From: Natribaculum luteum
GTDB taxonomy: Archaea > Halobacteriota > Halobacteria > Halobacteriales > Natrialbaceae
DNA: 64,000 nucleotides
Direction: 5' to 3'
Assembly (NCBI RefSeq): GCF_023008545.1
Contig: NZ_CP095398.1
Location: 434,001 to 498,000 of the forward strand
Each line of letters begins with the position of its first letter. The first letter of the stretch is position 1. The translations under genes were made by a program, and so were the position numbers. Positions 1-64,000 of this stretch are shown piece by piece. The notes under the pieces were generated by a model. The model was not told the origin of the DNA and did no database searches. It saw only the letters and a list, made by a program, of their open reading frames with translations.

Positions 1-219
1 ACCATCAACACTGTGCTCATTTCCCATGTGTGTCCTTCTCGATCATTGTCCTCCCGAACACCAAATAAGTTTTGACGAAGACGTCGATTTGCCGACGATA
101 TTCTACTTCCAATGCCACATTCGGCAAACGTTATACTGAGCGGACGAGAACGAAGGGTAACGACGACCGAAAAATAAACGATGAAAACACATAGAACACG
201 AGAGCCGAAAGGAAGCGGT
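1..219. other. Upstream intergenic region
   Basis: No protein-coding gene of convincing quality is visible in this stretch. It is AT-richer than the genes that follow. An A/T-rich box near 170-179 could be the TATA element of the Lrp gene that starts at 220, which would give a short leader. A G-rich GGAAG motif at about 211-215, a few bases before the ATG, could serve as a ribosome binding site. I see no tRNA and no clear terminator. Confidence 0.4.
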
Positions 220-678
220 ATGGAACTCGACGAAGTGGACTGGAAGATCCTGAAGATCCTCCAGGCCGACGGACGAACGGCCCTGTCCGAGATCGCGCGC
301 CGACTCGACATGGGGTCGGCGACGATCCACGAACGAGCGAATCGACTGGAGTCTGAGGGGTACATCCGGGAGTACCGGGCCGTACTCGATCCGCAACTGC
401 TCGAGATCGACCAGGTGGCGTTCGTCCGCATCAGCACCGAACCGGGACGGTTCTCGGAGGTCGCCGAACGACTCGTCGAGGAACCGGACGTCCAGGAGAT
501 CCACGAAATCACCGGCGACGCCGACCTGCAGCTAAAGGTGCGAGTCAGCGAGCGCAGCGAGCTCACCGACCTGCTGCGGCGAATCGGCGCTTACGAGAGC
601 GTCCGCGAGACGTCGACCGACGTTGCGCTCCGGAATGTCAAGGAGGAACAGGCGCTCAACCTCAGTACCGACCGATGA
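220..678 (+). CDS. Lrp/AsnC-family transcriptional regulator
   Basis: This 152-residue protein has the usual Lrp/AsnC layout. An N-terminal winged helix-turn-helix (residues ~3-60, beginning MELDEVDWKILKILQADGR and including the recognition-helix stretch GSATIHERANRLE) is followed by a RAM/ligand-sensing domain (residues ~65-145, ending with the typical TDVALRNVKEE). I placed the start at the internal ATG because the family fold begins there and a GGAAG motif precedes it; an ATG at 181 would add 13 residues outside the fold. The stop overlaps the next ATG (ATGA at 675-678), so it is translationally coupled to the guanidino-enzyme homologue and probably controls this amino-acid catabolic cluster in response to an amino acid. 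The effector is unknown. Confidence 0.93.
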   Translation: MELDEVDWKILKILQADGRTALSEIARRLDMGSATIHERANRLESEGYIREYRAVLDPQLLEIDQVAFVRISTEPGRFSEVAERLVEEPDVQEIHEITGDADLQLKVRVSERSELTDLLRRIGAYESVRETSTDVALRNVKEEQALNLSTDR

Positions 679-1562
679 GCACGATATGGGACCTCTCACC
701 CTCGGTTCGCTCGGAAGTCGGTTGTCTGGAACGGGTACTCGTCCACGAGCCGGGCGCCGAGTTCAACACGGTCGTCGACCCCGATGCGTGGAACTGGGAC
801 GGCCTCCCGCGCCAGAAGAAAGTCGTCGAGGAACACGAAGCACTCGTCGACGAACTCGAGAGTCGCGGCGTTACGGTCCACTACCTCGGTGACGTCCCGG
901 AGCAGTTCGCGGAGTCACTTTTCGTGCGCGACGTCGCTTTCGCCGTCGAAGAGGGGATGTGCATCGGCAAGATGGTCGAGGAGACGCGACGCGGCGAGGA
1001 GCGTCACGTCACCGAACGCTGCGTCGAACTCGGCGCGCCGATCTACCACTCGGTGCATGGCCCCGGAAGCTTCGAGGTCGGGAACGTCGTCTGGGTGGCC
1101 GAAGGGACTATCGCGATCGGCCGCTCCCAGACGACCAACGCCGAGGGGATCCGACAGGTCCGGACGCTGCTCGAGACCTACGACATCGACGTCGTCGAGG
1201 TGCCGATTTTCGGCAGTACCAACAGCACGGGCCAGACGCACCTGGCGCTCGTCTTTTCGATGGTCACGCCGGAGCTCGCTCTCGTATACCCGGAAGCAGT
1301 CCCGGACGAGTTCCTCGAGCTACTCGCCGACCGTGGCATCGACGTTATTCCGGTACCGATGCGCGAACAGCGAAATCGGGCGACGAGCACGATCGTCGTC
1401 GAACCGGGCTCGGTTCTGCTCCCGGCGGGTAACCAGACCGTCCGATCGGCGCTCCGTGATCGCGGAATCGACGTGACGGAGCTATCGATCAGGGAGACGA
1501 AGAAGGCTGGCGGTGGGTTGAAGGGCCTCGTGTTACCGCTCGAGCGCGCCTCGCTCGAATGA
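675..1562 (+). CDS. Guanidino-modifying-enzyme (DDAH/arginine deiminase-like) homologue, likely catalytically altered
   Basis: The 295-residue protein has the pentein fold signatures of the amidinotransferase/DDAH/arginine deiminase superfamily: an FVRD segment with a following RRGEE (residues ~83-112), FEVGNVVWV where active members have an EGGDVL-like motif (residues 133-141), THLALVFSM at the catalytic-His region (His189), REQRNRATS (residues ~235-243), and a C-terminal GGGLKGLVLPL. In active relatives the last motif carries the nucleophilic Cys; here the aligned position is Gly284 (codon GGC, one base from TGC). The EGGD motif also reads EVGN. Family membership is secure, but normal arginine or dimethylarginine hydrolysis is doubtful. 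It overlaps the Lrp gene by 4 nt and precedes an aminotransferase and an FAD oxidase, suggesting a role in amino-acid or guanidino-compound use. Confidence 0.85.
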   Translation: MSTIWDLSPSVRSEVGCLERVLVHEPGAEFNTVVDPDAWNWDGLPRQKKVVEEHEALVDELESRGVTVHYLGDVPEQFAESLFVRDVAFAVEEGMCIGKMVEETRRGEERHVTERCVELGAPIYHSVHGPGSFEVGNVVWVAEGTIAIGRSQTTNAEGIRQVRTLLETYDIDVVEVPIFGSTNSTGQTHLALVFSMVTPELALVYPEAVPDEFLELLADRGIDVIPVPMREQRNRATSTIVVEPGSVLLPAGNQTVRSALRDRGIDVTELSIRETKKAGGGLKGLVLPLERASLE

Positions 1563-1622
1563 TATTTGTCAATATCCAAATTGAAGCAGACTAATTTCGG
1601 ATGGTTCTCTCCCACACCAAAG

Positions 1623-1630
1623 ATTTATTG
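1623..1630 (+). promoter_or_regulatory. TATA-like box for class III aminotransferase
   Basis: An A/T-rich box (core TTTATT) lies about 25-32 nt upstream of the ATG at 1655. That spacing is typical of leaderless haloarchaeal transcripts, and it supports 1655 rather than the in-frame ATG at 1601 as the start codon. Confidence 0.5.
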
Positions 1631-1654
1631 GCACCCCCTGCGTCGTTGTCGCCG

Positions 1655-3049
1655 ATGAGTCTTGGTGACGAGGAGCAAGAGTACGATCACGCCGAACTGC
1701 TGCGTCAGCGAACACCCGAGAGCGAACAACTACACGAGCGTGCGGCAGACGTGACGCCGCTGGGAGTCGAATCGAACGTCCGTGCGTTCGATCCGTACCC
1801 CTTCTACATCGACGAAGCGGAGGGGTCGCACGTATACGACGTCGACGACAACGAGTACCTCGACTTCCTGCTGGCACTCGGGCCGATCATCCTCGGACAC
1901 GGCCACCCCGACGTTCGCGAGGCGGCGAAAGCGCAAGTCGACACGTGCGACCTCACGGCGACGCCCCAGCCGGTCGCCATCGAGTTCATGGAGAAGATCG
2001 TCGACCTGACGCCGAGCATCGAGATGGTTCGCCTCGCCAACAGCGGAACCGAGGCGACGATGCACGCGCTCCGGGTCGCCCGCTCGTACACAGGCAAGGA
2101 CAAGATCGCCAAGCCCGAAGGCGGGTACGCGGGCGCACACGACTACGCCCTCCAGAGCGTCTACGCCAGCGAGGAGGCCCTCGGTCCCGCCGACCGACCG
2201 AACACGGTCTCGTACGGAACCGGAATCCCCGACGTCGTCAGCGACACCGTCGTCGCGTTCCCGTTCAACGACAAGGAGGCCACGGAAGAGATCCTGCGCG
2301 AGCACGCCGACGACCTCGCCGCGGTCATCATCGAGCCCGTAATGTTCTCGTGTGGCTGTCTCAAACCGCGCGACGGCTACCACGAGTTCCTCCGCGAACT
2401 GACCGAAGAACTCGACATCGTCCTCATCTGGGACGAGGTAATGACCGGCTTCCGACTGGGACTTGGAAGCGCCCAGGAACGGTTCGGCATCACGCCCGAC
2501 ATGACCACGTTCGCGAAGGTCGCCGGCGGCGGCTACCAGACCGGCGGCTTCGGTGGCAAAGCAGAGATCATGCGCGAGATCGAACCGCCAGAGAAAAAGG
2601 AAGACGAGAAGTGGCACTCTTCTGCGTTCCACGGCGGCACCTACAACGGCCACCCCGTCTCGGCCGCAGCGGGACTGAAGACGCTCGAGATACTCGAGGA
2701 GGAAAACGTCTACGAGCACATCGAACGTCTCGGCGATCGGCTCTTCACCGGCTTACAGGAGGTCGCCGACGACGTCGGCCTCCCGGTGAACGTCCAGCAC
2801 GTCGGATCGATGGGTCAGGTGTACATGACCGATGCAGACATCCACTACTACCGCGACAGCTGGAAGGCAAACGACGAACAGTTCGCCGACTGGTGGCTCG
2901 AGGCCGCCGGCCGCGGCGTACTGTTCGGCAACCCGATGCAGGGCGAGCGGTTCTTCACGACGTACACGCACACCGACGAGCAGATCGATCACGCACTCGA
3001 AGTCGCCGAAGAGGCGTTCCGCGCGGTCGACCACCCGTACGACGACTGA
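1655..3049 (+). CDS. Class III PLP-dependent aminotransferase (glutamate-1-semialdehyde aminomutase-like)
   Basis: This 464-residue fold-type I PLP enzyme is most like the glutamate-1-semialdehyde aminomutase branch. Visible signatures are LANSGTEATMHALRVAR (phosphate/substrate region), the IIEPVM strand, LIWDEVMTGFRLG containing the PLP-ring Asp, and the Schiff-base lysine in TTFAKVAGGG (Lys288). The cofactor would be PLP, and the reaction is transfer or migration of an amino group. It is unlikely to be the housekeeping HemL, because it sits in an Lrp/guanidino-enzyme/FAD-oxidase cluster and the loop HSSAFHGGTYNGHPV differs from canonical HemL. A beta- or omega-amino-acid aminotransferase is a reasonable alternative. 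It has its own TATA-like box, so it may be transcribed separately from the two genes before it. Confidence 0.9.
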   Translation: MSLGDEEQEYDHAELLRQRTPESEQLHERAADVTPLGVESNVRAFDPYPFYIDEAEGSHVYDVDDNEYLDFLLALGPIILGHGHPDVREAAKAQVDTCDLTATPQPVAIEFMEKIVDLTPSIEMVRLANSGTEATMHALRVARSYTGKDKIAKPEGGYAGAHDYALQSVYASEEALGPADRPNTVSYGTGIPDVVSDTVVAFPFNDKEATEEILREHADDLAAVIIEPVMFSCGCLKPRDGYHEFLRELTEELDIVLIWDEVMTGFRLGLGSAQERFGITPDMTTFAKVAGGGYQTGGFGGKAEIMREIEPPEKKEDEKWHSSAFHGGTYNGHPVSAAAGLKTLEILEEENVYEHIERLGDRLFTGLQEVADDVGLPVNVQHVGSMGQVYMTDADIHYYRDSWKANDEQFADWWLEAAGRGVLFGNPMQGERFFTTYTHTDEQIDHALEVAEEAFRAVDHPYDD

Positions 3050-3056
3050 TCGATCC

Positions 3057-3140
3057 ATGAACGCCAGTCAGGACTCCGCAGCGCGGACCGCCGACGTAGC
3101 CGGCGAAGTGCTCGAAGACGTCCTGCGGACGGAGGGGTGA
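3057..3140 (+). CDS. 27-residue micro-ORF coupled to FAD oxidase
   Basis: This tiny ORF starts 7 nt after the aminotransferase stop and ends in a TGA that overlaps the GTG start of the FAD enzyme (GTGA at 3137-3140). The peptide is acidic and helical-looking (MNASQDSAARTADV then AGEVLEDVLRTEG). Its start and stop both sit at operon junctions, which suggests it is translated, either as a small subunit or tether or simply as a coupling device. No homologue is recognised and it could be chance. Confidence 0.35.
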   Translation: MNASQDSAARTADVAGEVLEDVLRTEG

Positions 3141-4312
3141 CTACCGTGAGCGACGGCGACCAGTGCGACGTCGCGATTGTGGGCGGTGGCGTCATCGGCT
3201 GTGCGGCCGCTCGAGCGCTCACGCCCGCCTACGACGTAACGCTGTTCGAGCGAGACGCGCTCGCCAGCGGTGCGACCGCCCGCGCCGCGGGGGAGATCAC
3301 GATGACGCCGTCGTACACCGACGTTCCCAGTATCGCCGAGCACGCGATGGCCTTCTTCCGGGAGTACGACGGCACCACCAGCTTCGAATTCACCGAACTC
3401 GACAGCCTCGAGCTCGTTCCGCCGTCCGTCAAGGAGACGGCCCGGCGACGCGTCGACCGCCTCTCCTCGGAGGGGTTCGACGTGTCGTTTCTCGAACCCG
3501 ACGACGTCGAACGCCAGTACCCCCGGTTCGACCTCGAGTCGTACGCCGGGGCGGTCCGCCACGTCGACACAGGCTTTCTCGATCCGTACACGCTGGCGAC
3601 GTCCCTCGCAGCGGACGCCGAGGCGGACGGCGCGCGACTGCAAACGAGAACGCCGGTCGACGACCTCGTCGTCGAAGACGGGCAGGTCGTGGGCGTCGAA
3701 ACCGCGACCGGGACCGTCTACGCTGACCACGTCGTGGTGGCCGCGGGCTGGCACACGCCGACGCTCCTCGGTGACCATCTCGAGCTTCCGGTCCGGCCGT
3801 ATCGAACGCAGGTCGTCGTCCTCGAGCCCGACGAACCGATGGCGGAGTCGTTCCCCATGGGGTGGATTCCCGGCGAACACATCTACTTCCGACCGGAGTC
3901 GAACGGCGACCTGCTGGTCGGCGGCTGGTCGTTCGCCGAGGACGACCCCGTGGGAGCGAGTACGGACGCCGACGGTGAGTTCGTCGAACACGTCGCCGAC
4001 CTCGTTCCGTCGTTCCTGCGAACGTTCGACGAGGCTGGCCTCAGCGGGGACTGGGCGGGGATCGACGCCGCGACGCCCGATACGAAACCAATCGTCGACG
4101 CGCCGGCCAACGCCCCCGACGGACTCGTCGTCGCGACGGGGTTCCATGGCCGTGGCGTGATGACCGCGCCCGTCGCCGCGGCGCTCGTGCGCGCGCTGAT
4201 AACCGGCGAAGACGCGCCGTTCCCGACCAGGCCGTTCGAACTCGATCGATTCGACGACCGCTCGCGCGACTTCGAGTTCGTCAGCATCAGCGACGGGTCG
4301 GATTCCCATTGA
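3137..4312 (+). CDS. FAD-dependent oxidoreductase, D-amino-acid/sarcosine oxidase (DAO) family
   Basis: The 391-residue flavoprotein opens with a Rossmann dinucleotide-binding motif (VAIVGGGVIGCAAARAL, residues ~11-27) followed by the acidic residue that binds the ribose (LFERD). It has the second FAD contact ATGTVYADHVVVAAGWHTP and the C-terminal ATGFHGRGVMTAPVAA typical of DAO-fold oxidases and dehydrogenases. It should oxidise the C-N bond of an amino acid or secondary amine. Its place after a class III aminotransferase and a guanidino-enzyme homologue suggests consecutive steps on one amine substrate. The start is the GTG overlapping the micro-ORF stop; a second GTG at 3146 is also possible. 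Substrate unknown. Confidence 0.88.
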   Translation: MTTVSDGDQCDVAIVGGGVIGCAAARALTPAYDVTLFERDALASGATARAAGEITMTPSYTDVPSIAEHAMAFFREYDGTTSFEFTELDSLELVPPSVKETARRRVDRLSSEGFDVSFLEPDDVERQYPRFDLESYAGAVRHVDTGFLDPYTLATSLAADAEADGARLQTRTPVDDLVVEDGQVVGVETATGTVYADHVVVAAGWHTPTLLGDHLELPVRPYRTQVVVLEPDEPMAESFPMGWIPGEHIYFRPESNGDLLVGGWSFAEDDPVGASTDADGEFVEHVADLVPSFLRTFDEAGLSGDWAGIDAATPDTKPIVDAPANAPDGLVVATGFHGRGVMTAPVAAALVRALITGEDAPFPTRPFELDRFDDRSRDFEFVSISDGSDSH

Positions 4313-4463
4313 CGACGGGCTGTCGTCTCGAGTCGTCGCTCCCTTCGACGGCCCGGTCGAGGTAAGGAGGGACGCTGTAGGGATCATCGACGCCTTCTCG
4401 AGAAGGGCTGGCGTGCCGGCGACGACCGCCGGTGGCACGCGCTTGGACTGCGCACGAAACCGA

Positions 4464-5174
4464 TCAGAGCGACGCGACGATCAGTTCGGAGAGCGACCCG
4501 ACCACCTGCTCCCACGCCGAGAACCCGATGGACATCGCCAGCACCGTATCCAGCCCGAAGAAGGCAAACAGGATTGCCCCGAGGTAGTGGGCCTTCCGCA
4601 CGTTGAAGCGGTGGGAGAACCGGTGGAAAAAGTAGGCGTTCGCCACGCTCACGGGGATGATCGCGAGCATCTCGCCCAGCCAGATCGCCGGTGTCGCACC
4701 GTATTCGACTGCGAGCCCGATGGTAACGAGCTGAGTCTTGTCGCCGAACTCGCCGGCAGCCATCATGGTGAAGATCGTGAGAAACTGCCCGACCGGGCCG
4801 CGAATAGTACGTCCAAGGAGTTCGAATTCCGCGTCGATTCCCGCCGCTCTCGTGCCGACGACACCGCCGTCCGTCTCCGCTCCGGTCGCCCCCTCAGCGC
4901 CGGGCGCAGAGCGGACGAGCAACACTGCAAAGAGCAAGAACAACCCAGCAGTAATCGCGTCGAGAGCGACTCCCGGGAGCGCCTGCTGAATCGCCTGTCC
5001 AAACAGGATCTCCAGAGCCGTCCAGCCTGCGAAGGCAGCCCCGGCTGCTCCGACGACCAGCAGTGGCCGGTATCGCGTCGAGAGCCCCGCGATGATGAAC
5101 TGGACTTTCTCACCCGGGAGAACGGCGAGCTGTGCGACCGCCGCGATGACGACGATCTCTGCGAACCCGGTCAT
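4464..5174 (-). CDS. TMEM165/GDT1 (UPF0016) family cation exporter
   Basis: This 236-residue membrane protein has two homologous halves of about three helices each. The second half carries the family motif E-x-G-D-K-T (GEFGDKTQ) in its first helix. The first half carries the degenerate LPGEKVQ, which I recall as common in haloarchaeal members. GDT1/UPF0016 proteins are Mn2+/Ca2+:H+ exchangers, so a manganese-efflux role is likely. The start at 5174 overlaps the stop of an 83-codon ORF upstream (ATGA), and both lie behind a single leaderless promoter with a perfect palindrome, consistent with metal-responsive control. The central loop between the halves is acidic and poorly conserved. Confidence 0.85.
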   Translation of the reverse strand: MTGFAEIVVIAAVAQLAVLPGEKVQFIIAGLSTRYRPLLVVGAAGAAFAGWTALEILFGQAIQQALPGVALDAITAGLFLLFAVLLVRSAPGAEGATGAETDGGVVGTRAAGIDAEFELLGRTIRGPVGQFLTIFTMMAAGEFGDKTQLVTIGLAVEYGATPAIWLGEMLAIIPVSVANAYFFHRFSHRFNVRKAHYLGAILFAFFGLDTVLAMSIGFSAWEQVVGSLSELIVASL

Positions 5175-5422
5175 CGATCTCCCTCCAGCGCACCGGCGCT
5201 GCGCGTTCCGGTCGGGCCGGCCGATCGTCGGTCGATCGACGCTGCACCCCACTCGAGGCGAGGCCGCTCGCGGCCGTCGCTACTGCCGAGCGGACGAGTC
5301 TCTGGCGGTGCCGTCTCGTCGAACCGCTCGGCGACGTCGTCCGTGGCGATGGGCAGGCGACCAGCCATCTCGAGTCTCCCACCCCTCTTCAGGGAGGCCT
5401 CCGGCACGTCGCTCAGTATCAT
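5171..5422 (-). CDS. Leaderless 83-residue protein upstream of GDT1 exporter
   Basis: I recognise no family. The ORF is worth annotating for three reasons. Its ATG lies about 28 nt from a strong TATA box on the minus strand (5449-5458). A perfect palindrome sits between the box and the ATG. Its stop overlaps the GDT1 start codon (ATGA at 5171-5174). The protein is charged (Arg- and Glu-rich) and has no membrane segment. It could be a small metal-binding partner or simply a translated leader that sets GDT1 synthesis. The second half looks low-complexity, so functional constraint is uncertain. Confidence 0.45.
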   Translation of the reverse strand: MILSDVPEASLKRGGRLEMAGRLPIATDDVAERFDETAPPETRPLGSSDGRERPRLEWGAASIDRRSAGPTGTRSAGALEGDR

Positions 5423-5433
5423 CTCGTGGTTGT

Positions 5434-5458
5434 TTAGACGCGTCTAATTTTTATATTT
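5434..5458 (-). promoter_or_regulatory. TATA box plus perfect 14-bp palindromic operator for GDT1 operon
   Basis: The sequence TTAGACGCGTCTAA at 5434-5447 is a perfect palindrome. It lies immediately downstream of an A/T-rich box (ATATAAAAA on the minus strand, 5449-5458) and 12 nt before the leaderless start at 5422. A repressor bound here would cover the transcription start. The TTAG...CTAA ends resemble DtxR/MntR/SirR-type half-sites known from haloarchaea, which fits a manganese exporter, although the central bases differ from the usual form. The regulator itself is not in this window. Confidence 0.55.
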
Positions 5459-5708
5459 GTCGCATACGCTCTGCTGCTCCATCGATCGGCGGGTGTTCGG
5501 CGAACGGCGTCGCGATCCAGGATCGACGGCCGATCGTCGATAGTCAGCGGCCTCGAGGTGCGAAGAGACGTCGGCGATCGCCGGAGAACCTCGTTCCGCG
5601 GGCTCACGGACTCTCGACGCGTCGAACCACCTGGGCCTGAAACGTTCAACGGTCTATAAATGTACCCTGACCGATAGATTTGTAATTCCAGGTCCAAGAT
5701 ATCGACAT

Positions 5709-7040
5709 ATGGTCCCCGACATCACGCTGACTCGTCGCAGCCTCCTCGTCGGTTCCGGAATTGCCACAGGAGGTCTTCTTGGAACCGGCTTCGTTGCGCC
5801 GACGTGGCTCCCGGACCCGGTGACGGACGCGCTCTTGCCCGTCTACCCAGAACCGCCCAGCCACGTCTGGCGGCCGAAGGTTTCCGACGACCACGCCGAC
5901 GAGGCAGTTACGCACCTCGAGGAGGCAGTCGAACAGGCGACGACCCTCCAAAAACGAGTCGACGTAGACGCGCTCTCCGACGACGTCGCACACCACCTCG
6001 ACACCCGTGATCCATCCGGCGGCTGGCTGGAGTCGGCAAAATCCGAATCCGACCCCTGGGAGCGCCTGTCTGCCGCAACGTACGGGATGCAGTTCGCTGG
6101 CGAAGTCGTCGGCTACGCGACGGTCGCGCTGGACGAGGAGGATGCGGAGGCACTCGTCGAACGCGGCGACCGACTGCGGACGGCGGCCGACGACGTGCTC
6201 GACTCGCTCGGCGACTACCCCGTCTCGAACGCGAGTCGCGACCTCGCGTATCTCTATTTCGTCGAACGGGAGCTTTCGCTCGCACGACTCGACTCGCACC
6301 GTTCGGGTATGTACATGGGCGACACTGCAAGTGCCGACGAGTACTCAGAGCACGACGTCGCGAGCACGTGGGCGTCGCATCTACAGGCCGAACAGCGACT
6401 CCGGAACGCTCGCTACTACAGGGGGCTGTATCGCGAGCACCTCGGCGACGACACCCGTCCGTATGCGGACGTGCTGAACGACGCACTGACGGCGCTCACA
6501 GCCGCTGTCGACGAGTTCCCGACACGCAACGAGATGCGAGAGACGGTCAGCGAAGAACTCGAGCTCACCCAGGACTCGCCGTACGGGGCTGCTCGGTGGG
6601 AACTCGTAACACTCTGCTACGACAACGACTTTCGATTCGGATTCGACGAGGACGGGTATCGCCCGGAACACACCGTCCAGCACGTCGTCGACGTCGGACG
6701 GGCACTTCTCGCACGTCGAGCACACGAGTTCGCCCTCTCAGAACTCGACGTCTCGCCAGACGACACCGGCTACGACTCCGGGCGAACGTTCCGCGAGAAG
6801 CGACGCGCAGTCCAGACGTTTCGCTCGACTCGAGAGCAGCACGACTCGCCGTTCGCCGGCATCCTCGCACAGGAAGCAGCCGACCGGATCCGGGCAGGAG
6901 ACATCGGTGTCGGCGGCGACCGGGACGAGAGACCAGCGTGGCAAGACCGTGTGGAGGCGACGACGTACTACCTCGTCGGCACTGGACAGCTGCGCGAACT
7001 CGGTGACGTGCTCGGCAGGATACTCGACGACACGTACTGA
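5709..7040 (+). CDS. Tat-exported hypothetical protein
   Basis: The 443-residue protein begins with a twin-arginine-type signal (TRRSLLVGSGIATGG, residues ~8-22, followed by a hydrophobic stretch ending near GFVAPTW). It should therefore be exported folded. The mature part is largely alpha-helical, acidic and rich in heptad-like Leu/Ala/Asp segments, with no catalytic motif I can name. A TATA-like TATAAAT at about 5654-5660 would give a leader of roughly 27 nt. It is transcribed away from the GDT1 operon and the following genes give no functional clue. Confidence 0.75.
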   Translation: MVPDITLTRRSLLVGSGIATGGLLGTGFVAPTWLPDPVTDALLPVYPEPPSHVWRPKVSDDHADEAVTHLEEAVEQATTLQKRVDVDALSDDVAHHLDTRDPSGGWLESAKSESDPWERLSAATYGMQFAGEVVGYATVALDEEDAEALVERGDRLRTAADDVLDSLGDYPVSNASRDLAYLYFVERELSLARLDSHRSGMYMGDTASADEYSEHDVASTWASHLQAEQRLRNARYYRGLYREHLGDDTRPYADVLNDALTALTAAVDEFPTRNEMRETVSEELELTQDSPYGAARWELVTLCYDNDFRFGFDEDGYRPEHTVQHVVDVGRALLARRAHEFALSELDVSPDDTGYDSGRTFREKRRAVQTFRSTREQHDSPFAGILAQEAADRIRAGDIGVGGDRDERPAWQDRVEATTYYLVGTGQLRELGDVLGRILDDTY

Positions 7041-7115
7041 CTGCTCGAGTCGACGGCTGCACCGAACCTGTGATTGTCCGGGCGACTATTTATCCGAGAT
7101 TGGCGTACGGACGAT

Positions 7116-7391
7116 ATGGCAACGATCCACTTTAGAGACGACACGGAACCCGAGGAATACGAACGCATCTTCGTCGCGGAGAACGGGTGGGTCGCAGTAT
7201 CGGGCGACGAGACCCCACCTGTGATGTATCCGCCGGATCGGATCGAGAAACTCGAGGGAAGCGAGGACATCTTCTACGACACCGTCGTCCTCACCGACGA
7301 ATTCGGGACGAAGCGACGGGACGAACAGGGACGCGTCGTCCAGGTCCCCGAACTGGTCTCGCGGATGGTGTACGAACTCGAGATCGACTAG
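7116..7391 (+). CDS. Small conserved-looking acidic protein (91 aa)
   Basis: No function is assignable. The protein is 91 residues, acidic and predicted beta-rich (segments such as YERIFVAENGWVAV and DTVVLTDEFGTKRRD). It has no signal peptide or Cys. The start was chosen because CTATTTATCC at 7085-7094 lies about 25-30 nt upstream, the standard leaderless promoter geometry. An ATG at 7074 would lie upstream of that promoter. Confidence 0.7.
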   Translation: MATIHFRDDTEPEEYERIFVAENGWVAVSGDETPPVMYPPDRIEKLEGSEDIFYDTVVLTDEFGTKRRDEQGRVVQVPELVSRMVYELEID

Positions 7392-7477
7392 CCTCGATGT
7401 CCGAACTCGTTTCGTACTCGGTTCCTGGGCGACCTGTCGGTGAAGAACCGCCGTCTCTCGACTGGCAACCGCACGTT

Positions 7478-7927
7478 CTAGGACTCGGCCTGGACTTCCT
7501 TTCGGCCTGTTAGCGTCTCGGGAGCGAGACAAAAGTCGTGGAACGTGACCTCGTCTCGAGGCTGCTCGAAGATGTCAACTCTCGGCATCTGGATCGCCCA
7601 CATTCCCTGGATGGCGCTGGATTCGTACGGCATCTCCTCCAGATCGTCAAGGCGTCCCGTAGCGACGATGCTTCGCCACCCCTCGTCGGTCTCGTCGTAC
7701 GTCACGAAAGTGACTTTCGTGTCGACGAGATCCGTTTTCCTGCTGTCTGGAGGTACCGAGAGTCGGAAGTAGAAGATCGTATCACCTGCGTTGTACCCGT
7801 ACGACACCGGAATCGAGGCTGGAGAGTCCTCGGCGTTCGTCGAGAACGACAGTACACCCGTCCCGCCGTGTCCCAGAAACTCGTCGATCTCGTCGTCTGT
7901 CATCTGGAGCCAGCGTAACCCTGGCAT
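7478..7927 (-). CDS. Pyridoxamine 5'-phosphate oxidase-like flavin-binding protein
   Basis: The 149-residue protein matches the split-barrel FMN-binding fold. The order is an N-terminal helix (QMTDDEIDEFLG), a GVLSFSTNAEDSPASIPVSYGY strand-turn-strand, then DTIFYFRLS, a KVTFVTYDE strand and a GRLDDLEEMP segment. These proteins bind FMN, heme or F420; the biological substrate cannot be read from sequence. I chose 7927 because a GGTATTTTC box lies about 25 nt upstream on the minus strand. A start at 7903 (MTDDE) would also keep the fold intact. It is convergent with the small acidic protein gene. Confidence 0.82.
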   Translation of the reverse strand: MPGLRWLQMTDDEIDEFLGHGGTGVLSFSTNAEDSPASIPVSYGYNAGDTIFYFRLSVPPDSRKTDLVDTKVTFVTYDETDEGWRSIVATGRLDDLEEMPYESSAIQGMWAIQMPRVDIFEQPRDEVTFHDFCLAPETLTGRKEVQAES

Positions 7928-8051
7928 ACCACGTGCCACGACGCGAGAACAGAAAATACCCCGCCCACACGGAGTTCCGTGTCTCGAGGTGGCCTCGGCC
8001 GGAGTCGCCAGCACGGCTCATTCTCGAGAGAATCGGAGCCGTCTGTGGGGC

Positions 8052-8216
8052 TCAGTCTTGAGAGAACCGGAGTTCCTTCGCTGGATCCTCGGCGACGACC
8101 CACCAGTGGACGTCGTCTTTCGGGTGGCGCCGGTCGACGTGATCCTGTAGCTGCTCTCCCGTGTCGAAATCCTTCCCACAGAGGTTACAGCGGTGATGAC
8201 GGTGTTTGGGCGTCAT
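8052..8216 (-). CDS. Single C2H2 zinc-finger mini-protein (54 aa)
   Basis: The product carries one classical zinc finger, C-x2-C-x12-H-x4-H (residues 10-31: CNLCGKDFDTGEQLQDHVD then RRH). A C-terminal tail with a WWVV segment follows. Single C2H2 mini-proteins are common in haloarchaea, where some affect biofilm or lipid phenotypes, but the partner of this one is unknown. The basic MTPKHRHH start fits nucleic-acid binding. Length and motif make it a confident small gene. Confidence 0.85.
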   Translation of the reverse strand: MTPKHRHHRCNLCGKDFDTGEQLQDHVDRRHPKDDVHWWVVAEDPAKELRFSQD

Positions 8217-8451
8217 AGAAGCCGTTCGCCGTCTGGGAGTACAAAGGTTTGGGGGCCACGAATCGCCTCGAACGGTCTCGAGTTTGCGAGTCAGGATCGG
8301 TACCACGGCCGTCGGCGATGTTTGTCGATCCTGTTTTTCTGAATATGCGTACACGATAGAACATATACTAGAAAAAATATTAATGGCTGGATCGAGAATC
8401 GAATACCGATGGCTCTCCAGGCGGTCGCTCGCGTACGTAGGGTGACAGGTA

Positions 8452-9864
8452 ATGGCTGACAACGTACGACAGTCGCTCGATCGAGTCAGAACGGTACTCA
8501 CGCGAAATCGACTTCGAGTCGCGTTCGTCGCTCTCATCCTGCTCTCGGTTGCCGTCGTCGCCAGCGCATCGTCCGGTGGCATTTCGACGGCGTCGGAAGA
8601 CGACGTCCCGGATGCACCACCGACGGAGAACCACACGGTCGTCACCGAATCGGGACGGGCGGGGACGATCACCGCATACGCGCCCGACGGCGACGTCACC
8701 TACTACAACAACACGCGGACGAAGTACTTCGACGTCGACCCCGTGGAGGGTGACCCGCTGACCGTCGAGTATACTGCGACCGACACGATTCACACGGAGG
8801 GGCCGACCTGTCGTAGTCCGCCGTGTGCACTGAACGTCATCGAGCGCGCCGACCTCGAGACTGGCGAGGTCGAGGTCGTCTACGAGCGCTACGACCACAA
8901 GGAGACTGCAGGTGAGTGGCACGACGCGGATCGCATCAACGAGACACACGTCGTCGTCGCCGACATCGTCGCCGACCAGGTCTTCATCGTGAACACGGAG
9001 ACGGAAATCGTCGAGTGGCTCTGGGACGCTCAGAGCGACTTCCCGCTCGACGGCGGCGGCCCGTATCCCGGTGACTGGGCGCACGTCAACGACGTCGAGT
9101 ACATCGAGAGCGGAGAGATGGACGGCCGGATCATGGTCAGCCTGCGCAACCAGGACCAGGTCGTCTTCCTCGACCGAGACGAGGGCCTGCTCGATGAGTG
9201 GACCCTTGGCGCCGAAGACGACTACGACGTCCAGTACGAACAGCACAATCCCGACTACATCCCCGAGAGCGAGGGCGGACCGGCCGTCGTCGTCGCCGAC
9301 TCCGAGAACGGTCGCATCCAGGAGTTCCAGCGAGAAGACGGCGAGTGGAACCGGACCTGGCTGTGGGAAGACGACCAGATCCAGTGGCCACGGGACGCCG
9401 ATCGACTCCCGAACGGCAACACGCTGATCACCGACACCCACGGCAACCGCGTCATGGAGGTCAACGAGTCCGGCGACATCGTCTGGGAGGTCGGGTCGAC
9501 GCTGCCCTACGAGGCAGAACGCCTCGAGACGGGTGCCGAAAGCGAGGGCGGACAGAGCGCGGCCGCACTCGGCCTCGAGTCCCGAACGGAAGCCGACAGT
9601 GGCGGTGGCGGTGGCGGCGGTGATGGGAGCAGCATCGAATTCAACCCCCTCGAGTTCCTCGGCGAGCAACTCGAGTCGTTCCTGCCCCACCGGATCTACA
9701 ACGCCCTCCTCTTTGCGACCCCGATCTGGATGGGGAAAACGGAGTTCGCCGCGATCGGCGTCGCGCTCCTGACGGGGCTCACGTGGACCGGACTCGAGAT
9801 CAGGTGGCAGCTCCGCGACGCTGGCGTCCGCTTCCGCCTGCCAGTCTATCGGGAGGGGAAGTGA
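8452..9864 (+). CDS. Membrane-anchored arylsulfotransferase (ASST)-like protein
   Basis: The 470-residue protein has an N-terminal signal anchor (residues ~22-40), a long beta-propeller region and a C-terminal transmembrane hairpin (residues ~420-450). Propeller repeats include EWHDADRINETHVVVAD, DWAHVNDVEYIESG and WPRDADRLPNGNTLITDTHGNRV, the hallmarks of the arylsulfotransferase/ASST family. A poly-Gly linker (near residue 385) joins propeller and membrane part. The propeller should lie outside the cell. ASST enzymes transfer sulfate between aryl groups, but many haloarchaeal members are uncharacterised, so surface glycan or protein modification is only a possibility. A TATA-like run at 8371-8383 suggests a leader of about 50 nt. 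Confidence 0.82.
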   Translation: MADNVRQSLDRVRTVLTRNRLRVAFVALILLSVAVVASASSGGISTASEDDVPDAPPTENHTVVTESGRAGTITAYAPDGDVTYYNNTRTKYFDVDPVEGDPLTVEYTATDTIHTEGPTCRSPPCALNVIERADLETGEVEVVYERYDHKETAGEWHDADRINETHVVVADIVADQVFIVNTETEIVEWLWDAQSDFPLDGGGPYPGDWAHVNDVEYIESGEMDGRIMVSLRNQDQVVFLDRDEGLLDEWTLGAEDDYDVQYEQHNPDYIPESEGGPAVVVADSENGRIQEFQREDGEWNRTWLWEDDQIQWPRDADRLPNGNTLITDTHGNRVMEVNESGDIVWEVGSTLPYEAERLETGAESEGGQSAAALGLESRTEADSGGGGGGGDGSSIEFNPLEFLGEQLESFLPHRIYNALLFATPIWMGKTEFAAIGVALLTGLTWTGLEIRWQLRDAGVRFRLPVYREGK

Positions 9865-9995
9865 CTCGAGACGAAGGAATGTCGCTGCTGGCGGCAAACG
9901 AGAATAGCCACGCAACGATCGCGAGACGAAACACACTGTTGCCCACAGAGATAGTGCGCTACGTTTAGGTATCCCTGTCTCACTTGTTCGAGTAG

Positions 9996-10277
9996 ATGCC
10001 AACTCAGCGTCGGATGCGATTCGTTCGCGGCCACGTAGCGTGGATGGTCGCGACGGTTCTCGCGCTCGCACTGCTGGACGCACTCTCCTACGAACTCTTC
10101 TTCGTCCTCTCGCTGATCGGTTTTCTGATCGTCACGGAACTTACGTCGCCGTTTAACGTCACACCGACGTGGCGGCGTCGACTCCGATGGCCGATCTTGC
10201 TCGGACTCGCCGGCTTCGCAGTCGTCGTCGTGCGGCGGATCCTCGAGATTCTCCCGTCGGAGGTGGTGCCGCTGTGA
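9996..10277 (+). CDS. Small two-to-three-helix membrane protein
   Basis: The protein is 93 residues and mostly hydrophobic. Helices are at about residues 12-30 (AWMVATVLALALLDALSY), 33-50 (FFVLSLIGFLIV) and 65-82 (WPILLGLAGFAVVVV), joined by Arg-rich loops. It lies directly ahead of the DUF4350 gene on the same strand, so it is probably the first gene of the MoxR-associated operon. An ACGTTTAGG box about 30 nt upstream of the ATG may be its promoter. Function unknown. Confidence 0.75.
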   Translation: MPTQRRMRFVRGHVAWMVATVLALALLDALSYELFFVLSLIGFLIVTELTSPFNVTPTWRRRLRWPILLGLAGFAVVVVRRILEILPSEVVPL

Positions 10278-10326
10278 ATCACGGCGTCGATCACGATCGA
10301 GACCGACGACCCAGGGAGAGATTCCG

Positions 10327-11457
10327 ATGAACGGGCGCGATAGCTTGCTCGACGACGGAATCGAGATCGACTGGCCGCGAGTTCTCTTGCTCGCGCTCGT
10401 CCTCACGGTCCTCGTCGCGCTGGGGGCCGTCGCTGCGACTTCGTCGGCTGCGTTCGGCCTCTACAACCCCTCGTGGGACGGCGCGGCGGACTTGCGACAA
10501 GACGTCGCGGACGATCCGACCATCGAGAGCCACCTCGTGCGCGACACGGCCCGGTACGAAGAGTGGCCGGCCAACGAGACGGTCGCGTTCGTAATCGCAC
10601 CGGACGACCCGTACGAGGGTGAAGACGCCGAGCGAGTCCGGGAGTTCGTTGCGAACGGTGGCACGCTCGTCGTCCTCGAGAACTTCGACGAGACGGGCAA
10701 CGACCTCCTGGCCGACGTCGGCGCCGAGGCGCGGACAGATGGGCAACTGCTCCGGGACGAACGTCACCACTATCGCGGGCCGGTGATGCCCGTCGCGACG
10801 GGCACCGAGAACCATACGCTCACGGCTGGCGTCGACCAGTTGACGCTCAATTACGCGACTGCGCTCGAGCCAGGGAATGCGACGGTGTTGGTCGCGACCA
10901 GCGACTTCGCGTATCTCGGTCCCGAAGAAAACGAACTGGACGAGCAAGACGACCTCCAGTCGTATCCGGTCGCGACAGTCGAGAACGTAAGCGACGGGCA
11001 GGTGATCGTCGTCGGCGATCCGAGTATCACGATCAACTCGATGTACGACGAGCCGGACAACGCGGCGTTCGTACGCGGCCTCTATCGCTCCGCGGACGTC
11101 AGTCACGTCGTCTTCGACCAGTCACACGGCGGTGAAGTACCGCCACTGGCTGCCGTGATACTGACGGTTCGGGACTCGACCCTGGTACAACTGCTCGTTG
11201 GAGCCATCGGAATCGGCCTCGTTGCGACCCTGTCCCGGATTCATCCCCGATCTGTGTTTTCACTCGTCCGTGCTCGTCTCCCGGCACGCTTCCAGCCGTC
11301 GAGAAAGTCCACTGTCGGGCGGGATCTGCCGGGACTCACCGACGCCGAACGCGCCGCATATCTCCGAAAACGGCATCCTGACTGGGACGAGGAGCGGATC
11401 CGTCGAGTAATAAAAGCGCTTAACAGTCCGCGTTCGGAAGAGGAACCAGACGAATGA
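10327..11457 (+). CDS. DUF4350 domain membrane protein
   Basis: The 376-residue protein has one N-terminal helix (residues ~18-42), an extracytoplasmic DUF4350 domain (residues ~45-270, with the gatekeeper-like RVREFVANGGTLVVLENF and GQVIVVGDPS segments) and a second helix near residue 285-300. It ends in a charged cytoplasmic tail (TDAERAAYLRKRHPDWDEERIRR). DUF4350 proteins recur beside MoxR ATPases and DUF58 proteins; they may sense or tether an envelope ligand. The stop overlaps the next ATG (ATGA at 11454-11457), so DUF4350 and MoxR are translationally coupled. Confidence 0.85.
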   Translation: MNGRDSLLDDGIEIDWPRVLLLALVLTVLVALGAVAATSSAAFGLYNPSWDGAADLRQDVADDPTIESHLVRDTARYEEWPANETVAFVIAPDDPYEGEDAERVREFVANGGTLVVLENFDETGNDLLADVGAEARTDGQLLRDERHHYRGPVMPVATGTENHTLTAGVDQLTLNYATALEPGNATVLVATSDFAYLGPEENELDEQDDLQSYPVATVENVSDGQVIVVGDPSITINSMYDEPDNAAFVRGLYRSADVSHVVFDQSHGGEVPPLAAVILTVRDSTLVQLLVGAIGIGLVATLSRIHPRSVFSLVRARLPARFQPSRKSTVGRDLPGLTDAERAAYLRKRHPDWDEERIRRVIKALNSPRSEEEPDE

Positions 11458-12458
11458 GCGGCACCGACGATTTGGCCGACGGGTCGAGCGGCGATCCAGC
11501 GGCGATCTACGACTCGTTGCGCACGGAGATGAATCGCGTCTTGGTCGGTAACGACGAGGCGATCGAGTACCTGACGATCGCGTTGTTGACTCGTGGCCAC
11601 CTCCTGCTCGAGGGTGTTCCCGGGATCGCCAAGACGACGCTCGCGAACCTCTTTGCGCGAACGACGGGACTCGACTACAACCGGATCCAGATGACTCCCG
11701 ACGTACTGCCGGCCGACATCACGGGGACGCGAATTTACCGACAGGAACCGGGGACGTTCGAACTCCAGCGCGGTCCCGTCTTCGCCAACCTCGTCGTCGC
11801 CGACGAGATCAACCGTGCAACACCGAAGACCCAGAGCGCGCTGCTCGAGGCGATGGAAGAACGGCACGTGACTATCGAGGACGAGACGCTCCCGCTTCCC
11901 GATCCGTTCATGGTCGTCGCGACACAGAATCCGGTCGAGTCGGAGGGCGTGTTTCAACTGCCACAGGCCCAGCGCGACCGCTTTCAGTTCAAACTGCTGC
12001 TCGATCTGCCGGACCGGCCAGACGAGCGAGAGCTGCTCGAGCGATTTGACGACGACCCTGAACTCGGGCCCGACGACGTCGGTCGCGTCATCGACTCCCA
12101 GCGGCTTCACGATGCACGCGACGTGATTACGGCGGTCCACGTTGCACCACCGGTCAAGGAGTACATCCTCGACCTCGTCGCCGCGACGCGAGACCACCCG
12201 GACGTTTCCCACGGTGCCTCGCCGCGTGCAACGCTGACGTTTCTCAACGGCTCCAAGGCACGGGCTGCCATTCACGGCCGCGACTACGTGATCCCCGACG
12301 ACGTGAAATCGATGGCCGAACCGGTGTTGTGCCATCGCCTGGTGATGAGCACCGACGCGTCTCTCAGCGACGTCGATACAGTCGACGTCATCGACGAAAT
12401 CGTCGATACGATCGAGCCGCCGAGTGCCGACGTGAGCGCTCCATCTACAGTTTCGTAA
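11454..12458 (+). CDS. MoxR-family AAA+ ATPase
   Basis: The 334-residue AAA+ ATPase has Walker A GVPGIAKTT (residues ~55-63), Walker B VVADEINRA, sensor-1 VVATQNPVE followed by the arginine-finger stretch QLPQAQRDRF, and a C-terminal lid (GASPRATLTFLNGSKARA). MoxR proteins act as chaperone-like ATPases with DUF58/von Willebrand A partners in assembly or quality control of envelope complexes. The DUF58 partner here is on the opposite strand at 13965-15479, which is unusual since the pair commonly sits in one operon. Confidence 0.95.
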   Translation: MSGTDDLADGSSGDPAAIYDSLRTEMNRVLVGNDEAIEYLTIALLTRGHLLLEGVPGIAKTTLANLFARTTGLDYNRIQMTPDVLPADITGTRIYRQEPGTFELQRGPVFANLVVADEINRATPKTQSALLEAMEERHVTIEDETLPLPDPFMVVATQNPVESEGVFQLPQAQRDRFQFKLLLDLPDRPDERELLERFDDDPELGPDDVGRVIDSQRLHDARDVITAVHVAPPVKEYILDLVAATRDHPDVSHGASPRATLTFLNGSKARAAIHGRDYVIPDDVKSMAEPVLCHRLVMSTDASLSDVDTVDVIDEIVDTIEPPSADVSAPSTVS

Positions 12459-12502
12459 TGAGTGGATGGCGGTACATGGCAGCAGCGACCTCGAGTAGAC
12501 GC

Positions 12503-13426
12503 TTACCGTGAGTCTGATTCGTCCGCGTCCGCCTCGTTCTCCCACCGACACGTAACGAGCCAGTCCGCCCGATCGGCATCCGGCGCAACTGCCAGCTGAA
12601 CCGGACGCTCGAGGCCGGTCGCGAAGCCGACGGCGAGAAACGATGCGATCGGATGATCGAAGCGGTCGACGTCGCCGAACGAACTATCCTCGATTGCGAC
12701 GGTGACGCGGCCGGCAGACGGGTCGACGTCCGGGTCGGCACTCGCGGCGAGTTCGAACTGCTCGACGAGCCCGTCGGCGAGCTGGGTCGCAAGCGGTGCT
12801 GGCGCGGTCGCGAGGTCGCCGGTCAGTGCGCGCTCGAACGCCTCGAACAGCGTCGTACCGGTCGGCTCCAGGACGAGTCCCCGCTGCTCCGGATCGGTCA
12901 GGAGAGGGGCGCCACGCAGGCCGTCGCGGTCGTCTGGTAGTTTGCCGGTCGATCGCTGGGGGACGTACAGGTACACGTCGGCAGGATCGCCGGTCGACAG
13001 GTAGATGTGGTCGTCGCTCAGACCGAGTTGATCGACGATCGCGGCCTCGTTGGCTGCCATCGCGGCGTAGATTCGCTCGCCGACGTCCGCTGCGACGAAC
13101 GTCTCGGGCGTCAGGTAGTACGTCAGGACGCCGCCGAACAGCCCCGTCGCGGCGAGCGCGAAGAGTACGTTCCGCCCGTCTGGAAAGAGGAGTCCACCGA
13201 GCGCAGCGAGGACGCCGACGAACGCGAGTCCGACGGCGGTACGGCGGTACTGTGACTTGCGAGCGCTGACGTACTCCGCTCGCAACCGCTGGTTCTCTTC
13301 CTCGAGGAGTTCCGCTCGCGCCGCAAGCTCGAGCGTCTCTTCGTCGTCTCCGTTCTCGCGGTCGGTCGCTGGTCGATCGGTTGCCGTGTCGGTCGTCTCG
13401 TCCGGATCAGCAGTTCTCGTACTCAT
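12503..13426 (-). CDS. Coiled-coil membrane protein of the MoxR/DUF58 cluster (DUF7982-like)
   Basis: The 307-residue protein has an acidic disordered N-terminus, a short coiled coil (ARAELLEEENQRLRAEYVSA, residues ~35-54), two transmembrane helices (residues ~63-83 and ~87-108) and a cytoplasmic or extracellular alpha/beta domain with no named catalytic motif. It overlaps the preceding gene by 4 nt (ATGA at 13423-13426), forming an operon with the 181-aa membrane protein and DUF58. This architecture recurs in haloarchaeal MoxR/DUF58 neighbourhoods. Exact role unknown. Confidence 0.78.
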   Translation of the reverse strand: MSTRTADPDETTDTATDRPATDRENGDDEETLELAARAELLEEENQRLRAEYVSARKSQYRRTAVGLAFVGVLAALGGLLFPDGRNVLFALAATGLFGGVLTYYLTPETFVAADVGERIYAAMAANEAAIVDQLGLSDDHIYLSTGDPADVYLYVPQRSTGKLPDDRDGLRGAPLLTDPEQRGLVLEPTGTTLFEAFERALTGDLATAPAPLATQLADGLVEQFELAASADPDVDPSAGRVTVAIEDSSFGDVDRFDHPIASFLAVGFATGLERPVQLAVAPDADRADWLVTCRWENEADADESDSR

Positions 13427-13968
13427 GTCTCGGTCGATTCAGTAGCAGGGTCGGAAGTGGATTCGGTTCTGTCCGTCGGCAATGCGTCCCCGTCGTCGCT
13501 AGCCGGAACCAGTCCCAGTCGGACGAGCGCGAGTCGGTGTAGTCCGTACGAAGCGACTGCCAGGAGCACGAGCACAGTCGTCGCAGCCAGCCACGTCGGC
13601 TGCGAGCGGGTGACGAGCCACGCAGTGACTGCGAGCGCGGGTGCACTCGTAACTGCAACGAGCACGGTTCGGCCCGAGCTCGCGGTTCGGAGCAACGGCG
13701 CGAGCAGGACGGCCACGAACGCAACGTCGACGAGCGCGATCGAGAGGGGAGCGATCCCCCCTGGAGTGGCGACGACGAGCAGGATGTGACCGACTGCCAG
13801 CGCGTACGGCGTTCCAAGTGCGTATCCGGCGAGTGCAGTCACGAGCCCTGCGAGCAACCCGATCGGTCCGGCGACGATCGTGAACGCGACGACGAGTCCG
13901 ACGAGGGCGACGATCGTCGGCCAGTCGTAGCCGGTCTCCGCCGAGACTGCGTCGACTCGAGTACTCAC
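13423..13968 (-). CDS. Polytopic membrane protein of the MoxR/DUF58 cluster (DUF7519-like)
   Basis: The protein is 181 residues with about five to six hydrophobic helices and a Ser/Thr/Asp-rich tail. It overlaps DUF58 upstream (stop/start within 13965-13968) and the coiled-coil protein downstream by 4 nt each, so the three are co-translated. No catalytic residues are apparent. It most likely forms the membrane part of a complex whose soluble partner is DUF58. Confidence 0.78.
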   Translation of the reverse strand: MSTRVDAVSAETGYDWPTIVALVGLVVAFTIVAGPIGLLAGLVTALAGYALGTPYALAVGHILLVVATPGGIAPLSIALVDVAFVAVLLAPLLRTASSGRTVLVAVTSAPALAVTAWLVTRSQPTWLAATTVLVLLAVASYGLHRLALVRLGLVPASDDGDALPTDRTESTSDPATESTET

Positions 13969-15479
13969 GCCCGACCACCACCAGCTCGTCCAGCCTCGAG
14001 CACGGCCGACAGCCGATCCGCCGGCCCGACCTCGAGGGCGGTTACGTTGGCCATCCGTGCGAGCCCCCGTCGGAACTCCTCGAAGGCGACGTAGCGGTCG
14101 TAGGCCTGTTCGGCGTCGGCCAGTCCGCCCGGCTCGTAAAGGACTGACGGTGCGAGCAAGACGGTGACACCATTGCCGTCTCGTCGCGCGAGTTTGACCG
14201 CTTCGCGGAGTTCCGCCGGCCGCGAGTCGTCGGTGCAGATGACGGTCCAGGTCGAGTCCGGTGAGTTCGCCACTGCGGTGTGAACTGCTCCGTACAGTGG
14301 ATCCCCGGCAATGCGTTTTTGATACACCTGCCGGTCGGCATAGAAGGGGCGGAGCGTTCGCGCGAACGAATCGTCCGTCTTCTCGAGGTCGGCGAGTGAG
14401 CGCTGGACGTCTGCAGGATTTGTCCGCTGGTGCAGACGTGAGACCCGTCCTCGCTTCGTACCGGTCGCAGCCGCCGCGGTTCGAGTCCGCTCGGGACTGT
14501 TCACCGGCGTCGCGTCGGTGGTCTCGGGAGCCGAGTTTCTGGCACTCGTCGGCTCGAGCTCGAGCAGTTGGCGTCGAATCTCGTCGTAGTTGGTGGCCGG
14601 GGAAACCACGTCGGGTCGACTGGTTATCCCGTCGTCACCGACAGTCACGAGTCCCAGCGGATCGGTAAACTGGCTGGCGACGCCCGCGATAGCGAGCGCC
14701 ACTTCGCGGAGGTACTCGAGTTTCGTCCCGGTTCGGGAGCCGGTCGCGAGCGAGGCACGGTGGTCGACGACGAGCAGCGTTTGTCGGTCGGTTTCAGCCT
14801 CGTACTCGCGGACGTACGGCGTCGTCAGTCGAGCCGTCGCCTTCCAGTCGATCTGTTTCCCTGCATCGCCGGCGACGTATTCACGGAGTTCCGCAGGCTC
14901 GATTCCGGACCCTGTCCGTCCAGCACGATGGGTGCCGTACGACGCGGCAACGCGGTCACCGCCCTCGCCGACGTGAATCGACTGCGGCGTCGGTGGTTCG
15001 ACCGTCACGGTCGGCGTCGTACCCAGGGAGACCGTCTCGCGGAACAGTCCGTCCGTCGCCGTCACGGTCGCCTCGTCGAACGCGTGCTGACCGGCCACGG
15101 GCCAGGTGACCGACTGGACCCGCTCTCCGCTGTCGTCGGCCGGCTCGAGAGCGACTTCGATCGGCTCGCTCGTGGTGGCTGCGACCGGTAGCCCGGCAGT
15201 GATCTCGAGGAACAATGCCGTCTCGTCCTCGCACGTCGCGGCCAGCGTAACCTGGGTTTCGTCCCCGGTTCGAACGCCAGTTCGAGCAGACGACTGGACG
15301 ACCGACAGCGACGCCACCGTTCGCTCGAGGTCCCGAACGAAGCGGTACTGGAAGGTGAGTACCCACGCGCCCACGAGCGCCGTGCCGACGAGCACGAGCG
15401 GGCGTGCGAACACCATTGCGAGGACGGCGAGCACGACGGCGAGTGCGATGGCCGCCCATCCCCGGCGCGTCGGTTGCAT
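13965..15479 (-). CDS. DUF58 / von Willebrand A-like protein (MoxR partner)
   Basis: The 504-residue protein has two N-terminal transmembrane helices (residues ~9-43), an extracytoplasmic beta domain and the DUF58 signature GIEPAELREYVAGDAGKQIDWKATARL (split here as GIEPAELREYVAGDAG and KQIDWKATARL, residues ~185-215). A vWA-like TLLVVDHRASL follows. DUF58 proteins are the usual partners of MoxR ATPases. The coding strand is opposite to MoxR; its ATG lies only about 70 nt from the divergent 704-aa protein gene, so the two promoters share a very short region. Confidence 0.9.
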   Translation of the reverse strand: MQPTRRGWAAIALAVVLAVLAMVFARPLVLVGTALVGAWVLTFQYRFVRDLERTVASLSVVQSSARTGVRTGDETQVTLAATCEDETALFLEITAGLPVAATTSEPIEVALEPADDSGERVQSVTWPVAGQHAFDEATVTATDGLFRETVSLGTTPTVTVEPPTPQSIHVGEGGDRVAASYGTHRAGRTGSGIEPAELREYVAGDAGKQIDWKATARLTTPYVREYEAETDRQTLLVVDHRASLATGSRTGTKLEYLREVALAIAGVASQFTDPLGLVTVGDDGITSRPDVVSPATNYDEIRRQLLELEPTSARNSAPETTDATPVNSPERTRTAAAATGTKRGRVSRLHQRTNPADVQRSLADLEKTDDSFARTLRPFYADRQVYQKRIAGDPLYGAVHTAVANSPDSTWTVICTDDSRPAELREAVKLARRDGNGVTVLLAPSVLYEPGGLADAEQAYDRYVAFEEFRRGLARMANVTALEVGPADRLSAVLEAGRAGGGRA

Positions 15480-15551
15480 AGTCGGATAGATTCAGGTGAG
15501 TGTGTTGAAGGTGTTGATTGGTGGAGACTCTCGAAAGAATACCTTATCAAG

Positions 15552-17666
15552 ATGGGAGAAAAATTACTCCGCGTGAACTCGATTGGGGGTCGGACACTCG
15601 TCCTCGTGCTTTGCGTTCTCTCGATGACGATTACCGGCGGGATCGTCCTCCCGGGATCGACTGCCGCGATGGACGGGGACGCCGTCCAGCGCGTCACGGT
15701 CCAGCAACACAGCCCGTCCGTGGCCCAGAACGAAACGCCGCCACATCGAAACCCAGACGACTACTCCGAGGACGGCGACCTCGAGAGCCTCGAGACGTGG
15801 CTAGCAGATCGGCTCGCGAGCCAGCTCAACGAGAGCGCGATTCAGTTGAGCGAGGGAGAGTACGAACTCGCCGAAGGATACGTCGACGAAGAGTACCGAG
15901 AGCGCCTAGAGCAGTACGTCGACGTCGCAGGCGAGACGGACGGCGAGAGTCGCGAAGACGAGTTCGAGGAAGCGGCGACGAAGCAAGAGGAGTTGGCAGA
16001 GAATAGACAGGAGTACCGCGAGACGAAAGCGGAATACGAGGAGGCCCGCGATGCGGGCAACGAAGCGCGAGCACGGGAACTCGCACGCGAACTAGAGCGA
16101 CTCGCAGCGGAGATCGACGGGATCAGTCACGACCTGCAGCGGACGTACCAGTCCGTGAACAACGCGACCAGCCAGGACGTCTCGAGTGCCGAGGACGCAA
16201 TCAATCGGACGAACAGCGACGTCCAGCAGGAACAGGCGGTCATTCGTGACCTGGTGTTCGTCGAAACGACGTTGCAACTCGAGGCCGAGAACGACGAAAT
16301 CTCGTTTCTCGAACCGCTGACGGCGACGGGGACGCTCCGGACGGCCAACGATTCGACCGTCGCAAACGAATCGATTCGACTCGAGATCGACGGGCGATCG
16401 ACCGTCGTCGAGACGGACGCAAACGGCACGTTCGATCTCGAGTTTCGGCCGACGAACACGTCGCTGTCGGCCGAGAACGTCACGGTTCGGTACGTTCCGG
16501 AACGCAGTTCGGTCTATCTCGGAAGCGAAACAAACGTCTCCGTCTCGATCACACAGGAGGAGCCATCCGTCGACATCCACGAGGCGCCAGCGGACGTCAC
16601 CTACGGCGATCCGGTTCGAGTTCGTGGGGCGGTTCACGTCGACGACGTTGCGGTCGATGGCGTGCCACTCGAGGTCCTCGTCGACGGGGCGGTGCTCGGT
16701 GAGACGCGAGCGACGGACGGGCAGTTCGACGACGAGTTCGAACTCCCCGCGTCCGTCGCTGCTGGCGACGCCGAACTGCGCGTTCGGATTCCGTTCGAGG
16801 AGCGAGCCCTCGCCGCCGCCGACGCAAAAACGGCGACCACAGTGCGTGAGACCGAGACCGACCTGGCGGTTACAGCACGCGAGGTCGACGAGCGCAGGTT
16901 ACAGATAAACGGGTCACTCGAGGCCGTCACCGGTGTCGGGGTCGCAGCCCAGCCGGTGCAGCTCCGCGTCGATGGCGTCACCGCGACGACCGTGACGACA
17001 GCCGAAGACGGGAGCTTCTCGGAGACAGTTACGGTGCCACCGTCGGTGACCAGCGACGCAGTCGAGGTCGACGCAACCTATCGTGGTGCTGGCAGTAACC
17101 TGGCAGAATCGGACGTGAAGGCGACGGTGCAGCTTCGTCCGACCGGAAGCGAGGCTAGGAAGGGACTGAGCTCGATCCAGACCTGGGTCTGGGCCGCGGT
17201 CGGCTTCGGCGGGGTCACGGCTATCGGCGGCGCCATCTGGTGGTATCGCCGTCGGCAGTCGCCCACGCACGAGCGGGTAGCGACTCCAGACGAATCCGAG
17301 ACGACGGTCGAGACTCGAGGACCGTCGCCCGCCGAGACGCTTCTCTCCCGGGCCAGCGATCAGCTCTCGCAGGGAGATGCGAACGCAGCGGTCCAGACGG
17401 CGTACGCTGCCGTTCGGGAACATCTCGAGTCGTCCGTCGAAGACGCTGGTGCCCTCACGCACTGGGAGTTCTATCGACGCTATCGCTCCGACGGCGAATC
17501 TCCCACGGCCGACGCACTCGAAGCCGTCACCAGACAGTACGAACGGGCGTCGTTCACGCTCGAAGCGGTGTCCGAACAGGACGCCGAAGCCGTCCTCGAC
17601 GACACGCGACAGCTGTGTGAGGGCGACACTACTCGCGTGGACGGCGGCAACACAGCCGACGACTGA
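15552..17666 (+). CDS. Large secreted/membrane protein with coiled coil, Ig-like repeats and DUF4129-like tail
   Basis: The 704-residue protein starts with a signal sequence (RTLVLVLCVLSMTITGGIVLPG, written to residue ~36, cleaved near STAAMDG). It continues with a coiled-coil region (residues ~95-225) and three Ig/Big-like beta domains with N-glycosylation sequons (residues ~240-540), then a single helix (VWAAVGFGGVTAIGGAIWW). It ends in a cytoplasmic helical domain like the DUF4129 C-terminus (ALTHWEFYRRY, YERASFTLE). It is divergent from DUF58 and co-directional with DUF1616, and probably forms the surface arm of the MoxR-dependent complex. The start at 15552 precedes the signal peptide; an upstream ATG at 15474 lies inside the divergent DUF58 start. 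Confidence 0.8.
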   Translation: MGEKLLRVNSIGGRTLVLVLCVLSMTITGGIVLPGSTAAMDGDAVQRVTVQQHSPSVAQNETPPHRNPDDYSEDGDLESLETWLADRLASQLNESAIQLSEGEYELAEGYVDEEYRERLEQYVDVAGETDGESREDEFEEAATKQEELAENRQEYRETKAEYEEARDAGNEARARELARELERLAAEIDGISHDLQRTYQSVNNATSQDVSSAEDAINRTNSDVQQEQAVIRDLVFVETTLQLEAENDEISFLEPLTATGTLRTANDSTVANESIRLEIDGRSTVVETDANGTFDLEFRPTNTSLSAENVTVRYVPERSSVYLGSETNVSVSITQEEPSVDIHEAPADVTYGDPVRVRGAVHVDDVAVDGVPLEVLVDGAVLGETRATDGQFDDEFELPASVAAGDAELRVRIPFEERALAAADAKTATTVRETETDLAVTAREVDERRLQINGSLEAVTGVGVAAQPVQLRVDGVTATTVTTAEDGSFSETVTVPPSVTSDAVEVDATYRGAGSNLAESDVKATVQLRPTGSEARKGLSSIQTWVWAAVGFGGVTAIGGAIWWYRRRQSPTHERVATPDESETTVETRGPSPAETLLSRASDQLSQGDANAAVQTAYAAVREHLESSVEDAGALTHWEFYRRYRSDGESPTADALEAVTRQYERASFTLEAVSEQDAEAVLDDTRQLCEGDTTRVDGGNTADD

Positions 17667-17726
17667 CGCGTCGAAGTCATCATTCTCGAGAGACGTTCGG
17701 TCGCAAGCAGGTGGCGATCGACCGAC

Positions 17727-17733
17727 TTTTATC
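17727..17733 (+). promoter_or_regulatory. TATA-like box for DUF1616 gene
   Basis: The TTTTATC element lies 25-31 nt upstream of the ATG at 17758, the usual leaderless geometry. DUF1616 can therefore be transcribed independently of the upstream 704-residue protein gene, despite the short 91-nt gap. Confidence 0.5.
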
Positions 17734-17757
17734 GTCGACAGATCGAACGGTGAGTGA

Positions 17758-18849
17758 ATGGTCGACCGACGGTCGCTCTGGTTGCTCTTGCCGCGTCCCG
17801 TCCGTGCGCTTCCAGCGGATCTCGCGTTCGCGATCGCGCTGACCGTACTCGTAAACGTCGCCGTGTTCGCACCGCTGATTCGTGACACGCCGCTTCGCGT
17901 GCCGCTGGGGCTCGCATTCGTGCTGTTCGTTCCGGGGTACGTTTTCGTCGCCGCGCTCTTTCCGGAAGCGGGCGAATCACCACCCACGGACAGCGGGCTC
18001 GAGGAGAACGACGACGCGGACTCTCGCTGGGATCGGGCGATGCGATCGGGTATCGACGGGATCGAGCGCGTCGCACTCTCGTTTGGGTTGAGCATCGCGA
18101 TCGTGCCGCTTCTCGGGCTCGTCTTGAACTTCACGCCGTGGGGGATCCGACTGGTGCCGATCATGGTCACAGTGAGCGGGTTCACGCTCGTCGCGACGGC
18201 CGTCGCTGCCGTTCGCCGATGGCAGCTGCCAGAAGAGGACCAGTTCCAGGTGCCGTACCGCGACTGGCTCGAGGCGGGACGAGCCGAATTGTTCGAACCC
18301 GCATCGCGTGCCGATGCAGCGCTGAACGTGCTCCTCGTCCTGTCGGTGCTGCTCGCCGTCAGTACCGTGACGTACGCAGTCGTCGTTCCACCACAGGGCG
18401 AGCAGTTCTCCGCAGTCTACATTCTCACAGAGGACGACGACGGCGAACTCGTCGCCGACGGCTACCCGACCGAGTTCGTCCGCGGCGAGAGCAAAGAGAT
18501 CGTCGTGGGGGTCGACAATCACGAACATCGGCCGGTAAACTACACCGTCGTCGTCCTCGAGCAGGACGTCGACGTTGTCGAGAACGAGACTGTCGGTGAA
18601 AACGGGACCGTCGTCGAGAACGAGACGATCGTCACCGAACAGCGGGAACTCGACCGGTTCCAGACACGACTCGCACACAACGAGACGTGGCATTACACCC
18701 AGGATCTCGAACCGACGATGACCGGCGAGAACAACCGGATCGTCTGGCTGCTCTACCCAGACGACGTACCTGCAACCCCGTCGATGGAAAGTACGGAGTA
18801 TCACGTCCACCTGTGGGTGAACGTCAGCGACTCGAGTGCGGGCCAGTGA
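17758..18849 (+). CDS. DUF1616 membrane protein
   Basis: The 363-residue protein has four to five transmembrane helices in the first 220 residues, including the family stretch LGLAFVLFVPGYVFVAALFP (residues ~45-64). An extracytoplasmic DUF1616 beta domain follows (residues ~225-360) with many NxT/NxS sequons such as NYTVVVLEQ and NETWHYTQ. DUF1616 proteins occur in archaea near glycosylation or MoxR-type envelope clusters; the biochemical role is unknown. Here it is the last gene of the envelope cluster, followed by UDP-GlcNAc genes. Confidence 0.85.
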   Translation: MVDRRSLWLLLPRPVRALPADLAFAIALTVLVNVAVFAPLIRDTPLRVPLGLAFVLFVPGYVFVAALFPEAGESPPTDSGLEENDDADSRWDRAMRSGIDGIERVALSFGLSIAIVPLLGLVLNFTPWGIRLVPIMVTVSGFTLVATAVAAVRRWQLPEEDQFQVPYRDWLEAGRAELFEPASRADAALNVLLVLSVLLAVSTVTYAVVVPPQGEQFSAVYILTEDDDGELVADGYPTEFVRGESKEIVVGVDNHEHRPVNYTVVVLEQDVDVVENETVGENGTVVENETIVTEQRELDRFQTRLAHNETWHYTQDLEPTMTGENNRIVWLLYPDDVPATPSMESTEYHVHLWVNVSDSSAGQ

Positions 18850-18956
18850 GTCGGTGATCGAGCTGTCTCAGAACGATTGATGCCCTAATATACATTCAAC
18901 AATAGCGGAATGATCATACCGAAAGAATAAGAGTCTTCCATTACTGTCATGCCTTC

Positions 18957-20129
18957 ATGGAGAGCTGTTCTGCGATCGTTCTTGCTGCAGGGGAAGGGAC
19001 CCGGCTTCGGCCGCTCACGCAACATCGGCCGAAACCGATGCTCCCCGCAGCGACGAAGCCGATTCTAGCGCACGTTTTCGACGAACTGATCGAAGCGGGG
19101 ATTTCTGACATCACGGTCGTCGTCGGGTACCGACGCAACCGAGTGCAGTCGCACTTCGGGCCGACGTACCGAAACGTTCCGATACACTACGTCACACAGG
19201 AGAAACAACTGGGCAGCGGTCACGCACTGCTCGCAGCCGAAAGCGACGTCGACGACTCCGTCCTCGTCGTCAACGGCGACCAGCTCGTCGATCGGCAGAT
19301 CATCGCGGACGTCGTCGACGCTCACGAGCGCGCAGACGCGACGCTCGGTCTCGTCGAACACGCCGACGTCGGAGAGTACGGCGGCGTCCTCCTCGAGGAC
19401 GAGCGCGTCTCAGAGATCGTCGAAAACCCACGCGACGATCGGAACTACCGGCTCAACGCTGGCGTCTACGCGTTCGAGCCGACAGTCTTCGATGCGATCC
19501 GATCGGCGAAGCCACGGGCGGGCGAACACTCCCTCGTCGACGGAATCTCGGAGTTGATCGCGTCCGGTGGCGACGTTCGTGGCGTCGTCTCGGACGGTCT
19601 CTGGGTCGACGCGACGTACCCCTGGGATCTGCTTCGCGTCGCCGACGACCTCCTCGAGCACGACTCCCGGGTGGCGAGCCAGGTCGCCCCCTCGGCACGA
19701 GTACACGAGTCGGCGACGATCGTCGAACCAGTCGTCGTTGCACCGGACTGTGTGATCGGACCGGGTGCAGTGATCGGACCGAACGTCTGTCTCGGGGAGA
19801 ACGTCACCGTCGGTGCGAACGCGACGATCGAACACAGCGTGCTCGATACGGACACGCGAGTCGGTGGCGGTGCGACGCTTCGCGACTGCGTGGCCGGTCG
19901 CGGGGTCGAAGTCGGGGCTGGATCGACAGTCGTCGGTGGTCCTGGTGACGTTCGTGTCGGAGAGATGGTCTGTGAGAACGCAGGACTCGGCGCGTTACTC
20001 GCCGATCACGTCCGCGACGAGGGTGGCGTGACGTACGCCCCGGGAACGATCGTCGGTTCAGACGCTCTCGTTCACGCAGGGTCGACCGTGCGTGGTTCTG
20101 TGGACGCTGATACAGAGGTGCGTGCCTGA
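18957..20129 (+). CDS. glmU: GlmU-like sugar-1-phosphate nucleotidylyltransferase/acyltransferase
   Basis: The 390-residue protein has an N-terminal nucleotidyltransferase domain with the signature LAAGEGTRLRPLT (residues ~9-21), PKPMLP and the metal-binding VVNGDQLVD. The C-terminal half (residues ~235-390) is a left-handed beta-helix with hexapeptide repeats (APDCVIGPGAVIGPNVCLGE and following). In archaeal relatives this pair makes UDP-GlcNAc from GlcN-1-P by acetylation and uridylylation. The stop overlaps the glmS start (TGATG at 20127-20131), so the two enzymes of the pathway are made together. Confidence 0.88.
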   Translation: MESCSAIVLAAGEGTRLRPLTQHRPKPMLPAATKPILAHVFDELIEAGISDITVVVGYRRNRVQSHFGPTYRNVPIHYVTQEKQLGSGHALLAAESDVDDSVLVVNGDQLVDRQIIADVVDAHERADATLGLVEHADVGEYGGVLLEDERVSEIVENPRDDRNYRLNAGVYAFEPTVFDAIRSAKPRAGEHSLVDGISELIASGGDVRGVVSDGLWVDATYPWDLLRVADDLLEHDSRVASQVAPSARVHESATIVEPVVVAPDCVIGPGAVIGPNVCLGENVTVGANATIEHSVLDTDTRVGGGATLRDCVAGRGVEVGAGSTVVGGPGDVRVGEMVCENAGLGALLADHVRDEGGVTYAPGTIVGSDALVHAGSTVRGSVDADTEVRA

Positions 20130-21934
20130 TGTGTGGAATTGTCGGCTACGTCGGGTCGGACGAGAACAACACGATGGAGGTTCTCCTCGACGGCCTGTCG
20201 GGGCTCGAGTATCGCGGTTACGATTCCGCAGGCGTTGCACTCGCCGATAACTCGATCGACGTCCACAAGAAAGAAGGCGAACTGTCGGCACTCGAGTCGG
20301 CACTTCCAGACACGACCGCGACCGCCCAGAAGGAATCGGTCGGCATCGGGCACACGCGATGGAGCACGCACGGCCCGCCGTCCGACGTGAACGCCCACCC
20401 GCACACCGACGCCGATCGACGAGTAGCAGTGGTCCACAACGGCATCATCGAGAACTACCAGACGCTACGAGACGAACTGGTCGACGCTGGGGTCGAGTTT
20501 CGAAGCGACACGGATACCGAAGTCGTCCCCCATCTCATCGGAACGTACCTCGACGCCGGAATCGACAGGGAGGCCGCGTTCCGCCGGGCGATCGATCGAC
20601 TCGAGGGCAGTTACGCGATCGCAGCCGTCTTCGAGGGCTCGGAAACGATCTATGCGGCGCGGAAAGACTCCCCACTCGTCCTCGGTATCGGCGAGGAGGG
20701 ACACTATCTCGCGAGTGACGTCCCGGCATTTATCGAGTATACTGACCGGGTCATCTACCTCGACGACGGCGAGTTCGCTCGACTGACACCCGAGGACGTG
20801 ATCGTAACGGATTCGACCGGGACCGTCGTCGAGACGTCGATCGAAACCATCCAGTGGGACGCAGAGGACGCCGGCAAAAGCGGCTACGACCACTACATGC
20901 TCAAGGAGATCCACGAGCAACCGAAGGCACTTCGGCAGTGTCTGCGTGGTCGACTCGACGAACTCAACGGGCAGGTCGAACTCGAGGAACTTGGCGACCT
21001 GTCTCGCACTGGTCCGGTCCAGTTCGTCGCCTGCGGGACGTCGTATCACGCCGCGTTGTACGGTGCCACGTTGCTTCGCGAACGAGGTGTTTCGGCCCAG
21101 GCGTTCCTGGCAAGCGAGTACGACGCCGAGGCGATCCCCGTCGGTGCCGATTCGATGGTCGTCGGCGTCACCCAGAGCGGCGAGACGGCAGACACGATGC
21201 GGGCGCTGCGCGAGGCGAACCGTGCCGGAGCGACGACCATCGCGGTAACGAACGTCGTCGGCAGTTCGGCCGCACGGGAGTGTGATTACGCCCTGTACAT
21301 TCGTGCTGGTCCGGAGATTGGCGTCGCGGCGACCAAGACGTTCGCGAGCCAGCAGACGGCGCTGACGCTGTTGGCCTGTGCGCTCACAGATCAGGGGTCG
21401 CGAAACCTCGTTCGGCAACTACGAGCCGTCCCAGACCAGATCCAGACCGTACTGGACACCTCCCGGGCACGTGAGATTGCCGAGGTATACGAAGATGCAG
21501 ACGCGTACTTCTTCATCGGCCGTGGCTACCATCGCCCTGTCGCACTCGAGGGGGCGTTGAAAATGAAAGAAATCACCTACAAACACGCCGAAGGATTCGC
21601 GTCTGGCGAACTGAAACACGGCCCACTGGCACTGGTAACCGAGAACACGCCCGTGTTCGCCATGGTGACTGGCGATTCAGAGCAAGCGTCCAAGACGATC
21701 GGAAACGTCAAAGAGGTGGAAGCACGCGACGCGCCGGTCGTCGCCGTCACCGACGGGCAGTCGAACGTCGGCCGGTACGCAGACCACGTCCTCGAGGTGC
21801 CAGCAGGCGACGAGATCACGAGCTCGATCGTCGCGAACGTTCAGCTCCAGCTGGTGTCGTACTGGGTCGCCAATCGGCTCGGACGGTCGATCGACAAGCC
21901 GCGAAACCTGGCCAAGAGCGTCACCGTCGAGTGA
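20129..21934 (+). CDS. glmS: Glutamine--fructose-6-phosphate aminotransferase (isomerizing)
   Basis: The 601-residue enzyme opens with the Ntn-type amidotransferase nucleophile (MCGIVGYVGS, Cys2 after Met removal), then GHTRWSTHG and the HNGIIENY glutamine-site motif. Two SIS domains follow (CGTSYHAALYG near residue 295 and GRGYHRPVALEGALKMKEI near residue 465), and it ends in the conserved C-terminal tail KPRNLAKSVTVE. It converts fructose-6-P plus Gln to glucosamine-6-P. With the overlapping GlmU-like gene it supplies UDP-GlcNAc for N-glycans and surface polysaccharide. Length is normal for the family. Confidence 0.97.
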   Translation: MCGIVGYVGSDENNTMEVLLDGLSGLEYRGYDSAGVALADNSIDVHKKEGELSALESALPDTTATAQKESVGIGHTRWSTHGPPSDVNAHPHTDADRRVAVVHNGIIENYQTLRDELVDAGVEFRSDTDTEVVPHLIGTYLDAGIDREAAFRRAIDRLEGSYAIAAVFEGSETIYAARKDSPLVLGIGEEGHYLASDVPAFIEYTDRVIYLDDGEFARLTPEDVIVTDSTGTVVETSIETIQWDAEDAGKSGYDHYMLKEIHEQPKALRQCLRGRLDELNGQVELEELGDLSRTGPVQFVACGTSYHAALYGATLLRERGVSAQAFLASEYDAEAIPVGADSMVVGVTQSGETADTMRALREANRAGATTIAVTNVVGSSAARECDYALYIRAGPEIGVAATKTFASQQTALTLLACALTDQGSRNLVRQLRAVPDQIQTVLDTSRAREIAEVYEDADAYFFIGRGYHRPVALEGALKMKEITYKHAEGFASGELKHGPLALVTENTPVFAMVTGDSEQASKTIGNVKEVEARDAPVVAVTDGQSNVGRYADHVLEVPAGDEITSSIVANVQLQLVSYWVANRLGRSIDKPRNLAKSVTVE

Positions 21935-21985
21935 GGTCGCGTTCGGCACGTGACCACGCCGTTCTCGCCGCGATTCTCGCCACGT

Positions 21986-23227
21986 CTAGGTGATCGTACG
22001 CGGCAATCGCCACGAGGCGAGGAGCGATGCGACCGTCCCCATCCCGACGGCGATCACCGCACTCGCGGCGGCGACTCGCGGCGACGCGACGACCAGGCCG
22101 TCGTAGCCGACGACGGCGGAAACGATCGCGTTCAGCACGTGAGCGAGCGGGAACGTCAACAGGGCACCCAGGAGCCAGCCGGCGAGTCCGAGGAACAGCC
22201 CCTGCGCGACGACGATCCCGGCGACAGTTCGCCGCGAGACGCCGAGTGCTGCGAGGGTCGCGAACTCGTCTCGGTGTTGATAGACGAACAGCGCGAGCAG
22301 ACTGACCGTCAGTACCGACCCCGTCACGAACGCCAGCACGACGAGCATCCCTGCCCCGACGAGGACCGTCGCCTGCTGGCCGACGACGGCCTCGAGTTGC
22401 TCCTTGTTCGTCCGGATCTCGTAGCTCGGGTGCGCGGTCTCGAGGTCCGACTTGACTGCGCGGGGATCGGCACCGTCTTCTAGCGTGATCGTAATCATCG
22501 TCGCTGGATCGGTGCCCGTCGTTCCAGTAACCGTCTGGAGTTCGCTCAACGGGAGCGTCACCGTCGGCGTCCCGAGGAACTGCGAGAACGTCGGCGAGAC
22601 GCCGACGACGGTGAACTCGTGTTCTCGAGCGGCCGAGAGCGTGCCGCCGACGTGGAGCGTGTCGTTGACCTCGAGGTCGTACGCGCGCGCGGTGCGTTCG
22701 TCGACGACGATCTCGTGTGACATCGGGCCGTCGTAGGTACCCTCCGCGTAGTGTCGATCGCCGCCGCTGAATCCACGGCCCGCTGTAATCGAGACGGAGC
22801 TGCCACTGCCGGGGACGCCAGTCGCGACGATCGTGTCGAACGACGACTCGTTCTCGCCCACGTAGACGGTCTGGAACGACAGCGGGACGGCACTTCGAAC
22901 GTCGTCGTGGCGCTGCATGTCGGCCGCGACTGCGTGTGAATCGTGAATCGAATTCGTGAACCCACCACCACGAGTCGGCGTCAGTCCGAGCGGGCCGCCG
23001 GTCACCCAGAGGTCTCGATCGGCCGCGTCGAACTGCTGTTCACCGACCTCCATGACGCCCATCCCGCCGCCAGCGAGGAGCGTCATCGCCAGGACGGCAA
23101 GCGCGATCCCGAAGACGGCGACGACCGTCCGCGTCCGTTCGTGTGCGAGTTGCGTCCACGCGAGCCCGCCGAGTGCTCGCCACCGCCGGCCCAGACGGAC
23201 GACGACGTTACGCACGGAGCCGATCAC
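21986..23227 (-). CDS. ABC exporter permease, FtsX/MacB type (second)
   Basis: The 413-residue permease has one N-terminal helix (residues ~35-53), a large extracytoplasmic MacB-like domain (residues ~55-265) and three C-terminal helices (residues ~280-400) around the FtsX motif (EFATLAALGVSRRTVAGIVV). It lacks an ATPase of its own. It overlaps the neighbouring permease by about 20 nt, so the two are co-translated with the ATPase gene just upstream. The likely cargo is a lipid, lipoprotein or peptide. Confidence 0.88.
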   Translation of the reverse strand: MIGSVRNVVVRLGRRWRALGGLAWTQLAHERTRTVVAVFGIALAVLAMTLLAGGGMGVMEVGEQQFDAADRDLWVTGGPLGLTPTRGGGFTNSIHDSHAVAADMQRHDDVRSAVPLSFQTVYVGENESSFDTIVATGVPGSGSSVSITAGRGFSGGDRHYAEGTYDGPMSHEIVVDERTARAYDLEVNDTLHVGGTLSAAREHEFTVVGVSPTFSQFLGTPTVTLPLSELQTVTGTTGTDPATMITITLEDGADPRAVKSDLETAHPSYEIRTNKEQLEAVVGQQATVLVGAGMLVVLAFVTGSVLTVSLLALFVYQHRDEFATLAALGVSRRTVAGIVVAQGLFLGLAGWLLGALLTFPLAHVLNAIVSAVVGYDGLVVASPRVAAASAVIAVGMGTVASLLASWRLPRTIT

Positions 23228-24494
23228 CCCCCATCTCGAGTCGTGTCATAGCGAGTGCCAGTACCGGGATCGTCAACACGCCGATGACGAGGGCCGCAAC
23301 GACGCCGTAGCCGACGAGGGCAGGGTGGAAGACGGCGACCGATCCGACGTCGAAGAACGCATTCGCGGCGACGTTGGCGATCCGGACCCCGAGCGCTCCG
23401 ACCAGACTCCCGAGGAGTCCACCGACCAGTGCGACGAGAAGCGCCTGGACGCCGTAGGTCGTGAGTCGAGACCGGAATTCCACGCCGATCGCGGCGAGCG
23501 TCCGCAACTGGTCCTGGTCGGCGGCCACTTCGAGGACCATCGTCGTCGCGATGAACAACGAGCCGACGACGATCGCGACGAGGACGGCCGCGAGACTCAA
23601 CGCCAGCCCCAGATCCGAATCCAGGAGTTGCTGTGTCGTCAGCTCGTCACTCGACAGGACCGCCGACTGCGGATAGATCCCGTCGAGGTCAGAGGTGACC
23701 GACGACGAGGTCGCCTCGACGAGGAACTGATCGGCCTGATCGTGGCTACTCGCGCCCGTGATCGACTGTAGTTCGGCGAGGTGCATCACGGCGATCGGTG
23801 CCGCTCCCATCACGTTTCCCGTCTCGCTCGTTTCGATCCCGGTAGTCGTGAACGTCCTGTTCGTTCCACGGCCAGCGACGGTAAGCGTGTCGCCATGCTC
23901 CGACTCGAGGAGCGTCGCCGCTCCTTCTGAGAGGACGACTTCACCAGTCCACTCACCGTCGTACGTGCCCTCGGCGTAGAACGGGTCGCCTGCTGTCATC
24001 GCGTCAGTCGAGAGTCCCATTACCGTCTGCCCGTCCACGTCTGCGACGACGCCGATCGCGACGACGTACTCCGTCGTCCCGGCGTCAGTTTCGAGTCTGA
24101 GCACGTCCACGAGCAACGGCGTCGACGTGCGGACGGCGTCGTGGTCGCGGATCCGCTCGTTCGCACCGTGAGCGCCACCGAACTGGGGATCGCCCGTCGC
24201 GACGAGCGGTGAGCTGTCTCCGCTCGTCTCCGAGACGATCCAGTAGTCACCGGCGTTTCCGGCGCCTGTCGCTGGGGCTGCGATACCGATCGCGAGGCCG
24301 GTGACGATCAGCAACAGCGTGACGGCCATCCCGACGCCGACGACGCTCATCAACGTCCGCTTTGGCGCGAGCCAAAGCGCCTGCGAGACGAACCGTCGCC
24401 ACGCCAGACCACACCGTCCCTTCCAGCGGCGAACCCTCGCTAGCCGTCCCGGAGACGGCGACGATCGACTCGAGTAGTCGTTCTCAGACGGCAT
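23208..24494 (-). CDS. ABC exporter permease, FtsX/MacB type (first)
   Basis: This 428-residue permease has the same architecture as its neighbour: an N-terminal helix (MSVVGVGMAVTLLLIVTGLA), a MacB periplasmic-like domain and three C-terminal helices with DQLRTLAAIGVEFRSRLTTYG. The start at MPSEND (24494) overlaps the ATPase stop by 11 nt. A longer reading frame extends to 24743, but its first 83 residues are a shadow of the ATPase gene and were excluded. The two different permeases with one ATPase imply a heterodimeric exporter. Confidence 0.87.
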   Translation of the reverse strand: MPSENDYSSRSSPSPGRLARVRRWKGRCGLAWRRFVSQALWLAPKRTLMSVVGVGMAVTLLLIVTGLAIGIAAPATGAGNAGDYWIVSETSGDSSPLVATGDPQFGGAHGANERIRDHDAVRTSTPLLVDVLRLETDAGTTEYVVAIGVVADVDGQTVMGLSTDAMTAGDPFYAEGTYDGEWTGEVVLSEGAATLLESEHGDTLTVAGRGTNRTFTTTGIETSETGNVMGAAPIAVMHLAELQSITGASSHDQADQFLVEATSSSVTSDLDGIYPQSAVLSSDELTTQQLLDSDLGLALSLAAVLVAIVVGSLFIATTMVLEVAADQDQLRTLAAIGVEFRSRLTTYGVQALLVALVGGLLGSLVGALGVRIANVAANAFFDVGSVAVFHPALVGYGVVAALVIGVLTIPVLALAMTRLEMGGDRLRA

Positions 24495-25287
24495 CCGTAC
24501 TGTCCATCTCGGTCGTCTCGACTCGCTTCCCGTCGTGAAGTTCGACGACCCGGTCGGCGATCTCGAGCGTCGCCCGATCGTGCGAGGCCAGGACGACCGC
24601 GTGATCGGTGGCGACAGACTCGAGTTCGGCCAGCACCCGGCGGCCGGCCTCGCTGTCGAGTTCGCCGGTCGGTTCGTCTGCCACCAGGAGCGTCGGTTCC
24701 GTAACGAGCGCCCGGGCGATCGCGACGCGTTGCTGTTCGCCACCGCTGAGTTCGCCCGGCGTGTGCTGGATCCGGTCGCCGAGTCCGACGCGCTCGAGTG
24801 CCGCCGTCGCCCGCTCGCGGCGATCGCGTTTCGACAGCCCCAGCTCGAGAAGCGGGATCGCGACGTTCGTGCGGGCCGAAAACGCGTCCAGCAGGTGGAA
24901 TCGCTGGAAGACGATGCCGACGTCGTGTAGCCGGTGGGTCGTCAACTCGCGACTGGACTGCTGTGTGAGGTCCGTCCCGTCGAAGACGACGCGCCCCGAA
25001 TCGGGCTGCTCGAGGCCGGCGAGCAGGTGTAACAGCGTCGACTTGCCGCTTCCACTCGGGCCGGCGAGCGCGACGATTTCGCCAGGACGAACCGTGATCG
25101 AGACGTCCGCGAGTGCTGTCACTGTCGGGCGATCGTCCCCGGTCGCCTGCCACGGGAGATAGCTCGCGAGACTCGAGGTCGTTCCGCGCGCGTACGTCTT
25201 CGAGAGGGACTCACCCCGTACAACGGGGGCTACATCCGTGGGGGAGTCCCGTTTCTCGGCCGTCGTGCTACGCATCGTCTCCGTCAT
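24484..25287 (-). CDS. ABC transporter ATP-binding protein (LolD/MacB type)
   Basis: The 267-residue ATPase has Walker A GPSGSGKST, the Q-loop VFQRFHLLDAF, the ABC signature LSGGEQQRVAIARAL, Walker B LLVADEPTGELD and the switch His (LASHD). It closely resembles the MacB/LolD branch. A Ser/Thr-rich N-terminus of about 45 residues precedes the fold. Translation overlaps the first permease. The PGF-CTERM surface protein lies 88 nt upstream on the same strand and could be a partner. Confidence 0.94.
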   Translation of the reverse strand: MTETMRSTTAEKRDSPTDVAPVVRGESLSKTYARGTTSSLASYLPWQATGDDRPTVTALADVSITVRPGEIVALAGPSGSGKSTLLHLLAGLEQPDSGRVVFDGTDLTQQSSRELTTHRLHDVGIVFQRFHLLDAFSARTNVAIPLLELGLSKRDRRERATAALERVGLGDRIQHTPGELSGGEQQRVAIARALVTEPTLLVADEPTGELDSEAGRRVLAELESVATDHAVVLASHDRATLEIADRVVELHDGKRVETTEMDSTDAV

Positions 25288-25375
25288 GTCGTTCGTCTCC
25301 AGCGGGGACCATCGGTTACGTGTACGTATCGATATCTGTGAGAGATCAAAAAGGCTGTTAGTTCGTCAGCAGCCC

Positions 25376-27295
25376 TCAGTCAGACCGAGTCCGAAGCGCG
25401 AGCAGGGCCGCAGCGATCGCGGCGATCGCCATCGGCGCACCGAAGCCGGGGAGGCCGTCGCCACCGTCCTCTTCCTCGGCGACGGTTAGCGTCCCTGCGG
25501 ACGTGCCGCTGACTTCGATCTCGTACTCGCCAGCCTCTTCGAACTGTCTGGTGAAGCTGACCGTCTTTTCAGTTCCGGTTCCGATCGTGACCGACTTCTC
25601 GTCGACGACCTCGCCGTCGACGATCAGTTCGGCCGTGAACGTTCCGAGCTGGCCACCGACGTTCTCGACGGTGGCCGTGACGTCGGCCGACTCGCCGGCT
25701 TCGATCTCCGTGTCGCTCAGCGTCGCGTCCGTCACGTCGAACTCGGCCGGCGGAGGCCCGGTGACGACGAGTTCGCCAGCCGACGCGTCGTTGACTGCGA
25801 TGGTGTGCGTACCTGGCGAGTCGAACGTTTGGGTGAACGTCACCGTCTCCGACTCACCGGCGTCGACGTCGACGTCTTGTTCGTCGACGACCTCGCCGTC
25901 GACGATCAGCTCGGCCGTGAACGTCCCGGAGACGTCGCCGACGTTCTCGACGATCGCCTTGACGTCGACCGACTCGCCGGCTTCGATCTTCGTGTCGCTC
26001 AGCGTCGTCTTCTTCACGTCGAACGTAGCGTTCTCTCCAGGCTCAGGTTCGGGCTCCGGTTCCGGTTCGGGGACCGGGCTCGGCGGCGCAATCGGGATTC
26101 CACCGCCCGGCGGCGACGTCTCTTCTTCTTCCACATCGAGCGTCCCCGTCGAGGTCGCGACCTGATCGGTCGTCGACGCGACGTGGATCCAGCGGTACTC
26201 CTTTTCGGGCCACTCCTCGAGCGTGGCGACGTCGATCGTCTCGTCGCTGTCGTTCGCGACGACCATCGTCGTCGACGCGTTCAGGACGTCGTCACCGAGG
26301 TCGACGGAATCCGATTCGTTCAGATCACCGACGACGAGGTCGACCACCTCGTCGAACGGAGTGCGGTTCGTCTCGTCCCCAGTGATGGTTTCACCGACCG
26401 TGACGACGCCCTCGACGGTGCCAATCGGCTGTTCGACGACGACGTCGCCCATCGTGAAGTCCGCGTCGAGGGAATCGGTCAGGTTGATCGTCACCGGGGT
26501 CGTTTCGATCGTCGACTCGTCGTAGAGGACGATCGTGTGTGCGACATCGCCGTCGGTCTCAAGTCCGTCGTCGACGTTCTCGAACGTCGCGTTGTTACCG
26601 GGTTCGACGGACGAGGGTGCGTCGACGCTCGAGGCACTATCCTGGACGAACAGACTCTCGACGCCGATGATCGTCGAGGGACCCTGGGGCTCGAGGTTGC
26701 CGTCCCCGTCGACTGCCAGCCCGCCGTCCTCGTCGTACGTCGTGACGAGTACGACGTGTGCGCCGGGTGCGTCAGGCGTGTACGTAACGTCGTCTGCGAA
26801 CTTACCGTCTGCGATCGTCGTCTCGGCCGCCTGAGTGAAGCTGGCGTTCTCGTTCAGGTCGGAGACGGACGGCATCTGGTCGAACGTGGACAGTGCCGTT
26901 CCCTCGTCCAGCGTGCCGACGATCACTCTGACGTCGTCGCCATCGTACTGGGTCGTGTCTGCTTCCGGCGAAACCGGGTCGAACTCGAGTTCGACCTCTT
27001 CCTCGGCTCCGAACACCGCTAATTCGCCGCGCCGAAGGTCAAACTCCCTGTTTTCGGAGGTACTGATGAACAGATCTTGATTGCTAACGACCGTCTGTCC
27101 ATCACTTGTGTTCGCTCGAAGCGGGAAGATCGACCGATCCCACACCGAAACGTCGTTGCCTATCTCGTATTCCGTCCCGTACGACGAACCGTCGTTTTCC
27201 CCATCTTGCGTCGGTTCCGCACCGACTACACCCACAATGGGTGCGAGTGCAAGCATGAGGATTATCCCCACCGTAACAGCAGTTCTAGTCATCAC
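25376..27295 (-). CDS. PGF-CTERM-anchored surface protein with two CARDB domains
   Basis: The 639-residue protein has an N-terminal signal peptide (residues ~1-26), a long beta-rich region with N-glycosylation sequons, a repetitive Pro-Glu linker (PEPEPEPEPEPGENATF), two tandem CARDB-like cell-adhesion domains (FDVKKTTLSDTKIEAGESVD and a near-copy about 90 residues later) and a C-terminal PGF-CTERM tripartite signal (GLPGFGAPMAIAAIAAALLALR TRSD). That signal is the known substrate motif for archaeosortase A, which removes it and attaches a lipid. A TATA-like AAAAATAAC at about 27316-27328 sits the standard distance from the ATG. The start may be 27295 or 27292. Confidence 0.88.
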   Translation of the reverse strand: MMTRTAVTVGIILMLALAPIVGVVGAEPTQDGENDGSSYGTEYEIGNDVSVWDRSIFPLRANTSDGQTVVSNQDLFISTSENREFDLRRGELAVFGAEEEVELEFDPVSPEADTTQYDGDDVRVIVGTLDEGTALSTFDQMPSVSDLNENASFTQAAETTIADGKFADDVTYTPDAPGAHVVLVTTYDEDGGLAVDGDGNLEPQGPSTIIGVESLFVQDSASSVDAPSSVEPGNNATFENVDDGLETDGDVAHTIVLYDESTIETTPVTINLTDSLDADFTMGDVVVEQPIGTVEGVVTVGETITGDETNRTPFDEVVDLVVGDLNESDSVDLGDDVLNASTTMVVANDSDETIDVATLEEWPEKEYRWIHVASTTDQVATSTGTLDVEEEETSPPGGGIPIAPPSPVPEPEPEPEPEPGENATFDVKKTTLSDTKIEAGESVDVKAIVENVGDVSGTFTAELIVDGEVVDEQDVDVDAGESETVTFTQTFDSPGTHTIAVNDASAGELVVTGPPPAEFDVTDATLSDTEIEAGESADVTATVENVGGQLGTFTAELIVDGEVVDEKSVTIGTGTEKTVSFTRQFEEAGEYEIEVSGTSAGTLTVAEEEDGGDGLPGFGAPMAIAAIAAALLALRTRSD

Positions 27296-27596
27296 CTGAA
27301 AGTCTAATCAACACAAGTTATTTTTTTCCCTTTGTTTCTAGCCAGAGAGTATAAGATCATTCCTGCCTGGAACACGCACGCCTCTGGCGCCTGATCGCAT
27401 TTTCCCCATTCGGATGAAAGCAAGTTGTTATGGATCGATATCGGTCTCCAGTTCAGTCTTGATTTATCGTATCGAAAGTATTATATTTCGATCTAAAGAC
27501 CTAATCGAACGCATCATCACCGACCGATAGGTCGGATCGAACACCGTCGTGGTTGGTTGTCGATCACGATGGTGATACTCACATGAGACATCCACT
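27296..27596. promoter_or_regulatory. AT-rich divergent promoter region with inverted repeats
   Basis: This 301-nt divergent intergenic region is AT-rich. It contains two inverted repeats: ATCGAAA / TTTCGAT with an 8-nt spacer (27471-27492), and CCGACC / GGTCGG with a GATA spacer (27520-27535). It separates two surface-protein genes, so the repeats may be operators for either. No coding gene is visible inside. Confidence 0.4.
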
Positions 27597-28733
27597 ATGA
27601 CCGAACGATATACTCGAGTCGCCTCGACGATCCTCGCCCTCACTCTCGTCCTCTCGGCGTGTGCGCTCACTGGTGTCGCCGCCAGTGACGAAGCCAGCCT
27701 GTCCGTACCCGGTTCGATCGATACGCCGACGAAAACGGTCTCGATCGAAGGAACCGAGTACGAGGTGAGTAGCGTTGCCGTGCGCGAGCCGGGTCAGTCG
27801 CTCCCCGTCGACGTGAGCGCGTCTGACAGCACTGATTTCCGGGTCGACCTCTACAACAGCGACGAACAGCGAGAAAACTCGCAATACGGTACCGGCTCCG
27901 AGCGCGTGACGTTCGACACTGACGCGTTAGATCCTGGTACCTATCTCCTCATGCTCCAGATCGACGACGACTACGTCGAGATCCACCCCGTCGTCATCAG
28001 CGGCTACGACGTCGAGACCGATCACGCCGACGAGATCGAACCCGACGAGACGCTGAACGCGACCATCTCGGTGACGCCGACGGCAGCCGACGGAGATCCA
28101 GAGGGCGTCGAACTGGTCGTCTGGAACGACGAGACGACGATTCGCGAATCCGCAGAACAGACCGACGACGGCACGTACGAGGCGACCGTGTCGGACCTCG
28201 AGGAAGGAACCTACGACGTCTACGCCATCGCACAGGGTGGTGACGAGATCGACGGCGAACACGAAATCCTCGGGGTAAGCGACGGCGGCTCACTCGAGGT
28301 CGCCGAATCGACCTCGGAACCGACACCGCCGGACGACGGCGACGATGGATCCGAAGACGACGACAGTGACAACGAATCAGACCCGGTCGACGACGGCGAT
28401 GCGGACAACGTCAGTGACGGCGAGTCGGAGAACGTCAGCGACGGTGAGCCGGACAACGGCAGCGATAACGAGACAGACGTGATCGACGATCCGGTCGATG
28501 GCGACGAGGGCAACGAAACCACAGACAGCGACGACGGAGCGGACAACGACAGTTCGAGCGAGTCGAACGAGACCAGCGAGGTCGTCATGCCGACGAACGA
28601 GACGAACGAGACGGACGCTGGAACCGAGGACGACCCCGGAGCAGGATCCGATTCAGTCCCGCTCGAGGCCGTTCCGATACTCGTCTTCGCGCTCGTCATC
28701 GTCGGTGTCAGTACTCGGGTGACACGGCGGTAG
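27597..28733 (+). CDS. Surface-exposed Ser/Asp-rich membrane-anchored protein
   Basis: The 378-residue protein has an N-terminal signal (STILALTLVLSACALTGVAA), an Ig-like N-terminal domain and a beta domain resembling a carboxypeptidase-regulatory or CarboxypepD_reg fold (YEATVSDLEEGTYDVYAIAQ). A low-complexity Asp/Ser/Glu/Asn stalk of about 100 residues with many N-glycosylation sequons (NVSDG, NETD, NETS) follows, then a C-terminal helix ending VTRR. There is no PGF motif. It is probably a surface stalk protein. It lies divergently from the PGF-CTERM protein. Confidence 0.75.
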   Translation: MTERYTRVASTILALTLVLSACALTGVAASDEASLSVPGSIDTPTKTVSIEGTEYEVSSVAVREPGQSLPVDVSASDSTDFRVDLYNSDEQRENSQYGTGSERVTFDTDALDPGTYLLMLQIDDDYVEIHPVVISGYDVETDHADEIEPDETLNATISVTPTAADGDPEGVELVVWNDETTIRESAEQTDDGTYEATVSDLEEGTYDVYAIAQGGDEIDGEHEILGVSDGGSLEVAESTSEPTPPDDGDDGSEDDDSDNESDPVDDGDADNVSDGESENVSDGEPDNGSDNETDVIDDPVDGDEGNETTDSDDGADNDSSSESNETSEVVMPTNETNETDAGTEDDPGAGSDSVPLEAVPILVFALVIVGVSTRVTRR

Positions 28734-28811
28734 ATTGATCGTCGCAGCTGTCCCCGCTGTTCTTTTGTCGGTCGCAGAGATCACTCTCTGCAGTCCATTT
28801 GCGATATCCAT

Positions 28812-28916
28812 CGCGGGCAGATGTCTCGCAGTGGATTGGTCACCAGTCAACTGGCCCTCAAGTCAGGGACGGTGAACGTGAACGGCGAGTACACGCCTGC
28901 CGAGTTACGCGGTTAG
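28812..28916 (+). pseudogene. tnpB: 3' remnant of a tnpB gene
   Basis: The 34-codon segment DIHRGQMSRSG and LVTSQLALKSGTVNVNGEY then TPAELRG ends in TAG at 28914. It matches the C-terminal tail that I recall for a clade of haloarchaeal TnpB proteins. The rest of the gene is absent. A structured region with three perfect stems follows directly (28936-29016), as expected of the right end and omega-RNA of such elements. This is therefore a decayed IS200/IS605 relic, oriented tail to tail with the intact element at 29131-30740. Confidence 0.55.
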
Positions 28917-28935
28917 AACGGGAGTCCACTGACAA

Positions 28936-29016
28936 GCCTCGGGGTCGTTCGGAAGATCTTCGATCTTCCGTGATGACGAGACGCCTCCGGCGTCTCGAAC
29001 CACTTGACCCCGAGGC
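28936..29016 (+). ncRNA. Omega-RNA-like three-stem structure of a tnpB relic
   Basis: Three perfect stems are nested: an outer 11-bp stem (GCCTCGGGGTC at 28936-28946 with GACCCCGAGGC at 29006-29016) enclosing two 9-bp hairpins (28950-28970, loop TTC; 28977-28997, loop TCC). The three-way-junction shape and its place directly after a TnpB tail suggest the structured 3' end (guide-RNA scaffold) of an IS200/IS605 element. It ends GAGGCAGTTGAC, similar in form to other TnpB right ends. Expression is unknown. Confidence 0.5.
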
Positions 29017-29130
29017 AGTTGACTGGACAGAAACAGAAGAGAACGCGTACAGAGATTCTGACCGGGGACGCCACACCGCTGCGATCGTCGAATCGGAAAA
29101 TAGTGGAGGGAAAGTCAGTTGCTATAGGCA

Positions 29131-29198
29131 TTGACCTCCTCCACGCCCTTCAGGGCGTGGAATCCCACCATGGGATTTCGGCCTCTCGCGGGGAGGCC
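29131..29198 (-). ncRNA. Predicted omega-RNA scaffold / right end of TnpB element
   Basis: Three consecutive hairpins (stems of 6, 7 and 8 bp) run from 29198 to 29141 downstream of the TnpB stop. In TnpB systems the RNA scaffold overlaps the 3' end of the gene and the right end, and the 3' end of the RNA carries the guide. Sense-overlapping transcripts from IS1341-type loci have been described in haloarchaea. Prediction rests on structure and position only. The adjacent flanking bases (about 29110-29130) would be the guide. Confidence 0.5.
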
Positions 29199-29233
29199 TT
29201 CACGGTTTCAAGACGCATACGCGCTCGCGTCAT

Positions 29234-30511
29234 CTACCTCGCCCCCGCAGTGCCAGTTTCGCTCTGGTTGCTAGACTCAGTATCTGCGAGCGTGTCTTGT
29301 GGCCCGGTCAAACAGGCCCCATCCCCGCCAGAGTCATCGCCAGCCACCTTCTCACTCGAATCCGAGTGCGTTTGGGGCTGGCTCTCTCCAGCGGGGTCGT
29401 ATCTATCCGCAATATTGAGCGCGGCGTTGATATCCGCCTGATACTCAGACACCCAACACTCTTCGTTCGTACATTTGAACGTGCCCTGTCGCGGGCGATA
29501 GCCTTTCTCGCCACACGCGTGGCACGTCTTCGACGTGTACGCTGGTTCGACGGTCGCCACGGGAATCCCGTGTTCGGTCGCTTTGTACTCGATTTGGGCG
29601 TGGAGCGTGGCGAACGCCCAGCCGTGTAATCGGCGGTTCATGAACCTGCCGTAGTCCATGTTCTCACGGAGGTGCTGGAGGTCTTCTAACACTACGACGG
29701 GATTCTCGACGGTCTGCGCATGGGCGACCACGTCGCTCGACACGGTGTCGATGAGCTGGTCGATCCGCGCCCAGAGTTCGTCACTGTACTCCTCGTCGAG
29801 GCGGGCTGCCTCACGCTGTTGGAGGCGGCGTGTGGCCGTGAAGTAGGTTTTCCGCAGGCGTCTGACTTCGCGGGATTCGTCGCTCCAGATAGTGGGTGTG
29901 GTCGGGGTGCCGCGCTCGTCACGGTGACACACCGTGGCCAAGGCAGCCTCCCCGATATCCACCCCAATCGGCGTCGGCTCACTGGCAGACGCCGACCTGG
30001 ACTGCTCGACACCTCGCGTCACGGGCATGTGGACGTACCACTCACCATCCCGTTCGATGAGTTGACATTCGCCCATCTCTGCATCGCCGTGGTACAATGC
30101 TTCGAGCCAGTCGTGCTTGTGCGCTGGTGGTTGAGCGGGCAGCCACAGGTGGTAGTCGTCGTGGTGTGGGATTTTCACGTACCACTCGATGGCATTCTGT
30201 GGCTTGTGGTCGAGACTTGGTCCTTCGTTCGTGAAGCGGACGGGATGGGTTTCCTCTCTGAGTTCGTCTGCGTCGTACGTGTCCTCGTCGAGTAGGTTCG
30301 GAACGTACTGTTTGAGGGCGTTCTTCGCGTAGCCGGAGAGGTCGTAGTCGACGACCACGTCGTTGGTTTTGGTTTGGGTGTCGCAGTCTTGGTCGAACGC
30401 GTCGTGGAGGGCGAGTTGGTACTCGTCGACTGTCTCACGGAGCTTGCGCTGTTTGTGCGCGTTCGGGTTGACAAGCTTGAGTTGCAGCGTCTCCGTGAGT
30501 TCGTCGAGCAT
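29234..30511 (-). CDS. tnpB: RNA-guided endonuclease TnpB (IS200/IS605 family)
   Basis: The 425-residue protein shows all three RuvC-like acidic residues (PIGVDIGEAALA, VVVLEDLQHLRE and YQADINAALNIADRY) and a zinc finger between them (CHACGEKGYRPRQG then FKCTNEECW). The N-terminal region is the OrfB helix-turn-helix. It appears intact. TnpB uses an element-encoded omega-RNA to cut donor-site DNA and maintain the transposon. The start at 30511 follows the DUF2080 stop by 7 nt. A longer frame to 30625 overlaps DUF2080 and was rejected. The C-terminus has a Ser/Asp/Gly-rich tail that carries the RNA scaffold region. Confidence 0.9.
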   Translation of the reverse strand: MLDELTETLQLKLVNPNAHKQRKLRETVDEYQLALHDAFDQDCDTQTKTNDVVVDYDLSGYAKNALKQYVPNLLDEDTYDADELREETHPVRFTNEGPSLDHKPQNAIEWYVKIPHHDDYHLWLPAQPPAHKHDWLEALYHGDAEMGECQLIERDGEWYVHMPVTRGVEQSRSASASEPTPIGVDIGEAALATVCHRDERGTPTTPTIWSDESREVRRLRKTYFTATRRLQQREAARLDEEYSDELWARIDQLIDTVSSDVVAHAQTVENPVVVLEDLQHLRENMDYGRFMNRRLHGWAFATLHAQIEYKATEHGIPVATVEPAYTSKTCHACGEKGYRPRQGTFKCTNEECWVSEYQADINAALNIADRYDPAGESQPQTHSDSSEKVAGDDSGGDGACLTGPQDTLADTESSNQSETGTAGAR

Positions 30512-30518
30512 GGGGGCG

Positions 30519-30671
30519 TTATTCGTCGGTGGGTGGGTCGCTGGTGCGGACGATGTTGACGGCTGCGCCGCGCCAGTTTTTGGGGACGAGGACGTGCGCG
30601 CTGTTCCCAGTGGGTTTGACCTCACCTTCGATGACTTCGTGACCGTTGATTTCGAATCTACCAGTAATGAT
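30519..30671 (-). CDS. DUF2080-family transposon-associated protein
   Basis: The minus strand reads IITGRFEINGHEVIEGEV then KPTGNSAHVLVPKNWRGAAV then NIVRTSDPPTDE, ending TAA at 30519-30521. This is the DUF2080 protein that commonly precedes haloarchaeal tnpB (AbrB/MazE-like strand pattern). There is no ATG, GTG or TTG in frame before the conserved part, so translation would need an unusual start such as ATT (30668) or ATC (30671), or the start has been lost. A TATATAAATA box (about 30672-30683) lies just upstream. It is 7 nt from tnpB. Confidence 0.7.
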   Translation of the reverse strand: MITGRFEINGHEVIEGEVKPTGNSAHVLVPKNWRGAAVNIVRTSDPPTDE

Positions 30672-30834
30672 AGTATTTATATATTGTTTAAACCTAATGT
30701 TTCGACTGAGGGAAATCCAGACCTCTGATACGCATGGTTCGTGTGGCTGGGCCTATCGCTCGACCGCCGCCTAAAGTCGGAGGTATGCGCTAACAATCTC
30801 TATCAGAATAGAGTCACTGCTAACGACTTCTGCA

Positions 30835-32040
30835 ATGGACGTTCGAACCGTTCTTGGACGCGAACTGAAGGCACTGTGGGGTGGCGGAAAGGGAACCTCT
30901 CTCGTCGCGATCGCAACCACGTGGGGACTGCTGGTCGGGACGCGGATGATCTACCCCGTCGTACTGCCGTCGCTCCAGAGCACCTACGGCCTCAGCCTGA
31001 CAGTTTCCGGCCTGCTCGTGACCGTTCTCTGGCTCTTCGCCTCGATCGGCCAACTTCCGGGCGGCGTGCTCGCAGACCGGTACAACGAACGCACGCTCAT
31101 GGCCACGAGCGCTATCGTCGTCGCAGTGGCGCTTGGCTTCGTCGTCACGGCACCCACGCCGGTCGTGCTGTTCGCCGCAACGGCGTTCTGGGGACTGGGA
31201 CAGTCGCTGTATCCGATCGCTCGCATCACGCTCCTCTCGACGCTCTACTCCGAACGACTCGGTAGTGCACTCGGCGTGACGATGGCCACGGGCGACGTCG
31301 GCCAGACGATACTACCGCCGGTTGCGGCCTTCCTCGCCGCCACGTTCGCCTGGCAGGTCGGTCTCGGGTACGTGGCACCACTCTTGCTTCTCGGCGGGCT
31401 CGTCATCTTCATTACCGTTCCGGCCCGGCGGCCGGCCGACCAGCCAGCCGAGACGCGATCGATACGAGACATGGTAGGCGTGTTCGCAGAGCTACGCAAT
31501 CCGTCGATGGGATTCATGACTCTCATCCTGTTTCTGTACATTTTCATCTGGCAGTCGTTCACAGCCTTCTATCCGACGTACCTGACGACGGTGAAGGGGC
31601 TCTCGTCGACCGTCTCGAGCGTGCTGTTCGGCCTCTTCTTTGCGGTCGGCGTCGTCGTCAAACCGGTCGCCGGTGCCGCCTACGATCGCATCGGGATGCG
31701 CAGCTCGCTCGTCGGCGTTCTTCTGCCGCCTGTCGCTGGATTCTCGCTGCTGCCGATCGTCGAGAGCGTCTGGGTTCTCGGCGCCATTACCGCCCTGATC
31801 AGTACGATGCTCGGGTCGGGTGCGATCACACAGTCGTACCTGGCCGACTCGTTTTCCGAGGAGATGCAAGGAACGGGACTGGGGGTAATTCGAACGACGA
31901 CCGCGACGCTCGGTGCCGGCGGTCCGGTTCTCTTCGGCGTGATCGCAGACAACGGCTACTTCGATGCGGGGTACGTCGTTCTGGCCGCGATTATGGCTGC
32001 GGTCATTCTTCTCACGCTTCGGATGCCACACGCTGAGTGA
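30835..32040 (+). CDS. Major facilitator superfamily transporter
   Basis: The 401-residue protein has 12 predicted helices and the MFS loop 2-3 motif (GQLPGGVLADRYNERTLM, residues ~70-87). Loop 8-9 shows the related AGAAYDRIGMRSSL. It resembles a proton-coupled drug or organic-anion exporter or importer, but no substrate-specific residues are recognisable. It stands alone between the TnpB element and a convergent aminotransferase gene. The start gives an N-terminal cytoplasmic helix (MDVRTVLGRELKALWG) before helix 1. Confidence 0.87.
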   Translation: MDVRTVLGRELKALWGGGKGTSLVAIATTWGLLVGTRMIYPVVLPSLQSTYGLSLTVSGLLVTVLWLFASIGQLPGGVLADRYNERTLMATSAIVVAVALGFVVTAPTPVVLFAATAFWGLGQSLYPIARITLLSTLYSERLGSALGVTMATGDVGQTILPPVAAFLAATFAWQVGLGYVAPLLLLGGLVIFITVPARRPADQPAETRSIRDMVGVFAELRNPSMGFMTLILFLYIFIWQSFTAFYPTYLTTVKGLSSTVSSVLFGLFFAVGVVVKPVAGAAYDRIGMRSSLVGVLLPPVAGFSLLPIVESVWVLGAITALISTMLGSGAITQSYLADSFSEEMQGTGLGVIRTTTATLGAGGPVLFGVIADNGYFDAGYVVLAAIMAAVILLTLRMPHAE

Positions 32041-32332
32041 CGGCCGCCACGGCCACCAGGTCAGGTATTGCACTTGCTCTACGTGACTGTCCGCCGGTTC
32101 TGGCACGTTGCACCATTCGTGCTGACCAGTCGGTGTGACGTTACCCGTTTCGACGAGTTTCGTAGCAGCCGACGGTTGTCGCGTTCCGTCCCAGTTCTTA
32201 TGAACCGTTTTGTCCGGCAGTATAAAGATACGTTCGACAGCGTTCCGATTTCCATGGCGTCCGGTCCGAAATCGGAGTCCCGCTCGTTGCAATGCAGCCG
32301 CTAGTGATCGAAACCCGCTGTGACTGCTCGAG
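32041..32332. other. Convergent intergenic region
   Basis: These 292 nt separate the convergent MFS and aminotransferase genes. A TATA-like GTATAAAG near 32219 is present on the + strand, but only a 16-codon ORF (32254-32304) follows it, which I do not consider a gene. No tRNA or mobile-element signature is apparent. Confidence 0.35.
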
Positions 32333-33748
32333 CTACGGCAGGTCGCCGCTGGTGGCCGCCCGGAGCGCGTCCGTGACGATGTCGAGGCCGATCTCGGCTT
32401 GCTCGTGCGTCGTGACCAGCGGTGGCAGGAGCCGGAGAACGTTGCCCTCCCGTCCGGCCTTCCAGATGAGCACGCCGTTTTCGTAACACCGGGTCTGGAC
32501 CGCCTTGACAAGATCCGCACTCGGCTCGCCGTCTTCGTCGATCAACTCGACACCGACGAACAGTCCCTCGCCACGTACCTCACCCACGAGGTGGCTGTCG
32601 ACGTCCTGCAAGCGACTGCGGATGTACTCGCCGAGTTCGGTCGCGTGCTCGAGCAGGTCGTGTTCCTGGACGTACTCGATCGCGGCGGTTCCACCCCGCA
32701 TCGCGGGAACGTTACCCCGGAAAGTGCCGATGTGGCCGCCCGGCCCCCACGTGTCGAACTGCTCGTGGTACAGCGTCGCCCCGAGCGGGAGTCCCGCACC
32801 GCCGATGCCCTTCGCCATCGTGATCACGTCGGGCGTCACGTCGTAGTGTTCGCAGGCCCACCACTTCCCGGTGCGACCGAACCCCGACTGGATCTCGTCG
32901 GCGACGAGCAGGGCGTCGTTGTCGTCGGCGATGTCGCGCAACCCCTGCAGGAAGCCCTTCGGCGGCACGACGACGCCGCCTTCGCCCTGGATCGGCTCGA
33001 CCCAGATCGCCGCCGGCGGCTCGTGGCCGCTGTAGGGCCCCTCGAACTTCTCTTTGACCGCCTCGAGCGAGCGAGCGCAGGACATCCGACCACAGCAGTC
33101 ACCACGGGGACACACCGCCTCGGCGTCGTCGTCGCTCAGGGACTCGCGGTACGGGTACGGATAGCGGACGTGGATCGCGTCGGGCAACAGCGGCTCGTAG
33201 CCCGCCTTGTACTTGACGCCGCCGGTGAGGCTCAGCGCGCCTGCCGTGCCACCGTGGTACGATCCCTCGAACGCCAGCAGGCCGTGGCGACCGGTGTACT
33301 GTTTGGCCAGTTTGATCGACGCCTCGTTGGCGTCGCTGCCCGACGGCCCGCCGAACACCATCTTGCACTGATCGCGCAGCCCTGGCGGTGCGACGTCGTT
33401 TACCGCCTCGATGAACTCCAGGCGGGCCTCCGTCGGAAAGTCGATGGTGTGGACGAGTTTGCTCGTCTGGTCGTTCACCGCCTCGAGCACGTAGGGGTTC
33501 GAGTGACCGACGTTCATCACGCCGATGCCGGCGAAGAAGTCGAGGAAGACGTTTCCATCGACGTCTTTCAACGTCGACCCGCGTCCCTCCTCGAGCGCGA
33601 TAGGGACGACCTTCGGATAGGCGACTGCGCCGCTGTCGATGGCCTCCTGTCGCTCGAGCAGCCTCCGAGAGCGCGGACCCGGGATCTTCGTCTCGACGTT
33701 GGGGGCCTCGTCGAAGTGGAGGTCGTGAATGGGAGGTCCAGCCGTCAT
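32333..33748 (-). CDS. Class III PLP-dependent aminotransferase (GABA/diaminobutyrate type)
   Basis: The 471-residue enzyme has the class III signatures: [70 protein letters not shown] and the PLP lysine in [15 protein letters not shown]. It resembles 4-aminobutyrate or diaminobutyrate-2-oxoglutarate aminotransferases. A Cys-rich insert ([12 protein letters not shown]) between YRES and the EPIQGEGG region is unusual and could bind a metal or form a disulfide. A TATA-like GCATATTTCC lies about 27 nt before the ATG, so it is probably leaderless. It is distinct from the aminotransferase at 1655. Confidence 0.9.
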
Positions 33749-34003
33749 GCGCTATCTAGACGGCGAGAAGCGGGAAATATGCTTTGTTAATTGGTGCCAG
33801 CAAACAATGTCAGCAGATTCGCACGGACACGAAAATGGGCACGAATCGTCTCGTTCGCTCGTCGACTGCTGGAGTTACACGAGCTCTTCTGCTTCCGGGA
33901 GGTGTGTAGGCGTCATAGAAAGGGTCACACACCCACTACGTGGGTACCCAGATTCAATAAGTACAGACAATACAGTTGCCGGCCGTGGTGACTATTTGGT
34001 TGG

Positions 34004-34195
34004 ATGAAAACCTCATCTATTCGGAAACTATTTCAGCAACTGTTTAAAAACCAAGATATGGTCCTTGCGTTGGCTGCATACGTCTATGCATCGGTTCAGA
34101 CGCCTGAGCACGAGTTCAATGGAGGTTTTGCTTTGCTTCTGTTGTTTGCTGACGTGTGGGTTGCTGCAGCGTTCAGCCCAAGTTTATCGATATAA
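34004..34195 (+). CDS. Small hydrophobic protein (63 aa)
   Basis: The sequence has a charged N-terminus (MKTSSIRKLFQQLFKNQD) and two short hydrophobic segments (MVLALAAYVYASV and GFALLLLFADVWVAAAF). It may be a small membrane protein. It is AT-richer than its surroundings and no family is recognised. It sits between the aminotransferase and an IS-derived relic, so it may belong to foreign DNA. Confidence 0.4.
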   Translation: MKTSSIRKLFQQLFKNQDMVLALAAYVYASVQTPEHEFNGGFALLLLFADVWVAAAFSPSLSI

Positions 34196-34257
34196 AACGG
34201 CGGAGTGTCTATGTTCAGTGCGCATACCTACTTATCGGCTAATTCACCGTGGGAGTG

Positions 34258-34770
34258 GGTTTGACGTCCTCCGCACGGCTAACGCCGTGGGATTCCTCCG
34301 TGGGTATCACGGCCCGCATACGCGGGCTCCACCCCGGCTGTGAACTTGCGGGTTCACTGACGCGCCTTCAGCCCTCACACGGAGGGTTGTGGTGGTCTTG
34401 GGTATCTGCTCGGCGTAGCCCTCCCGAGGAGGGAGTGGCTCCCAGCGGCGTCCAGCGCACTGGGCAGTGGGCCGCGCCATCGGCCTGACCCTCGATTCAA
34501 ACCACGAGTGAGGGTCGTCGAGTGGCATGCCAACCACACTGCTGGTTGGGCTGCGAAGGGTGTGTTTGTGTGTAGGAGTGTGAGACCTACTCGTAGCCAT
34601 GGTGAGCGTGAGCGGGTTCCCCGCAGCAGCATGCCGCATGCCTATATCGAATAACGTGGAGATTCGTCTTAAACCTTTCAGATTGCGTGGGTGATTCGGG
34701 GGAGTCGTGTCGCGTGGTTTGATGCAGTAGTGACGGCTTCATCCCACGAGTAAACTCATGGGCTTTCGCC
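34258..34770 (-). mobile_element. IS605-derived relic with omega-RNA-like end (no tnpB)
   Basis: The lower end (34258-34330) reads, on the minus strand, a hairpin series ending GCGGAGGACGTCAA: GCCCGC/GCGGGC, CCGTG/CACGG and CACGGC/GCCGTG (stems at 34274-34289, 34298-34312 and 34312-34327). This is the same plan as the right end of the intact TnpB element. The upper end (about 34740-34770) has CCCACGAGT/ACTCATGGG with one mismatch followed by CTTTCGCC, a pattern I recall from haloarchaeal IS605 termini. The roughly 500 bp between holds no transposase. It resembles a non-autonomous element (PATE/MITE). A 110-codon open frame at 34307-34639 inside it is probably not translated. Confidence 0.5.
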
Positions 34771-34940
34771 TGTATATCGTGTAATCAACACCGCGGGAAA
34801 CGTTCTATGACACCCTCGGAGATGTTGCAAAGGTATCGTTCCGTCGAGCGCTCGATGAGGTCTCCTGCTAACGAACGTGCCCACGTGAGAGTTATTATGG
34901 TTGCACTCGTAGTTTGGATATTCGGTGGAGGGGGTTACCC

Positions 34941-35087
34941 GTGACATGTGCCAATTGCAGGGCGAAAGAGTATTCGGTCGAACGGTACCACGTTCACCTC
35001 TCGACTGACCAGGTCGTCGAACTCGAGCTCTGTGAGGGGTGTCGGTACAAGTTCGTCACTGCAGACTGGGTGGAGGCTGTGGTTTGA
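34941..35087 (+). CDS. Small zinc-ribbon protein (48 aa)
   Basis: The reading frame from the GTG at 34941 contains two CxxC pairs (CANC at residues 3-6 and CEGC at residues ~34-37), giving MTCANCRAKEYSVERY, then HVHLSTDQVVELE, then LCEGCRYKFVTADWVEAVV. This four-Cys treble-clef pattern is typical of haloarchaeal small zinc-finger proteins. The start is a GTG; the ATG five bases downstream is in another frame. It was short enough to be missed. Function unknown. Confidence 0.6.
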   Translation: MTCANCRAKEYSVERYHVHLSTDQVVELELCEGCRYKFVTADWVEAVV

Positions 35088-35383
35088 CGGCCGGACACCA
35101 CGTCGCAGTGAGCGAAACGCCAGGACGTAGCCAGTGTTCGATTCGACGACGCGCAGACAGCCTCGAGAGAACGGACTCCCGGACCTGTACGGACGGCGTC
35201 GACGACTCGAGGACGCCAGTGGATGGATCGAACGTTCAAACCGGCCGTCGACGCTCTCGAGTCGCGCCGAAGGAGTAGCGTATCGCGAAACGGCCGCCGA
35301 AGATTGACCGAGGAGGTCGATCGATCGCCACTGGTCGATCTGCCGCAGAAGCAGTTATGCAAGTGGCACTACAAGCTAGTGGT
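35088..35383. other. Intergenic region
   Basis: About 296 nt between the zinc-ribbon genes with no coding gene that I trust. The GC content and the many out-of-phase reading frames on both strands look like ordinary haloarchaeal sequence. The last bases include a GTTATGC box that could be the TATA element for the gene at 35384. Confidence 0.3.
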
Positions 35384-35539
35384 ATGCCTCACGACCAGGA
35401 CGTCGAAGGTGCGAACGATCCGGACTCGGTATCGACGTACGAGTGCCTCCAGTGTGGCAACGTCGTCGAATCGAAGACCCATCCCGGTGAGTGCGACTGT
35501 GGTGGCGAGTTCCAGAATCGGGCAAAGTCCCTCGAGTAG
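35384..35539 (+). CDS. Rubrerythrin-like zinc-ribbon protein (51 aa)
   Basis: The product has two Cys pairs (YECLQCGNVVES and GECDCGGEFQNR) in the arrangement of the rubredoxin-like/rubrerythrin C-terminal zinc ribbon. Such small stand-alone ribbons are common in haloarchaea and are often annotated as rubrerythrin-like. The start at 35384 (MPHDQDVEG) is chosen because TTATGC at about 35355-35360 lies 24-29 nt upstream, so transcription would start at the ATG. A start at 35357 would overlap that box. Confidence 0.7.
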   Translation: MPHDQDVEGANDPDSVSTYECLQCGNVVESKTHPGECDCGGEFQNRAKSLE

Positions 35540-35707
35540 TCACCTGGACGGCAGTCTGACGCACTGCCGTTCGTGTTCGATGTGCGAATTCGCCGCCGGC
35601 ACTCGAAACCCGTCCAGCGAACTGCTCGAGGAGACAGGCAACCAACGAGTCGTTCGTGGCACGGAGGTCTGGGCAAGAATTACCTGCTCTGGGATAGTTC
35701 GGGACGT

Positions 35708-36181
35708 ATGGACGACACAACCGACGTGGACGAGACGGTCGACCTGAGCGACGCAGCCGACTTCGACGACATTCTCGTGCCGACCGACGGGAGCAAAACC
35801 GCTCGCAATGGGTCGATGCAGGCGATCAAGTTCGCACAGCGAAACGACGCGACCTTGCACGTGCTCTACGCGATGGACATGGGCGACGCCGACTACGTGG
35901 CCGTCCCGAGCAACATCGAGGAGACGCGAACCCGCATGGAGAAAAAAGGGCAGAAGTACGTCGCGGAGATCGAAGAACTCGCCGACGACGCCGGCGTCAC
36001 TTGTGTGACGACGGTCACGGCGAACACGCCCGTCGAGGCCATCCTCGAGTACGTCGACGAACACGACATCGATCTGGTCGTCATGGGCAAACGAGGGCGC
36101 TCCGACCCGGACAAGCCACTCATCGGCTCGATCACGAATCGGGTCATCGGCTCGCTCGACATTCCCGTGTTCACAGCCTGA
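35708..36181 (+). CDS. Universal stress protein (UspA family)
   Basis: The 157-residue protein shows the UspA fold: FDDILVPTDGS (strand 1 and loop), helix AIKFAQRNDATLHVLYA, and the nucleotide-binding motif VVMGKRGRSDPDKPLIGSITNRVI with G-x2-G-x9-G(S/T). A 20-residue acidic N-terminal extension (DTTDVDETVDLSDAADF) is present. A short AT-rich AAGAATTACC at 35675-35684 lies about 24-33 nt upstream of the ATG. Likely binds ATP or AMP. It is one of three UspA-type genes in the window. Confidence 0.92.
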   Translation: MDDTTDVDETVDLSDAADFDDILVPTDGSKTARNGSMQAIKFAQRNDATLHVLYAMDMGDADYVAVPSNIEETRTRMEKKGQKYVAEIEELADDAGVTCVTTVTANTPVEAILEYVDEHDIDLVVMGKRGRSDPDKPLIGSITNRVIGSLDIPVFTA

Positions 36182-36314
36182 ACTCCTGAACAGCAGCCGT
36201 CGAGGCTACCCGCGACCGCAGTCGTGAGCGAAGGCCGATCGGATACGTGGCGACGATTCGTCTACCGACGCAGCGGCCAGACCCGACGGTCGGTCGGACA
36301 CCTCGAGGTGGTCG

Positions 36315-36410
36315 TCCATCACTTCGCCACTGACCTCGTCTTGCCGGACGACGATGGCAGCGTCCATCACTTCGCCACTGACCTCGTCTTGCCGGACGAC
36401 GATGGCAGCG
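36315..36410. repeat. 48-bp perfect tandem duplication
   Basis: A 48-bp unit is repeated exactly twice in tandem: unit 1 at 36315-36362 and unit 2 at 36363-36410, with the start of a third copy (GTCCAGCAC, one mismatch) after it. The period is a multiple of three. On the minus strand the reading frame gives a 16-residue repeat (DAAIVVRQDEVSGEVM), but that frame overlaps the 3' end of the carboxymuconolactone decarboxylase-like gene and is not a credible gene. The perfect identity suggests a recent duplication. Confidence 0.85.
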
Positions 36411-36449
36411 TCCAGCACTCCGACCTCGGCTTGTGGGAGCGAGTCGGGT

Positions 36450-36794
36450 TCATTCGTTTCGTTCTGCTTCGAGGGCACGAAGTGTGTCGTAGGCATCGAC
36501 GGCGTACGTCATCGCTGGCCCACCACCCATCACGACGGCGATTTTCAGTGCGTCGACGATCTCGTCGTGGGTTGCCCCGGCCTCGAGTGCTGCGTCCGTG
36601 TGCCAGAGGATACAGTGGTCACAGCGGGTGACAACGCCGATCGCAAGCGACAGCAACTCCTTGGTTTTGCGATCGAGTACCGTCGTCTTCTCTGCCGATT
36701 CGACGAACCCGGAAAACTGCTCCAGTTCCGGGGCTTCCTCCACCAGGTCACCGAGCGTCTGCTTGAACTCGTCTAACTCCTGTGAGCGCGACAT
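36450..36794 (-). CDS. Carboxymuconolactone decarboxylase / AhpD-like protein
   Basis: The 114-residue protein matches the small helical CMD/AhpD fold with the AhpD redox motif (CDHCILWH: Cys-x2-Cys with a following His, residues ~58-65), a KELLSLAIGVV helix before it and GATHDEIVDAL after. It probably acts as a peroxidase-related or alkylhydroperoxidase-like protein; decarboxylase activity is not implied by the motif. The ATG at 36794 has a GTTTTATCC box about 24-31 nt upstream on the minus strand. Length is typical. Confidence 0.88.
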   Translation of the reverse strand: MSRSQELDEFKQTLGDLVEEAPELEQFSGFVESAEKTTVLDRKTKELLSLAIGVVTRCDHCILWHTDAALEAGATHDEIVDALKIAVVMGGGPAMTYAVDAYDTLRALEAERNE

Positions 36795-36899
36795 CACGTA
36801 GCCGCTCGACGACTGAGGATAAAACGTGACGGGGTCGGTCAGGCGGGATGAAAGAGAGCATATCAGATGTTTCAAGTTGAGCGAGACTCTATCTCGAGT

Positions 36900-37922
36900 A
36901 TGAACGGTCGAAGTCGGCGCGCACTTCTCATCGGCGCCGTCGGGGCAATCGCCGTCTTCGTCGTGCTGTTCGTCCTCGTCGGCGCGCGCCGCGTCGTCGA
37001 ATCGCTGCTGACGGCCAGACCGTCGCTGGTGGCGGCGACGTTCGTGCTCGCTCTGTGCTGGCTCGTCGCCTGGAGCCTCATGCTCCGGACCGCCCTCGCT
37101 GCACTGGGCGTCGACATTCCGTTCGGGAAGTCGTTTCTCGTCTACGCCGGTGCCGTCTTCGCGAACAACGTCACGCCGTTCGGCCAGGCCGGCGGCGAAC
37201 CCATCGCAGCGTTGCTCATCTCGAAAGTCTCCGACGCCCGGTACGAAACCGGCCTCGTCGGAATCGCGAGCGTCGACGTCTGTAACGTCGTTCCATCCAT
37301 CTCGCTCGTCCTGATCAGCGTCTCGTACTACGCGACGACGACGACCGTCGGCGAGCGCCTCGAGGACGCCGTCGGTGCGGCAGTCGCCCTGATCGCCGTC
37401 GTCGTCGCGATCATGCTCCTCGTGTGGCGATTCCAGAACGTGATCGTCGACCGACTGCCGTCCGCCGTCTCTGGTTTCGTTGCTCGCCTCGGGCGCGGAC
37501 AGTTCAGCCCCAGATCGATCGAACGCAACCTCGCAGAGCGACTCGGCCGGTTCTTCGACAACATCGGGCACGTAGCGACGGACCGAAAGCGGCTAACGGC
37601 CGTGATCGGACTATCGCTGGTCGGCTGGCTCTTTCAGTCGATCGCACTGCTGACTGCCTTTGCCGCCCTGGGGCACAGCGTTTCGCCGGTCGTCGTCCTG
37701 TTCGTGATCCCGCTGGGTAATCTCGCGGGAGCCGCTCCGCTGCCGGGTGGCCTCGGCGGGATCGAAGCCGCGTTCGTCGCACTCCTCGTGCCGACGACCG
37801 GCATCGCGGCACCCGTCGTCACCGCTGCGGTCCTCATCTTCCGCGGTGCGATCTACTGGATGCCGGTCCTCATCGGCGGCGGATCGATGGCGGCCCTCGG
37901 CGTGCGAGTCGTCTCGAGATGA
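36900..37922 (+). CDS. Lysylphosphatidylglycerol synthase TM-region (UPF0104) protein
   Basis: The 340-residue polytopic protein has about eight helices and the family signatures: FANNVTPFGQAGGEPIAA (residues ~89-106) and PLPGGLGGIEAAFVALL (residues ~283-299). It belongs to the family that includes the membrane half of MprF, without the lysyl-transferase domain. In archaea these proteins are thought to be flippases or lipid transporters, not confirmed. The start at 36900 is the first ATG after a TATA-like GCATATCAG (36859-36867); a start at 36867 is also possible. Confidence 0.87.
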   Translation: MNGRSRRALLIGAVGAIAVFVVLFVLVGARRVVESLLTARPSLVAATFVLALCWLVAWSLMLRTALAALGVDIPFGKSFLVYAGAVFANNVTPFGQAGGEPIAALLISKVSDARYETGLVGIASVDVCNVVPSISLVLISVSYYATTTTVGERLEDAVGAAVALIAVVVAIMLLVWRFQNVIVDRLPSAVSGFVARLGRGQFSPRSIERNLAERLGRFFDNIGHVATDRKRLTAVIGLSLVGWLFQSIALLTAFAALGHSVSPVVVLFVIPLGNLAGAAPLPGGLGGIEAAFVALLVPTTGIAAPVVTAAVLIFRGAIYWMPVLIGGGSMAALGVRVVSR

Positions 37923-38288
37923 CCGCTGGTCGGCGGCTTCCGTACAGATCCGGTGTCCTCGCCTGGTCAACTCTCTGGCCTACTCGCAGGCTTCGCTTGC
38001 TCGTCGAAAACGGGAGCGTAGTATCCTTGCCGCCACCTCGGGATCCTCGAGGTGGTGACGTCCCGTTTCGACGTCACGGCGTGCAGATCCGAAAACCATC
38101 TCTATGCCAGGAGTTTGGTAGGCGCACACCGTGCTAGGCATGATAGAAACAATAGTTAGCTAAGGTAGAATAGGTACCTCAGTTACCGTAACCGTTGATT
38201 TCTCGTTCCCATCGACGGATCGACCGCGGAGTGCCAGAGATGGCGTTCGCTTTGCTCGAGTTCCATCCAGCAATTACTTACTTGTGAA
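37923..38288. other. Non-coding region with two adjacent hairpins
   Basis: About 366 nt without a convincing gene. Adjacent hairpins are CCACCTCG/CGAGGTGG (38033-38055, 8-bp stem) and GTGACGTC/GACGTCAC (38055-38077, 8-bp stem). They resemble the hairpin series at TnpB ends, but no GTCAA terminus follows, so I cannot assign them. A decayed mobile element or the terminator of the upstream membrane gene are alternatives. Confidence 0.4.
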
Positions 38289-38823
38289 ATGACCGGCGCG
38301 TGGCTCGAGACCGAAACTGACGTCATCGAATCGCGGGCCGACCTCCGAAACTAGCTGGGGTCGCTGCTCGACCGTGGCGACCTCTCCGAGGAACGCCGCG
38401 AAGAGGTTCTCAATGCCCTCATCGTGGGCGAACGACCCGTCAGTGAGGTCGTGACGCCGCGTGACGAGATCGTCTCGCTCTCGACGAACGACTCGATCGA
38501 AGCCAATCTCGATCGGATCGGTTCGAGTCCACACACCCGCTTCCCGCTCGTCGGCGACGAACTCGGAGACTTCCGTGGCATCGTGTACGTCCCGACCGTC
38601 GTCGATCGGGTCGACGACCTCCGAAGCGGAGCGGTCACGCTGCAGGACCTCGCCGCACCACAAATGACGCTCTCGGCGGAGACGCACATCAGTGAAGCGA
38701 TCGACCAGTTCCAGGCCGAACACCAGGAACTGGCGCTCGTCCTCGAGGGTGGCGACGTCGTCGGCTTGCTGACGGCGACGGACGCCCTCGAGGCCGTCAT
38801 GGGGAAATCGAAGATCCACTCGA
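38289..38823 (+). pseudogene. Truncated CNNM/CorC-like protein (CBS domains only)
   Basis: The translated frame contains the CNNM/CorC-type CBS pair (VSEVVTPRDEIVSLSTNDSI, residues after GTG 38424; RFPLVGDELGDFRGIVYVP; MTLSAETHISEAIDQF; ELALVLEGGDVVGLLTATDALEAVMG). The membrane DUF21 domain that precedes it in functional proteins is missing. An in-frame TAG at 38352-38354 breaks ESRADLRN from LGSLLDRGDL, and the C-terminus runs into unrelated sequence after VMGKSK. It is therefore a remnant of a cation-efflux-type protein gene, with an ATG start at 38289. Confidence 0.75.
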
Positions 38824-38913
38824 CGTCGCAGCCAACAGACCGTAGTCTCGAGGGCCGTACTGGCTGCCGTCGCTGCCCCTCCTGTTTTGTGTCCTCGCCT
38901 CGAGACACTCGGT

Positions 38914-39798
38914 ATGTTCGACGCTCTCCTCTTCCCTACCGATGGAAGCGATGGCGCGGCAGACGTGTTCGAGCACGTCCTCGACGTCGCAGCCGCGCAC
39001 GATTCGACGGTCCACGTCCTCAACGTGGCGGATACGATGCGCGATAGCGTGACGCGGATTCAGGGAACAGTCATCGATACCCTCGAACAGGAAGGCGAGC
39101 AGATCGTTCGAGATGCGGCCGAGCGGGCAGAGCAGCGAGGTGTGAGCACCGTTACGGACGTCCGACAGGGCGAACCGTACGGGACCATCGTCGACTACGC
39201 TGACGCGCGCGACGTCGATCTCGTCGTCATGCCCACTCACGGTCGTCAAGGTCTCGAGCGCCTGCTCCTCGGGAGTACCACCGAGCGAGTCGTTCGACGG
39301 TCAGACGTACCGGTCCTCACGATTCGACCGGGTACTGCCGACGACCTCCAGTACCCCTACGAAGACGTCCTCGTCCCGACTGACGGAAGCAACTGTGCGA
39401 GTCAGGCGCTCGCGATGGGTGTCGACGTCGCGACCGCCGAGGACGCTGCGCTTCATCTGCTCTCCGTCATCACCGTCACGAGTCTCGGCGTCGACGTCCG
39501 AAGCGACCTCCAGCTGTCGATGCTCGAGGAAAGCGCGACCGATCTCCTCGAGGATGCGGCGGAGTTCGCAGCAGACGCAGGGATCGAGCCAGTTTCAAAG
39601 ACGATCGAGCACGGGTCGTCGATCCACGAGGCCATCCTCTCGTACATCGGCGACCACGACGTCGGTCTCGTCGTCGTCGGGACGCACGGCCGAACGGGCT
39701 TCGACCGATACATGCTGGGGAGCGTCACGGAATCGCTCGTTCGGACGTCTCCGATTCCCGTGTTGACGGTCCGGGAGCCTGCCGACAGCGTGCAGTGA
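38914..39798 (+). CDS. Double-domain universal stress protein
   Basis: The 294-residue protein is a tandem UspA duplication. Domain 1 (residues 1-~140) has LLFPTDGSDGA and VVMPTHGRQGLERLLLGSTTERVV; domain 2 (residues ~150-290) has VLVPTDGSNCASQAL and VVVGTHGRTGFDRYMLGSVTESLV. Both domains keep the G-x2-G-x9-G(S/T) nucleotide motif. The start at 38914 gives the UspA fold from residue 1. A start at 38887 adds nine residues. It follows the CNNM remnant. Confidence 0.92.
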   Translation: MFDALLFPTDGSDGAADVFEHVLDVAAAHDSTVHVLNVADTMRDSVTRIQGTVIDTLEQEGEQIVRDAAERAEQRGVSTVTDVRQGEPYGTIVDYADARDVDLVVMPTHGRQGLERLLLGSTTERVVRRSDVPVLTIRPGTADDLQYPYEDVLVPTDGSNCASQALAMGVDVATAEDAALHLLSVITVTSLGVDVRSDLQLSMLEESATDLLEDAAEFAADAGIEPVSKTIEHGSSIHEAILSYIGDHDVGLVVVGTHGRTGFDRYMLGSVTESLVRTSPIPVLTVREPADSVQ

Positions 39799-39890
39799 CC
39801 TGGTACTCTTCCAGGCGTCGGCTGCAGAGGCGTCTCCAGCGGTTCGGGCGATTCGACAACGGTTTTCGGATCGTAGCAGGTGCCGCCTCC

Positions 39891-39898
39891 ATTTATGC
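39891..39898 (+). promoter_or_regulatory. TATA-like box for amphi-Trp protein gene
   Basis: The element ATTTATGC lies 24-31 nt before the ATG at 39922, the standard leaderless distance. It supports that start over an upstream ATG at 39880. Confidence 0.45.
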
Positions 39899-39921
39899 AC
39901 TCAACCGACGTCAGTTCGGTT

Positions 39922-40209
39922 ATGGGAGAACTCGAAACCGAAGAACGAAGAACGCGAGCGGAGGTTGCCACGTACCTCCATCGACTGGCCGATCAACTCG
40001 AGGAAGACGATCCCGTCACGCTCGAACTCGGGGGGCGGCGGGTGACGCTCGATCCCGTCGGTCCGATCACGTTCAAACTCGAGGGCGAATCGGACTGGGC
40101 CGAAGGCGATTCGGAAGCGAAACAGAGCATCGAATTCGAGCTGGTCTGGTGGCGCGACGCGACGACGGCCGAAGAAGGAACGTTGGACGTCGAGCAGGGG
40201 TCGGAGTGA
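39922..40209 (+). CDS. Amphi-Trp domain protein (95 aa)
   Basis: The 95-residue acidic protein has a helical N-terminus (EERRTRAEVATYLHRLADQL) followed by beta strands with paired Trp residues near the end (FELVWWRDATTAEE), the pattern of the amphi-Trp family found in haloarchaea. Function is unknown for this family. It precedes the P-type ATPase by 126 nt. Confidence 0.8.
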   Translation: MGELETEERRTRAEVATYLHRLADQLEEDDPVTLELGGRRVTLDPVGPITFKLEGESDWAEGDSEAKQSIEFELVWWRDATTAEEGTLDVEQGSE

Positions 40210-40334
40210 CGGCGGTCCAGCGTTCTTCGAAACACGTTCGAGACCGGCGAACGCTCCGGAGATGACTTGCTGGCCCACGACCCGGGACGTGAGCGTAACC
40301 GAGCGAGCGGTATCGACGAGGCGACACCGACAAC

Positions 40335-43115
40335 ATGCCAGGTGACGGCCAGACCGATCGCGCAGAGCCGTGGCACGCCCTGTCGACGAACGACGTCCTC
40401 GACACGCTCGAAACCGGTGACGGGGGGCTGTCGTCCGACGAGGCGACGCGACGGCTCGAGGAATATGGGAAGAACGACATCCGCGAGTCAGAACGGACGT
40501 CGAGTGTCGAACTCCTCCTCTCGCAGTTCCGGAATCCACTCATGTACCTGCTCGCCGTGGCGGCACTCCTCTCGCTCGGCGTTGGACTCTTTCCAGAGAG
40601 TGACCCGAACTACGCCGAAGCCGCGTTCATCACACTGATCCTGTGTGTGAACGGGCTGTTCGGGTTCGTACAGGACTACCAGGCCACGAGATCGATCGAA
40701 GCACTCCGTGAACTCGCGAGCCCGGACGCGATCGTCGTTCGCGATGGGGACAAGCAATCTATCGATGCAGAACGACTCGTTCCCGGTGACGTGATCCACC
40801 TAGAACAGGGGGACGCGGTTCCGGCGGACGCACGCCTCCTCGAAGCCGACGAGTTACGGACGAACGAATCCGCGCTCACGGGGGAGAGTACGCCGGTCAA
40901 AAAAGATCCGGCGTCCGTCGACGAAGACACACCGCTGGCCGACCGGCGCGACGTAGTCTACATGAACACGACCGTCGTGAAAGGGAGGGGGAAAGCCGTC
41001 GTCGTCGAGACGGGCATGGAGACGGAGGTCGGAGGGATCGCGACCCGACTCGGCGAGTCCGAGGACCGACAGACCCCGTTCGAGGAGGAGGTCAAACAGC
41101 TCGGAACGCAGATCGGCGCTCTCGTCGCCGTCCTCATCGTCCTCGTCACCGTCGTCCAGTTTTTCTTTACCGCGACGGACGTCGTCTCGATTCTCCTCGT
41201 CAGTATCACCCTGGCCGTCGCGGGAGTTCCGGAGGGATTGCCTGCAGTGGTGACGTTTACGCTCGCGCTCGGTGCCCGAGAGATGGTCGATCGGAACGCC
41301 CTCGTCAGACGGCTTCCGGTCGTCGAGAGCCTCGGCTCGACAGACGTCATCGTCACCGACAAAACCGGAACGCTCACCGAAGAACGGATGACGGTCACGC
41401 GCCTCTACACCGCAGGAACCGCCGTCGACCCATCCGAACCCGACTCGATCTCGACCGACGGAGACGGCGCGAGTCGACAGACAGACGCTCGCACTCGAGA
41501 CGTCGACCAGGCGGTCGAGCGGCTCCTGCAGTGTGGTGCGGCGTGCAACAACGTGGAACGAACGGCGGAAAACGAGTACAGGGGCGAACCGACCGAAGTC
41601 GCGATCCAGCGAATTGCAGACGACGCCGGCGTCGATCCGCCCGGCGAGCGGATACGCGAGATCCAGTTTTCGTCGGAACGCAAACGGATGACGGTACTCG
41701 TCGACGACGAGGAACCGACCGCCTACACGAAGGGTGCGCCGGAAGTCGTACTCGACCGATGCGACCGCATCCTCGAGGAGGGAGGCGTGCGTGAACTCAC
41801 CGACGCGAAACGACGAGCCGTCCTCGAGCAAAACCGGTCGTTCGCGGCGGACGCGCTCCGAGTCCTGGGGTTCGCATCGAAGACGGTCGCCGATCCAGAA
41901 GCGGATGCAGATCGGATCGAGGACGGGATGGTGTTTCTCGGGCTCCAGGGGATGCTCGATCCACCGCGTGCAGAGGTCGAACAGGCGATCGCCGACTGTC
42001 GAACCGCCGGCATTCGTCCCGTCCTGGCGACCGGCGACAACCGCACCACCGCCAGGGCGATCGGCGAGCAGATCGGCTTCGACCCGGAGGGTGCTCTCAC
42101 CGGCACCGACGTCGATGCGCAGTCGGACGAAACGTTGCGCGACACTGTCGAGGAGGTCGACGTCTTCGCTCGAGTCACGCCGGACCACAAGGTCAGGATA
42201 CTGACCGCGTTGCAGGCGAACGGCCACAACGTCGCGATGACTGGCGACGGCGTCAACGACGCACCCGCGCTCACGCAGGCCGACGTCGGGGTCGCCATGG
42301 GGAGTCGCGGGACCGACGTCGCACGGCAGGCGTCGGATATGATCCTCCGGGACGACAACTTCGCGACGATACGGGACGCGATCGAGGAGGGACGGGGAAT
42401 CTTCGAGAACGTTCGGAAGTTCGTCAACTACCTCGTTTCGACCAACACCGGCGAGGTGCTGGTGGTGTTTCTCGGCGTCCTCGTCGGGAGTGTTCTGTTC
42501 CCCGAGCGGTTCACGGGGACTTCTCAGGCGCTGATTCTGACTCCCGTCCTGATTCTCTGGATCAATCTCGTCGCCGATACGCTACCTGCGTTAGCCCTCG
42601 GCGCGGATCCACACGCCGCCGGGCTCATGGAGCGCCCCCCGAGACCTGTAGACGAGGGCGTGATCAACACGCGTGTGCTCGTGTCGATAATCACGATTGC
42701 GGTGCTACTGGCGATCATCGGTCTCGGGCTCTTCTTTTACGGCCTCGACGCGACCGGTTCGCTCGTCCGCGCCCAGACGCTTCTGTTTACGTTCATCGTG
42801 GTCGGAGAGTTGATCCGGATCTACGTCATTCGCTCCCGGTATGGTCTGTCCCTGTGGTCGAATCTGTGGCTCCTGGGCGCTATTGGGTTCTCGTTTTTCC
42901 TCCACCTCACGGTTCTGTACACACCGTTACACGACTTCTTCCGCGTCGTTCCACTGGCCACTCACGAGTGGGGCTGGATCGCCGTCGCCTTCGTCACGTT
43001 TTTTCTTCTCAACGTCCTCACATCGACCCTCTACGACCGAATTTTCCAGTCGTCGACGCCGAGCGAACGAGTGCGAAGCGAGTCCGAGCGGGTCCGGGAC
43101 GACGGGCGGCGCTAG
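40335..43115 (+). CDS. P-type (P2) cation-transporting ATPase
   Basis: The 926-residue pump has an actuator TGES motif (ALTGESTPVKKD), the phosphorylation motif VTDKTGTLT (Asp342), the KGAPE nucleotide-binding motif, MTGDGVNDAPAL hinge and ten helices. Ion-site residues match the P2A Ca2+ pumps: M4 VAGVPEGLPA, M5 STNTGEVLVVF (Asn and Glu kept) and M6 INLVADTLPALALG (Asn and Asp kept, Thr replaced by Ala). A Ca2+ or Mn2+ efflux pump is likely. The N-terminal cation-ATPase domain (WHALSTNDVLDTLETG) is present. Length is normal. Confidence 0.93.
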   Translation: MPGDGQTDRAEPWHALSTNDVLDTLETGDGGLSSDEATRRLEEYGKNDIRESERTSSVELLLSQFRNPLMYLLAVAALLSLGVGLFPESDPNYAEAAFITLILCVNGLFGFVQDYQATRSIEALRELASPDAIVVRDGDKQSIDAERLVPGDVIHLEQGDAVPADARLLEADELRTNESALTGESTPVKKDPASVDEDTPLADRRDVVYMNTTVVKGRGKAVVVETGMETEVGGIATRLGESEDRQTPFEEEVKQLGTQIGALVAVLIVLVTVVQFFFTATDVVSILLVSITLAVAGVPEGLPAVVTFTLALGAREMVDRNALVRRLPVVESLGSTDVIVTDKTGTLTEERMTVTRLYTAGTAVDPSEPDSISTDGDGASRQTDARTRDVDQAVERLLQCGAACNNVERTAENEYRGEPTEVAIQRIADDAGVDPPGERIREIQFSSERKRMTVLVDDEEPTAYTKGAPEVVLDRCDRILEEGGVRELTDAKRRAVLEQNRSFAADALRVLGFASKTVADPEADADRIEDGMVFLGLQGMLDPPRAEVEQAIADCRTAGIRPVLATGDNRTTARAIGEQIGFDPEGALTGTDVDAQSDETLRDTVEEVDVFARVTPDHKVRILTALQANGHNVAMTGDGVNDAPALTQADVGVAMGSRGTDVARQASDMILRDDNFATIRDAIEEGRGIFENVRKFVNYLVSTNTGEVLVVFLGVLVGSVLFPERFTGTSQALILTPVLILWINLVADTLPALALGADPHAAGLMERPPRPVDEGVINTRVLVSIITIAVLLAIIGLGLFFYGLDATGSLVRAQTLLFTFIVVGELIRIYVIRSRYGLSLWSNLWLLGAIGFSFFLHLTVLYTPLHDFFRVVPLATHEWGWIAVAFVTFFLLNVLTSTLYDRIFQSSTPSERVRSESERVRDDGRR

Positions 43116-43317
43116 AAGCGCCACGACCGGCCAGCTGTTCGGCGTTGTCTCCGTCTCCAGAGTGTGAGTTCGACGTCCGTTCGTCCCGAATCCGTGGCCG
43201 TACGGCGAATCTCGAGCGAGCCGTGCACATTCGGAGCCCGGCCACCGATCGAGCGCGACCAACTGGCTACAGCAAGGCGAATACCCCGACCCACCGTGTG
43301 TGGGGTAACATTCACTA

Positions 43318-43334
43318 TCCCTCACAGTGAGGGA
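43318..43334 (+). promoter_or_regulatory. Near-perfect palindrome abutting F420-type oxidoreductase start
   Basis: The 17-bp inverted repeat TCCCTCAC-A-GTGAGGGA ends one base before the ATG at 43335. Both arms are perfect 8-bp complements about a single central A. A TATA-like GTAACATTC (43306-43314) lies about 21-29 nt before the ATG, so a protein bound to the palindrome would cover the transcription start. It is a good candidate operator. Confidence 0.5.
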
Positions 43335-44324
43335 ATGTCTATGCAGACCGATCTTTTGCTTCCGATGGTATCGGACACCGACACGACAGAACTCGCCGTT
43401 CGCGCCGAGGAACTCGGCTACGACGGGCTCTGGCTCGGCGAACTCTGGGGAACGAGTTCGGTCGTCCAACTCACTGACATCGCCGCCCACACCGACGAGG
43501 TCGACATCGGGACGGCGATCGTCAACGTCTTCTCGAGGACACCTGCAGTGCTGGCGATGACCGCCGCGACGCTCGATCGCGTCTCCGACGGCCGGTTCTG
43601 CCTCGGCGTGGGGACGTCGACGCGAAAGTCCATCGAGGATCTCCACGGGATGGACTGGAACGATCCCAATCCGGTCCGACGGGCGCACGAAACCATCGAA
43701 CTCACCAGGGAGTATCTCAGCGGTGACGGACGCGTCGACTACGAGGGAGAGATCTTCGACGTCCAGGACTTTCCGTCCCTGGGTGCCGACGTCCCGATCT
43801 ACCACGCCGCTCTGGGAAAAGCGAATCGGCGCGTCGTCGCCCGGCTGTGTGACGGCTGGATCCCACACAACGTCCCGTTCCCGGACCTCGAGGACGCCTT
43901 CGCCTACATCACCGACCAGGCCGAGGAGGCGGGTCGAGACGTCACCATCGACGTCGCACCGTACGTCCCCGCAGCAGTCAGCGACGACCCGGAGGAGGCG
44001 AAAGACGTCGTCCGGGGTCACGTCGCCTACTACGTCGGCAACGGGAAGGGCTACGAGCGGGCGGTCGCCCAGCGGTTCCCCGACGGTGCTTCGGCTGTCG
44101 CCGACGCGTGGCGAACCGGCGATCGCACGGCCGCCGCCGAGAACGTCACCGACGAGATGGTCCGGGCGCTCGGCGTCGCGGGGACGCCCGAGCAGGCCCG
44201 CGAACAGTTCCAGGAGATCGCCGACATCGATTGCGTGACCCGACCGATGGTGACGATTCCGAGCAACGCCGACGAGGAGACGGTCGAGCGAACCATCGAG
44301 GAGTTGGCACCGGCCAGCTATTGA
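43335..44324 (+). CDS. F420-dependent LLM-class oxidoreductase (TIGR04024-like)
   Basis: The 329-residue TIM barrel matches the luciferase-like LLM family: LAVRAEELGYDGLWLGELWGTSS, VNVFSRTPAVLAMTAATLDRVSDGRFCLGVGTST, GKANRRVVARLCDGWIPHNVPF and a C-terminal MVTIPSNADEETVERT. In archaea these usually bind coenzyme F420 and reduce or oxidise an unknown substrate; I relate it to the haloarchaeal TIGR04024 group. The start at 43335 (MSMQTDLLLPMVS) is set by the abutting palindrome and TATA box. An upstream frame from 43164 is untranslated sequence. Confidence 0.88.
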   Translation: MSMQTDLLLPMVSDTDTTELAVRAEELGYDGLWLGELWGTSSVVQLTDIAAHTDEVDIGTAIVNVFSRTPAVLAMTAATLDRVSDGRFCLGVGTSTRKSIEDLHGMDWNDPNPVRRAHETIELTREYLSGDGRVDYEGEIFDVQDFPSLGADVPIYHAALGKANRRVVARLCDGWIPHNVPFPDLEDAFAYITDQAEEAGRDVTIDVAPYVPAAVSDDPEEAKDVVRGHVAYYVGNGKGYERAVAQRFPDGASAVADAWRTGDRTAAAENVTDEMVRALGVAGTPEQAREQFQEIADIDCVTRPMVTIPSNADEETVERTIEELAPASY

Positions 44325-44399
44325 AACAGGTCGGCTCCCAAACGGCGAGAAACAGCTCGAGACGCTCGAGGATGGGCTACGGACGAACGAAAGCGAGAT

Positions 44400-45305
44400 T
44401 CACACGTATAGCACCGGAATCATCGAGATCACGCCCGCAGCGAGACCGGCCAGCAACTGGGGGTAGCCCCGATTCGGCAGGTCCGCGCCGGTTTCGAGCG
44501 CCTCGGGGATGAACTCGGTAGCGACCAGATACACCATCGCACCGGCAGCGAAGCCGAAGCCAAAGGGCAAGAACGCCTCGGCCCACGAGACGAACGCGAA
44601 CGCGATGACGGCGCCGATCGGCTGGGGCAGACTCGAGAAGACCGCCGCGCCGACCATCCGCCAGTTGGACAGCCCCATCGCCTGCATCGGGATGGCGATG
44701 GCGGTGCCCTCGGGGACGTTGTGGATGGAGATGGCGATGGTCATGAACACCGCCAGCAGCGGGACGGAGAACCCGAGTATCGAGAGGCCGCCGTCCAGCC
44801 CGAGTTCGGCGAACGAGACGCCGACGGCCACGCCTTCGGGGAAGCTGTGCACCGTGAGAATGCCGAGGATGAGGACGAGTTTCTTCAGGTCGCCCTCGGC
44901 GAACGCTTTCGCCTCCAGTGCGACTTCGCCGTGGTCGTGGCCTGCGCCGTCGGTCTGCACGTCGGTCGCGTCGTGGTCGTGGTCGTGGTCGTGATCGTGG
45001 TGGCCCACGTCGCCGAGGTCGACGCCGTCGAGCACCCTGTCAGAGACGGTGACCAGCGCGACGCCCGCGAGCAGCCCACCGACCATCAACGTCGGGAATC
45101 CGCCCGAAGCGTAGGCCAACCCCTCGTCGACGAGTCCGAACAATGATACCGTTACCATGATTCCCGACGCGATCCCCCACAGGCCGACGTTCCACCGATC
45201 GCTGAACTCGTCGACGAAAAAGAACGGAAGCGCCCCGATGCCGGTCGCCAGCGCGGTGACGAGCCCCGCGACGAACACGAGTACGAGGTTTTCTATGAGT
45301 TCCAT
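44400..45305 (-). CDS. ZIP-family divalent metal transporter
   Basis: The 301-residue ZIP protein (GufA/ZupT branch) has eight predicted helices. The metal-binding helices include HSFPEGVAVGVSF (helix 4) and ISIHNVPEGTAIAIPM (helix 5), and the long His/Asp-rich loop between helices 3 and 4 (GHHDHDHDHDHDATD, with AGHDHGEVA later). It likely imports Zn2+, Fe2+ or Mn2+. Upstream, TTTTTACC (45325-45333) fits the TATA position for a leaderless start, and a DtxR-type site lies further up. The ATG overlaps a 7-bp hairpin (45301-45319). Confidence 0.9.
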   Translation of the reverse strand: MELIENLVLVFVAGLVTALATGIGALPFFFVDEFSDRWNVGLWGIASGIMVTVSLFGLVDEGLAYASGGFPTLMVGGLLAGVALVTVSDRVLDGVDLGDVGHHDHDHDHDHDATDVQTDGAGHDHGEVALEAKAFAEGDLKKLVLILGILTVHSFPEGVAVGVSFAELGLDGGLSILGFSVPLLAVFMTIAISIHNVPEGTAIAIPMQAMGLSNWRMVGAAVFSSLPQPIGAVIAFAFVSWAEAFLPFGFGFAAGAMVYLVATEFIPEALETGADLPNRGYPQLLAGLAAGVISMIPVLYV

Positions 45306-45319
45306 ACCCGGAGTATGGA
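45301..45319. promoter_or_regulatory. Hairpin over ZIP start codon
   Basis: The inverted repeat TCCATAC / GTATGGA (perfect 7-bp arms, 5-nt loop CCGGA) spans the start codon of the ZIP gene (ATG at 45305-45303). It could act as an operator at the transcription start or influence translation. It may also be chance. Confidence 0.4.
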
Positions 45320-45324
45320 CGTGA

Positions 45325-45371
45325 CGGTAAAAACTCTTTCTAATATAGCAAAATTCTTTTGGCTAACCTAA
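45325..45371 (-). promoter_or_regulatory. TATA box and DtxR/SirR-type operator candidate of ZIP gene
   Basis: TATA-like TTTTTACC lies at 45325-45333 (minus strand), about 20-28 nt from the ATG. Further upstream the minus strand reads TTAGGTTAGCCAAA at 45358-45371. This matches a TTAGG...CCTAA palindrome, the form reported for haloarchaeal DtxR-family (SirR/Idr) metal repressors, in 12 of 14 positions. A metal-responsive switch on a metal importer would be logical, but the site lies above the TATA box, so direct blocking is not obvious. Confidence 0.5.
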
Positions 45372-45524
45372 ATAAATAGTGCTCGTCGTGGTACTCCATC
45401 ACCCGTTTTCGAGTGGCCGGAACGTCCTGCGGGTGGAAACGAACCGACGGCAGGCAGGTCAAAGCTGTCGTCTGAACAACGTGTCAAATGCCGGTATCGG
45501 AACGCTTGAGATCCGCTGTCAGAA

Positions 45525-46691
45525 ATGGTGACCGTGGCCCGTGCTCGACTCTTCGGTTCCCTCTGTGGACTCGTCTTTCTCGTCAACCTCGCCAGGATCG
45601 TCTTCGCGCCGCTTCTGGACGTGTTCATCACCGAGTTCGCGATCGGCGAAGGGACTGCCGGGCTCATCGTCACGCTCGCGTGGATCGGGAGCGCATCGCT
45701 CCGACTGCCCACCGGCTGGGTACTCACGAGAGTGCCGAGACACTACATCGTGCTCGTGGCCGGGGTGATCCTCGCGGTCTCTTCCGGCATGGCTGCGACC
45801 GCGACGACGGTCCGACATCTCATGGCCGGTGCCTTCCTGATGGGGATCGCATCCGGCGTGTACTTCGTCTCGGCGAACCCGCTATTGAGCGAACTGTACC
45901 CGGAGCGCGTCGGACGCGTCATGGGCATCCACGGCACCGCGAGTCAGGTCGCCGCGGTGATCGCCGCCCCGTTCGTCGCGCTCACGCTCCTCGTCGACTG
46001 GCGGCTCTCACTGTGGGCGATCGCTGGCGGGGCGGCAGTGGTGACGGCGTACACGTGGTTCGCCGCCAGCGGGACCGAGATGCCGACTGCGGGGCGGGCC
46101 GATCGCGACTTCGTCGCCGGCGCGCTCTCGGAGTGGCGGCTCATCGTGACGGCGCTGGCCATCGTCGGCGCAGCGGTGTTCGTCTGGCAAGGTGTGTTCA
46201 ACTTCTACGATCTGTACATGCAGTCGAAAGACCTCTCGAGTCGGACGTCGAAAACGATGCTCACGATCGTCTTCGCCGCTGGCGTCCCTGCGTTTTATTT
46301 CGGTGGTGACCTGGCCGATAGACTCCCCCACGTCCAGTACCTGCTCGGGATCGTCGGCGCGTTCGCCGTGAGTCTGTTCGCGTTGACGGTCGTGGAGGGT
46401 CTGTTCGCGCTGATCGCAGTGACCGCGGTCGTCGGCTTCGTCGCCCACGCAGTGTTCCCAGCCGTCGACACCTACCTCCTGGATACGCTCCCGGACTCGA
46501 CGCGAGGCAGCGCCTACGCCGTGTTCAGTTCCGCCTGGATGTTCACGCAGGCACTCGGGTCGTCCGCAGTGGGTCTGTTCGTCGAACGTGGATACACCTA
46601 CGATGCGGTGTTCGGTGGGGCCGCCCTGTTCCTCGGTGCGTTAGTCCTCGTTCTCGTCGGCCTCGAGCGAGCGGGGCGGCTGCCGAACTGA
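45525..46691 (+). CDS. Major facilitator superfamily transporter
   Basis: The 388-residue protein has 12 helices with the MFS loop 2-3 motif in degenerate form (SLRLPTGWVLTRVPRHYIV) and a YPERVGRVMGIHGTASQVA stretch. It resembles a nitrate/nitrite-type or drug-type MFS member but no specific substrate residues stand out. It is divergent from the ZIP gene, with the two starts 219 nt apart. An arginine-rich start follows directly after the ATG (VARARLF). Confidence 0.85.
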   Translation: MVTVARARLFGSLCGLVFLVNLARIVFAPLLDVFITEFAIGEGTAGLIVTLAWIGSASLRLPTGWVLTRVPRHYIVLVAGVILAVSSGMAATATTVRHLMAGAFLMGIASGVYFVSANPLLSELYPERVGRVMGIHGTASQVAAVIAAPFVALTLLVDWRLSLWAIAGGAAVVTAYTWFAASGTEMPTAGRADRDFVAGALSEWRLIVTALAIVGAAVFVWQGVFNFYDLYMQSKDLSSRTSKTMLTIVFAAGVPAFYFGGDLADRLPHVQYLLGIVGAFAVSLFALTVVEGLFALIAVTAVVGFVAHAVFPAVDTYLLDTLPDSTRGSAYAVFSSAWMFTQALGSSAVGLFVERGYTYDAVFGGAALFLGALVLVLVGLERAGRLPN

Positions 46692-46800
46692 TCGTCCGGC
46701 CACTATCGACGAGAGCGGTCGGGCCGATCGAGCGACCGTTCGTACTGTCTTTACTGCAGACTAGATGGCAGCCGTAGCTACCACTCAAACTGCGAATACT

Positions 46801-46899
46801 ACCGATCGGTCAGTCGGTATCTAGACCGACAACCGTTATCTATGGCCAATTTTCGGGATCGATTTCCGTCCTTCCGAAGGCTTTTGTCTAACTGGTTAG
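46801..46899. promoter_or_regulatory. Palindromic control region upstream of tetR-mate operon
   Basis: This intergenic DNA before the TetR gene contains several inverted repeats: ACCGATCGGT (46801-46810, perfect), GTCGGT / ACCGAC around ATCTAG (46815-46832) and CTAAC / GTTAG around TG (46888-46899). The last one covers the expected TATA position of a leaderless TetR transcript. Self-repression by the TetR-type regulator is the likely use. Which palindrome is the true operator is unknown. Confidence 0.45.
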
Positions 46900-46920
46900 T
46901 AAGTTACTGTAACGACCGTC

Positions 46921-47520
46921 ATGGATGACGACCCAGCCACCGATATTCTCGAGGCGACGTATCGTGCCCTCTGCCAGCACGGGTACGCCGACCTCACGAT
47001 CAAGGACATCGCTGACGAGGCAAACCGGAGCAAAGCAACCGTTCATTATTACTACGATAGCAAAGAGAACCTCTTTACCGAATTTCTCGATTTCTTGTAT
47101 GAACAACATACCGAACAGTTGGCGACGATCGGGGGAGACACACCGCGTGACCGCCTCGACGCACTTTTCGAACTCGTTCTCGCTGACGAGCAGGCGAATC
47201 CCGACCAAGAGTTCCGGACCGCGATGCTCGAGGTGAAAGCGCAGGCACCGTACGACGACGCCATCCAGACGCGACTCACCAGGTTCGACGAGTTTCTCTT
47301 CGAGCGAATCCAGGATATCATCGCAGCAGGCGTGGAAGCGGGTGAGTTCGACGACGACGTCGATCCGGCCGCCGTTTCCGACTTTCTCGTGACGACGATT
47401 ACGGGAGCACACACGCGACGAGTCGCGGTCGATTACTCGACGGCACGACTCTCCGAGACGATCACGCGGTACGCCGAGGACCATCTCATCGCCGACGAAC
47501 CGACGGAGGCGACGCACTGA
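46921..47520 (+). CDS. TetR/AcrR-family transcriptional regulator
   Basis: The 199-residue regulator has the TetR helix-turn-helix (LCQHGYADLTIKDIADEANRSKATVHYYYDSKENLFTEFL, split at residues ~17-56 as LCQHGYADLTIKDIADEA and NRSKATVHYYYDSKENL). A helical ligand-binding domain follows (residues ~60-190). Its stop overlaps the MATE start by one base (TGATG), so it is co-transcribed with the exporter it probably represses. Confidence 0.93.
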   Translation: MDDDPATDILEATYRALCQHGYADLTIKDIADEANRSKATVHYYYDSKENLFTEFLDFLYEQHTEQLATIGGDTPRDRLDALFELVLADEQANPDQEFRTAMLEVKAQAPYDDAIQTRLTRFDEFLFERIQDIIAAGVEAGEFDDDVDPAAVSDFLVTTITGAHTRRVAVDYSTARLSETITRYAEDHLIADEPTEATH

Positions 47521-49019
47521 TGGGGCTTCGACGTCGCATTCGCTCGCTGTTCAAGGGACCCGAAGAGTTCGACCTCACGTCGGGAAGCATCGGGAAGCCG
47601 CTGTTTTTCCTGTCGATGCCGATCGTCGTCACGAACCTCTTTCAGACCGCGTACAACCTCGCGGACACGTTCTGGCTCGGCCAGTATAACACGGACGCGC
47701 TGGCGGCGATCAGCTTCGCGTTCCCGATGGTGTTTCTGCTCATCTCGCTCGGGATGGGTATTTCGGTCGCCGGGAGCGTCCTCGTCGCACAGTTCACCGG
47801 TGCAGATTCGGAACGCGAGGCAGAGTACGCCGCTTCGCAGACGGTCACGTTCGCCGTCATCGCATCGGCCATCTTCGGCGTCGTCGGCTACGCAGGCGTC
47901 AATACGTTCCTCGAGCTCATGGGCGCCTCCCGGGACGTCTTGCCGATGGCCTCGAGTTACATGGAGGTCATCTCGCTTGGCCTCGTGTTCATGTTCGGGT
48001 TCTTCGTCTTCGTCGCGCTCATGCGTGGCTACGGCGACACGATCACCCCGATGCTCGTGATGTTCGGATCGGTCGTCCTCAACATCGTCATCGATCCGCT
48101 CCTCATCTTCGGGTTCCAGGCCAACCCCCTGTTCGGCTTTCTCGGTGCAAGCGGACTCGAGGCGCGACTCCTCGAGTTCACGGGCTACACCGGGTCGGGC
48201 ATCGAGGGTGCGGCGATCGCGACCGTGTTCTCGCGTGCGCTCGCCCTGCTCGTCGGACTGGCGATCATGTTCCGTGGGAACCGCGGCGTGCAGATTCACC
48301 TCCGCGATATGACTCCCGACCTCTCGTATCTGCGCCGTCTCGTTCGCATCGGACTGCCCGCGTCGATCGAGGGAACGGGGCGTGCGCTGTCGATGAACCT
48401 GCTGTTGGTCATCGTCGCGCTCTTTCCGGATACGGTCGTCGCCGCCTACGGCATCGGGACGCGCGTGTTCTCGGTCGTCTTCCTGCCGGCCATCGCGGTC
48501 GCTCGCGGCGTCGAGACGATGACCGGTCAGAACATGGGCGCAGGCAAACCGGACCGTGCCGAACGGGCGGCCGGACTCGCAGCGAAGACGCTCTTCGGCG
48601 TGCTCTCTATCGCTGGCGTCATCGTCTGGTTCACCGCCGCTCCGATCGCGGACGTGTTCACGACGAACCCCGAGGTCGTCGAGATCGCGACCCAGTTCCT
48701 CCGCTACGTCGCATTGAGCTTCGGGTTCATCGGCATCATGCGGGCCTACACCGGTAGCTTCCGCGGAGCCGGGAAGACCCTCACTGCCGCGGCGATCTCC
48801 GTGCTGATGCTCGGTGTCATCCGCTTCCCGATCGCGTGGGTCACCGCCGGCCCGCTCGGCGAAACCGGCGTCTGGCTGTCGTTCGCGATTTCGAACGTCG
48901 CAGGGGCGATTATCGCCTACGCGTGGTATCGACGTGGCACGTGGCGAGGGGGCGATCTCACCGAGTCCAGAGTCAGCGCGGACGAACCCAGCATCGAGAC
49001 ACCGGCAGACGGAGACTGA
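47520..49019 (+). CDS. MATE-family multidrug efflux transporter
   Basis: The 499-residue protein has 12 helices and the MATE signatures: SMPIVVTNLFQTAYNLADTFWLGQYNTDALAAISF (parts, residues ~26-60), LGMGISVAGSVLVAQFTGA and the second-half LFPDTVVAAYGIGTRVFSVVFLPAIAV. It is a Na+ or H+-driven exporter of cationic drugs or metabolites. The TetR gene just ahead suggests drug- or metabolite-inducible expression. An isoprenoid-synthase-like gene follows 3 nt later. Confidence 0.94.
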   Translation: MGLRRRIRSLFKGPEEFDLTSGSIGKPLFFLSMPIVVTNLFQTAYNLADTFWLGQYNTDALAAISFAFPMVFLLISLGMGISVAGSVLVAQFTGADSEREAEYAASQTVTFAVIASAIFGVVGYAGVNTFLELMGASRDVLPMASSYMEVISLGLVFMFGFFVFVALMRGYGDTITPMLVMFGSVVLNIVIDPLLIFGFQANPLFGFLGASGLEARLLEFTGYTGSGIEGAAIATVFSRALALLVGLAIMFRGNRGVQIHLRDMTPDLSYLRRLVRIGLPASIEGTGRALSMNLLLVIVALFPDTVVAAYGIGTRVFSVVFLPAIAVARGVETMTGQNMGAGKPDRAERAAGLAAKTLFGVLSIAGVIVWFTAAPIADVFTTNPEVVEIATQFLRYVALSFGFIGIMRAYTGSFRGAGKTLTAAAISVLMLGVIRFPIAWVTAGPLGETGVWLSFAISNVAGAIIAYAWYRRGTWRGGDLTESRVSADEPSIETPADGD

Positions 49020-49022
49020 ACG

Positions 49023-49823
49023 ATGACGCGCCGAGCGCTACCCCCGCGATCGAAAATCGATACACAGCTCGAGTGCGTCCTCGATGACGCAGACGACGTC
49101 GACGTACCGCTCGTTCGCGAGGCGATCGAAACCCCGGACGACCGGTGGTACGGGCAGCTCGCGGTCAGCACCTACTCGTCGCTGGCGGACACGCGAGAGC
49201 CTGACGCCGTGTTTCCCGTCGCCATAGCGATCGAACTGCTCCGTGGGTACGCCCGCCTTCGCAGTCGACTGCTCGTCCAGCGCGCCGACGAACGCACTCG
49301 AGCGCCCACGCTCGATCCCTCGTCGGCGTTGCTCGCCGGAGACTACCTGTATACGTCGGCGTACTCCTCGCTGAGCGCGAGTCCACGCGCGACCCGTGAG
49401 TGTTTCGAGGTGCTGACGACCGTTCTCGAGACGATCGCCGAAACGTTCGCGAGCACCTATGCGCCGTCTGCACCCTCGAAACCGTCTCAGACGGCGTTTT
49501 TCGACGAGACGGCTGGCGCGATCGGCGAGGGCGCTGCCGTCCTCGGGGCGATACTGGCCGGCGTCGGCGGCGTTCGCCGTGATTGCGTTGCGAGTGTCGG
49601 ACGGGGGTTCAGCACGGCGCGGGCTGTCCACCGCGTCCTCGATTCGGAGTGCGAGACGGCCGCAGTCGCCCCGCTTGCCCTCGACGAATCGCGACTCCGA
49701 GCGTATGCGAACCGGCGACGAGACGAAGCGGATCGGACGCTCGAGGATCTCTCGACGACCGCAGACGTGAGCGATCTGCGAACGCTCGCTTCGAAGATCG
49801 ACTCGACGACGGATCGATCCTAG
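49023..49823 (+). CDS. Polyprenyl-synthase-like helical protein lacking DDxxD
   Basis: The 266-residue, all-helical protein has the segment AIELLRGYARLRSRLLVQ followed by SSALLAGDYLYTSAYSSL, which resembles the LLxGDYLFxxA helix of polyprenyl diphosphate synthases. The first and second Asp-rich (DDxxD) motifs needed to bind Mg2+-diphosphate are not visible. It is 3 nt downstream of the MATE gene, so it is probably a third member of the operon. An enzymatically dead or altered prenyl-transferase relative is the best description; the link to drug efflux is unexplained. Confidence 0.65.
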   Translation: MTRRALPPRSKIDTQLECVLDDADDVDVPLVREAIETPDDRWYGQLAVSTYSSLADTREPDAVFPVAIAIELLRGYARLRSRLLVQRADERTRAPTLDPSSALLAGDYLYTSAYSSLSASPRATRECFEVLTTVLETIAETFASTYAPSAPSKPSQTAFFDETAGAIGEGAAVLGAILAGVGGVRRDCVASVGRGFSTARAVHRVLDSECETAAVAPLALDESRLRAYANRRRDEADRTLEDLSTTADVSDLRTLASKIDSTTDRS

Positions 49824-49989
49824 GCGATCTCTCGACGTGGCTTCGTTCCAGCTAATCGAGAAACGTATTCCTCCAAGCACAGCTACCAGTGAACAAAAGT
49901 AACGTCGTGACCCAATCTGGGTGAAAACTAGAATCAGCTATCTAGTCGAACCTGATAGGAAAACGGCGAAAACTGACTCTCAGAATAGT

Positions 49990-50760
49990 GTCGCCACTCT
50001 CGAGTTTCGAACCCGGAACGGCGGTCAACTTAGTCGACTGGTCGCACGAAGTTTGCTACGGCAGCGACGAACATCTCGAACTGGATGTGCGGCTCACCAG
50101 TGAACTCCATCCCAAGACGCTTTTTCGCGAGCCGATCGACGAGCATCCAGGTGTTAAACAGCAAGATCGCAAAGAGGAAGTAGAACAACCGGGGTCGGTG
50201 GTTGGAACTCCGAGTCTCGGCAAGGAACTTCTTGGCCTCTTTGAAGCCGTTCTCGATGATCCATCGGTCACGATAGCTGTTGATGAATCGCCGTAGATCC
50301 GCCGGATTATCGCCCTGGTGGTTCGTCGCGAAGACGACCCGATCAGTCACCTCGTCCTCGAGATCGGCTCTGTCCCACTTCCCGATCGCCACGAGCGTCG
50401 TGTGAACGTTTCCGCTGCCGCTGTGGTGATCGCCGAACCCATAGTTTTGCTTGATGCTCAGAGGTGTGGCCCCCTTCGAATCGGCAGTCGATCTTGTACC
50501 GCTCCTCGAGCACCTCTCGTTTCACACGCTTTTGCTCTTCGATCTTCGCGACGTACTCAATGTCGAACCGGTCGGCGGTCCTGAACCCATGTCCGTAGTG
50601 GAACTGGTTGTGAACTCTCGAGAGACGTTTTCGATTTCAATCGAGTCGAGAAGATTACGGTTCCATTCCTCCCGCGAATTAGCATCAGCAGAGACGGATT
50701 CCGTAGAAAGAGAGGCGTTTTGTTCGGGGAACCTGTTTGTCACTATCCCGTACTTTCATC
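49990..50760 (-). pseudogene. Decayed DDE transposase (IS4/ISH3-like)
   Basis: Two broken frames on the minus strand together make a transposase. The C-terminal frame (50030-50392) has YRDRWIIENGFKEAKKFLAET, with the catalytic E of the Y-R-x-R-W-x-I-E-x-x-F motif, and LFYFLFAILLFNTWMLVDRL. The upstream frame (about 50395-50580) has TADRFDIEYVAKIEEQKRVK and REVLEERYKIDCRFEGG, and shifts frame before the C-terminal part. N-terminal catalytic regions are not readable. It marks the left edge of the AT-richer island. Family assignment to IS4/ISH3 is tentative. Confidence 0.6.
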
Positions 50761-50964
50761 GGTTCGAATAAAAAGCGTACACTACAGGAGTGACTGTGTA
50801 ACTCGTTGCCGTTGATCGGGATATTCGACAATACGTGGCTTCTCTTCCGGTTCTATATCATATTGATGATGAATACAGAGCTCCAATGTCACACGTTATC
50901 TGACTTGACTATACCATATTGAATACCACTATGTTAGTTGGTCCTTATAGTTACCACCATTAGA

Positions 50965-50970
50965 TATAAG
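50965..50970 (+). promoter_or_regulatory. TATA box of HTH regulator
   Basis: The strong TATAAG lies 25-30 nt before the ATG at 50995, the leaderless distance. The region around it is AT-rich, in keeping with the foreign character of the island. Confidence 0.5.
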
Positions 50971-50994
50971 TAATTTTTCAGAACACATAGAATC

Positions 50995-51777
50995 ATGGAT
51001 ACGGAGAAAGCGCACGCCGCCTACATGGTCCTCTACAAACGATTGTCTATATTCAAGCGACTCATCAATAGCCCGGCTTATCAAAACCAACTGGTCGACG
51101 AAGTAGACGCTTCACAGTCGACAATTTACCGTGCACTCAAACAACTCGAAGATTACAATCTAGTCAAAAAACAGGATGGTATGTATGCACCGACGACGTT
51201 CGGCGAAATCGTCTATACACAGTATGAACGAACCGACGAAATCGTCCGGACGTTTGCAGAATCAAAGCGATTACTCGAAACAAGACAGGAGATTGGAACG
51301 GTTCTTGACCCGTCCGTCGCTCGTGATGCAACGACGCTTGTAACCGGGGAGACAAGACTAGATCTTGTGTACGAATATCTTGAAGAACAAGTCTCTGAGG
51401 CGGCCAAGATTAGCGGTGTCGTACCGACTATTTTTTCGGCTATGGTAGAGACGTATTTGACTCAGACGACAGCAAACCAACTGGATGCCGAATTTGTCTT
51501 CGGGAGGGAGGCGACTGAACACGTGAAAACGAACCTCAGTGACGAATTCAAAACCCTCATCAACACTGGGAATTTTGATGCTTATTCGTACTCTGGTGAA
51601 CTCCCGATGGGAGTCGTCGTGATCACAGAACCTGTCAAACATGTTCTTGTCGTCATTCACGACGATATTGGTGTTGTTCGCGGCGTCATTGATTCTAAGG
51701 ACAAGGCCGCAGTTACGTGGGCAATAGATTGGTATTCAAAACATGAAGCCGAGAGTACGCCACTAACACTCTCTTGA
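50995..51777 (+). CDS. Winged-helix transcriptional regulator (haloarchaeal HTH + sensor)
   Basis: The 260-residue protein has an N-terminal winged helix (KRLINSPAYQNQLVDEVDASQSTIYRALKQLEDYNLVKKQDG, in parts, residues ~18-60) and a C-terminal ligand-binding-like domain (residues ~110-255, with YSGELPMGVVVI and TEPVKHVLVVIHDDIGVVRG). It resembles the common haloarchaeal two-domain regulators (FilR1/DUF1724-like). Its codons are AT-richer than the surrounding core genes. It is a candidate controller of the Tat-exported protein that follows. Confidence 0.78.
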   Translation: MDTEKAHAAYMVLYKRLSIFKRLINSPAYQNQLVDEVDASQSTIYRALKQLEDYNLVKKQDGMYAPTTFGEIVYTQYERTDEIVRTFAESKRLLETRQEIGTVLDPSVARDATTLVTGETRLDLVYEYLEEQVSEAAKISGVVPTIFSAMVETYLTQTTANQLDAEFVFGREATEHVKTNLSDEFKTLINTGNFDAYSYSGELPMGVVVITEPVKHVLVVIHDDIGVVRGVIDSKDKAAVTWAIDWYSKHEAESTPLTLS

Positions 51778-51995
51778 ATACCTTCTGAAGTGCAAAATGT
51801 CGCGGGAGATCTGAATCATAGGCCCTTCCGTTTCCCCCACTACAACCACGATCGACCGAATCAAGTGCTGAATAGCCGAACACCAGCCGAGGAGGTGCTT
51901 GTGTAGCTCTCCATGATATGAGAATATATTCATACATTGAATAGTATCTCAGGCATTGATTTCTTTTATGACTGAAACTAATGATAGCTTGTATT

Positions 51996-53000
51996 ATGAC
52001 ATCAAAAAATAGGCGGAAGTTTCTGAAAGGAATCGGTGCTGTAACAGCTGGTACGTTTTTGGCAGGGAATGCTGCTGGTTCAGAAACACAGAAGCGTCGA
52101 CCTGTAATCGCTTCTGGTACTCGGATTGCCGAAATTGAACAGACAAGCCGTGGCTGGGAAATTAGCCGGAAGTTTTTGATCGATACTGTTGAAGAAGAAT
52201 TTCGAGTTTCTCGTCAGGATCGGGTGACTACAACAGCTGAGGTTGAAAACGATCTCCCAGAGTTCGATAGAGAGGTGGACTTCGGCACAGAAACGATTTC
52301 AACGACTAACCTCGATTCGGAGACCAAATCGGAAATCGACGATCTGCTCGAGGAGGGAACAGAAAGATTCAAAGATACTGCTGTCTTGGGGACATTCCAA
52401 CAGCACTACGAATACGAACGAGATCTAATTGAAGTCACCCCGATGGCGGAAGGTCCGTTGCCGGATTCGAGCATTTCACTTCATGTGTATAATGCTGATG
52501 ATCCATCGTGGGAAGGAGATCTTACTGAAAATACTGGACCAATCAACCTCGTCTGGAACAATGGGGACGATGCGGACGATATCGATGATGATTGGCAGTA
52601 TAATGGCCACTCTTCAATCGCACTGTCGGGAACGCGGTATATAGCTACTGACACGTACTCCGTAAAAGAACAAGATGAAGACATTGGTTGGAATATCGCT
52701 CCAATACAACTACCGAGTCAATGGCACGCACGAGTCTACACAATCGATGGAAACATCGATATTGATGCTGTCGGTCAAGCCCACCGCGACCCGCCGGATC
52801 ATGGCCACCTCCCAGGTGACACCAATTGGCAGTTCTTCGATTCCCGAGAAACGTTCTCTGATCAGTGGAACGATGTTTCCACATTGGATGCAGACAATGG
52901 TGATGAATACGATTCAAGCGATGGGGAATACGATTATATCGAGGGAGAATATGAGGAAGATGACGATGGTGGAATCCCGATCTTCCCGATAGATGAATAA
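51996..53000 (+). CDS. Tat-exported acidic protein of the AT-rich island
   Basis: The 334-residue protein starts with a twin-arginine signal (NRRKFLKGIGAVTAGTFLAGNAAG, in parts, residues ~4-27). The mature part is acidic and beta-rich, with an HVYNADDPSWEGDL region and a C-terminal Asp/Gly/Tyr-rich tail (EYDSSDGEYDYIEG, EYEEDDDGG). No enzyme motif is recognised. A start at 51996 puts CTTTTATG (51963-51970) about 26-33 nt upstream. It is followed 32 nt later by a small membrane protein. The gene is low in GC, a sign of transfer. Confidence 0.75.
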   Translation: MTSKNRRKFLKGIGAVTAGTFLAGNAAGSETQKRRPVIASGTRIAEIEQTSRGWEISRKFLIDTVEEEFRVSRQDRVTTTAEVENDLPEFDREVDFGTETISTTNLDSETKSEIDDLLEEGTERFKDTAVLGTFQQHYEYERDLIEVTPMAEGPLPDSSISLHVYNADDPSWEGDLTENTGPINLVWNNGDDADDIDDDWQYNGHSSIALSGTRYIATDTYSVKEQDEDIGWNIAPIQLPSQWHARVYTIDGNIDIDAVGQAHRDPPDHGHLPGDTNWQFFDSRETFSDQWNDVSTLDADNGDEYDSSDGEYDYIEGEYEEDDDGGIPIFPIDE

Positions 53001-53031
53001 AGAATAAGTCATAGGCTTGTTAAGATATAGT

Positions 53032-53412
53032 ATGTTTGACTCTTTCCTCTCAAATTGGACTAACCCCGAATTGATAGCGGCGATTTTCGCCTTTCGTGTT
53101 ATATTTAACATCACTATTCTATGGTCTGTGATTCATGTCACTGAATTTCGATCAGGGTATACTGCTGTGCTAGGGGGTTTGATTGCTTTCTCTACAATTG
53201 TGACTGTCTTGTTACTCAGTAGTTGGGGCGGGCAGATGATCTCGTATGTAGAACAATTGAGTCAGATTCTCATACTCGTTGTATCAGCTTACGCTGTAGT
53301 TCGAAATGACTCAGAACCAGTTTCAGTTGTCTTCCTATTTGCATGGATTATTGCAATACTTCTTTTACTGACCATGATCCCTATTTACGGAGAAGCTTTC
53401 TCAGCTCCCTAA
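53032..53412 (+). CDS. Small membrane protein (126 aa) of the AT-rich island
   Basis: The protein has about four hydrophobic helices (residues ~12-32, 38-58, 62-82 and 92-115), no charged loop of note and no recognised family. It follows the Tat-exported protein closely on the same strand and has similarly AT-rich codons, so the two may form an island operon. A TATA-like AAGATATAG just before the ATG (53021-53029) is too close for a leaderless promoter. Confidence 0.6.
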   Translation: MFDSFLSNWTNPELIAAIFAFRVIFNITILWSVIHVTEFRSGYTAVLGGLIAFSTIVTVLLLSSWGGQMISYVEQLSQILILVVSAYAVVRNDSEPVSVVFLFAWIIAILLLLTMIPIYGEAFSAP

Positions 53413-53865
53413 ACCCCTACTTTTTCATCTATGTATGTTTCGTGGAAAACCTTCACCCCGTCACTGACTGGTTGACTGAAGGTGACAGCCACTCACTACC
53501 CGTGCGATCATCTTGCGAACGTCGATCAGTGGGCCGAGTGGATCGAACGCTGCCTCGAATCTGGGGAGATCATCGATTCAAGATCGGTACGTGGCAGCGG
53601 TCGAAAGGTCGTCACGGACGATCAACGAAGCCTCGATTCTTTCTAGGATCTAGTAGCTACCAGTATCAGACAACGTATAAGTTGGTCTAAAATCCGGTTC
53701 AGTCGCTCTATCACTGGAACAAAACCGTGCTTGTCATAGAGGTATCTCCATTAGCTTTCGTTCACAGCGCTGTCTCCGCTTTTCACGTTCCGTCAGGTCC
53801 ACACGACGCCTCGAGTCATGTCCGGCCACACAAGATACAAGCCGACGCCTGTCGACGGTTTCGGT
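53413..53865. other. Intergenic interval at island boundary
   Basis: About 450 nt between the island membrane protein and pxpA. Only the weak 54-codon ORF at 53482-53646 is visible. The right part becomes GC-rich again. A TATA-like AAGATACAA (53832-53840) lies 26-34 nt before the pxpA start. No attachment site or integrase was recognised. Confidence 0.35.
53482..53646 (+). CDS. Small 54-codon ORF (possible gene fragment)
   Basis: The frame starting with GTG at 53482 reads VTATHYPCDHLANVDQW, AEWIERCLESGEIIDSRSV and RGSGRKVVTDDQRSLDSF. It has no homologue I can name. Its amino-acid composition is more like a real protein than a shadow frame, but it may be the tail or head of a decayed gene. 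It lies in the otherwise empty interval 53413-53865. Low confidence. Confidence 0.25.
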   Translation: MTATHYPCDHLANVDQWAEWIERCLESGEIIDSRSVRGSGRKVVTDDQRSLDSF

Positions 53866-54627
53866 ATGGTAGCAATCGACATCAACTGCGACATGGGGGA
53901 GAGTTTCGGCAACTACACCATGGGACGAGACGAGGAGGTGATGCCCTACATCACCTCGGCGAACGTCGCCGGTGGCTTCCACGCGGGCGATCCGCACGTG
54001 ATGCGTGAGACGGTCACGCTCGCCGAAGAGCACGACGTCGGCGTCGGAATCCACCCCGGACTGCCGGACATGATGGGCTTTGGCCGCCGGACGATGGACG
54101 CCACGCCCGATGAGGTACGCGACTACGTGGTCTACCAGCTCGGCGCGCTGATGGGATTTGCCGAGTGGGCTGACGTCGACGTCCAGCACGTCAAACCCCA
54201 CGGCGCGATGTACTCGATGCTCTCGGAGAGCGACGAGCACGCCCGCGCCGTCATGGAAGCCGTCCTCGAGGTCGACCCGGACCTGATCTACCTCGCGACG
54301 GACATGAACATCTACGAGGTCGCCCAGGAGTACGACGACCTCGACGCCGTGTTCGAGGGGTACGTCGACCTCGACTATCGCCCCGACCGGACGCTGATCG
54401 TCGAAAAGGAGAAGGCCGCCGCCGACCCCGACCTCGTCGCCGACAGGGTCGTCAGCATCGCCACGCGCGGCGAGGTCGAGGCCGTCGACGGGACGACGAT
54501 CGACGTGCCGGCCGACAGCATCTGTATCCACGGCGACGCGCCAAACGCCGTCGAGGTCCTCGAGACCATCCACGACCGACTCGAGAGCGAGGAGATCGAA
54601 CTGACGCGTCTCGACGACCTCGCGTAA
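53866..54627 (+). CDS. pxpA: LamB/YcsF-family 5-oxoprolinase subunit A
   Basis: The 253-residue protein has the PxpA/LamB-YcsF signatures: IDINCDMGESFGNY (residues ~4-17), SANVAGGFHAGDP (metal-like His and Asp), GIHPGLPDMMGFGRR and VKPHGAMYSML. With PxpB and PxpC it opens 5-oxoproline to glutamate; here the partners are not adjacent. The start at 53866 (MVAIDINCDMG) has a TATA-like AAGATACAAG at 53832-53841. Length is typical. Confidence 0.93.
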   Translation: MVAIDINCDMGESFGNYTMGRDEEVMPYITSANVAGGFHAGDPHVMRETVTLAEEHDVGVGIHPGLPDMMGFGRRTMDATPDEVRDYVVYQLGALMGFAEWADVDVQHVKPHGAMYSMLSESDEHARAVMEAVLEVDPDLIYLATDMNIYEVAQEYDDLDAVFEGYVDLDYRPDRTLIVEKEKAAADPDLVADRVVSIATRGEVEAVDGTTIDVPADSICIHGDAPNAVEVLETIHDRLESEEIELTRLDDLA

Positions 54628-54799
54628 CAGGTCACGGCGAGGTCGACGTCGACACTCGAGTGCGCTTCGATCGATCGGTGTACGAGTCCGCGCGAAGAGC
54701 GCCGAAAGTGCCGGCTCGTTGTGAACTCGACCCTAATCCTAATCTACGACGGGGACGTGCCAGCACTCAGCACATATCCGTCCGCGAGGTACGGCCCGC

Positions 54800-55804
54800 A
54801 TGGGTGATTCGGAGGAGCCGGAAGAGAGCGAGATCGAGCGGAGTCTCGAGGAAGGCGACGTCGAGGCGGAGGTTCGCGACGCCATCGATCGAGCCCAGAG
54901 TGGAGCGCCGGCGGCCGGTGAGGCGGTCCGAGATCGGTTCTCGACGGACGAAATTTTCCAGCGCGTCGTCGCCACTGCCGAGGAAGAAATCGACGCGAGC
55001 ACTCGTGAGTTGTTCTTCAGCGGCCTGGCGGCCGGGTTCGCGATCACGCTGACGTTTCTCGGCCACTCGGCCGTCGCGGCGGCCGTACCCGGAGAGCCGA
55101 CAGGACTGCTGGCCGCGACGCTGTACCCGATTGGATTCCTGTTCATCGTGATGGGACGATACCAGCTGTTCACCGAGAATACGCTCCCGCCGGTCACGCT
55201 AGTCCTCACGAGGCTGGCGAGTATTCCGCTCCTGTTACGGCTGTGGACGATCGTCCTGACGGGTAACGTCCTCGGCGCCGCGACGGGGGCGCTGGTACTG
55301 GCGAACACCGGGGTGTTCACGCCGGAATCGGCCCAGCTGGCCGCTGACCTGGGAATGGAGGGACTACACACCCCGTGGTGGGACCTGTTCTTCAAGGCGA
55401 TCTTCGCCGGCTGGCTCGTCGCGGGCATGGTCTGGCTCGATCACGCCACCCGCGATTCGACCGCTCGACTCCTGTTGATCTACGTCGTGATCTACCTCAT
55501 TCCGGCGACTGGACTCTACCACGTCGTCGTCACCGCGTGCGACGGGTTGTACCTCGTATTCTACGGTGGGGTCGCCCTGTCGACCGTGTTCGTCGACTTC
55601 TTCCTGCCCGTCCTGCTCGGGAACACCGTCGGCGGCGTGGTGCTCGTGGCGTTGCTGAACTACGCTCAGACGAAAGAACGGCGCTTCCCGATGCGAGAAA
55701 CTCGCGGTCCCGACCTCAGCAACGCCGAGTGGCTCTTCGGACGGATCGCAGGCCGCTCTCGCGTTCCACCTCGATCCGAGACCGCCGATTCGGGTCGCCA
55801 GTGA
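54800..55804 (+). CDS. Formate/nitrite transporter (FocA/NirC) family protein
   Basis: The 334-residue protein has an acidic cytoplasmic N-terminus (residues 1-~60), then six helices. Recognisable segments are FFSGLAAGFAITLTFLG, LLTGNVLGAATGA-like (LTGNVLGAATGALVLAN) and KAIFAGWLVAGMVWL, as in the FNT pentameric channels. It is likely to carry a small monovalent anion such as formate or nitrite. A CACATATCCG box at 54772-54781 sits about 19-28 nt before the ATG. A C-terminal Arg/Ser tail is present. Confidence 0.88.
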   Translation: MGDSEEPEESEIERSLEEGDVEAEVRDAIDRAQSGAPAAGEAVRDRFSTDEIFQRVVATAEEEIDASTRELFFSGLAAGFAITLTFLGHSAVAAAVPGEPTGLLAATLYPIGFLFIVMGRYQLFTENTLPPVTLVLTRLASIPLLLRLWTIVLTGNVLGAATGALVLANTGVFTPESAQLAADLGMEGLHTPWWDLFFKAIFAGWLVAGMVWLDHATRDSTARLLLIYVVIYLIPATGLYHVVVTACDGLYLVFYGGVALSTVFVDFFLPVLLGNTVGGVVLVALLNYAQTKERRFPMRETRGPDLSNAEWLFGRIAGRSRVPPRSETADSGRQ

Positions 55805-55883
55805 TGACCGGATCGATGCACAAGAAGCCGGTCGAATCTTCCGAACGAGGTTGCTCGTGTCCTCTCAGGCGGACTCGAGACGG

Positions 55884-56024
55884 TCAGCCCCGGTTTTCGT
55901 CGGCGGCGTCGGTCGAGAGGTTTTCCGCGAGCCACTGGTGGTAGCCAGCCGCGTTCGTCACGGCGAACACCATCACGATCCAGGAAACGAGGAGCACGAC
56001 CGCGAGCGCCGGCGGCGGAGACAT
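55884..56024 (-). CDS. Small single-helix membrane protein (46 aa)
   Basis: The protein reads MSPPPALAVVLLVSWIVMV, FAVTNAAGYHQWLAENLST and DAADENRG. It has one transmembrane helix (residues ~5-23) and a short acidic exterior, with an ATG at 56024 and stop at 55884. I recognise no family, but the clean helix and full ORF suggest a real small gene. It is on the opposite strand to, and 3' of, the FNT transporter gene. Confidence 0.5.
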   Translation of the reverse strand: MSPPPALAVVLLVSWIVMVFAVTNAAGYHQWLAENLSTDAADENRG

Positions 56025-56167
56025 ACGTCACACTCGGCAGCACCGTCTCATCAACATCTCGAATTCGGATGCCGTCGGGGATACGCTAGCGAGTGACGCT
56101 GTCTCCGCAGTGGTCGTCCCCGCTCGAGTGTTGTGACGACTCGAGGGGCAGGGGCAGGGGACCTCGT

Positions 56168-56662
56168 CTACTCCTGCTCGTCGTCCGAGTAGAATTCCGG
56201 GTGTGGCTCGAGTTCGGCGACCTTCGGCGGTGCGGCGTGGCGGACGACGTGGACGTCGTACGGTTCGTCGGCGGCGACGTTGACGGCGACGCTCGCCAGC
56301 GGCGTCACGACCCGCCCGACGTTGTCACTACCGAGAAACAGGACGGACGGGTCGTGTTCTTCCGCGAGTCGTTCGATGCGATCGGCGATCCCCTCGGCGG
56401 GCGGAAACTCCCGGATCTGTTCGGCGTCGAACGTCGCCTCCGGAGCGAGCGCGTGCACCTGCGCCTGCAGCGTGTCGACGACTGCGTCGGGGTCGAACGA
56501 CTCGTCGTCGTCGATCCAGCCTTTCTCTCGAGCGTACCGCTTTCGTTCGGGGACGACGCTTACGGCGACGACGTCCTCGTCGAGGGCAGTGCCGTACTCG
56601 ACGGCCCTGACGAGGGCGGCTTCGGCCAGGTCGGACCCGTCGAATGGAACAACGAACGTCAT
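56168..56662 (-). CDS. Universal stress protein (UspA-like)
   Basis: The 164-residue protein has the UspA opening (TFVVPFDGSDLAEAALVRAVEYG), an ALDEDVVAVSVVPE strand and a late LFLGSDNVGRVVTPLASVAVNVA. The last motif is a degraded form of the G-x2-G-x9-G ATP motif, so nucleotide binding may be weak. The start at 56662 was preferred to 56794 because it begins the fold, and TTACTATTCC on the minus strand lies about 24-33 nt upstream. A short charged tail (FYSDDEQE) ends it. Confidence 0.82.
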   Translation of the reverse strand: MTFVVPFDGSDLAEAALVRAVEYGTALDEDVVAVSVVPERKRYAREKGWIDDDESFDPDAVVDTLQAQVHALAPEATFDAEQIREFPPAEGIADRIERLAEEHDPSVLFLGSDNVGRVVTPLASVAVNVAADEPYDVHVVRHAAPPKVAELEPHPEFYSDDEQE

Positions 56663-56844
56663 ATCCCGATACTCTTGGCGTGACGGAATAGTAACTTCGG
56701 GTCTGTGTCGACCTGATGTCACGTCCATCCGGGACACACCACGAACCGGGTAGCGCCGTCGTTCGAGCAGCCCCCGGCAGCCGAGAGCGTGCACCGTCTG
56801 TGTCTTCGATCTCGAGTTAGCTCTACGAGCGTCGGGTGGGGTCT

Positions 56845-56938
56845 CGAGTTCGTCTTTGATCGCGAGGCCATGGGGGTCGTCCTGGCCGGCGATGACGTAC
56901 AGCAGGTCACGTTGGAAACGGGCGAGGGCATCTACTTT
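56845..56938 (-). pseudogene. Fragment of a PadR-family regulator
   Basis: The minus strand reads KVDALARFQRDLLYVIAG and QDDPHGLAIKDELE, then diverges (TPPDARRAN). The intact part matches the N-terminus of haloarchaeal PadR-type winged-helix regulators (FQRDLLYVIAG then HGLAIKDELE). The recognition helix and C-terminal part are missing. It is a small decayed remnant between the UspA and TumE-like genes. Confidence 0.55.
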
Positions 56939-56967
56939 GGCGCAGAAAAACTGCCATCACTGATGGC

Positions 56968-57402
56968 TTACTCGCCCCACAAGCTGGTAATTCGTTCTTC
57001 GATGGTATCGAGAACGAGCTGCAGTACATCCCGATGATCGCTTGGCCACGAACTGTCCTCGCCGGGTGTCGGGGCTGTAGGTGGTGGATGAAAGTGGTTT
57101 CGCGTATTGTGTGGGTTCGGATGCCGGTCCCACCGGCACTCCCAGGCGTGGTCCGGATGCACCTCTCGGTAATGAATTTTGAAGTCGTCGTTCGTGTACC
57201 AGCGAACGGTGAGACTCGCCTCCTCTACGGTTTCGGGATAGTACGATGGTGCGAGTGTCACACGGAGCTCGAGATGTCCACTCGCATCCGTGATCGCCGC
57301 CCGAGCGACCTGCGCTGTGGCTTGGAGGCGTGTCTGGAGAAACTCGAGAACTGGGCGGTCGATAGGCGCGGGGCTACGTCCATCTCCTGCAGGCGGCGTC
57401 AT
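56968..57402 (-). CDS. TumE-like (DUF6516-like) putative toxin
   Basis: The 144-residue protein has a basic helical N-terminus, a central beta-strand region (LELRVTLAPSYYPETV, TVRWYTNDDFKIHY) and a His/Arg-rich motif (ECRWDRHPNPHNTRNHFH). The pattern R-W/Y-D...H-x-H resembles the TumE/DUF6516 toxin family. It starts 8 nt after the stop of the HTH gene, so the two are co-transcribed. In known systems TumE toxins pair with a small HTH antitoxin, which fits this arrangement. The family assignment is by memory, not a search. Confidence 0.55.
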   Translation of the reverse strand: MTPPAGDGRSPAPIDRPVLEFLQTRLQATAQVARAAITDASGHLELRVTLAPSYYPETVEEASLTVRWYTNDDFKIHYREVHPDHAWECRWDRHPNPHNTRNHFHPPPTAPTPGEDSSWPSDHRDVLQLVLDTIEERITSLWGE

Positions 57403-57410
57403 CGATGGGA

Positions 57411-57944
57411 TTACCCGGACGCTTGGTCGGTCTCAGCTCCAGCGCGTTGCTGACGGGCGCGTTCGTAGCGCTTGCGCTCGTCTCGAGCGGTCGCCCAGTC
57501 GGCGAGGTCGCTATACACATCGTCGATCGTCCGTTCGTCGCTCGTCTCTGCAGCATCGACGGCGTCGACGGCTGCCGGCGTTGTGGCATCGTACGTGTCT
57601 TCGTAATCGGTAATCCGTGTCGTGAGGTTGCGGACGTGCTCTTGGAGTTCGTCGACGGTGTGCTCGGCAGCAAGCTGGTTGATGCGTCGCCACTGGAAGT
57701 ATGCATCATTGCGTTCGTAGGTCGTCGGATGGCCGTCGTGACGCGTGACGATCCCGAGGTCACTGAACCAGCCCAGATATTTTCGGGCTGTCTTTGGGTC
57801 GCAATCGGCCTGCTCTGCGATAGCGCTCGCCGTTGCAGGCTCGCGGGTCTGAAGGATTGTCCCGTAGATGCGCTGTTCGACGTCATCGTCACGAAACGCA
57901 TCCTCAAAGGATGGAGGACCATCTGGAGACTCTGTATTGGACAT
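57411..57944 (-). CDS. Winged-helix protein (DUF7342-like), putative antitoxin
   Basis: The 177-residue protein has a winged helix (QRIYGTILQTREPATASAIAEQ, ADCDPKTARKYLGWFSDLGIVTR; residues ~23-67), a central YFQWRRINQLA region and an Ala/Glu/Arg helical tail (ERKRYERARQQRAGAET). The start at 57944 is supported by ATTATATCG (57966-57974) about 22-30 nt upstream. It is followed 8 nt later by the TumE-like gene. As the first gene of a two-gene unit with a DNA-binding domain, it is a likely antitoxin and autoregulator. Confidence 0.75.
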   Translation of the reverse strand: MSNTESPDGPPSFEDAFRDDDVEQRIYGTILQTREPATASAIAEQADCDPKTARKYLGWFSDLGIVTRHDGHPTTYERNDAYFQWRRINQLAAEHTVDELQEHVRNLTTRITDYEDTYDATTPAAVDAVDAAETSDERTIDDVYSDLADWATARDERKRYERARQQRAGAETDQASG

Positions 57945-58119
57945 ACTCGGTTTTGCGTGGCCACCGATATAATTCTTACTTCGAGGAATAGTTTCCCGAC
58001 CCGTCCGACACGCACGTTCGGCGGCCGCGACCGTCTCACTCCGAACTCGAGGGTAGCTCACCGAGATACTGATCGTCCCACTCCCGACGGGCCTCGAGTT
58101 CACGTCGACTACGCGCCGA

Positions 58120-59778
58120 TCACTCGAGCGTGTACCGATCGAACCGTCGGATGGCGTAGCGATACGACAGCGGCGGTGCGAGCAGTCCGAGTGGCAGCAC
58201 GATCGACGCGACGACGGTGATCGCACGTGCGGAGATCGTCAGTTCGAACCACGGGGCGAGCGAGAGAAGTGTCGTGAGGACGCCGGCGAGCACTGCTGGA
58301 GCGGCGTCGACGGACAGGACGGCCGCAGCCGCGGCCGGCAGCGCGATCGCGAGCGTGTAGACGAGAAACGCCGTCTTGCTCGGCATCACCGCCTCGCGGT
58401 TGTTCGTCACCTTGACGCTTCCAAAGCGGGGAAACAGCGATCCGACGCCCGCTGCGAGCGCCGGGCCGACGACGGCACCGACGACAGTCGCGACGAGCAA
58501 CAGGGCGGTCTGCTCGAGCGAAAGCGGACTCACCGCACCCGCGACGAGGCTGACGACGATCCCAACCGGGACGGCGACGAGGACGCCGGCGAGGATCCGT
58601 CCCACGATCGCCTGCCGGCCCGAGATCGTCGACGTCAACACGGCGGGAAGGCCCGGCCCGAGGTCGCCGAGCGGGTTGAGCGTGAACAACACGCCAGCGC
58701 CCCAGACCACGTAGAGACAGAACAGCACCGCCAGTGGCGGCGGTAGCGTCCCGGTTCTGACGACGTCCTGGAGGAAGGCGACTGCGCCGAACAGCGGGTA
58801 GACCACGTACAGGAGTGTGACCGGGGCGCGTTTCGTCCGCCGGATCGCGGTGACCGTCACCGTCCGAGTCGGCCGATCGAGGCCGGAGAGCAGTCCACCG
58901 AGGCGATCGGACGACTGGGTCTCCGCCGGTTCGTCGTCGGAACGCACCGGATCGGAGTACCAGTGGATCCGTGTGGAGACGACGCCCACCCCGACGGCCA
59001 GCGGGACGACGACGGCGAACCCGACGACGGTGCCCACGAGCGGTCCGACGGACGGCTCGAGTCCGGGGACGGCGAGCAACAGCAGGGAGCCCGGCCAGCC
59101 GAGCGGGCTGTTTCCGAGGAGATCGAACAGGACCGACGTGATCGTCTCCAGCCAGCCCATCGCGATCGCAGCGAAGTACGCGACGCCGACCGAGACGAGA
59201 ATCGGCGTTCGATACCGGGCGATCGGTTCGTAGACCGTGATCAGGTGGCGAATCCAGACGCCGACGACGAACCCGATCGGAACCGCAGTGAACAACAGGA
59301 GCACGACGAACGCGGGCGCGAGTACGACGGGCAGGATCGTCCCTGCACCGTACGCGAACGCACTCGAGAGTGCCAGCGTCGGGGGAATCGTCCAGGTCGC
59401 AAACGTCAGCAGTTCGGCACCGGTCACGCCGAGGACGACGTTCCGATGGGACGTCGAGAGCAGCAGAAACGCCGGCTCGTCGACGTCGGCGACGGTCGTG
59501 ACCGTTCGGATCGTCGCCATCGCAGTGAGAACGAGCCACGCGAGCGCGGCGATGCCGGCCGTCGCCTCCATCACCGTCGAAGTGACACTCGAGTCGATCC
59601 CGCCCGCGGCGACCTGTTCGCCAGCCGCCGAGAGCAACACCGTGCCCAGCACCGTGACCGGCCCCAGCGCTACCACCGCGATCGCAAGCATGAACAGCAG
59701 TTTCGTCCGGTCGCCGGCGACGACTCGAACCGTCCGCCGAAACTCCGTGCGAGCGACGACGAGCGGTGCTCGAGTCAC
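58120..59778 (-). CDS. ABC-type exporter permease (no adjacent ATPase)
   Basis: The 552-residue polytopic protein has about 12 helices and begins APLVVARTEFRRTVRVVAGDR TKLLF-like sequence (in parts), typical of ABC-2-type exporter permeases. A mid-protein acidic loop (PVRSDDEPAETQSSDRLGG) separates two halves. No ATP-binding gene is next to it. The GTG start at 59778 overlaps the stop of a 17-codon upstream ORF. A 568-codon frame on the same strand (58109-59815) has a biased composition and is a shadow. Confidence 0.75.
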   Translation of the reverse strand: MTRAPLVVARTEFRRTVRVVAGDRTKLLFMLAIAVVALGPVTVLGTVLLSAAGEQVAAGGIDSSVTSTVMEATAGIAALAWLVLTAMATIRTVTTVADVDEPAFLLLSTSHRNVVLGVTGAELLTFATWTIPPTLALSSAFAYGAGTILPVVLAPAFVVLLLFTAVPIGFVVGVWIRHLITVYEPIARYRTPILVSVGVAYFAAIAMGWLETITSVLFDLLGNSPLGWPGSLLLLAVPGLEPSVGPLVGTVVGFAVVVPLAVGVGVVSTRIHWYSDPVRSDDEPAETQSSDRLGGLLSGLDRPTRTVTVTAIRRTKRAPVTLLYVVYPLFGAVAFLQDVVRTGTLPPPLAVLFCLYVVWGAGVLFTLNPLGDLGPGLPAVLTSTISGRQAIVGRILAGVLVAVPVGIVVSLVAGAVSPLSLEQTALLLVATVVGAVVGPALAAGVGSLFPRFGSVKVTNNREAVMPSKTAFLVYTLAIALPAAAAAVLSVDAAPAVLAGVLTTLLSLAPWFELTISARAITVVASIVLPLGLLAPPLSYRYAIRRFDRYTLE

Positions 59779-59828
59779 CGGCGACCACCGCCGGAGGAGG
59801 GCGAGGTCGTGGCAAACAGAAAGATCAT
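59775..59828 (-). CDS. Leaderless 17-codon upstream ORF of ABC permease
   Basis: The minus strand reads MIFLFATTSPSSGGGRR, beginning at ATG 59828 and stopping at TGA 59775-59777. That TGA overlaps the GTG start of the permease (GTGA). A strong TATA box, TATTTATAC on the minus strand (59851-59859), lies 23-31 nt from this ATG, so transcription should start at or near it. The permease would then depend on termination-reinitiation from this peptide. It is a candidate regulatory leader. Confidence 0.55.
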   Translation of the reverse strand: MIFLFATTSPSSGGGRR

Positions 59829-59850
59829 AATCTCACTGCCGCGCCGGCGG

Positions 59851-59859
59851 GTATAAATA
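59851..59859 (-). promoter_or_regulatory. TATA box of the ABC permease transcript
   Basis: The minus-strand TATTTATAC lies 23-31 nt before the ATG of the 17-codon ORF at 59828. It is one of the clearest TATA boxes in the window. It does not fit a leaderless start at the permease GTG (59778), which lies 73 nt or more away. Confidence 0.6.
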
Positions 59860-59927
59860 GTTCGTTTTGTTATATTTTCTATAGCACAAGAGATTGGATA
59901 GAAGAACTGTAGCCAGCGATCGCGTCG

Positions 59928-60197
59928 TCAGTGTTCGAATGACTCGAGTTTCCGAACCAGCTTTGTATACAAGTCTGGTGCGCAGTACCAGCCTTCTTCG
60001 ATCATCGAATCAACTGTCTCACGCGCTTCACGAATAGTGATGTCCCCCTGCTTAGCGCACAGGAGAATAATGTAGGCCGTCCCCCGAGTTTCGATGCCCT
60101 CGATTTCTGCAGCTGTTCTTCCATAGGCTTCGTCCATTACCGCGACTGCATCACGTGATTCAGCACAGCCAAGTACAGCCACATCGGCGTCGCTCAA
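59928..60197 (-). pseudogene. Truncated PIN-like (DUF3368/VapC-type) protein
   Basis: The 89-residue frame from a TTG at 60197 reads LGCAESRDAVAVMDEAYGRTAAE then ETRGTAYIILLCAKQGDI and EEGWYCAPDLYTKLVRKLESF. This is the C-terminal half of a DUF3368 (PIN-like nuclease, VapC-related) protein, including the GTAYIILLCAKQG stretch. The N-terminal half with the first acidic residues is missing. A transposon-like end (GTTTTGTTGGCTCTGTTGAAATCC at 60205-60228, in parts) abuts it, suggesting truncation by an IS. Confidence 0.65.
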
Positions 60198-60203
60198 GTT
60201 AGG

Positions 60204-60230
60204 GTTTTGTTGGCTCTGTTGAAATCCTCA
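60204..60230. repeat. Possible IS terminal sequence
   Basis: The bases GGTTTTGTTGGC followed by TCTGTTGAAATCC sit exactly where the truncated PIN-like gene ends. The GGCTCTGTTGAAATC form is one I associate with termini of haloarchaeal IS5-type elements. No matching end is found near the IS5 transposase at 61227-62099, so this may be a solo remnant. Confidence 0.35.
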
Positions 60231-60332
60231 GGAGTTGACACATCTTTCCCGGCCACGACCAATACAGTGAAGCACGTATCATTCAGTACAGGGGATGCAC
60301 TGACCGCAGAGGGGCCATGAACCTATCACGCG

Positions 60333-60354
60333 TATATATATATATATATATATA
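60333..60354. repeat. (TA)11 dinucleotide repeat
   Basis: Eleven TA units run without interruption, followed by TTTT. Such simple AT repeats are rare in GC-rich haloarchaeal DNA. It lies 35 nt beyond the 3' end of the DUF6498-like gene. It may act as a terminator-like or DNA-unwinding element, or be a by-product of IS activity. Confidence 0.9.
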
Positions 60355-60388
60355 TTTTGCAGAACGCCGAAGGAGCGATCACATCGCT

Positions 60389-61210
60389 TCAGCTCGACTG
60401 AGTTTGTTCCGAACGAAGTTCGTTCGGGACGAACCACGACGGGAATCCATCGTCGGGTGCCGATCGTTCTGCGTGAAACCGACCTCGTTCGAGAGCGAGT
60501 TTTAGCGTCACGAACAGTACGTAAGGGAGCACCCCCGCAAGTGAGTCAGAAGCAATGAATTCCGCAATCAGTAGTCCGATGAAGAACACAAAAACCAACA
60601 TTATGAGTCCACCGAGATAGACGAGGATAAAACGCGCAGGTAACTCAAGCATACTATACGCTGACGTCTCCTCGTATTGACGTGAGCGAACGTAGATTCT
60701 ATATATAGTAACGAAATGTATAAGCACAAACAATACTGCAGTCCCGAATATTGGTAGTGAGGTAAGCACTGAAAAATTCGCGAAGAATGCCGCAGGATCA
60801 CCCACTGTGGCTCCCGGCATCCCACGGTCCGTAGTTCCTTCCAGCAGAGCGGACCCAAGTACGAAGCTTGCGAGCATCATAAAAACACAGGACGGGATGA
60901 TCACTCGCAAATTCCTCGAATAGACCGGAGGAAGCGGACCAATCTTTCGAGGATTATCGCTCCAGAACTTATCTCCAAGAGGCGCGATAAGGATCTGCTG
61001 CTCTCGGTCCTCGTAGTTACTCCGTCGCTGAGCAAACAGAGCGAAGCCACAGTACACGAGCCACAATGCGACGATTTCAACCCAGTAGAGCATGAAAACG
61101 GCGGTAAACTCCCAGTCAAGTACGAAGTACCCGATAATCGGTAACAGGTTAGCAAGGGCTATCGCGCCGAACTCAAAAGGGTTGCCCTCAGTTCGTTGCT
61201 TGTTCTCCAT
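60389..61210 (-). CDS. DUF6498-like polytopic membrane protein
   Basis: The 273-residue protein has six to seven helices with the family-like opening ALANLLPIIGYFVLDWEFTAVFMLYWVEIVALWL (in parts, residues ~17-50). A long loop with PPVYSRNLRVIIP precedes helix 3. The function of this haloarchaeal family is unknown. The start at 61210 is the first ATG of the fold; the extended frame to 61390 runs through the IS5 transposase region and was rejected. The IS sits directly upstream, so its own promoter may be lost or supplied by the IS. Confidence 0.7.
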   Translation of the reverse strand: MENKQRTEGNPFEFGAIALANLLPIIGYFVLDWEFTAVFMLYWVEIVALWLVYCGFALFAQRRSNYEDREQQILIAPLGDKFWSDNPRKIGPLPPVYSRNLRVIIPSCVFMMLASFVLGSALLEGTTDRGMPGATVGDPAAFFANFSVLTSLPIFGTAVLFVLIHFVTIYRIYVRSRQYEETSAYSMLELPARFILVYLGGLIMLVFVFFIGLLIAEFIASDSLAGVLPYVLFVTLKLALERGRFHAERSAPDDGFPSWFVPNELRSEQTQSS

Positions 61211-61226
61211 ACGGGCTATAATACAA

Positions 61227-62099
61227 TCAGTTAATGATGTTATTATGAACTTCGGTACCTTCTGACGACGCATTCGGTGGGAAGAGATCCTGTTCTGATC
61301 GTTTGGGGGTTCGGTCGAGATTGTGGACGAGACACGCAAGAGCGAGTTCACGGAACTGCTTCCACCAGCGTCGTGAACGGACGAATGCACCGTACTTCCG
61401 CTTGAGCGTTGAATTGACTGTCTCTGATTGACTCCGTTGGCCGTAGAGGTCGGCGTCTAAGCGTGCGTTCCATGCCTTGTGAAGCGGTGTGAACTCACGA
61501 TGCTTGATTAGTGGACGAATCCCGTGTTGACGGGCAAGCCGTCTGATTTTCTGGTCGTCGTAGCCCTTGTCTCCGAGCAGGATGTCGATAGTCTCGGGGT
61601 TGCGTTTGATCAACGACGGAGCGATCTGGCTATCGTGTTTTCGTGTCGTCGTCACATGTAAATCAAGGACTGCGTTCACTTTGGAATCGACGAGCAGTGT
61701 TACCTTGAGTTGCTGAATCGTGAGTTCGGAGCGTTTCGTGTAGTGTTTCGAGGCGTGACTGCGGTCGAATCCCGAAGCATCGATCCCCGCAACGCCGTTG
61801 GTCGGAAGCAGTGAAACAGAGAGATTGAGCAGCACTCGCCAGACAGCCATATCGAGTCTATCGAACGCTTTGCACAGTGTTGATGGGGCAGGAAGTTCAG
61901 TGAGATTGATTGCGTTCCGAATACGGGGCATCTCGATGAGTTCGTCGAGAAGTGTTCGATAGGTTGTGTTCTTCCGAACTTTGAGGCCCAGGAGAACGAT
62001 GTGCTGATGGAGCGTATAGCGTTGTTTCGAGAACTTCGAGGAGTACCGAGCTACGGCACGTTGTGCTAACTGTACGTGTTTACCCCGAGGGCTCAACAA
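61227..62099 (-). CDS. IS5-family transposase, N-terminus cut by IS66
   Basis: The 290-residue transposase keeps a DDE triad in the right order: GIDASGFDRS (Asp), LGDKGYDDQK (Asp) and RSQSETVNSTLKRKYG (Glu). It has the IS5 family HTH-like start (VQLAQRAVARYSSK). Its first residues (MLSPRGKH) are encoded by the left end of the neighbouring IS66 element, showing that its native N-terminus has been lost or replaced. The C-terminus runs into the promoter region of the DUF6498-like gene. It may be inactive. Confidence 0.75.
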   Translation of the reverse strand: MLSPRGKHVQLAQRAVARYSSKFSKQRYTLHQHIVLLGLKVRKNTTYRTLLDELIEMPRIRNAINLTELPAPSTLCKAFDRLDMAVWRVLLNLSVSLLPTNGVAGIDASGFDRSHASKHYTKRSELTIQQLKVTLLVDSKVNAVLDLHVTTTRKHDSQIAPSLIKRNPETIDILLGDKGYDDQKIRRLARQHGIRPLIKHREFTPLHKAWNARLDADLYGQRSQSETVNSTLKRKYGAFVRSRRWWKQFRELALACLVHNLDRTPKRSEQDLFPPNASSEGTEVHNNIIN

Positions 62100-63676
62100 C
62101 CGGCGCAGCCTGATCTCGTGAGATTATCTCGTTGTCGTGGACAACCCGCGTGAGTTCCTCGTATGGGTTGCGTCCCTGCTGGCGCCACGTCGCCAGCAGG
62201 GACAAGATCGTCTCGTGAACGAACATTCCACGGTCGTTCCGGAGGGTTCCGATGATTTTCCGCAACACAACCGGTTCACGAAGTGCATTCTCTGCGGCAT
62301 TATTCGTCGGTGAGACCGCTGGCTCACCGACGAAGGTGAGCCAGTGGTCGAGGCCACCTTCCAACTTCCCGAGAAGTGTTGCCACTGGTCCGTCGGGCAC
62401 TGACCGGTCGATGATCTCTAGCCCTCTCTGCCCTACTCGGTGAACTTCCGCACGTTCACGTTGTGACAAGTCGGTCTCCAGCCGCGCCTGGAGACCGACG
62501 TACAACTGCTTGAGTTCGCGGTGGATCGGAATGGCTTCGTCCTGTTTTGCAGCCGCGTCTTCAGCTTCTCGGAGAATGTGTGCCCAACACCGCTGGAGAT
62601 TGCTGCTGAAGGCTGGATAGGCCGTCCATCCGTCACAAATGACCGTTCCCGCGAAGTCCTCGCTGAGGACTTCTGCGGGAACATCACTTCCACGACTCTC
62701 CCTAACCGCGTACAACGTATGCTGAGATGTCTTGAACGTCCAAATCCACGCCTGCTCACCGTCACGTTTGATCCCTGTTTCATCGATGTGAACCACATCG
62801 GCATCTTGGATCTTCCGACGGATCTGCTCGTACTCACAGCGACCGGCGCGCGCAGCGCGCTCGGTCGCGTGCCACGCGGACGCGCCCGAGAGTTCGAGCT
62901 CGTGCAGTTGCTCGAAGCGATCAGCGATCTTCCGGTAGGGAAGGCGGTGATCGTACCGTGACAGTGCTGATTGCGCGATGACGTTCACCCCGAACTGCCC
63001 CTCATCGGGGCAGTCGGGGTGAGTCGCAACTGTCTCCGTTCCACAGGAGTCGCACTGGTAGCGGTGGTGGTTGTACTGGGTGACTTCTGGTGGCTGTGGA
63101 TCCGGAATCTCCTCGACGAGTCGGGGGCTAACGCCCACCGACTCGTCGAAGTACTCGCCACACTCAGGACAGCACTCACAGGTAACCTCGACCTCTTCGT
63201 CAGGATCTGGTGAAGAGCGCCACTCTGGGTCGTGACCGTCCTTTCGGCCAGGAGTGCCGCCGTCAGTTCGGACATCGTCGTCTTCGTCGTCCTGCGAGGT
63301 CGGGGACTCGTCGGTCCCCGACCGTCGCTTGCTGGGTGGAGTGTGTGGATTCTCGTACTTCCGTAGGCGTGTTTCGAGCTCTTCGATTCGTTCGTTCTGT
63401 TCCTCGATCCGCTCGTCCTTCTGGTCAAGTTTCTCCTCCAGCTCGTCGATTCGTTCCTCCATCTGGAGAAACCGCGAGAGGAGTTCGTCCTTGGTGAGAT
63501 CGTCCCAGTTCATCGATTCCACCTCGGAACGACGACAGCAGGGTCAACGGGATGGTCTCCGCTGCTCGGAGACCATCCCTGAAAGGGCATACTCGATCCC
63601 TGCTGACGAACCATGTGTCCCCCACGTGTCGCTATCTACGAGATAGTGACGAAATCAGCCGGGGCTAAACACGTAC
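62072..63676 (-). mobile_element. IS66-family (ISBst12-type) insertion sequence
   Basis: The element is about 1.6 kb with one transposase gene. Both ends, read inward, begin GTACGTGTTTA then CCCCG (left: 62072; right: 63676), which are the terminal inverted repeats with one base inserted in the right copy. No target duplication is visible: the 8 bp outside are TGCTAACT (left) and CAAATACC (right). The flanks belong to two different genes (an IS5 transposase and a tnpB), so the element has probably mediated a deletion or inversion. Confidence 0.65.
62080..63522 (-). CDS. IS66-family transposase
   Basis: The 480-residue transposase has a coiled-coil N-terminus (RIDELEEKLDQKDERIEEQ, residues ~18-36), a zinc-finger region with CECCPECGEY and YQCDSCGTETVATH, then the DDE domain: VVHIDETGIKR (Asp), VICDGWTAYPAFS (Asp) and SPTNNAAENALREPV (Glu). 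It appears intact. Single-gene IS66 elements of this kind belong to the ISBst12 subgroup. Confidence 0.9.
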   Translation of the reverse strand: MESMNWDDLTKDELLSRFLQMEERIDELEEKLDQKDERIEEQNERIEELETRLRKYENPHTPPSKRRSGTDESPTSQDDEDDDVRTDGGTPGRKDGHDPEWRSSPDPDEEVEVTCECCPECGEYFDESVGVSPRLVEEIPDPQPPEVTQYNHHRYQCDSCGTETVATHPDCPDEGQFGVNVIAQSALSRYDHRLPYRKIADRFEQLHELELSGASAWHATERAARAGRCEYEQIRRKIQDADVVHIDETGIKRDGEQAWIWTFKTSQHTLYAVRESRGSDVPAEVLSEDFAGTVICDGWTAYPAFSSNLQRCWAHILREAEDAAAKQDEAIPIHRELKQLYVGLQARLETDLSQRERAEVHRVGQRGLEIIDRSVPDGPVATLLGKLEGGLDHWLTFVGEPAVSPTNNAAENALREPVVLRKIIGTLRNDRGMFVHETILSLLATWRQQGRNPYEELTRVVHDNEIISRDQAAPVVEPSG

Positions 63677-64000
63677 CAAATACCAAGGTCGACACCTGCC
63701 GTGTTCTCGCCGGGTGACGCTGCGTTGATTTCCACTTCACAGACGACGTGCAACTCCCACCGGCCTTTTCCAGTGGTGTAGACGGCACGCACTTGTTGAA
63801 TGTTCTCCACTTCGGCGTCTGGTGGAGCCTGGTACTCACAGAGGATGAAGTCGCGTCCGTCTTTGTGGTTTTTGCCTTTGCTCAGGCGGATTCGGTCGTG
63901 TTTCGTGTCGTGGCGGATGCCGTTCTGTTTCCACGTCACCGTCGAGCGCGGATGTTCTTCGTGGACTCTGTTGCCATCGTCGTCGTCGTAGTTCTGTTTG
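63677..64000 (-). pseudogene. tnpB: 5' part of a tnpB gene interrupted by IS66 (runs off window)
   Basis: The minus strand shows KQNYDDDDGNRVHEEHPRST then VTWKQNGIRHDTKH and LSKGKNHKDGRDFILCEYQAPP and VRAVYTTGKGRWELHVVCEV, typical of the TnpB N-terminal half, ending NTAGVDLGI, the first RuvC motif with its catalytic Asp. After GVDLGI the frame enters the IS66 end (WYVFSPG, stop). The gene continues beyond base 64000. The C-terminal half is absent here, so the protein is inactive. It belongs to another tnpB clade than that at 29234. Confidence 0.8.

Follow-up and report, generated by a model that had tools for sequence, protein, structure and literature searches.

Hairpin clusters in a Natribaculum luteum window as probable termini of three distinct IS605-type mobile elements

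In this report, we describe three hairpin clusters in a 64,000-nt window of Natribaculum luteum (GCF_023008545.1, NZ_CP095398.1, positions 434,001-498,000, forward strand), to which all coordinates refer. Taken as a whole, the clusters are very probably the ends of three different IS605-type mobile elements, each of separate origin. The three unrelated IS200/IS605-type insertions would be an intact TnpB element, a decayed right end (the relic), and a gene-less PATE. Folding confirmed that hairpin clusters are present at all three places named in a first-pass annotation of this DNA. The anatomy of the elements, their copies and ends, the empty palindromes, and the independent contexts of an inserted repeat module were observed directly. 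No Rfam family was matched at its gathering score within the window, and no Y1 transposase match was found there.

The intact element is composed of the following parts:

29131-30805, minus strand: intact tnpB-only IS200/IS605-type element
29234-30625, minus strand: tnpB open reading frame of 463 amino acids (NF040570, PF07282)
29118-29200, minus strand: omega-RNA-like 3' end of the element, HgcC-like (RF00062, 41.4 bits, E 4.4e-7)

The protein encoded at 29234-30625 was found to score 118.5 bits against the curated TnpB model NF040570 (guided_TnpB, NCBIfam; cut-off 100) and 66.2 bits against PF07282 (cut-off 26.3). The narrower models IS200_TnpB (42.1 versus 425) and IS607_TnpB (55.7 versus 350) were not reached. 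The first-pass annotation had placed the element at 29131-30740, with three hairpins of 6, 7, and 8 bp at its right end. The TnpB, the right end at 29131, and the three hairpins were upheld, but the left end lies near 30805, as determined from a 97%-identical copy elsewhere in the same-genus genome G049, and the stems in the centroid folds are 6, 6, and 9 bp (minus strand) or 9, 6, and 8 bp (plus strand). The folding z scores of these hairpins (29131-29215) are -2.6 and -3.6 for the minus and plus strands, respectively.

The match of the 3' end to HgcC is below the gathering score of 50; RF00062 matches under the gathering score are found in 61 of 61 family genomes. Mini-elements in the genomes G083 and G015 match HgcC as well. 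Like TnpB omega-RNAs and haloarchaeal sotRNAs (RF02656), as these are presented in the accessible part of PMC12558985, the end is located 3' of tnpB on the same strand. It differs from sotRNA in that the match to RF02656 (sot0042, 29140-29281, 20.9 bits, E 0.029) is far below the gathering score of 88; the PATE differs in having no tnpB. The intact element encodes a TnpB and, at its 3' end, probably its own cis omega-RNA.

The relic lies next to the intact element, with the following features:

28804-28916, plus strand: tnpB 3'-end remnant of 37 codons and a stop codon, running into the right end of the relic (translation IHRGQMSRSGLVTSQLALKSGTVNVNGEYTPAELRG, then stop)
28936-29016, plus strand: near-terminal 11-bp palindrome P1, interrupted by a two-hairpin repeat inserted into it, as seen from the fold and from empty palindromes in relatives; this is the three-way junction of the earlier annotation
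28944-29003, plus strand: repeat module of 60 bp (GTCGTTCG...TCGAACCAC) with hairpins at 28950-28970 and 28977-28997, its limits taken from copies with unrelated flanks
29017-29023, plus strand: right-end tail, directly after which a guide, if any, would start

Judged by its sequence, the relic preserves the 37 terminal codons and the right end from a TnpB group other than that of the intact element. The stretch from 28841 to approximately 28944 is 82-95% identical to 12 plasmid records among the matches listed (H26-H37), several of which carry a TnpB or transposase annotation. The alignment with G049 stops at 28803 and the sequence differs beyond; homology among the copies breaks off at query position 184 (window position 29023) in several matches. 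The fold and the translation confirmed the reported perfect stems of 11 bp (28936-28946/29006-29016), 9 bp (28950-28958/28962-28970), and 9 bp (28977-28985/28989-28997) after a TnpB tail. The folding z scores are -6.1 (plus strand) and -7.5 (minus strand), and 0 of 200 shuffles folded as well on either strand. A TnpB omega-RNA follows a complete tnpB, of which only 37 codons are left here. No match of the relic to HgcC or sotRNA was found up to E 10, and no match of the junction was found in phage records (E 0.01).

An independent 60-bp mobile repeat would have entered the loop of the end palindrome of the relic without target duplication. The palindrome is empty in six related plasmid elements (L440-L443, L445, and L446) and at L032 in the N. 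luteum genome itself. TnpB is annotated in five of the six plasmid elements, L443 being the exception. The empty palindrome is exactly CCTCGGGG-CTTGA-CCCCGAGG in L440, L441, and L443, and variants are found in L442, L445, and L446. In public contigs, at least 121 matches to the core of the module were listed, spread over 120 stretches. Among the core matches listed, 32 have an IS605-type right flank, 84 have another flank, and 5 are chance matches in bacteria, the exclusion of which (four by script and L338 by hand) leaves 116. The copies are 56-68 bp long, and a longer variant with extra hairpins exists. The module also occurs outside IS605 palindromes in the same genome, at C2:726856 and C1:322830; among the matches of model R3 in this genome, the copy in the relic scores highest (81.2 bits; this copy is among the 38 sequences of the model). 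In 71 of 88 classifiable junction copies, the 1.5 kb upstream contains no same-strand TnpB signal.

The 9-bp stems are therefore the repeat's own, so their perfection is no proof of continued omega-RNA use, and they can be accounted for without an RNA function. The earlier argument that such stems imply an RNA still in use does not hold, because the repeat is mostly found outside IS605 palindromes among the matches listed, which were sampled independently of their flanks, and the end of the sister TnpB elements is without it.

The module resembles SMR-A, which the accessible text of PMC3119063 presents as small, with terminal inverted repeats and no target duplication, inserting in the near-terminal palindromes of PATEs and IS605-type elements. 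Empty and filled palindromes indicate that the module, too, is inserted inside a near-terminal palindrome without duplication. It differs from SMR-A, as reported there, in length (approximately 110 bp for SMR-A) and in target preference, with an IS605-type right flank in 32 of 116 cases among the matches listed; the comparison with SMR-A (HqIRS42, HqIRS43, and HqIRS55) is one of descriptions. In a literature text search with four module strings, 9 papers contained two of them, and none of these was haloarchaeal by title.

Triloops are found in both orientations (TTC, 28; GAA, 24; TCC, 14; GGA, 18). In the orthologous relic of N. longum, the stems are unchanged and the sole difference in the junction is a triloop converted from TCC to its reverse complement GGA, which fits a DNA-level process better than selection on an RNA. 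Loops in either orientation also argue against the proposal, which we consider unlikely, that the three-way junction functions in its own right as a structured RNA (or a single-stranded DNA hairpin), selected within mini-elements and unrelated to TnpB. The proposal gains from strong covariation of the stems: 94.5% of cells are paired, versus 24-47% in slid versions, and 96.8% versus 34-50% in a second alignment. Junction matches were found in 245 of 292 class genomes. In this distribution and covariation, the junction appears to behave as an RNA would, and both count against our preferred reading. Conserved unpaired stretches around CGTGATGACGA and TCGAACCAC favor the proposal as well, one of the two sets having been preselected on this core.

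Two shuffle-control measures speak against a structured RNA in not being clearly above chance: further pair types in either alignment, and pairs changed on both sides in the second alignment, for which 232 of 500 shuffles were as high. The candidate pair 41-65 forms in 0 of 30. The copies of the module occur in varied contexts, one of them inside a long open frame. G-U exceeds A-C by 74:42 cells over all pairs of 93 units. The ratio is 35:16 in the two hairpins (p = 0.011), mainly in lower-scoring rows (28:13 versus 7:3), and 32:24 in P1 (p = 0.35). The hairpin excess favors a structured RNA, but the ratio in a flank-independent sample is 11:8 over both hairpins, with 7:3 for the second hairpin alone. 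We take the excess as a possible hint of strand-specific selection, and it is counted against a repeat-only reading of the relic. Single-stranded DNA would likewise tolerate G-T better than A-C.

The third cluster was determined to be part of a PATE:

34261-34784, minus strand: PATE, a 524-bp transposase-free IS605-type mini-element with a TTAC left end and a TCAA right end (from four copies, their ends, and their flanks)
34261-34369, minus strand: omega-RNA-like 3' end, 78-80% identical over approximately 100 nt to the TnpB ends L022, L023, and L024
34455-34494, minus strand: remnant of approximately 40 nt related to tnpB 3' coding sequence (84% identity over 38 bp to L022 and L023)
34708-34784, minus strand: left end with palindrome (left-end matches of 74-92% in other genomes, and also in plasmids)
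33881-34814, no strand: PATE-bearing segment that N. longum and N. breve lack at the corresponding syntenic position (alignment gaps)

Three hairpins at 34258-34330 with no tnpB within 500 bp had been reported here. The hairpins are real and the nearest PF07282 match is the window's own TnpB, more than 4 kb away, but the region is one end of a larger element. Its folding z scores (-2.7 on the minus strand and -1.7 on the plus strand) are only mildly above chance; what makes it a genuine feature, in our view, is that an element with four copies ends there. Folding of the PATE is stronger on the antisense strand (z of -3.2 versus -2.1), which counts against our explanation.

The four copies in the genome are 98-100% identical with sharp ends, the left end of one being interrupted, and further copies are found in N. 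breve and N. longum. The TTAC left end is present in three complete copies of this genome, in one complete N. longum copy, and in three interrupted N. breve copies, and the sequence beyond the right end varies between insertion sites. The copies show no target duplication and a short target oligonucleotide. At 524 bp the element is too short for a transposase, and no TnpB or TnpA match was found inside it; it has near-terminal palindromes, and both of its ends have IS605-type counterparts in relatives. The N. longum alignment reaches 33880 and picks up again at 34815, the two parts being separated by 8 bp, and that of G049 reaches 33868 and also picks up again at 34815. A precise empty site for the PATE was not recovered, the gap in the relatives being the 934-bp segment, and this counts against our explanation. 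Plasmid records likewise gave no exact empty site for the one copy tried (C2:540989), which is flanked on one side by other insertion sequences.

The element resembles the Haloquadratum PATEs, described in the accessible part of PMC3119063 as having no transposase, near-terminal palindromes, no terminal inverted repeats, and kinship to IS605 ends. According to the same portion of that paper, one of these, HqIRS71, includes part of a C-terminal coding region. The window PATE differs in that its 3' end is linked to one particular TnpB group through the omega-RNA-like end of that group, and a guide RNA is absent from the Haloquadratum account as far as that text extends. By means of its TTAC and TCAA ends, the PATE would be moved in trans by a Y1 transposase; we infer this mobilization, that of the module, and any use of an RNA.

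The PATE 3' end aligns with 12 further right ends, 10 of which have a same-strand TnpB signal upstream. The PATE right end is that of a third TnpB group, which has long open frames in L022 and L024, elsewhere in the genome. As in an omega-RNA, the 3' scaffold is common to a tnpB element and lies directly before the variable flank. The omega-RNA 3' scaffold of the L022/L024 group would be almost fully retained in the PATE, which could, for that reason, use those TnpBs in trans. Covariation in the alignment of PATE and TnpB ends is weak (3 of 31 pairs), which counts against this explanation. No match of the PATE end to HgcC or sotRNA was found up to E 10.

The same end may instead be kept solely because the transposase needs a right end, with no role for TnpB, a reading only a little short of an even chance. 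The last 37 nt are the most conserved part between this PATE and that of genome G088 (95%, versus 86% for the omega-RNA/right-end part, 72-75% for the cores, and 77% for the left end), and possible mobility is reported, in the accessible part of PMC3119063, for very short PATEs consisting of termini alone. Conservation nevertheless extends approximately 100 nt inward and takes in the tnpB-tail remnant (88%). In the G083 PATE, outer stems of the omega-RNA are likewise retained at a distance from the end, and four pairs there are changed on both sides.

The first-pass annotation had suggested that omega-RNAs survive in the relic and the third region and may be used in trans by the intact TnpB of the window. 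All three folds are real, and the perfect stems of the relic are unchanged in N. longum. The three ends are, however, from different TnpB groups, which share at most 38% local identity or give no BLAST match at E 1e-10; a genome search with the end of the window TnpB recovered neither the relic nor the PATE, and the 9-bp stems come from the independent repeat. Such use is very improbable. That an omega-RNA-like end can outlive its tnpB is borne out by the anatomy of the PATE, but not by the relic. At least two other PATE types in relatives have omega-RNA-like ends; the types are those of the window and G088, of G083, and of G015, with HgcC-like ends in the PATE-like elements of the latter two genomes and possibly of G008. 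On the sequence comparisons, the trans idea survives for the PATE alone, with another TnpB as its putative partner.

We tentatively propose, while leaning toward its being wrong, that PATEs like 34261-34784 are RNA-only mini-transposons consisting of a left end, an omega-RNA, and a right end. Each copy would take a guide from its own right flank and borrow its TnpB from another element; after excision by the transposase, the borrowed TnpB would cut the emptied site (TTAC plus the guide sequence), and repair would restore the copy. The literature covered, largely titles and abstract openings with few subscription papers, contained no guide RNA of an IS605 mini-element and no TnpB-less omega-RNA used in trans, haloarchaea included. 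In T. kodakarensis, three expressed HgcC RNAs are inside transposase genes and two are not (PMC4247193, accessible text). A 489-bp PATE of the virus HRTV-DL1 and Halorubrum lacusprofundi has one strongly transcribed end (PMC10544981, accessible text); it is a mini-element like the window PATE, which differs in having no match in the phage collection searched (E 1e-3).

The argument that perfect stems after gene loss indicate a used RNA is removed, as a hopping repeat of separate origin supplies the stems of the relic. TnpB guide-RNA scaffolds are retained in gene-less IS605 mini-elements, which may exploit TnpB in trans, an idea that can be tested. It could guide a fresh look at the published PATE transcripts and at those of HgcC copies that lack a transposase gene. 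If the proposal is true, gene-less elements would parasitize a nuclease as well as a transposase.

The hairpin clusters that the first-pass annotation had claimed at three places were all borne out by reading and folding. The structures are real, but three separate things had been merged into one:

28804-29023, + strand: relic, a tnpB tail plus right end
28804-28916, + strand: tnpB remnant, final 37 codons
28936-29016: junction, a palindrome split by the module
28944-29003: module, a 60-bp repeat of two hairpins
29131 to ~30805, - strand: intact TnpB element
34261-34784, - strand: third region, a 524-bp transposase-free IS605-type mini-element

The replicon is haloarchaeal and 862 kb long (C2 of the genome), and among plasmid records the window is closest to CP095395.1 of Natribaculum longum and CP095391.1 of N. 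breve. The relic and the intact TnpB element are both found at the syntenic place in N. longum, where a 94%-identical alignment spans positions 21290-33880. The intact TnpB scored above the cut-off of a curated TnpB model, and the extent of its element was set from a 97%-identical copy in G049, a genome of the same genus. The genome contains 28 PF07282 matches versus 3 Y1 transposase matches, and thus most tnpB copies are without a transposase of their own.

The relic stems of 11, 9, and 9 bp were found to be perfect, with a fold that beats shuffles by far on either strand; the fold of the third region taken alone is only mildly unusual. The perfect inner stems of the relic had been read as a sign that the RNA may still be used, and are explained instead by a hopping repeat. 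Among 20 listed plasmid records out of 78 matching the relic, twelve (H26-H37) carry tails 82-95% identical to it, and the similarity ends at ~28944, the first base of the module. In the six read directly, the tail is closed by a simple palindrome, after which comes GGTTGAC. This palindrome is exactly CCTCGGGG-CTTGA-CCCCGAGG in L440, L441, and L443, with variants in L442, L445, and L446, and a TnpB is annotated in five of the six elements (L443 is without one). The palindrome is likewise empty in the own-genome copy L032, and its loop is filled by the two-hairpin module in the relic, L117 (own genome), N. longum, and strain DL31. The relics of the window and N. longum differ at 7 of 257 positions, just 3 of them within the junction, where the triloop TCC is replaced by GGA; this swap fits a DNA-level inversion of the loop.

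The junction matched 110 of 125 family genomes as a DNA query and 245 of 292 class genomes as a structural model (R2, E 0.001). The TnpB context was determined for the best 100 of 150 aligned rows, at loci detected as similar to the window (21 further loci were excluded), of which 93 distinct units remained after removal of the window row and duplicates. Using a profile built from 17 own-genome TnpBs, which remote TnpBs may escape, a same-strand signal was found ≤400 bp upstream in 17/93 and was absent within 1.5 kb in 71/93; 5/93 lie on short contigs. Many TnpB-less copies share a layout such as TCTAC-AGGCGGAGCAGGCCGAGT-palindrome-GGTTCAC, reminiscent of the terminal-only PATEs of PMC3119063. 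In L109, L114, and L115 (C2:523246, C2:738619, and C2:838264) the junction is longer, with an extra hairpin pair within the central CGTGAT/GACGA, apparently a nested insertion.

Public genome contigs were also scanned by pattern for the module core alone, with the palindrome left out. Among the matches listed, 121 in 120 fetched stretches were classified by right flank, which is IS605-type in 32 and other in 84 (one of the latter reads N and one stops after 3 bases). Five were rejected as chance matches, four by script and L338, from a bacterium, by hand. The left boundary was also checked in the first 80 stretches (81 matches, 5 chance matches dropped, 76 kept): 20 have the IS605 palindrome, 49 another boundary, and 7 no clear left end; L313, counted among the 49, is IS605-like when read. 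The module is 56-68 bp long, with ends GTCGTTCG and TCGAACCAC. Own-genome copies outside IS605 palindromes lie at C2:726856 and C1:322830, the latter (L453) being a module-like sequence within long open frames that are at most a putative gene. A weaker match (L458, C1:870712) adjoins, by eye, an apparent tRNA end. A tandem pair of modules 84 bp apart, with one undetermined base between, was seen in Halorubrum coriense (L319). A repeated GGGTGGGA(C/A)TGAAAGGGGC motif lies near several non-IS605 copies (L451, L307, and L316) and suggests that they are hosted by a second, larger family of haloarchaeal repeats.

Stem covariation in the module is strong: 94.5% of cells pair in alignment A1 versus 24-47% in slid versions, and 96.8% versus 34-50% in A4, which was selected on the invariant core and whose invariant columns are partly a selection artefact. 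Further pair types are fewer than in shuffles in both alignments, and pairs changed on both sides in A4 numbered 10 versus a shuffled mean of 9.3; on these two measures the shuffle control was not passed. In the sample of the first 80 stretches, 110 of 134 hairpins are perfect, arm sequences overlap between the two hairpin positions, and triloops occur in both orientations. The strand test was mixed (G-U:A-C 35:16 in hairpins and 11:8 in a flank-independent sample).

The three ends belong to separate TnpB groups: L009 (the window TnpB), L003 (the relic, assigned via its 94%-identical end), and L022/L023/L024 (the third region). Between groups, local identity is ≤38%, or there is no BLAST hit at E 1e-10. 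When the end of the window TnpB was searched against the own genome up to E 10, no hit fell on the relic or on the third region. Because the groups diverge and this search returned neither end, the proposal that the window TnpB serves both in trans is without support.

The end of the window TnpB (29118-29200, - strand) matches the archaeal RNA family HgcC of Rfam (RF00062) below the cut-off. Such sub-threshold matches were found in 50 of 61 family genomes, with none above the cut-off, and a TnpB is adjacent on the same strand in 17 of the 30 returned loci (L148-L177) and not in 13, one of which (L158) is on a truncated contig. HgcC may largely be TnpB omega-RNA. According to PMC4247193, Thermococcus kodakarensis expresses five HgcC RNAs, three within transposase genes and two unassociated with them; sotRNAs (RF02656) are described as omega-RNAs in PMC12558985. 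At least five near-identical gene-less mini-elements in G083 (L468, L469, L471, L472, and L473) each have a left end and an HgcC-like end followed by differing flanks, with no TnpB signal in ~3.2 kb around each. Compared in alignment A6 with the TnpB-linked ends L470, L148, L151, L154, L155, and L161, they keep the outer stems, with both-sided, unpolarised changes at pairs 6-19, 7-18, 31-57, and 109-116. As aligned, 9 to 10 of 32 L470-derived pairs are non-Watson-Crick in the mini-elements, almost all of them within two inner helices left unmatched by A6. PATE-type left ends also lie upstream in L150 (G015), at 172 bp, and in L170 (G008), at 292 bp, both without a TnpB signal.

By the definition in PMC3119063, the 524-bp element is a PATE. 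Four copies have sharp ends, the left end being interrupted in one. TTAC starts three complete own copies, the complete N. longum L447, and the interrupted N. breve L261, L262, and L265; right ends are GTCAA. Flanks vary by insertion site; the own copy C1:2469668 and L265 have both flanks in common and represent one ancestral insertion. An exact empty site was not seen in N. longum or N. breve, because the segment missing there is the whole of 33881-34814. The left-end palindromes of C2:540989 (L062) and N. breve L261 are interrupted at a similar point by other sequence, like palindromes reported in Haloquadratum.

The final ~100 nt of the PATE are 78-80% identical to the 3' ends of the TnpBs L022, L023, and L024, and another 38 bp are 84% identical to the 3' coding end of L022 and L023. 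Besides the G088 PATE, 17 related right ends were fetched and 12 aligned, 10 of which lie downstream of a same-strand TnpB signal. Against these the PATE keeps the conserved blocks, with one internal hairpin replaced, and covariation is weak (both-sided change in 3 of 31 predicted pairs). The G088 PATE is 78% identical overall (omega/RE part 86%, tnpB remnant 88%, last 37 nt 95%, left end 77%, and cores 72-75%). For the 400-nt 3' part, folding exceeds shuffles on the sense strand (z -2.1) and exceeds them further on the antisense strand (z -3.2). According to PMC10544981, the virus HRTV-DL1 and its host carry a 489-bp PATE with one end strongly transcribed; the paper refers to Gomes-Filho 2015 for a PATE with ncRNA activity.

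What merits following up is the PATE, whose candidate partners are L022 and L024 and not the window TnpB. Omega-RNA is used in the nuclease-driven retention of IS605 elements.
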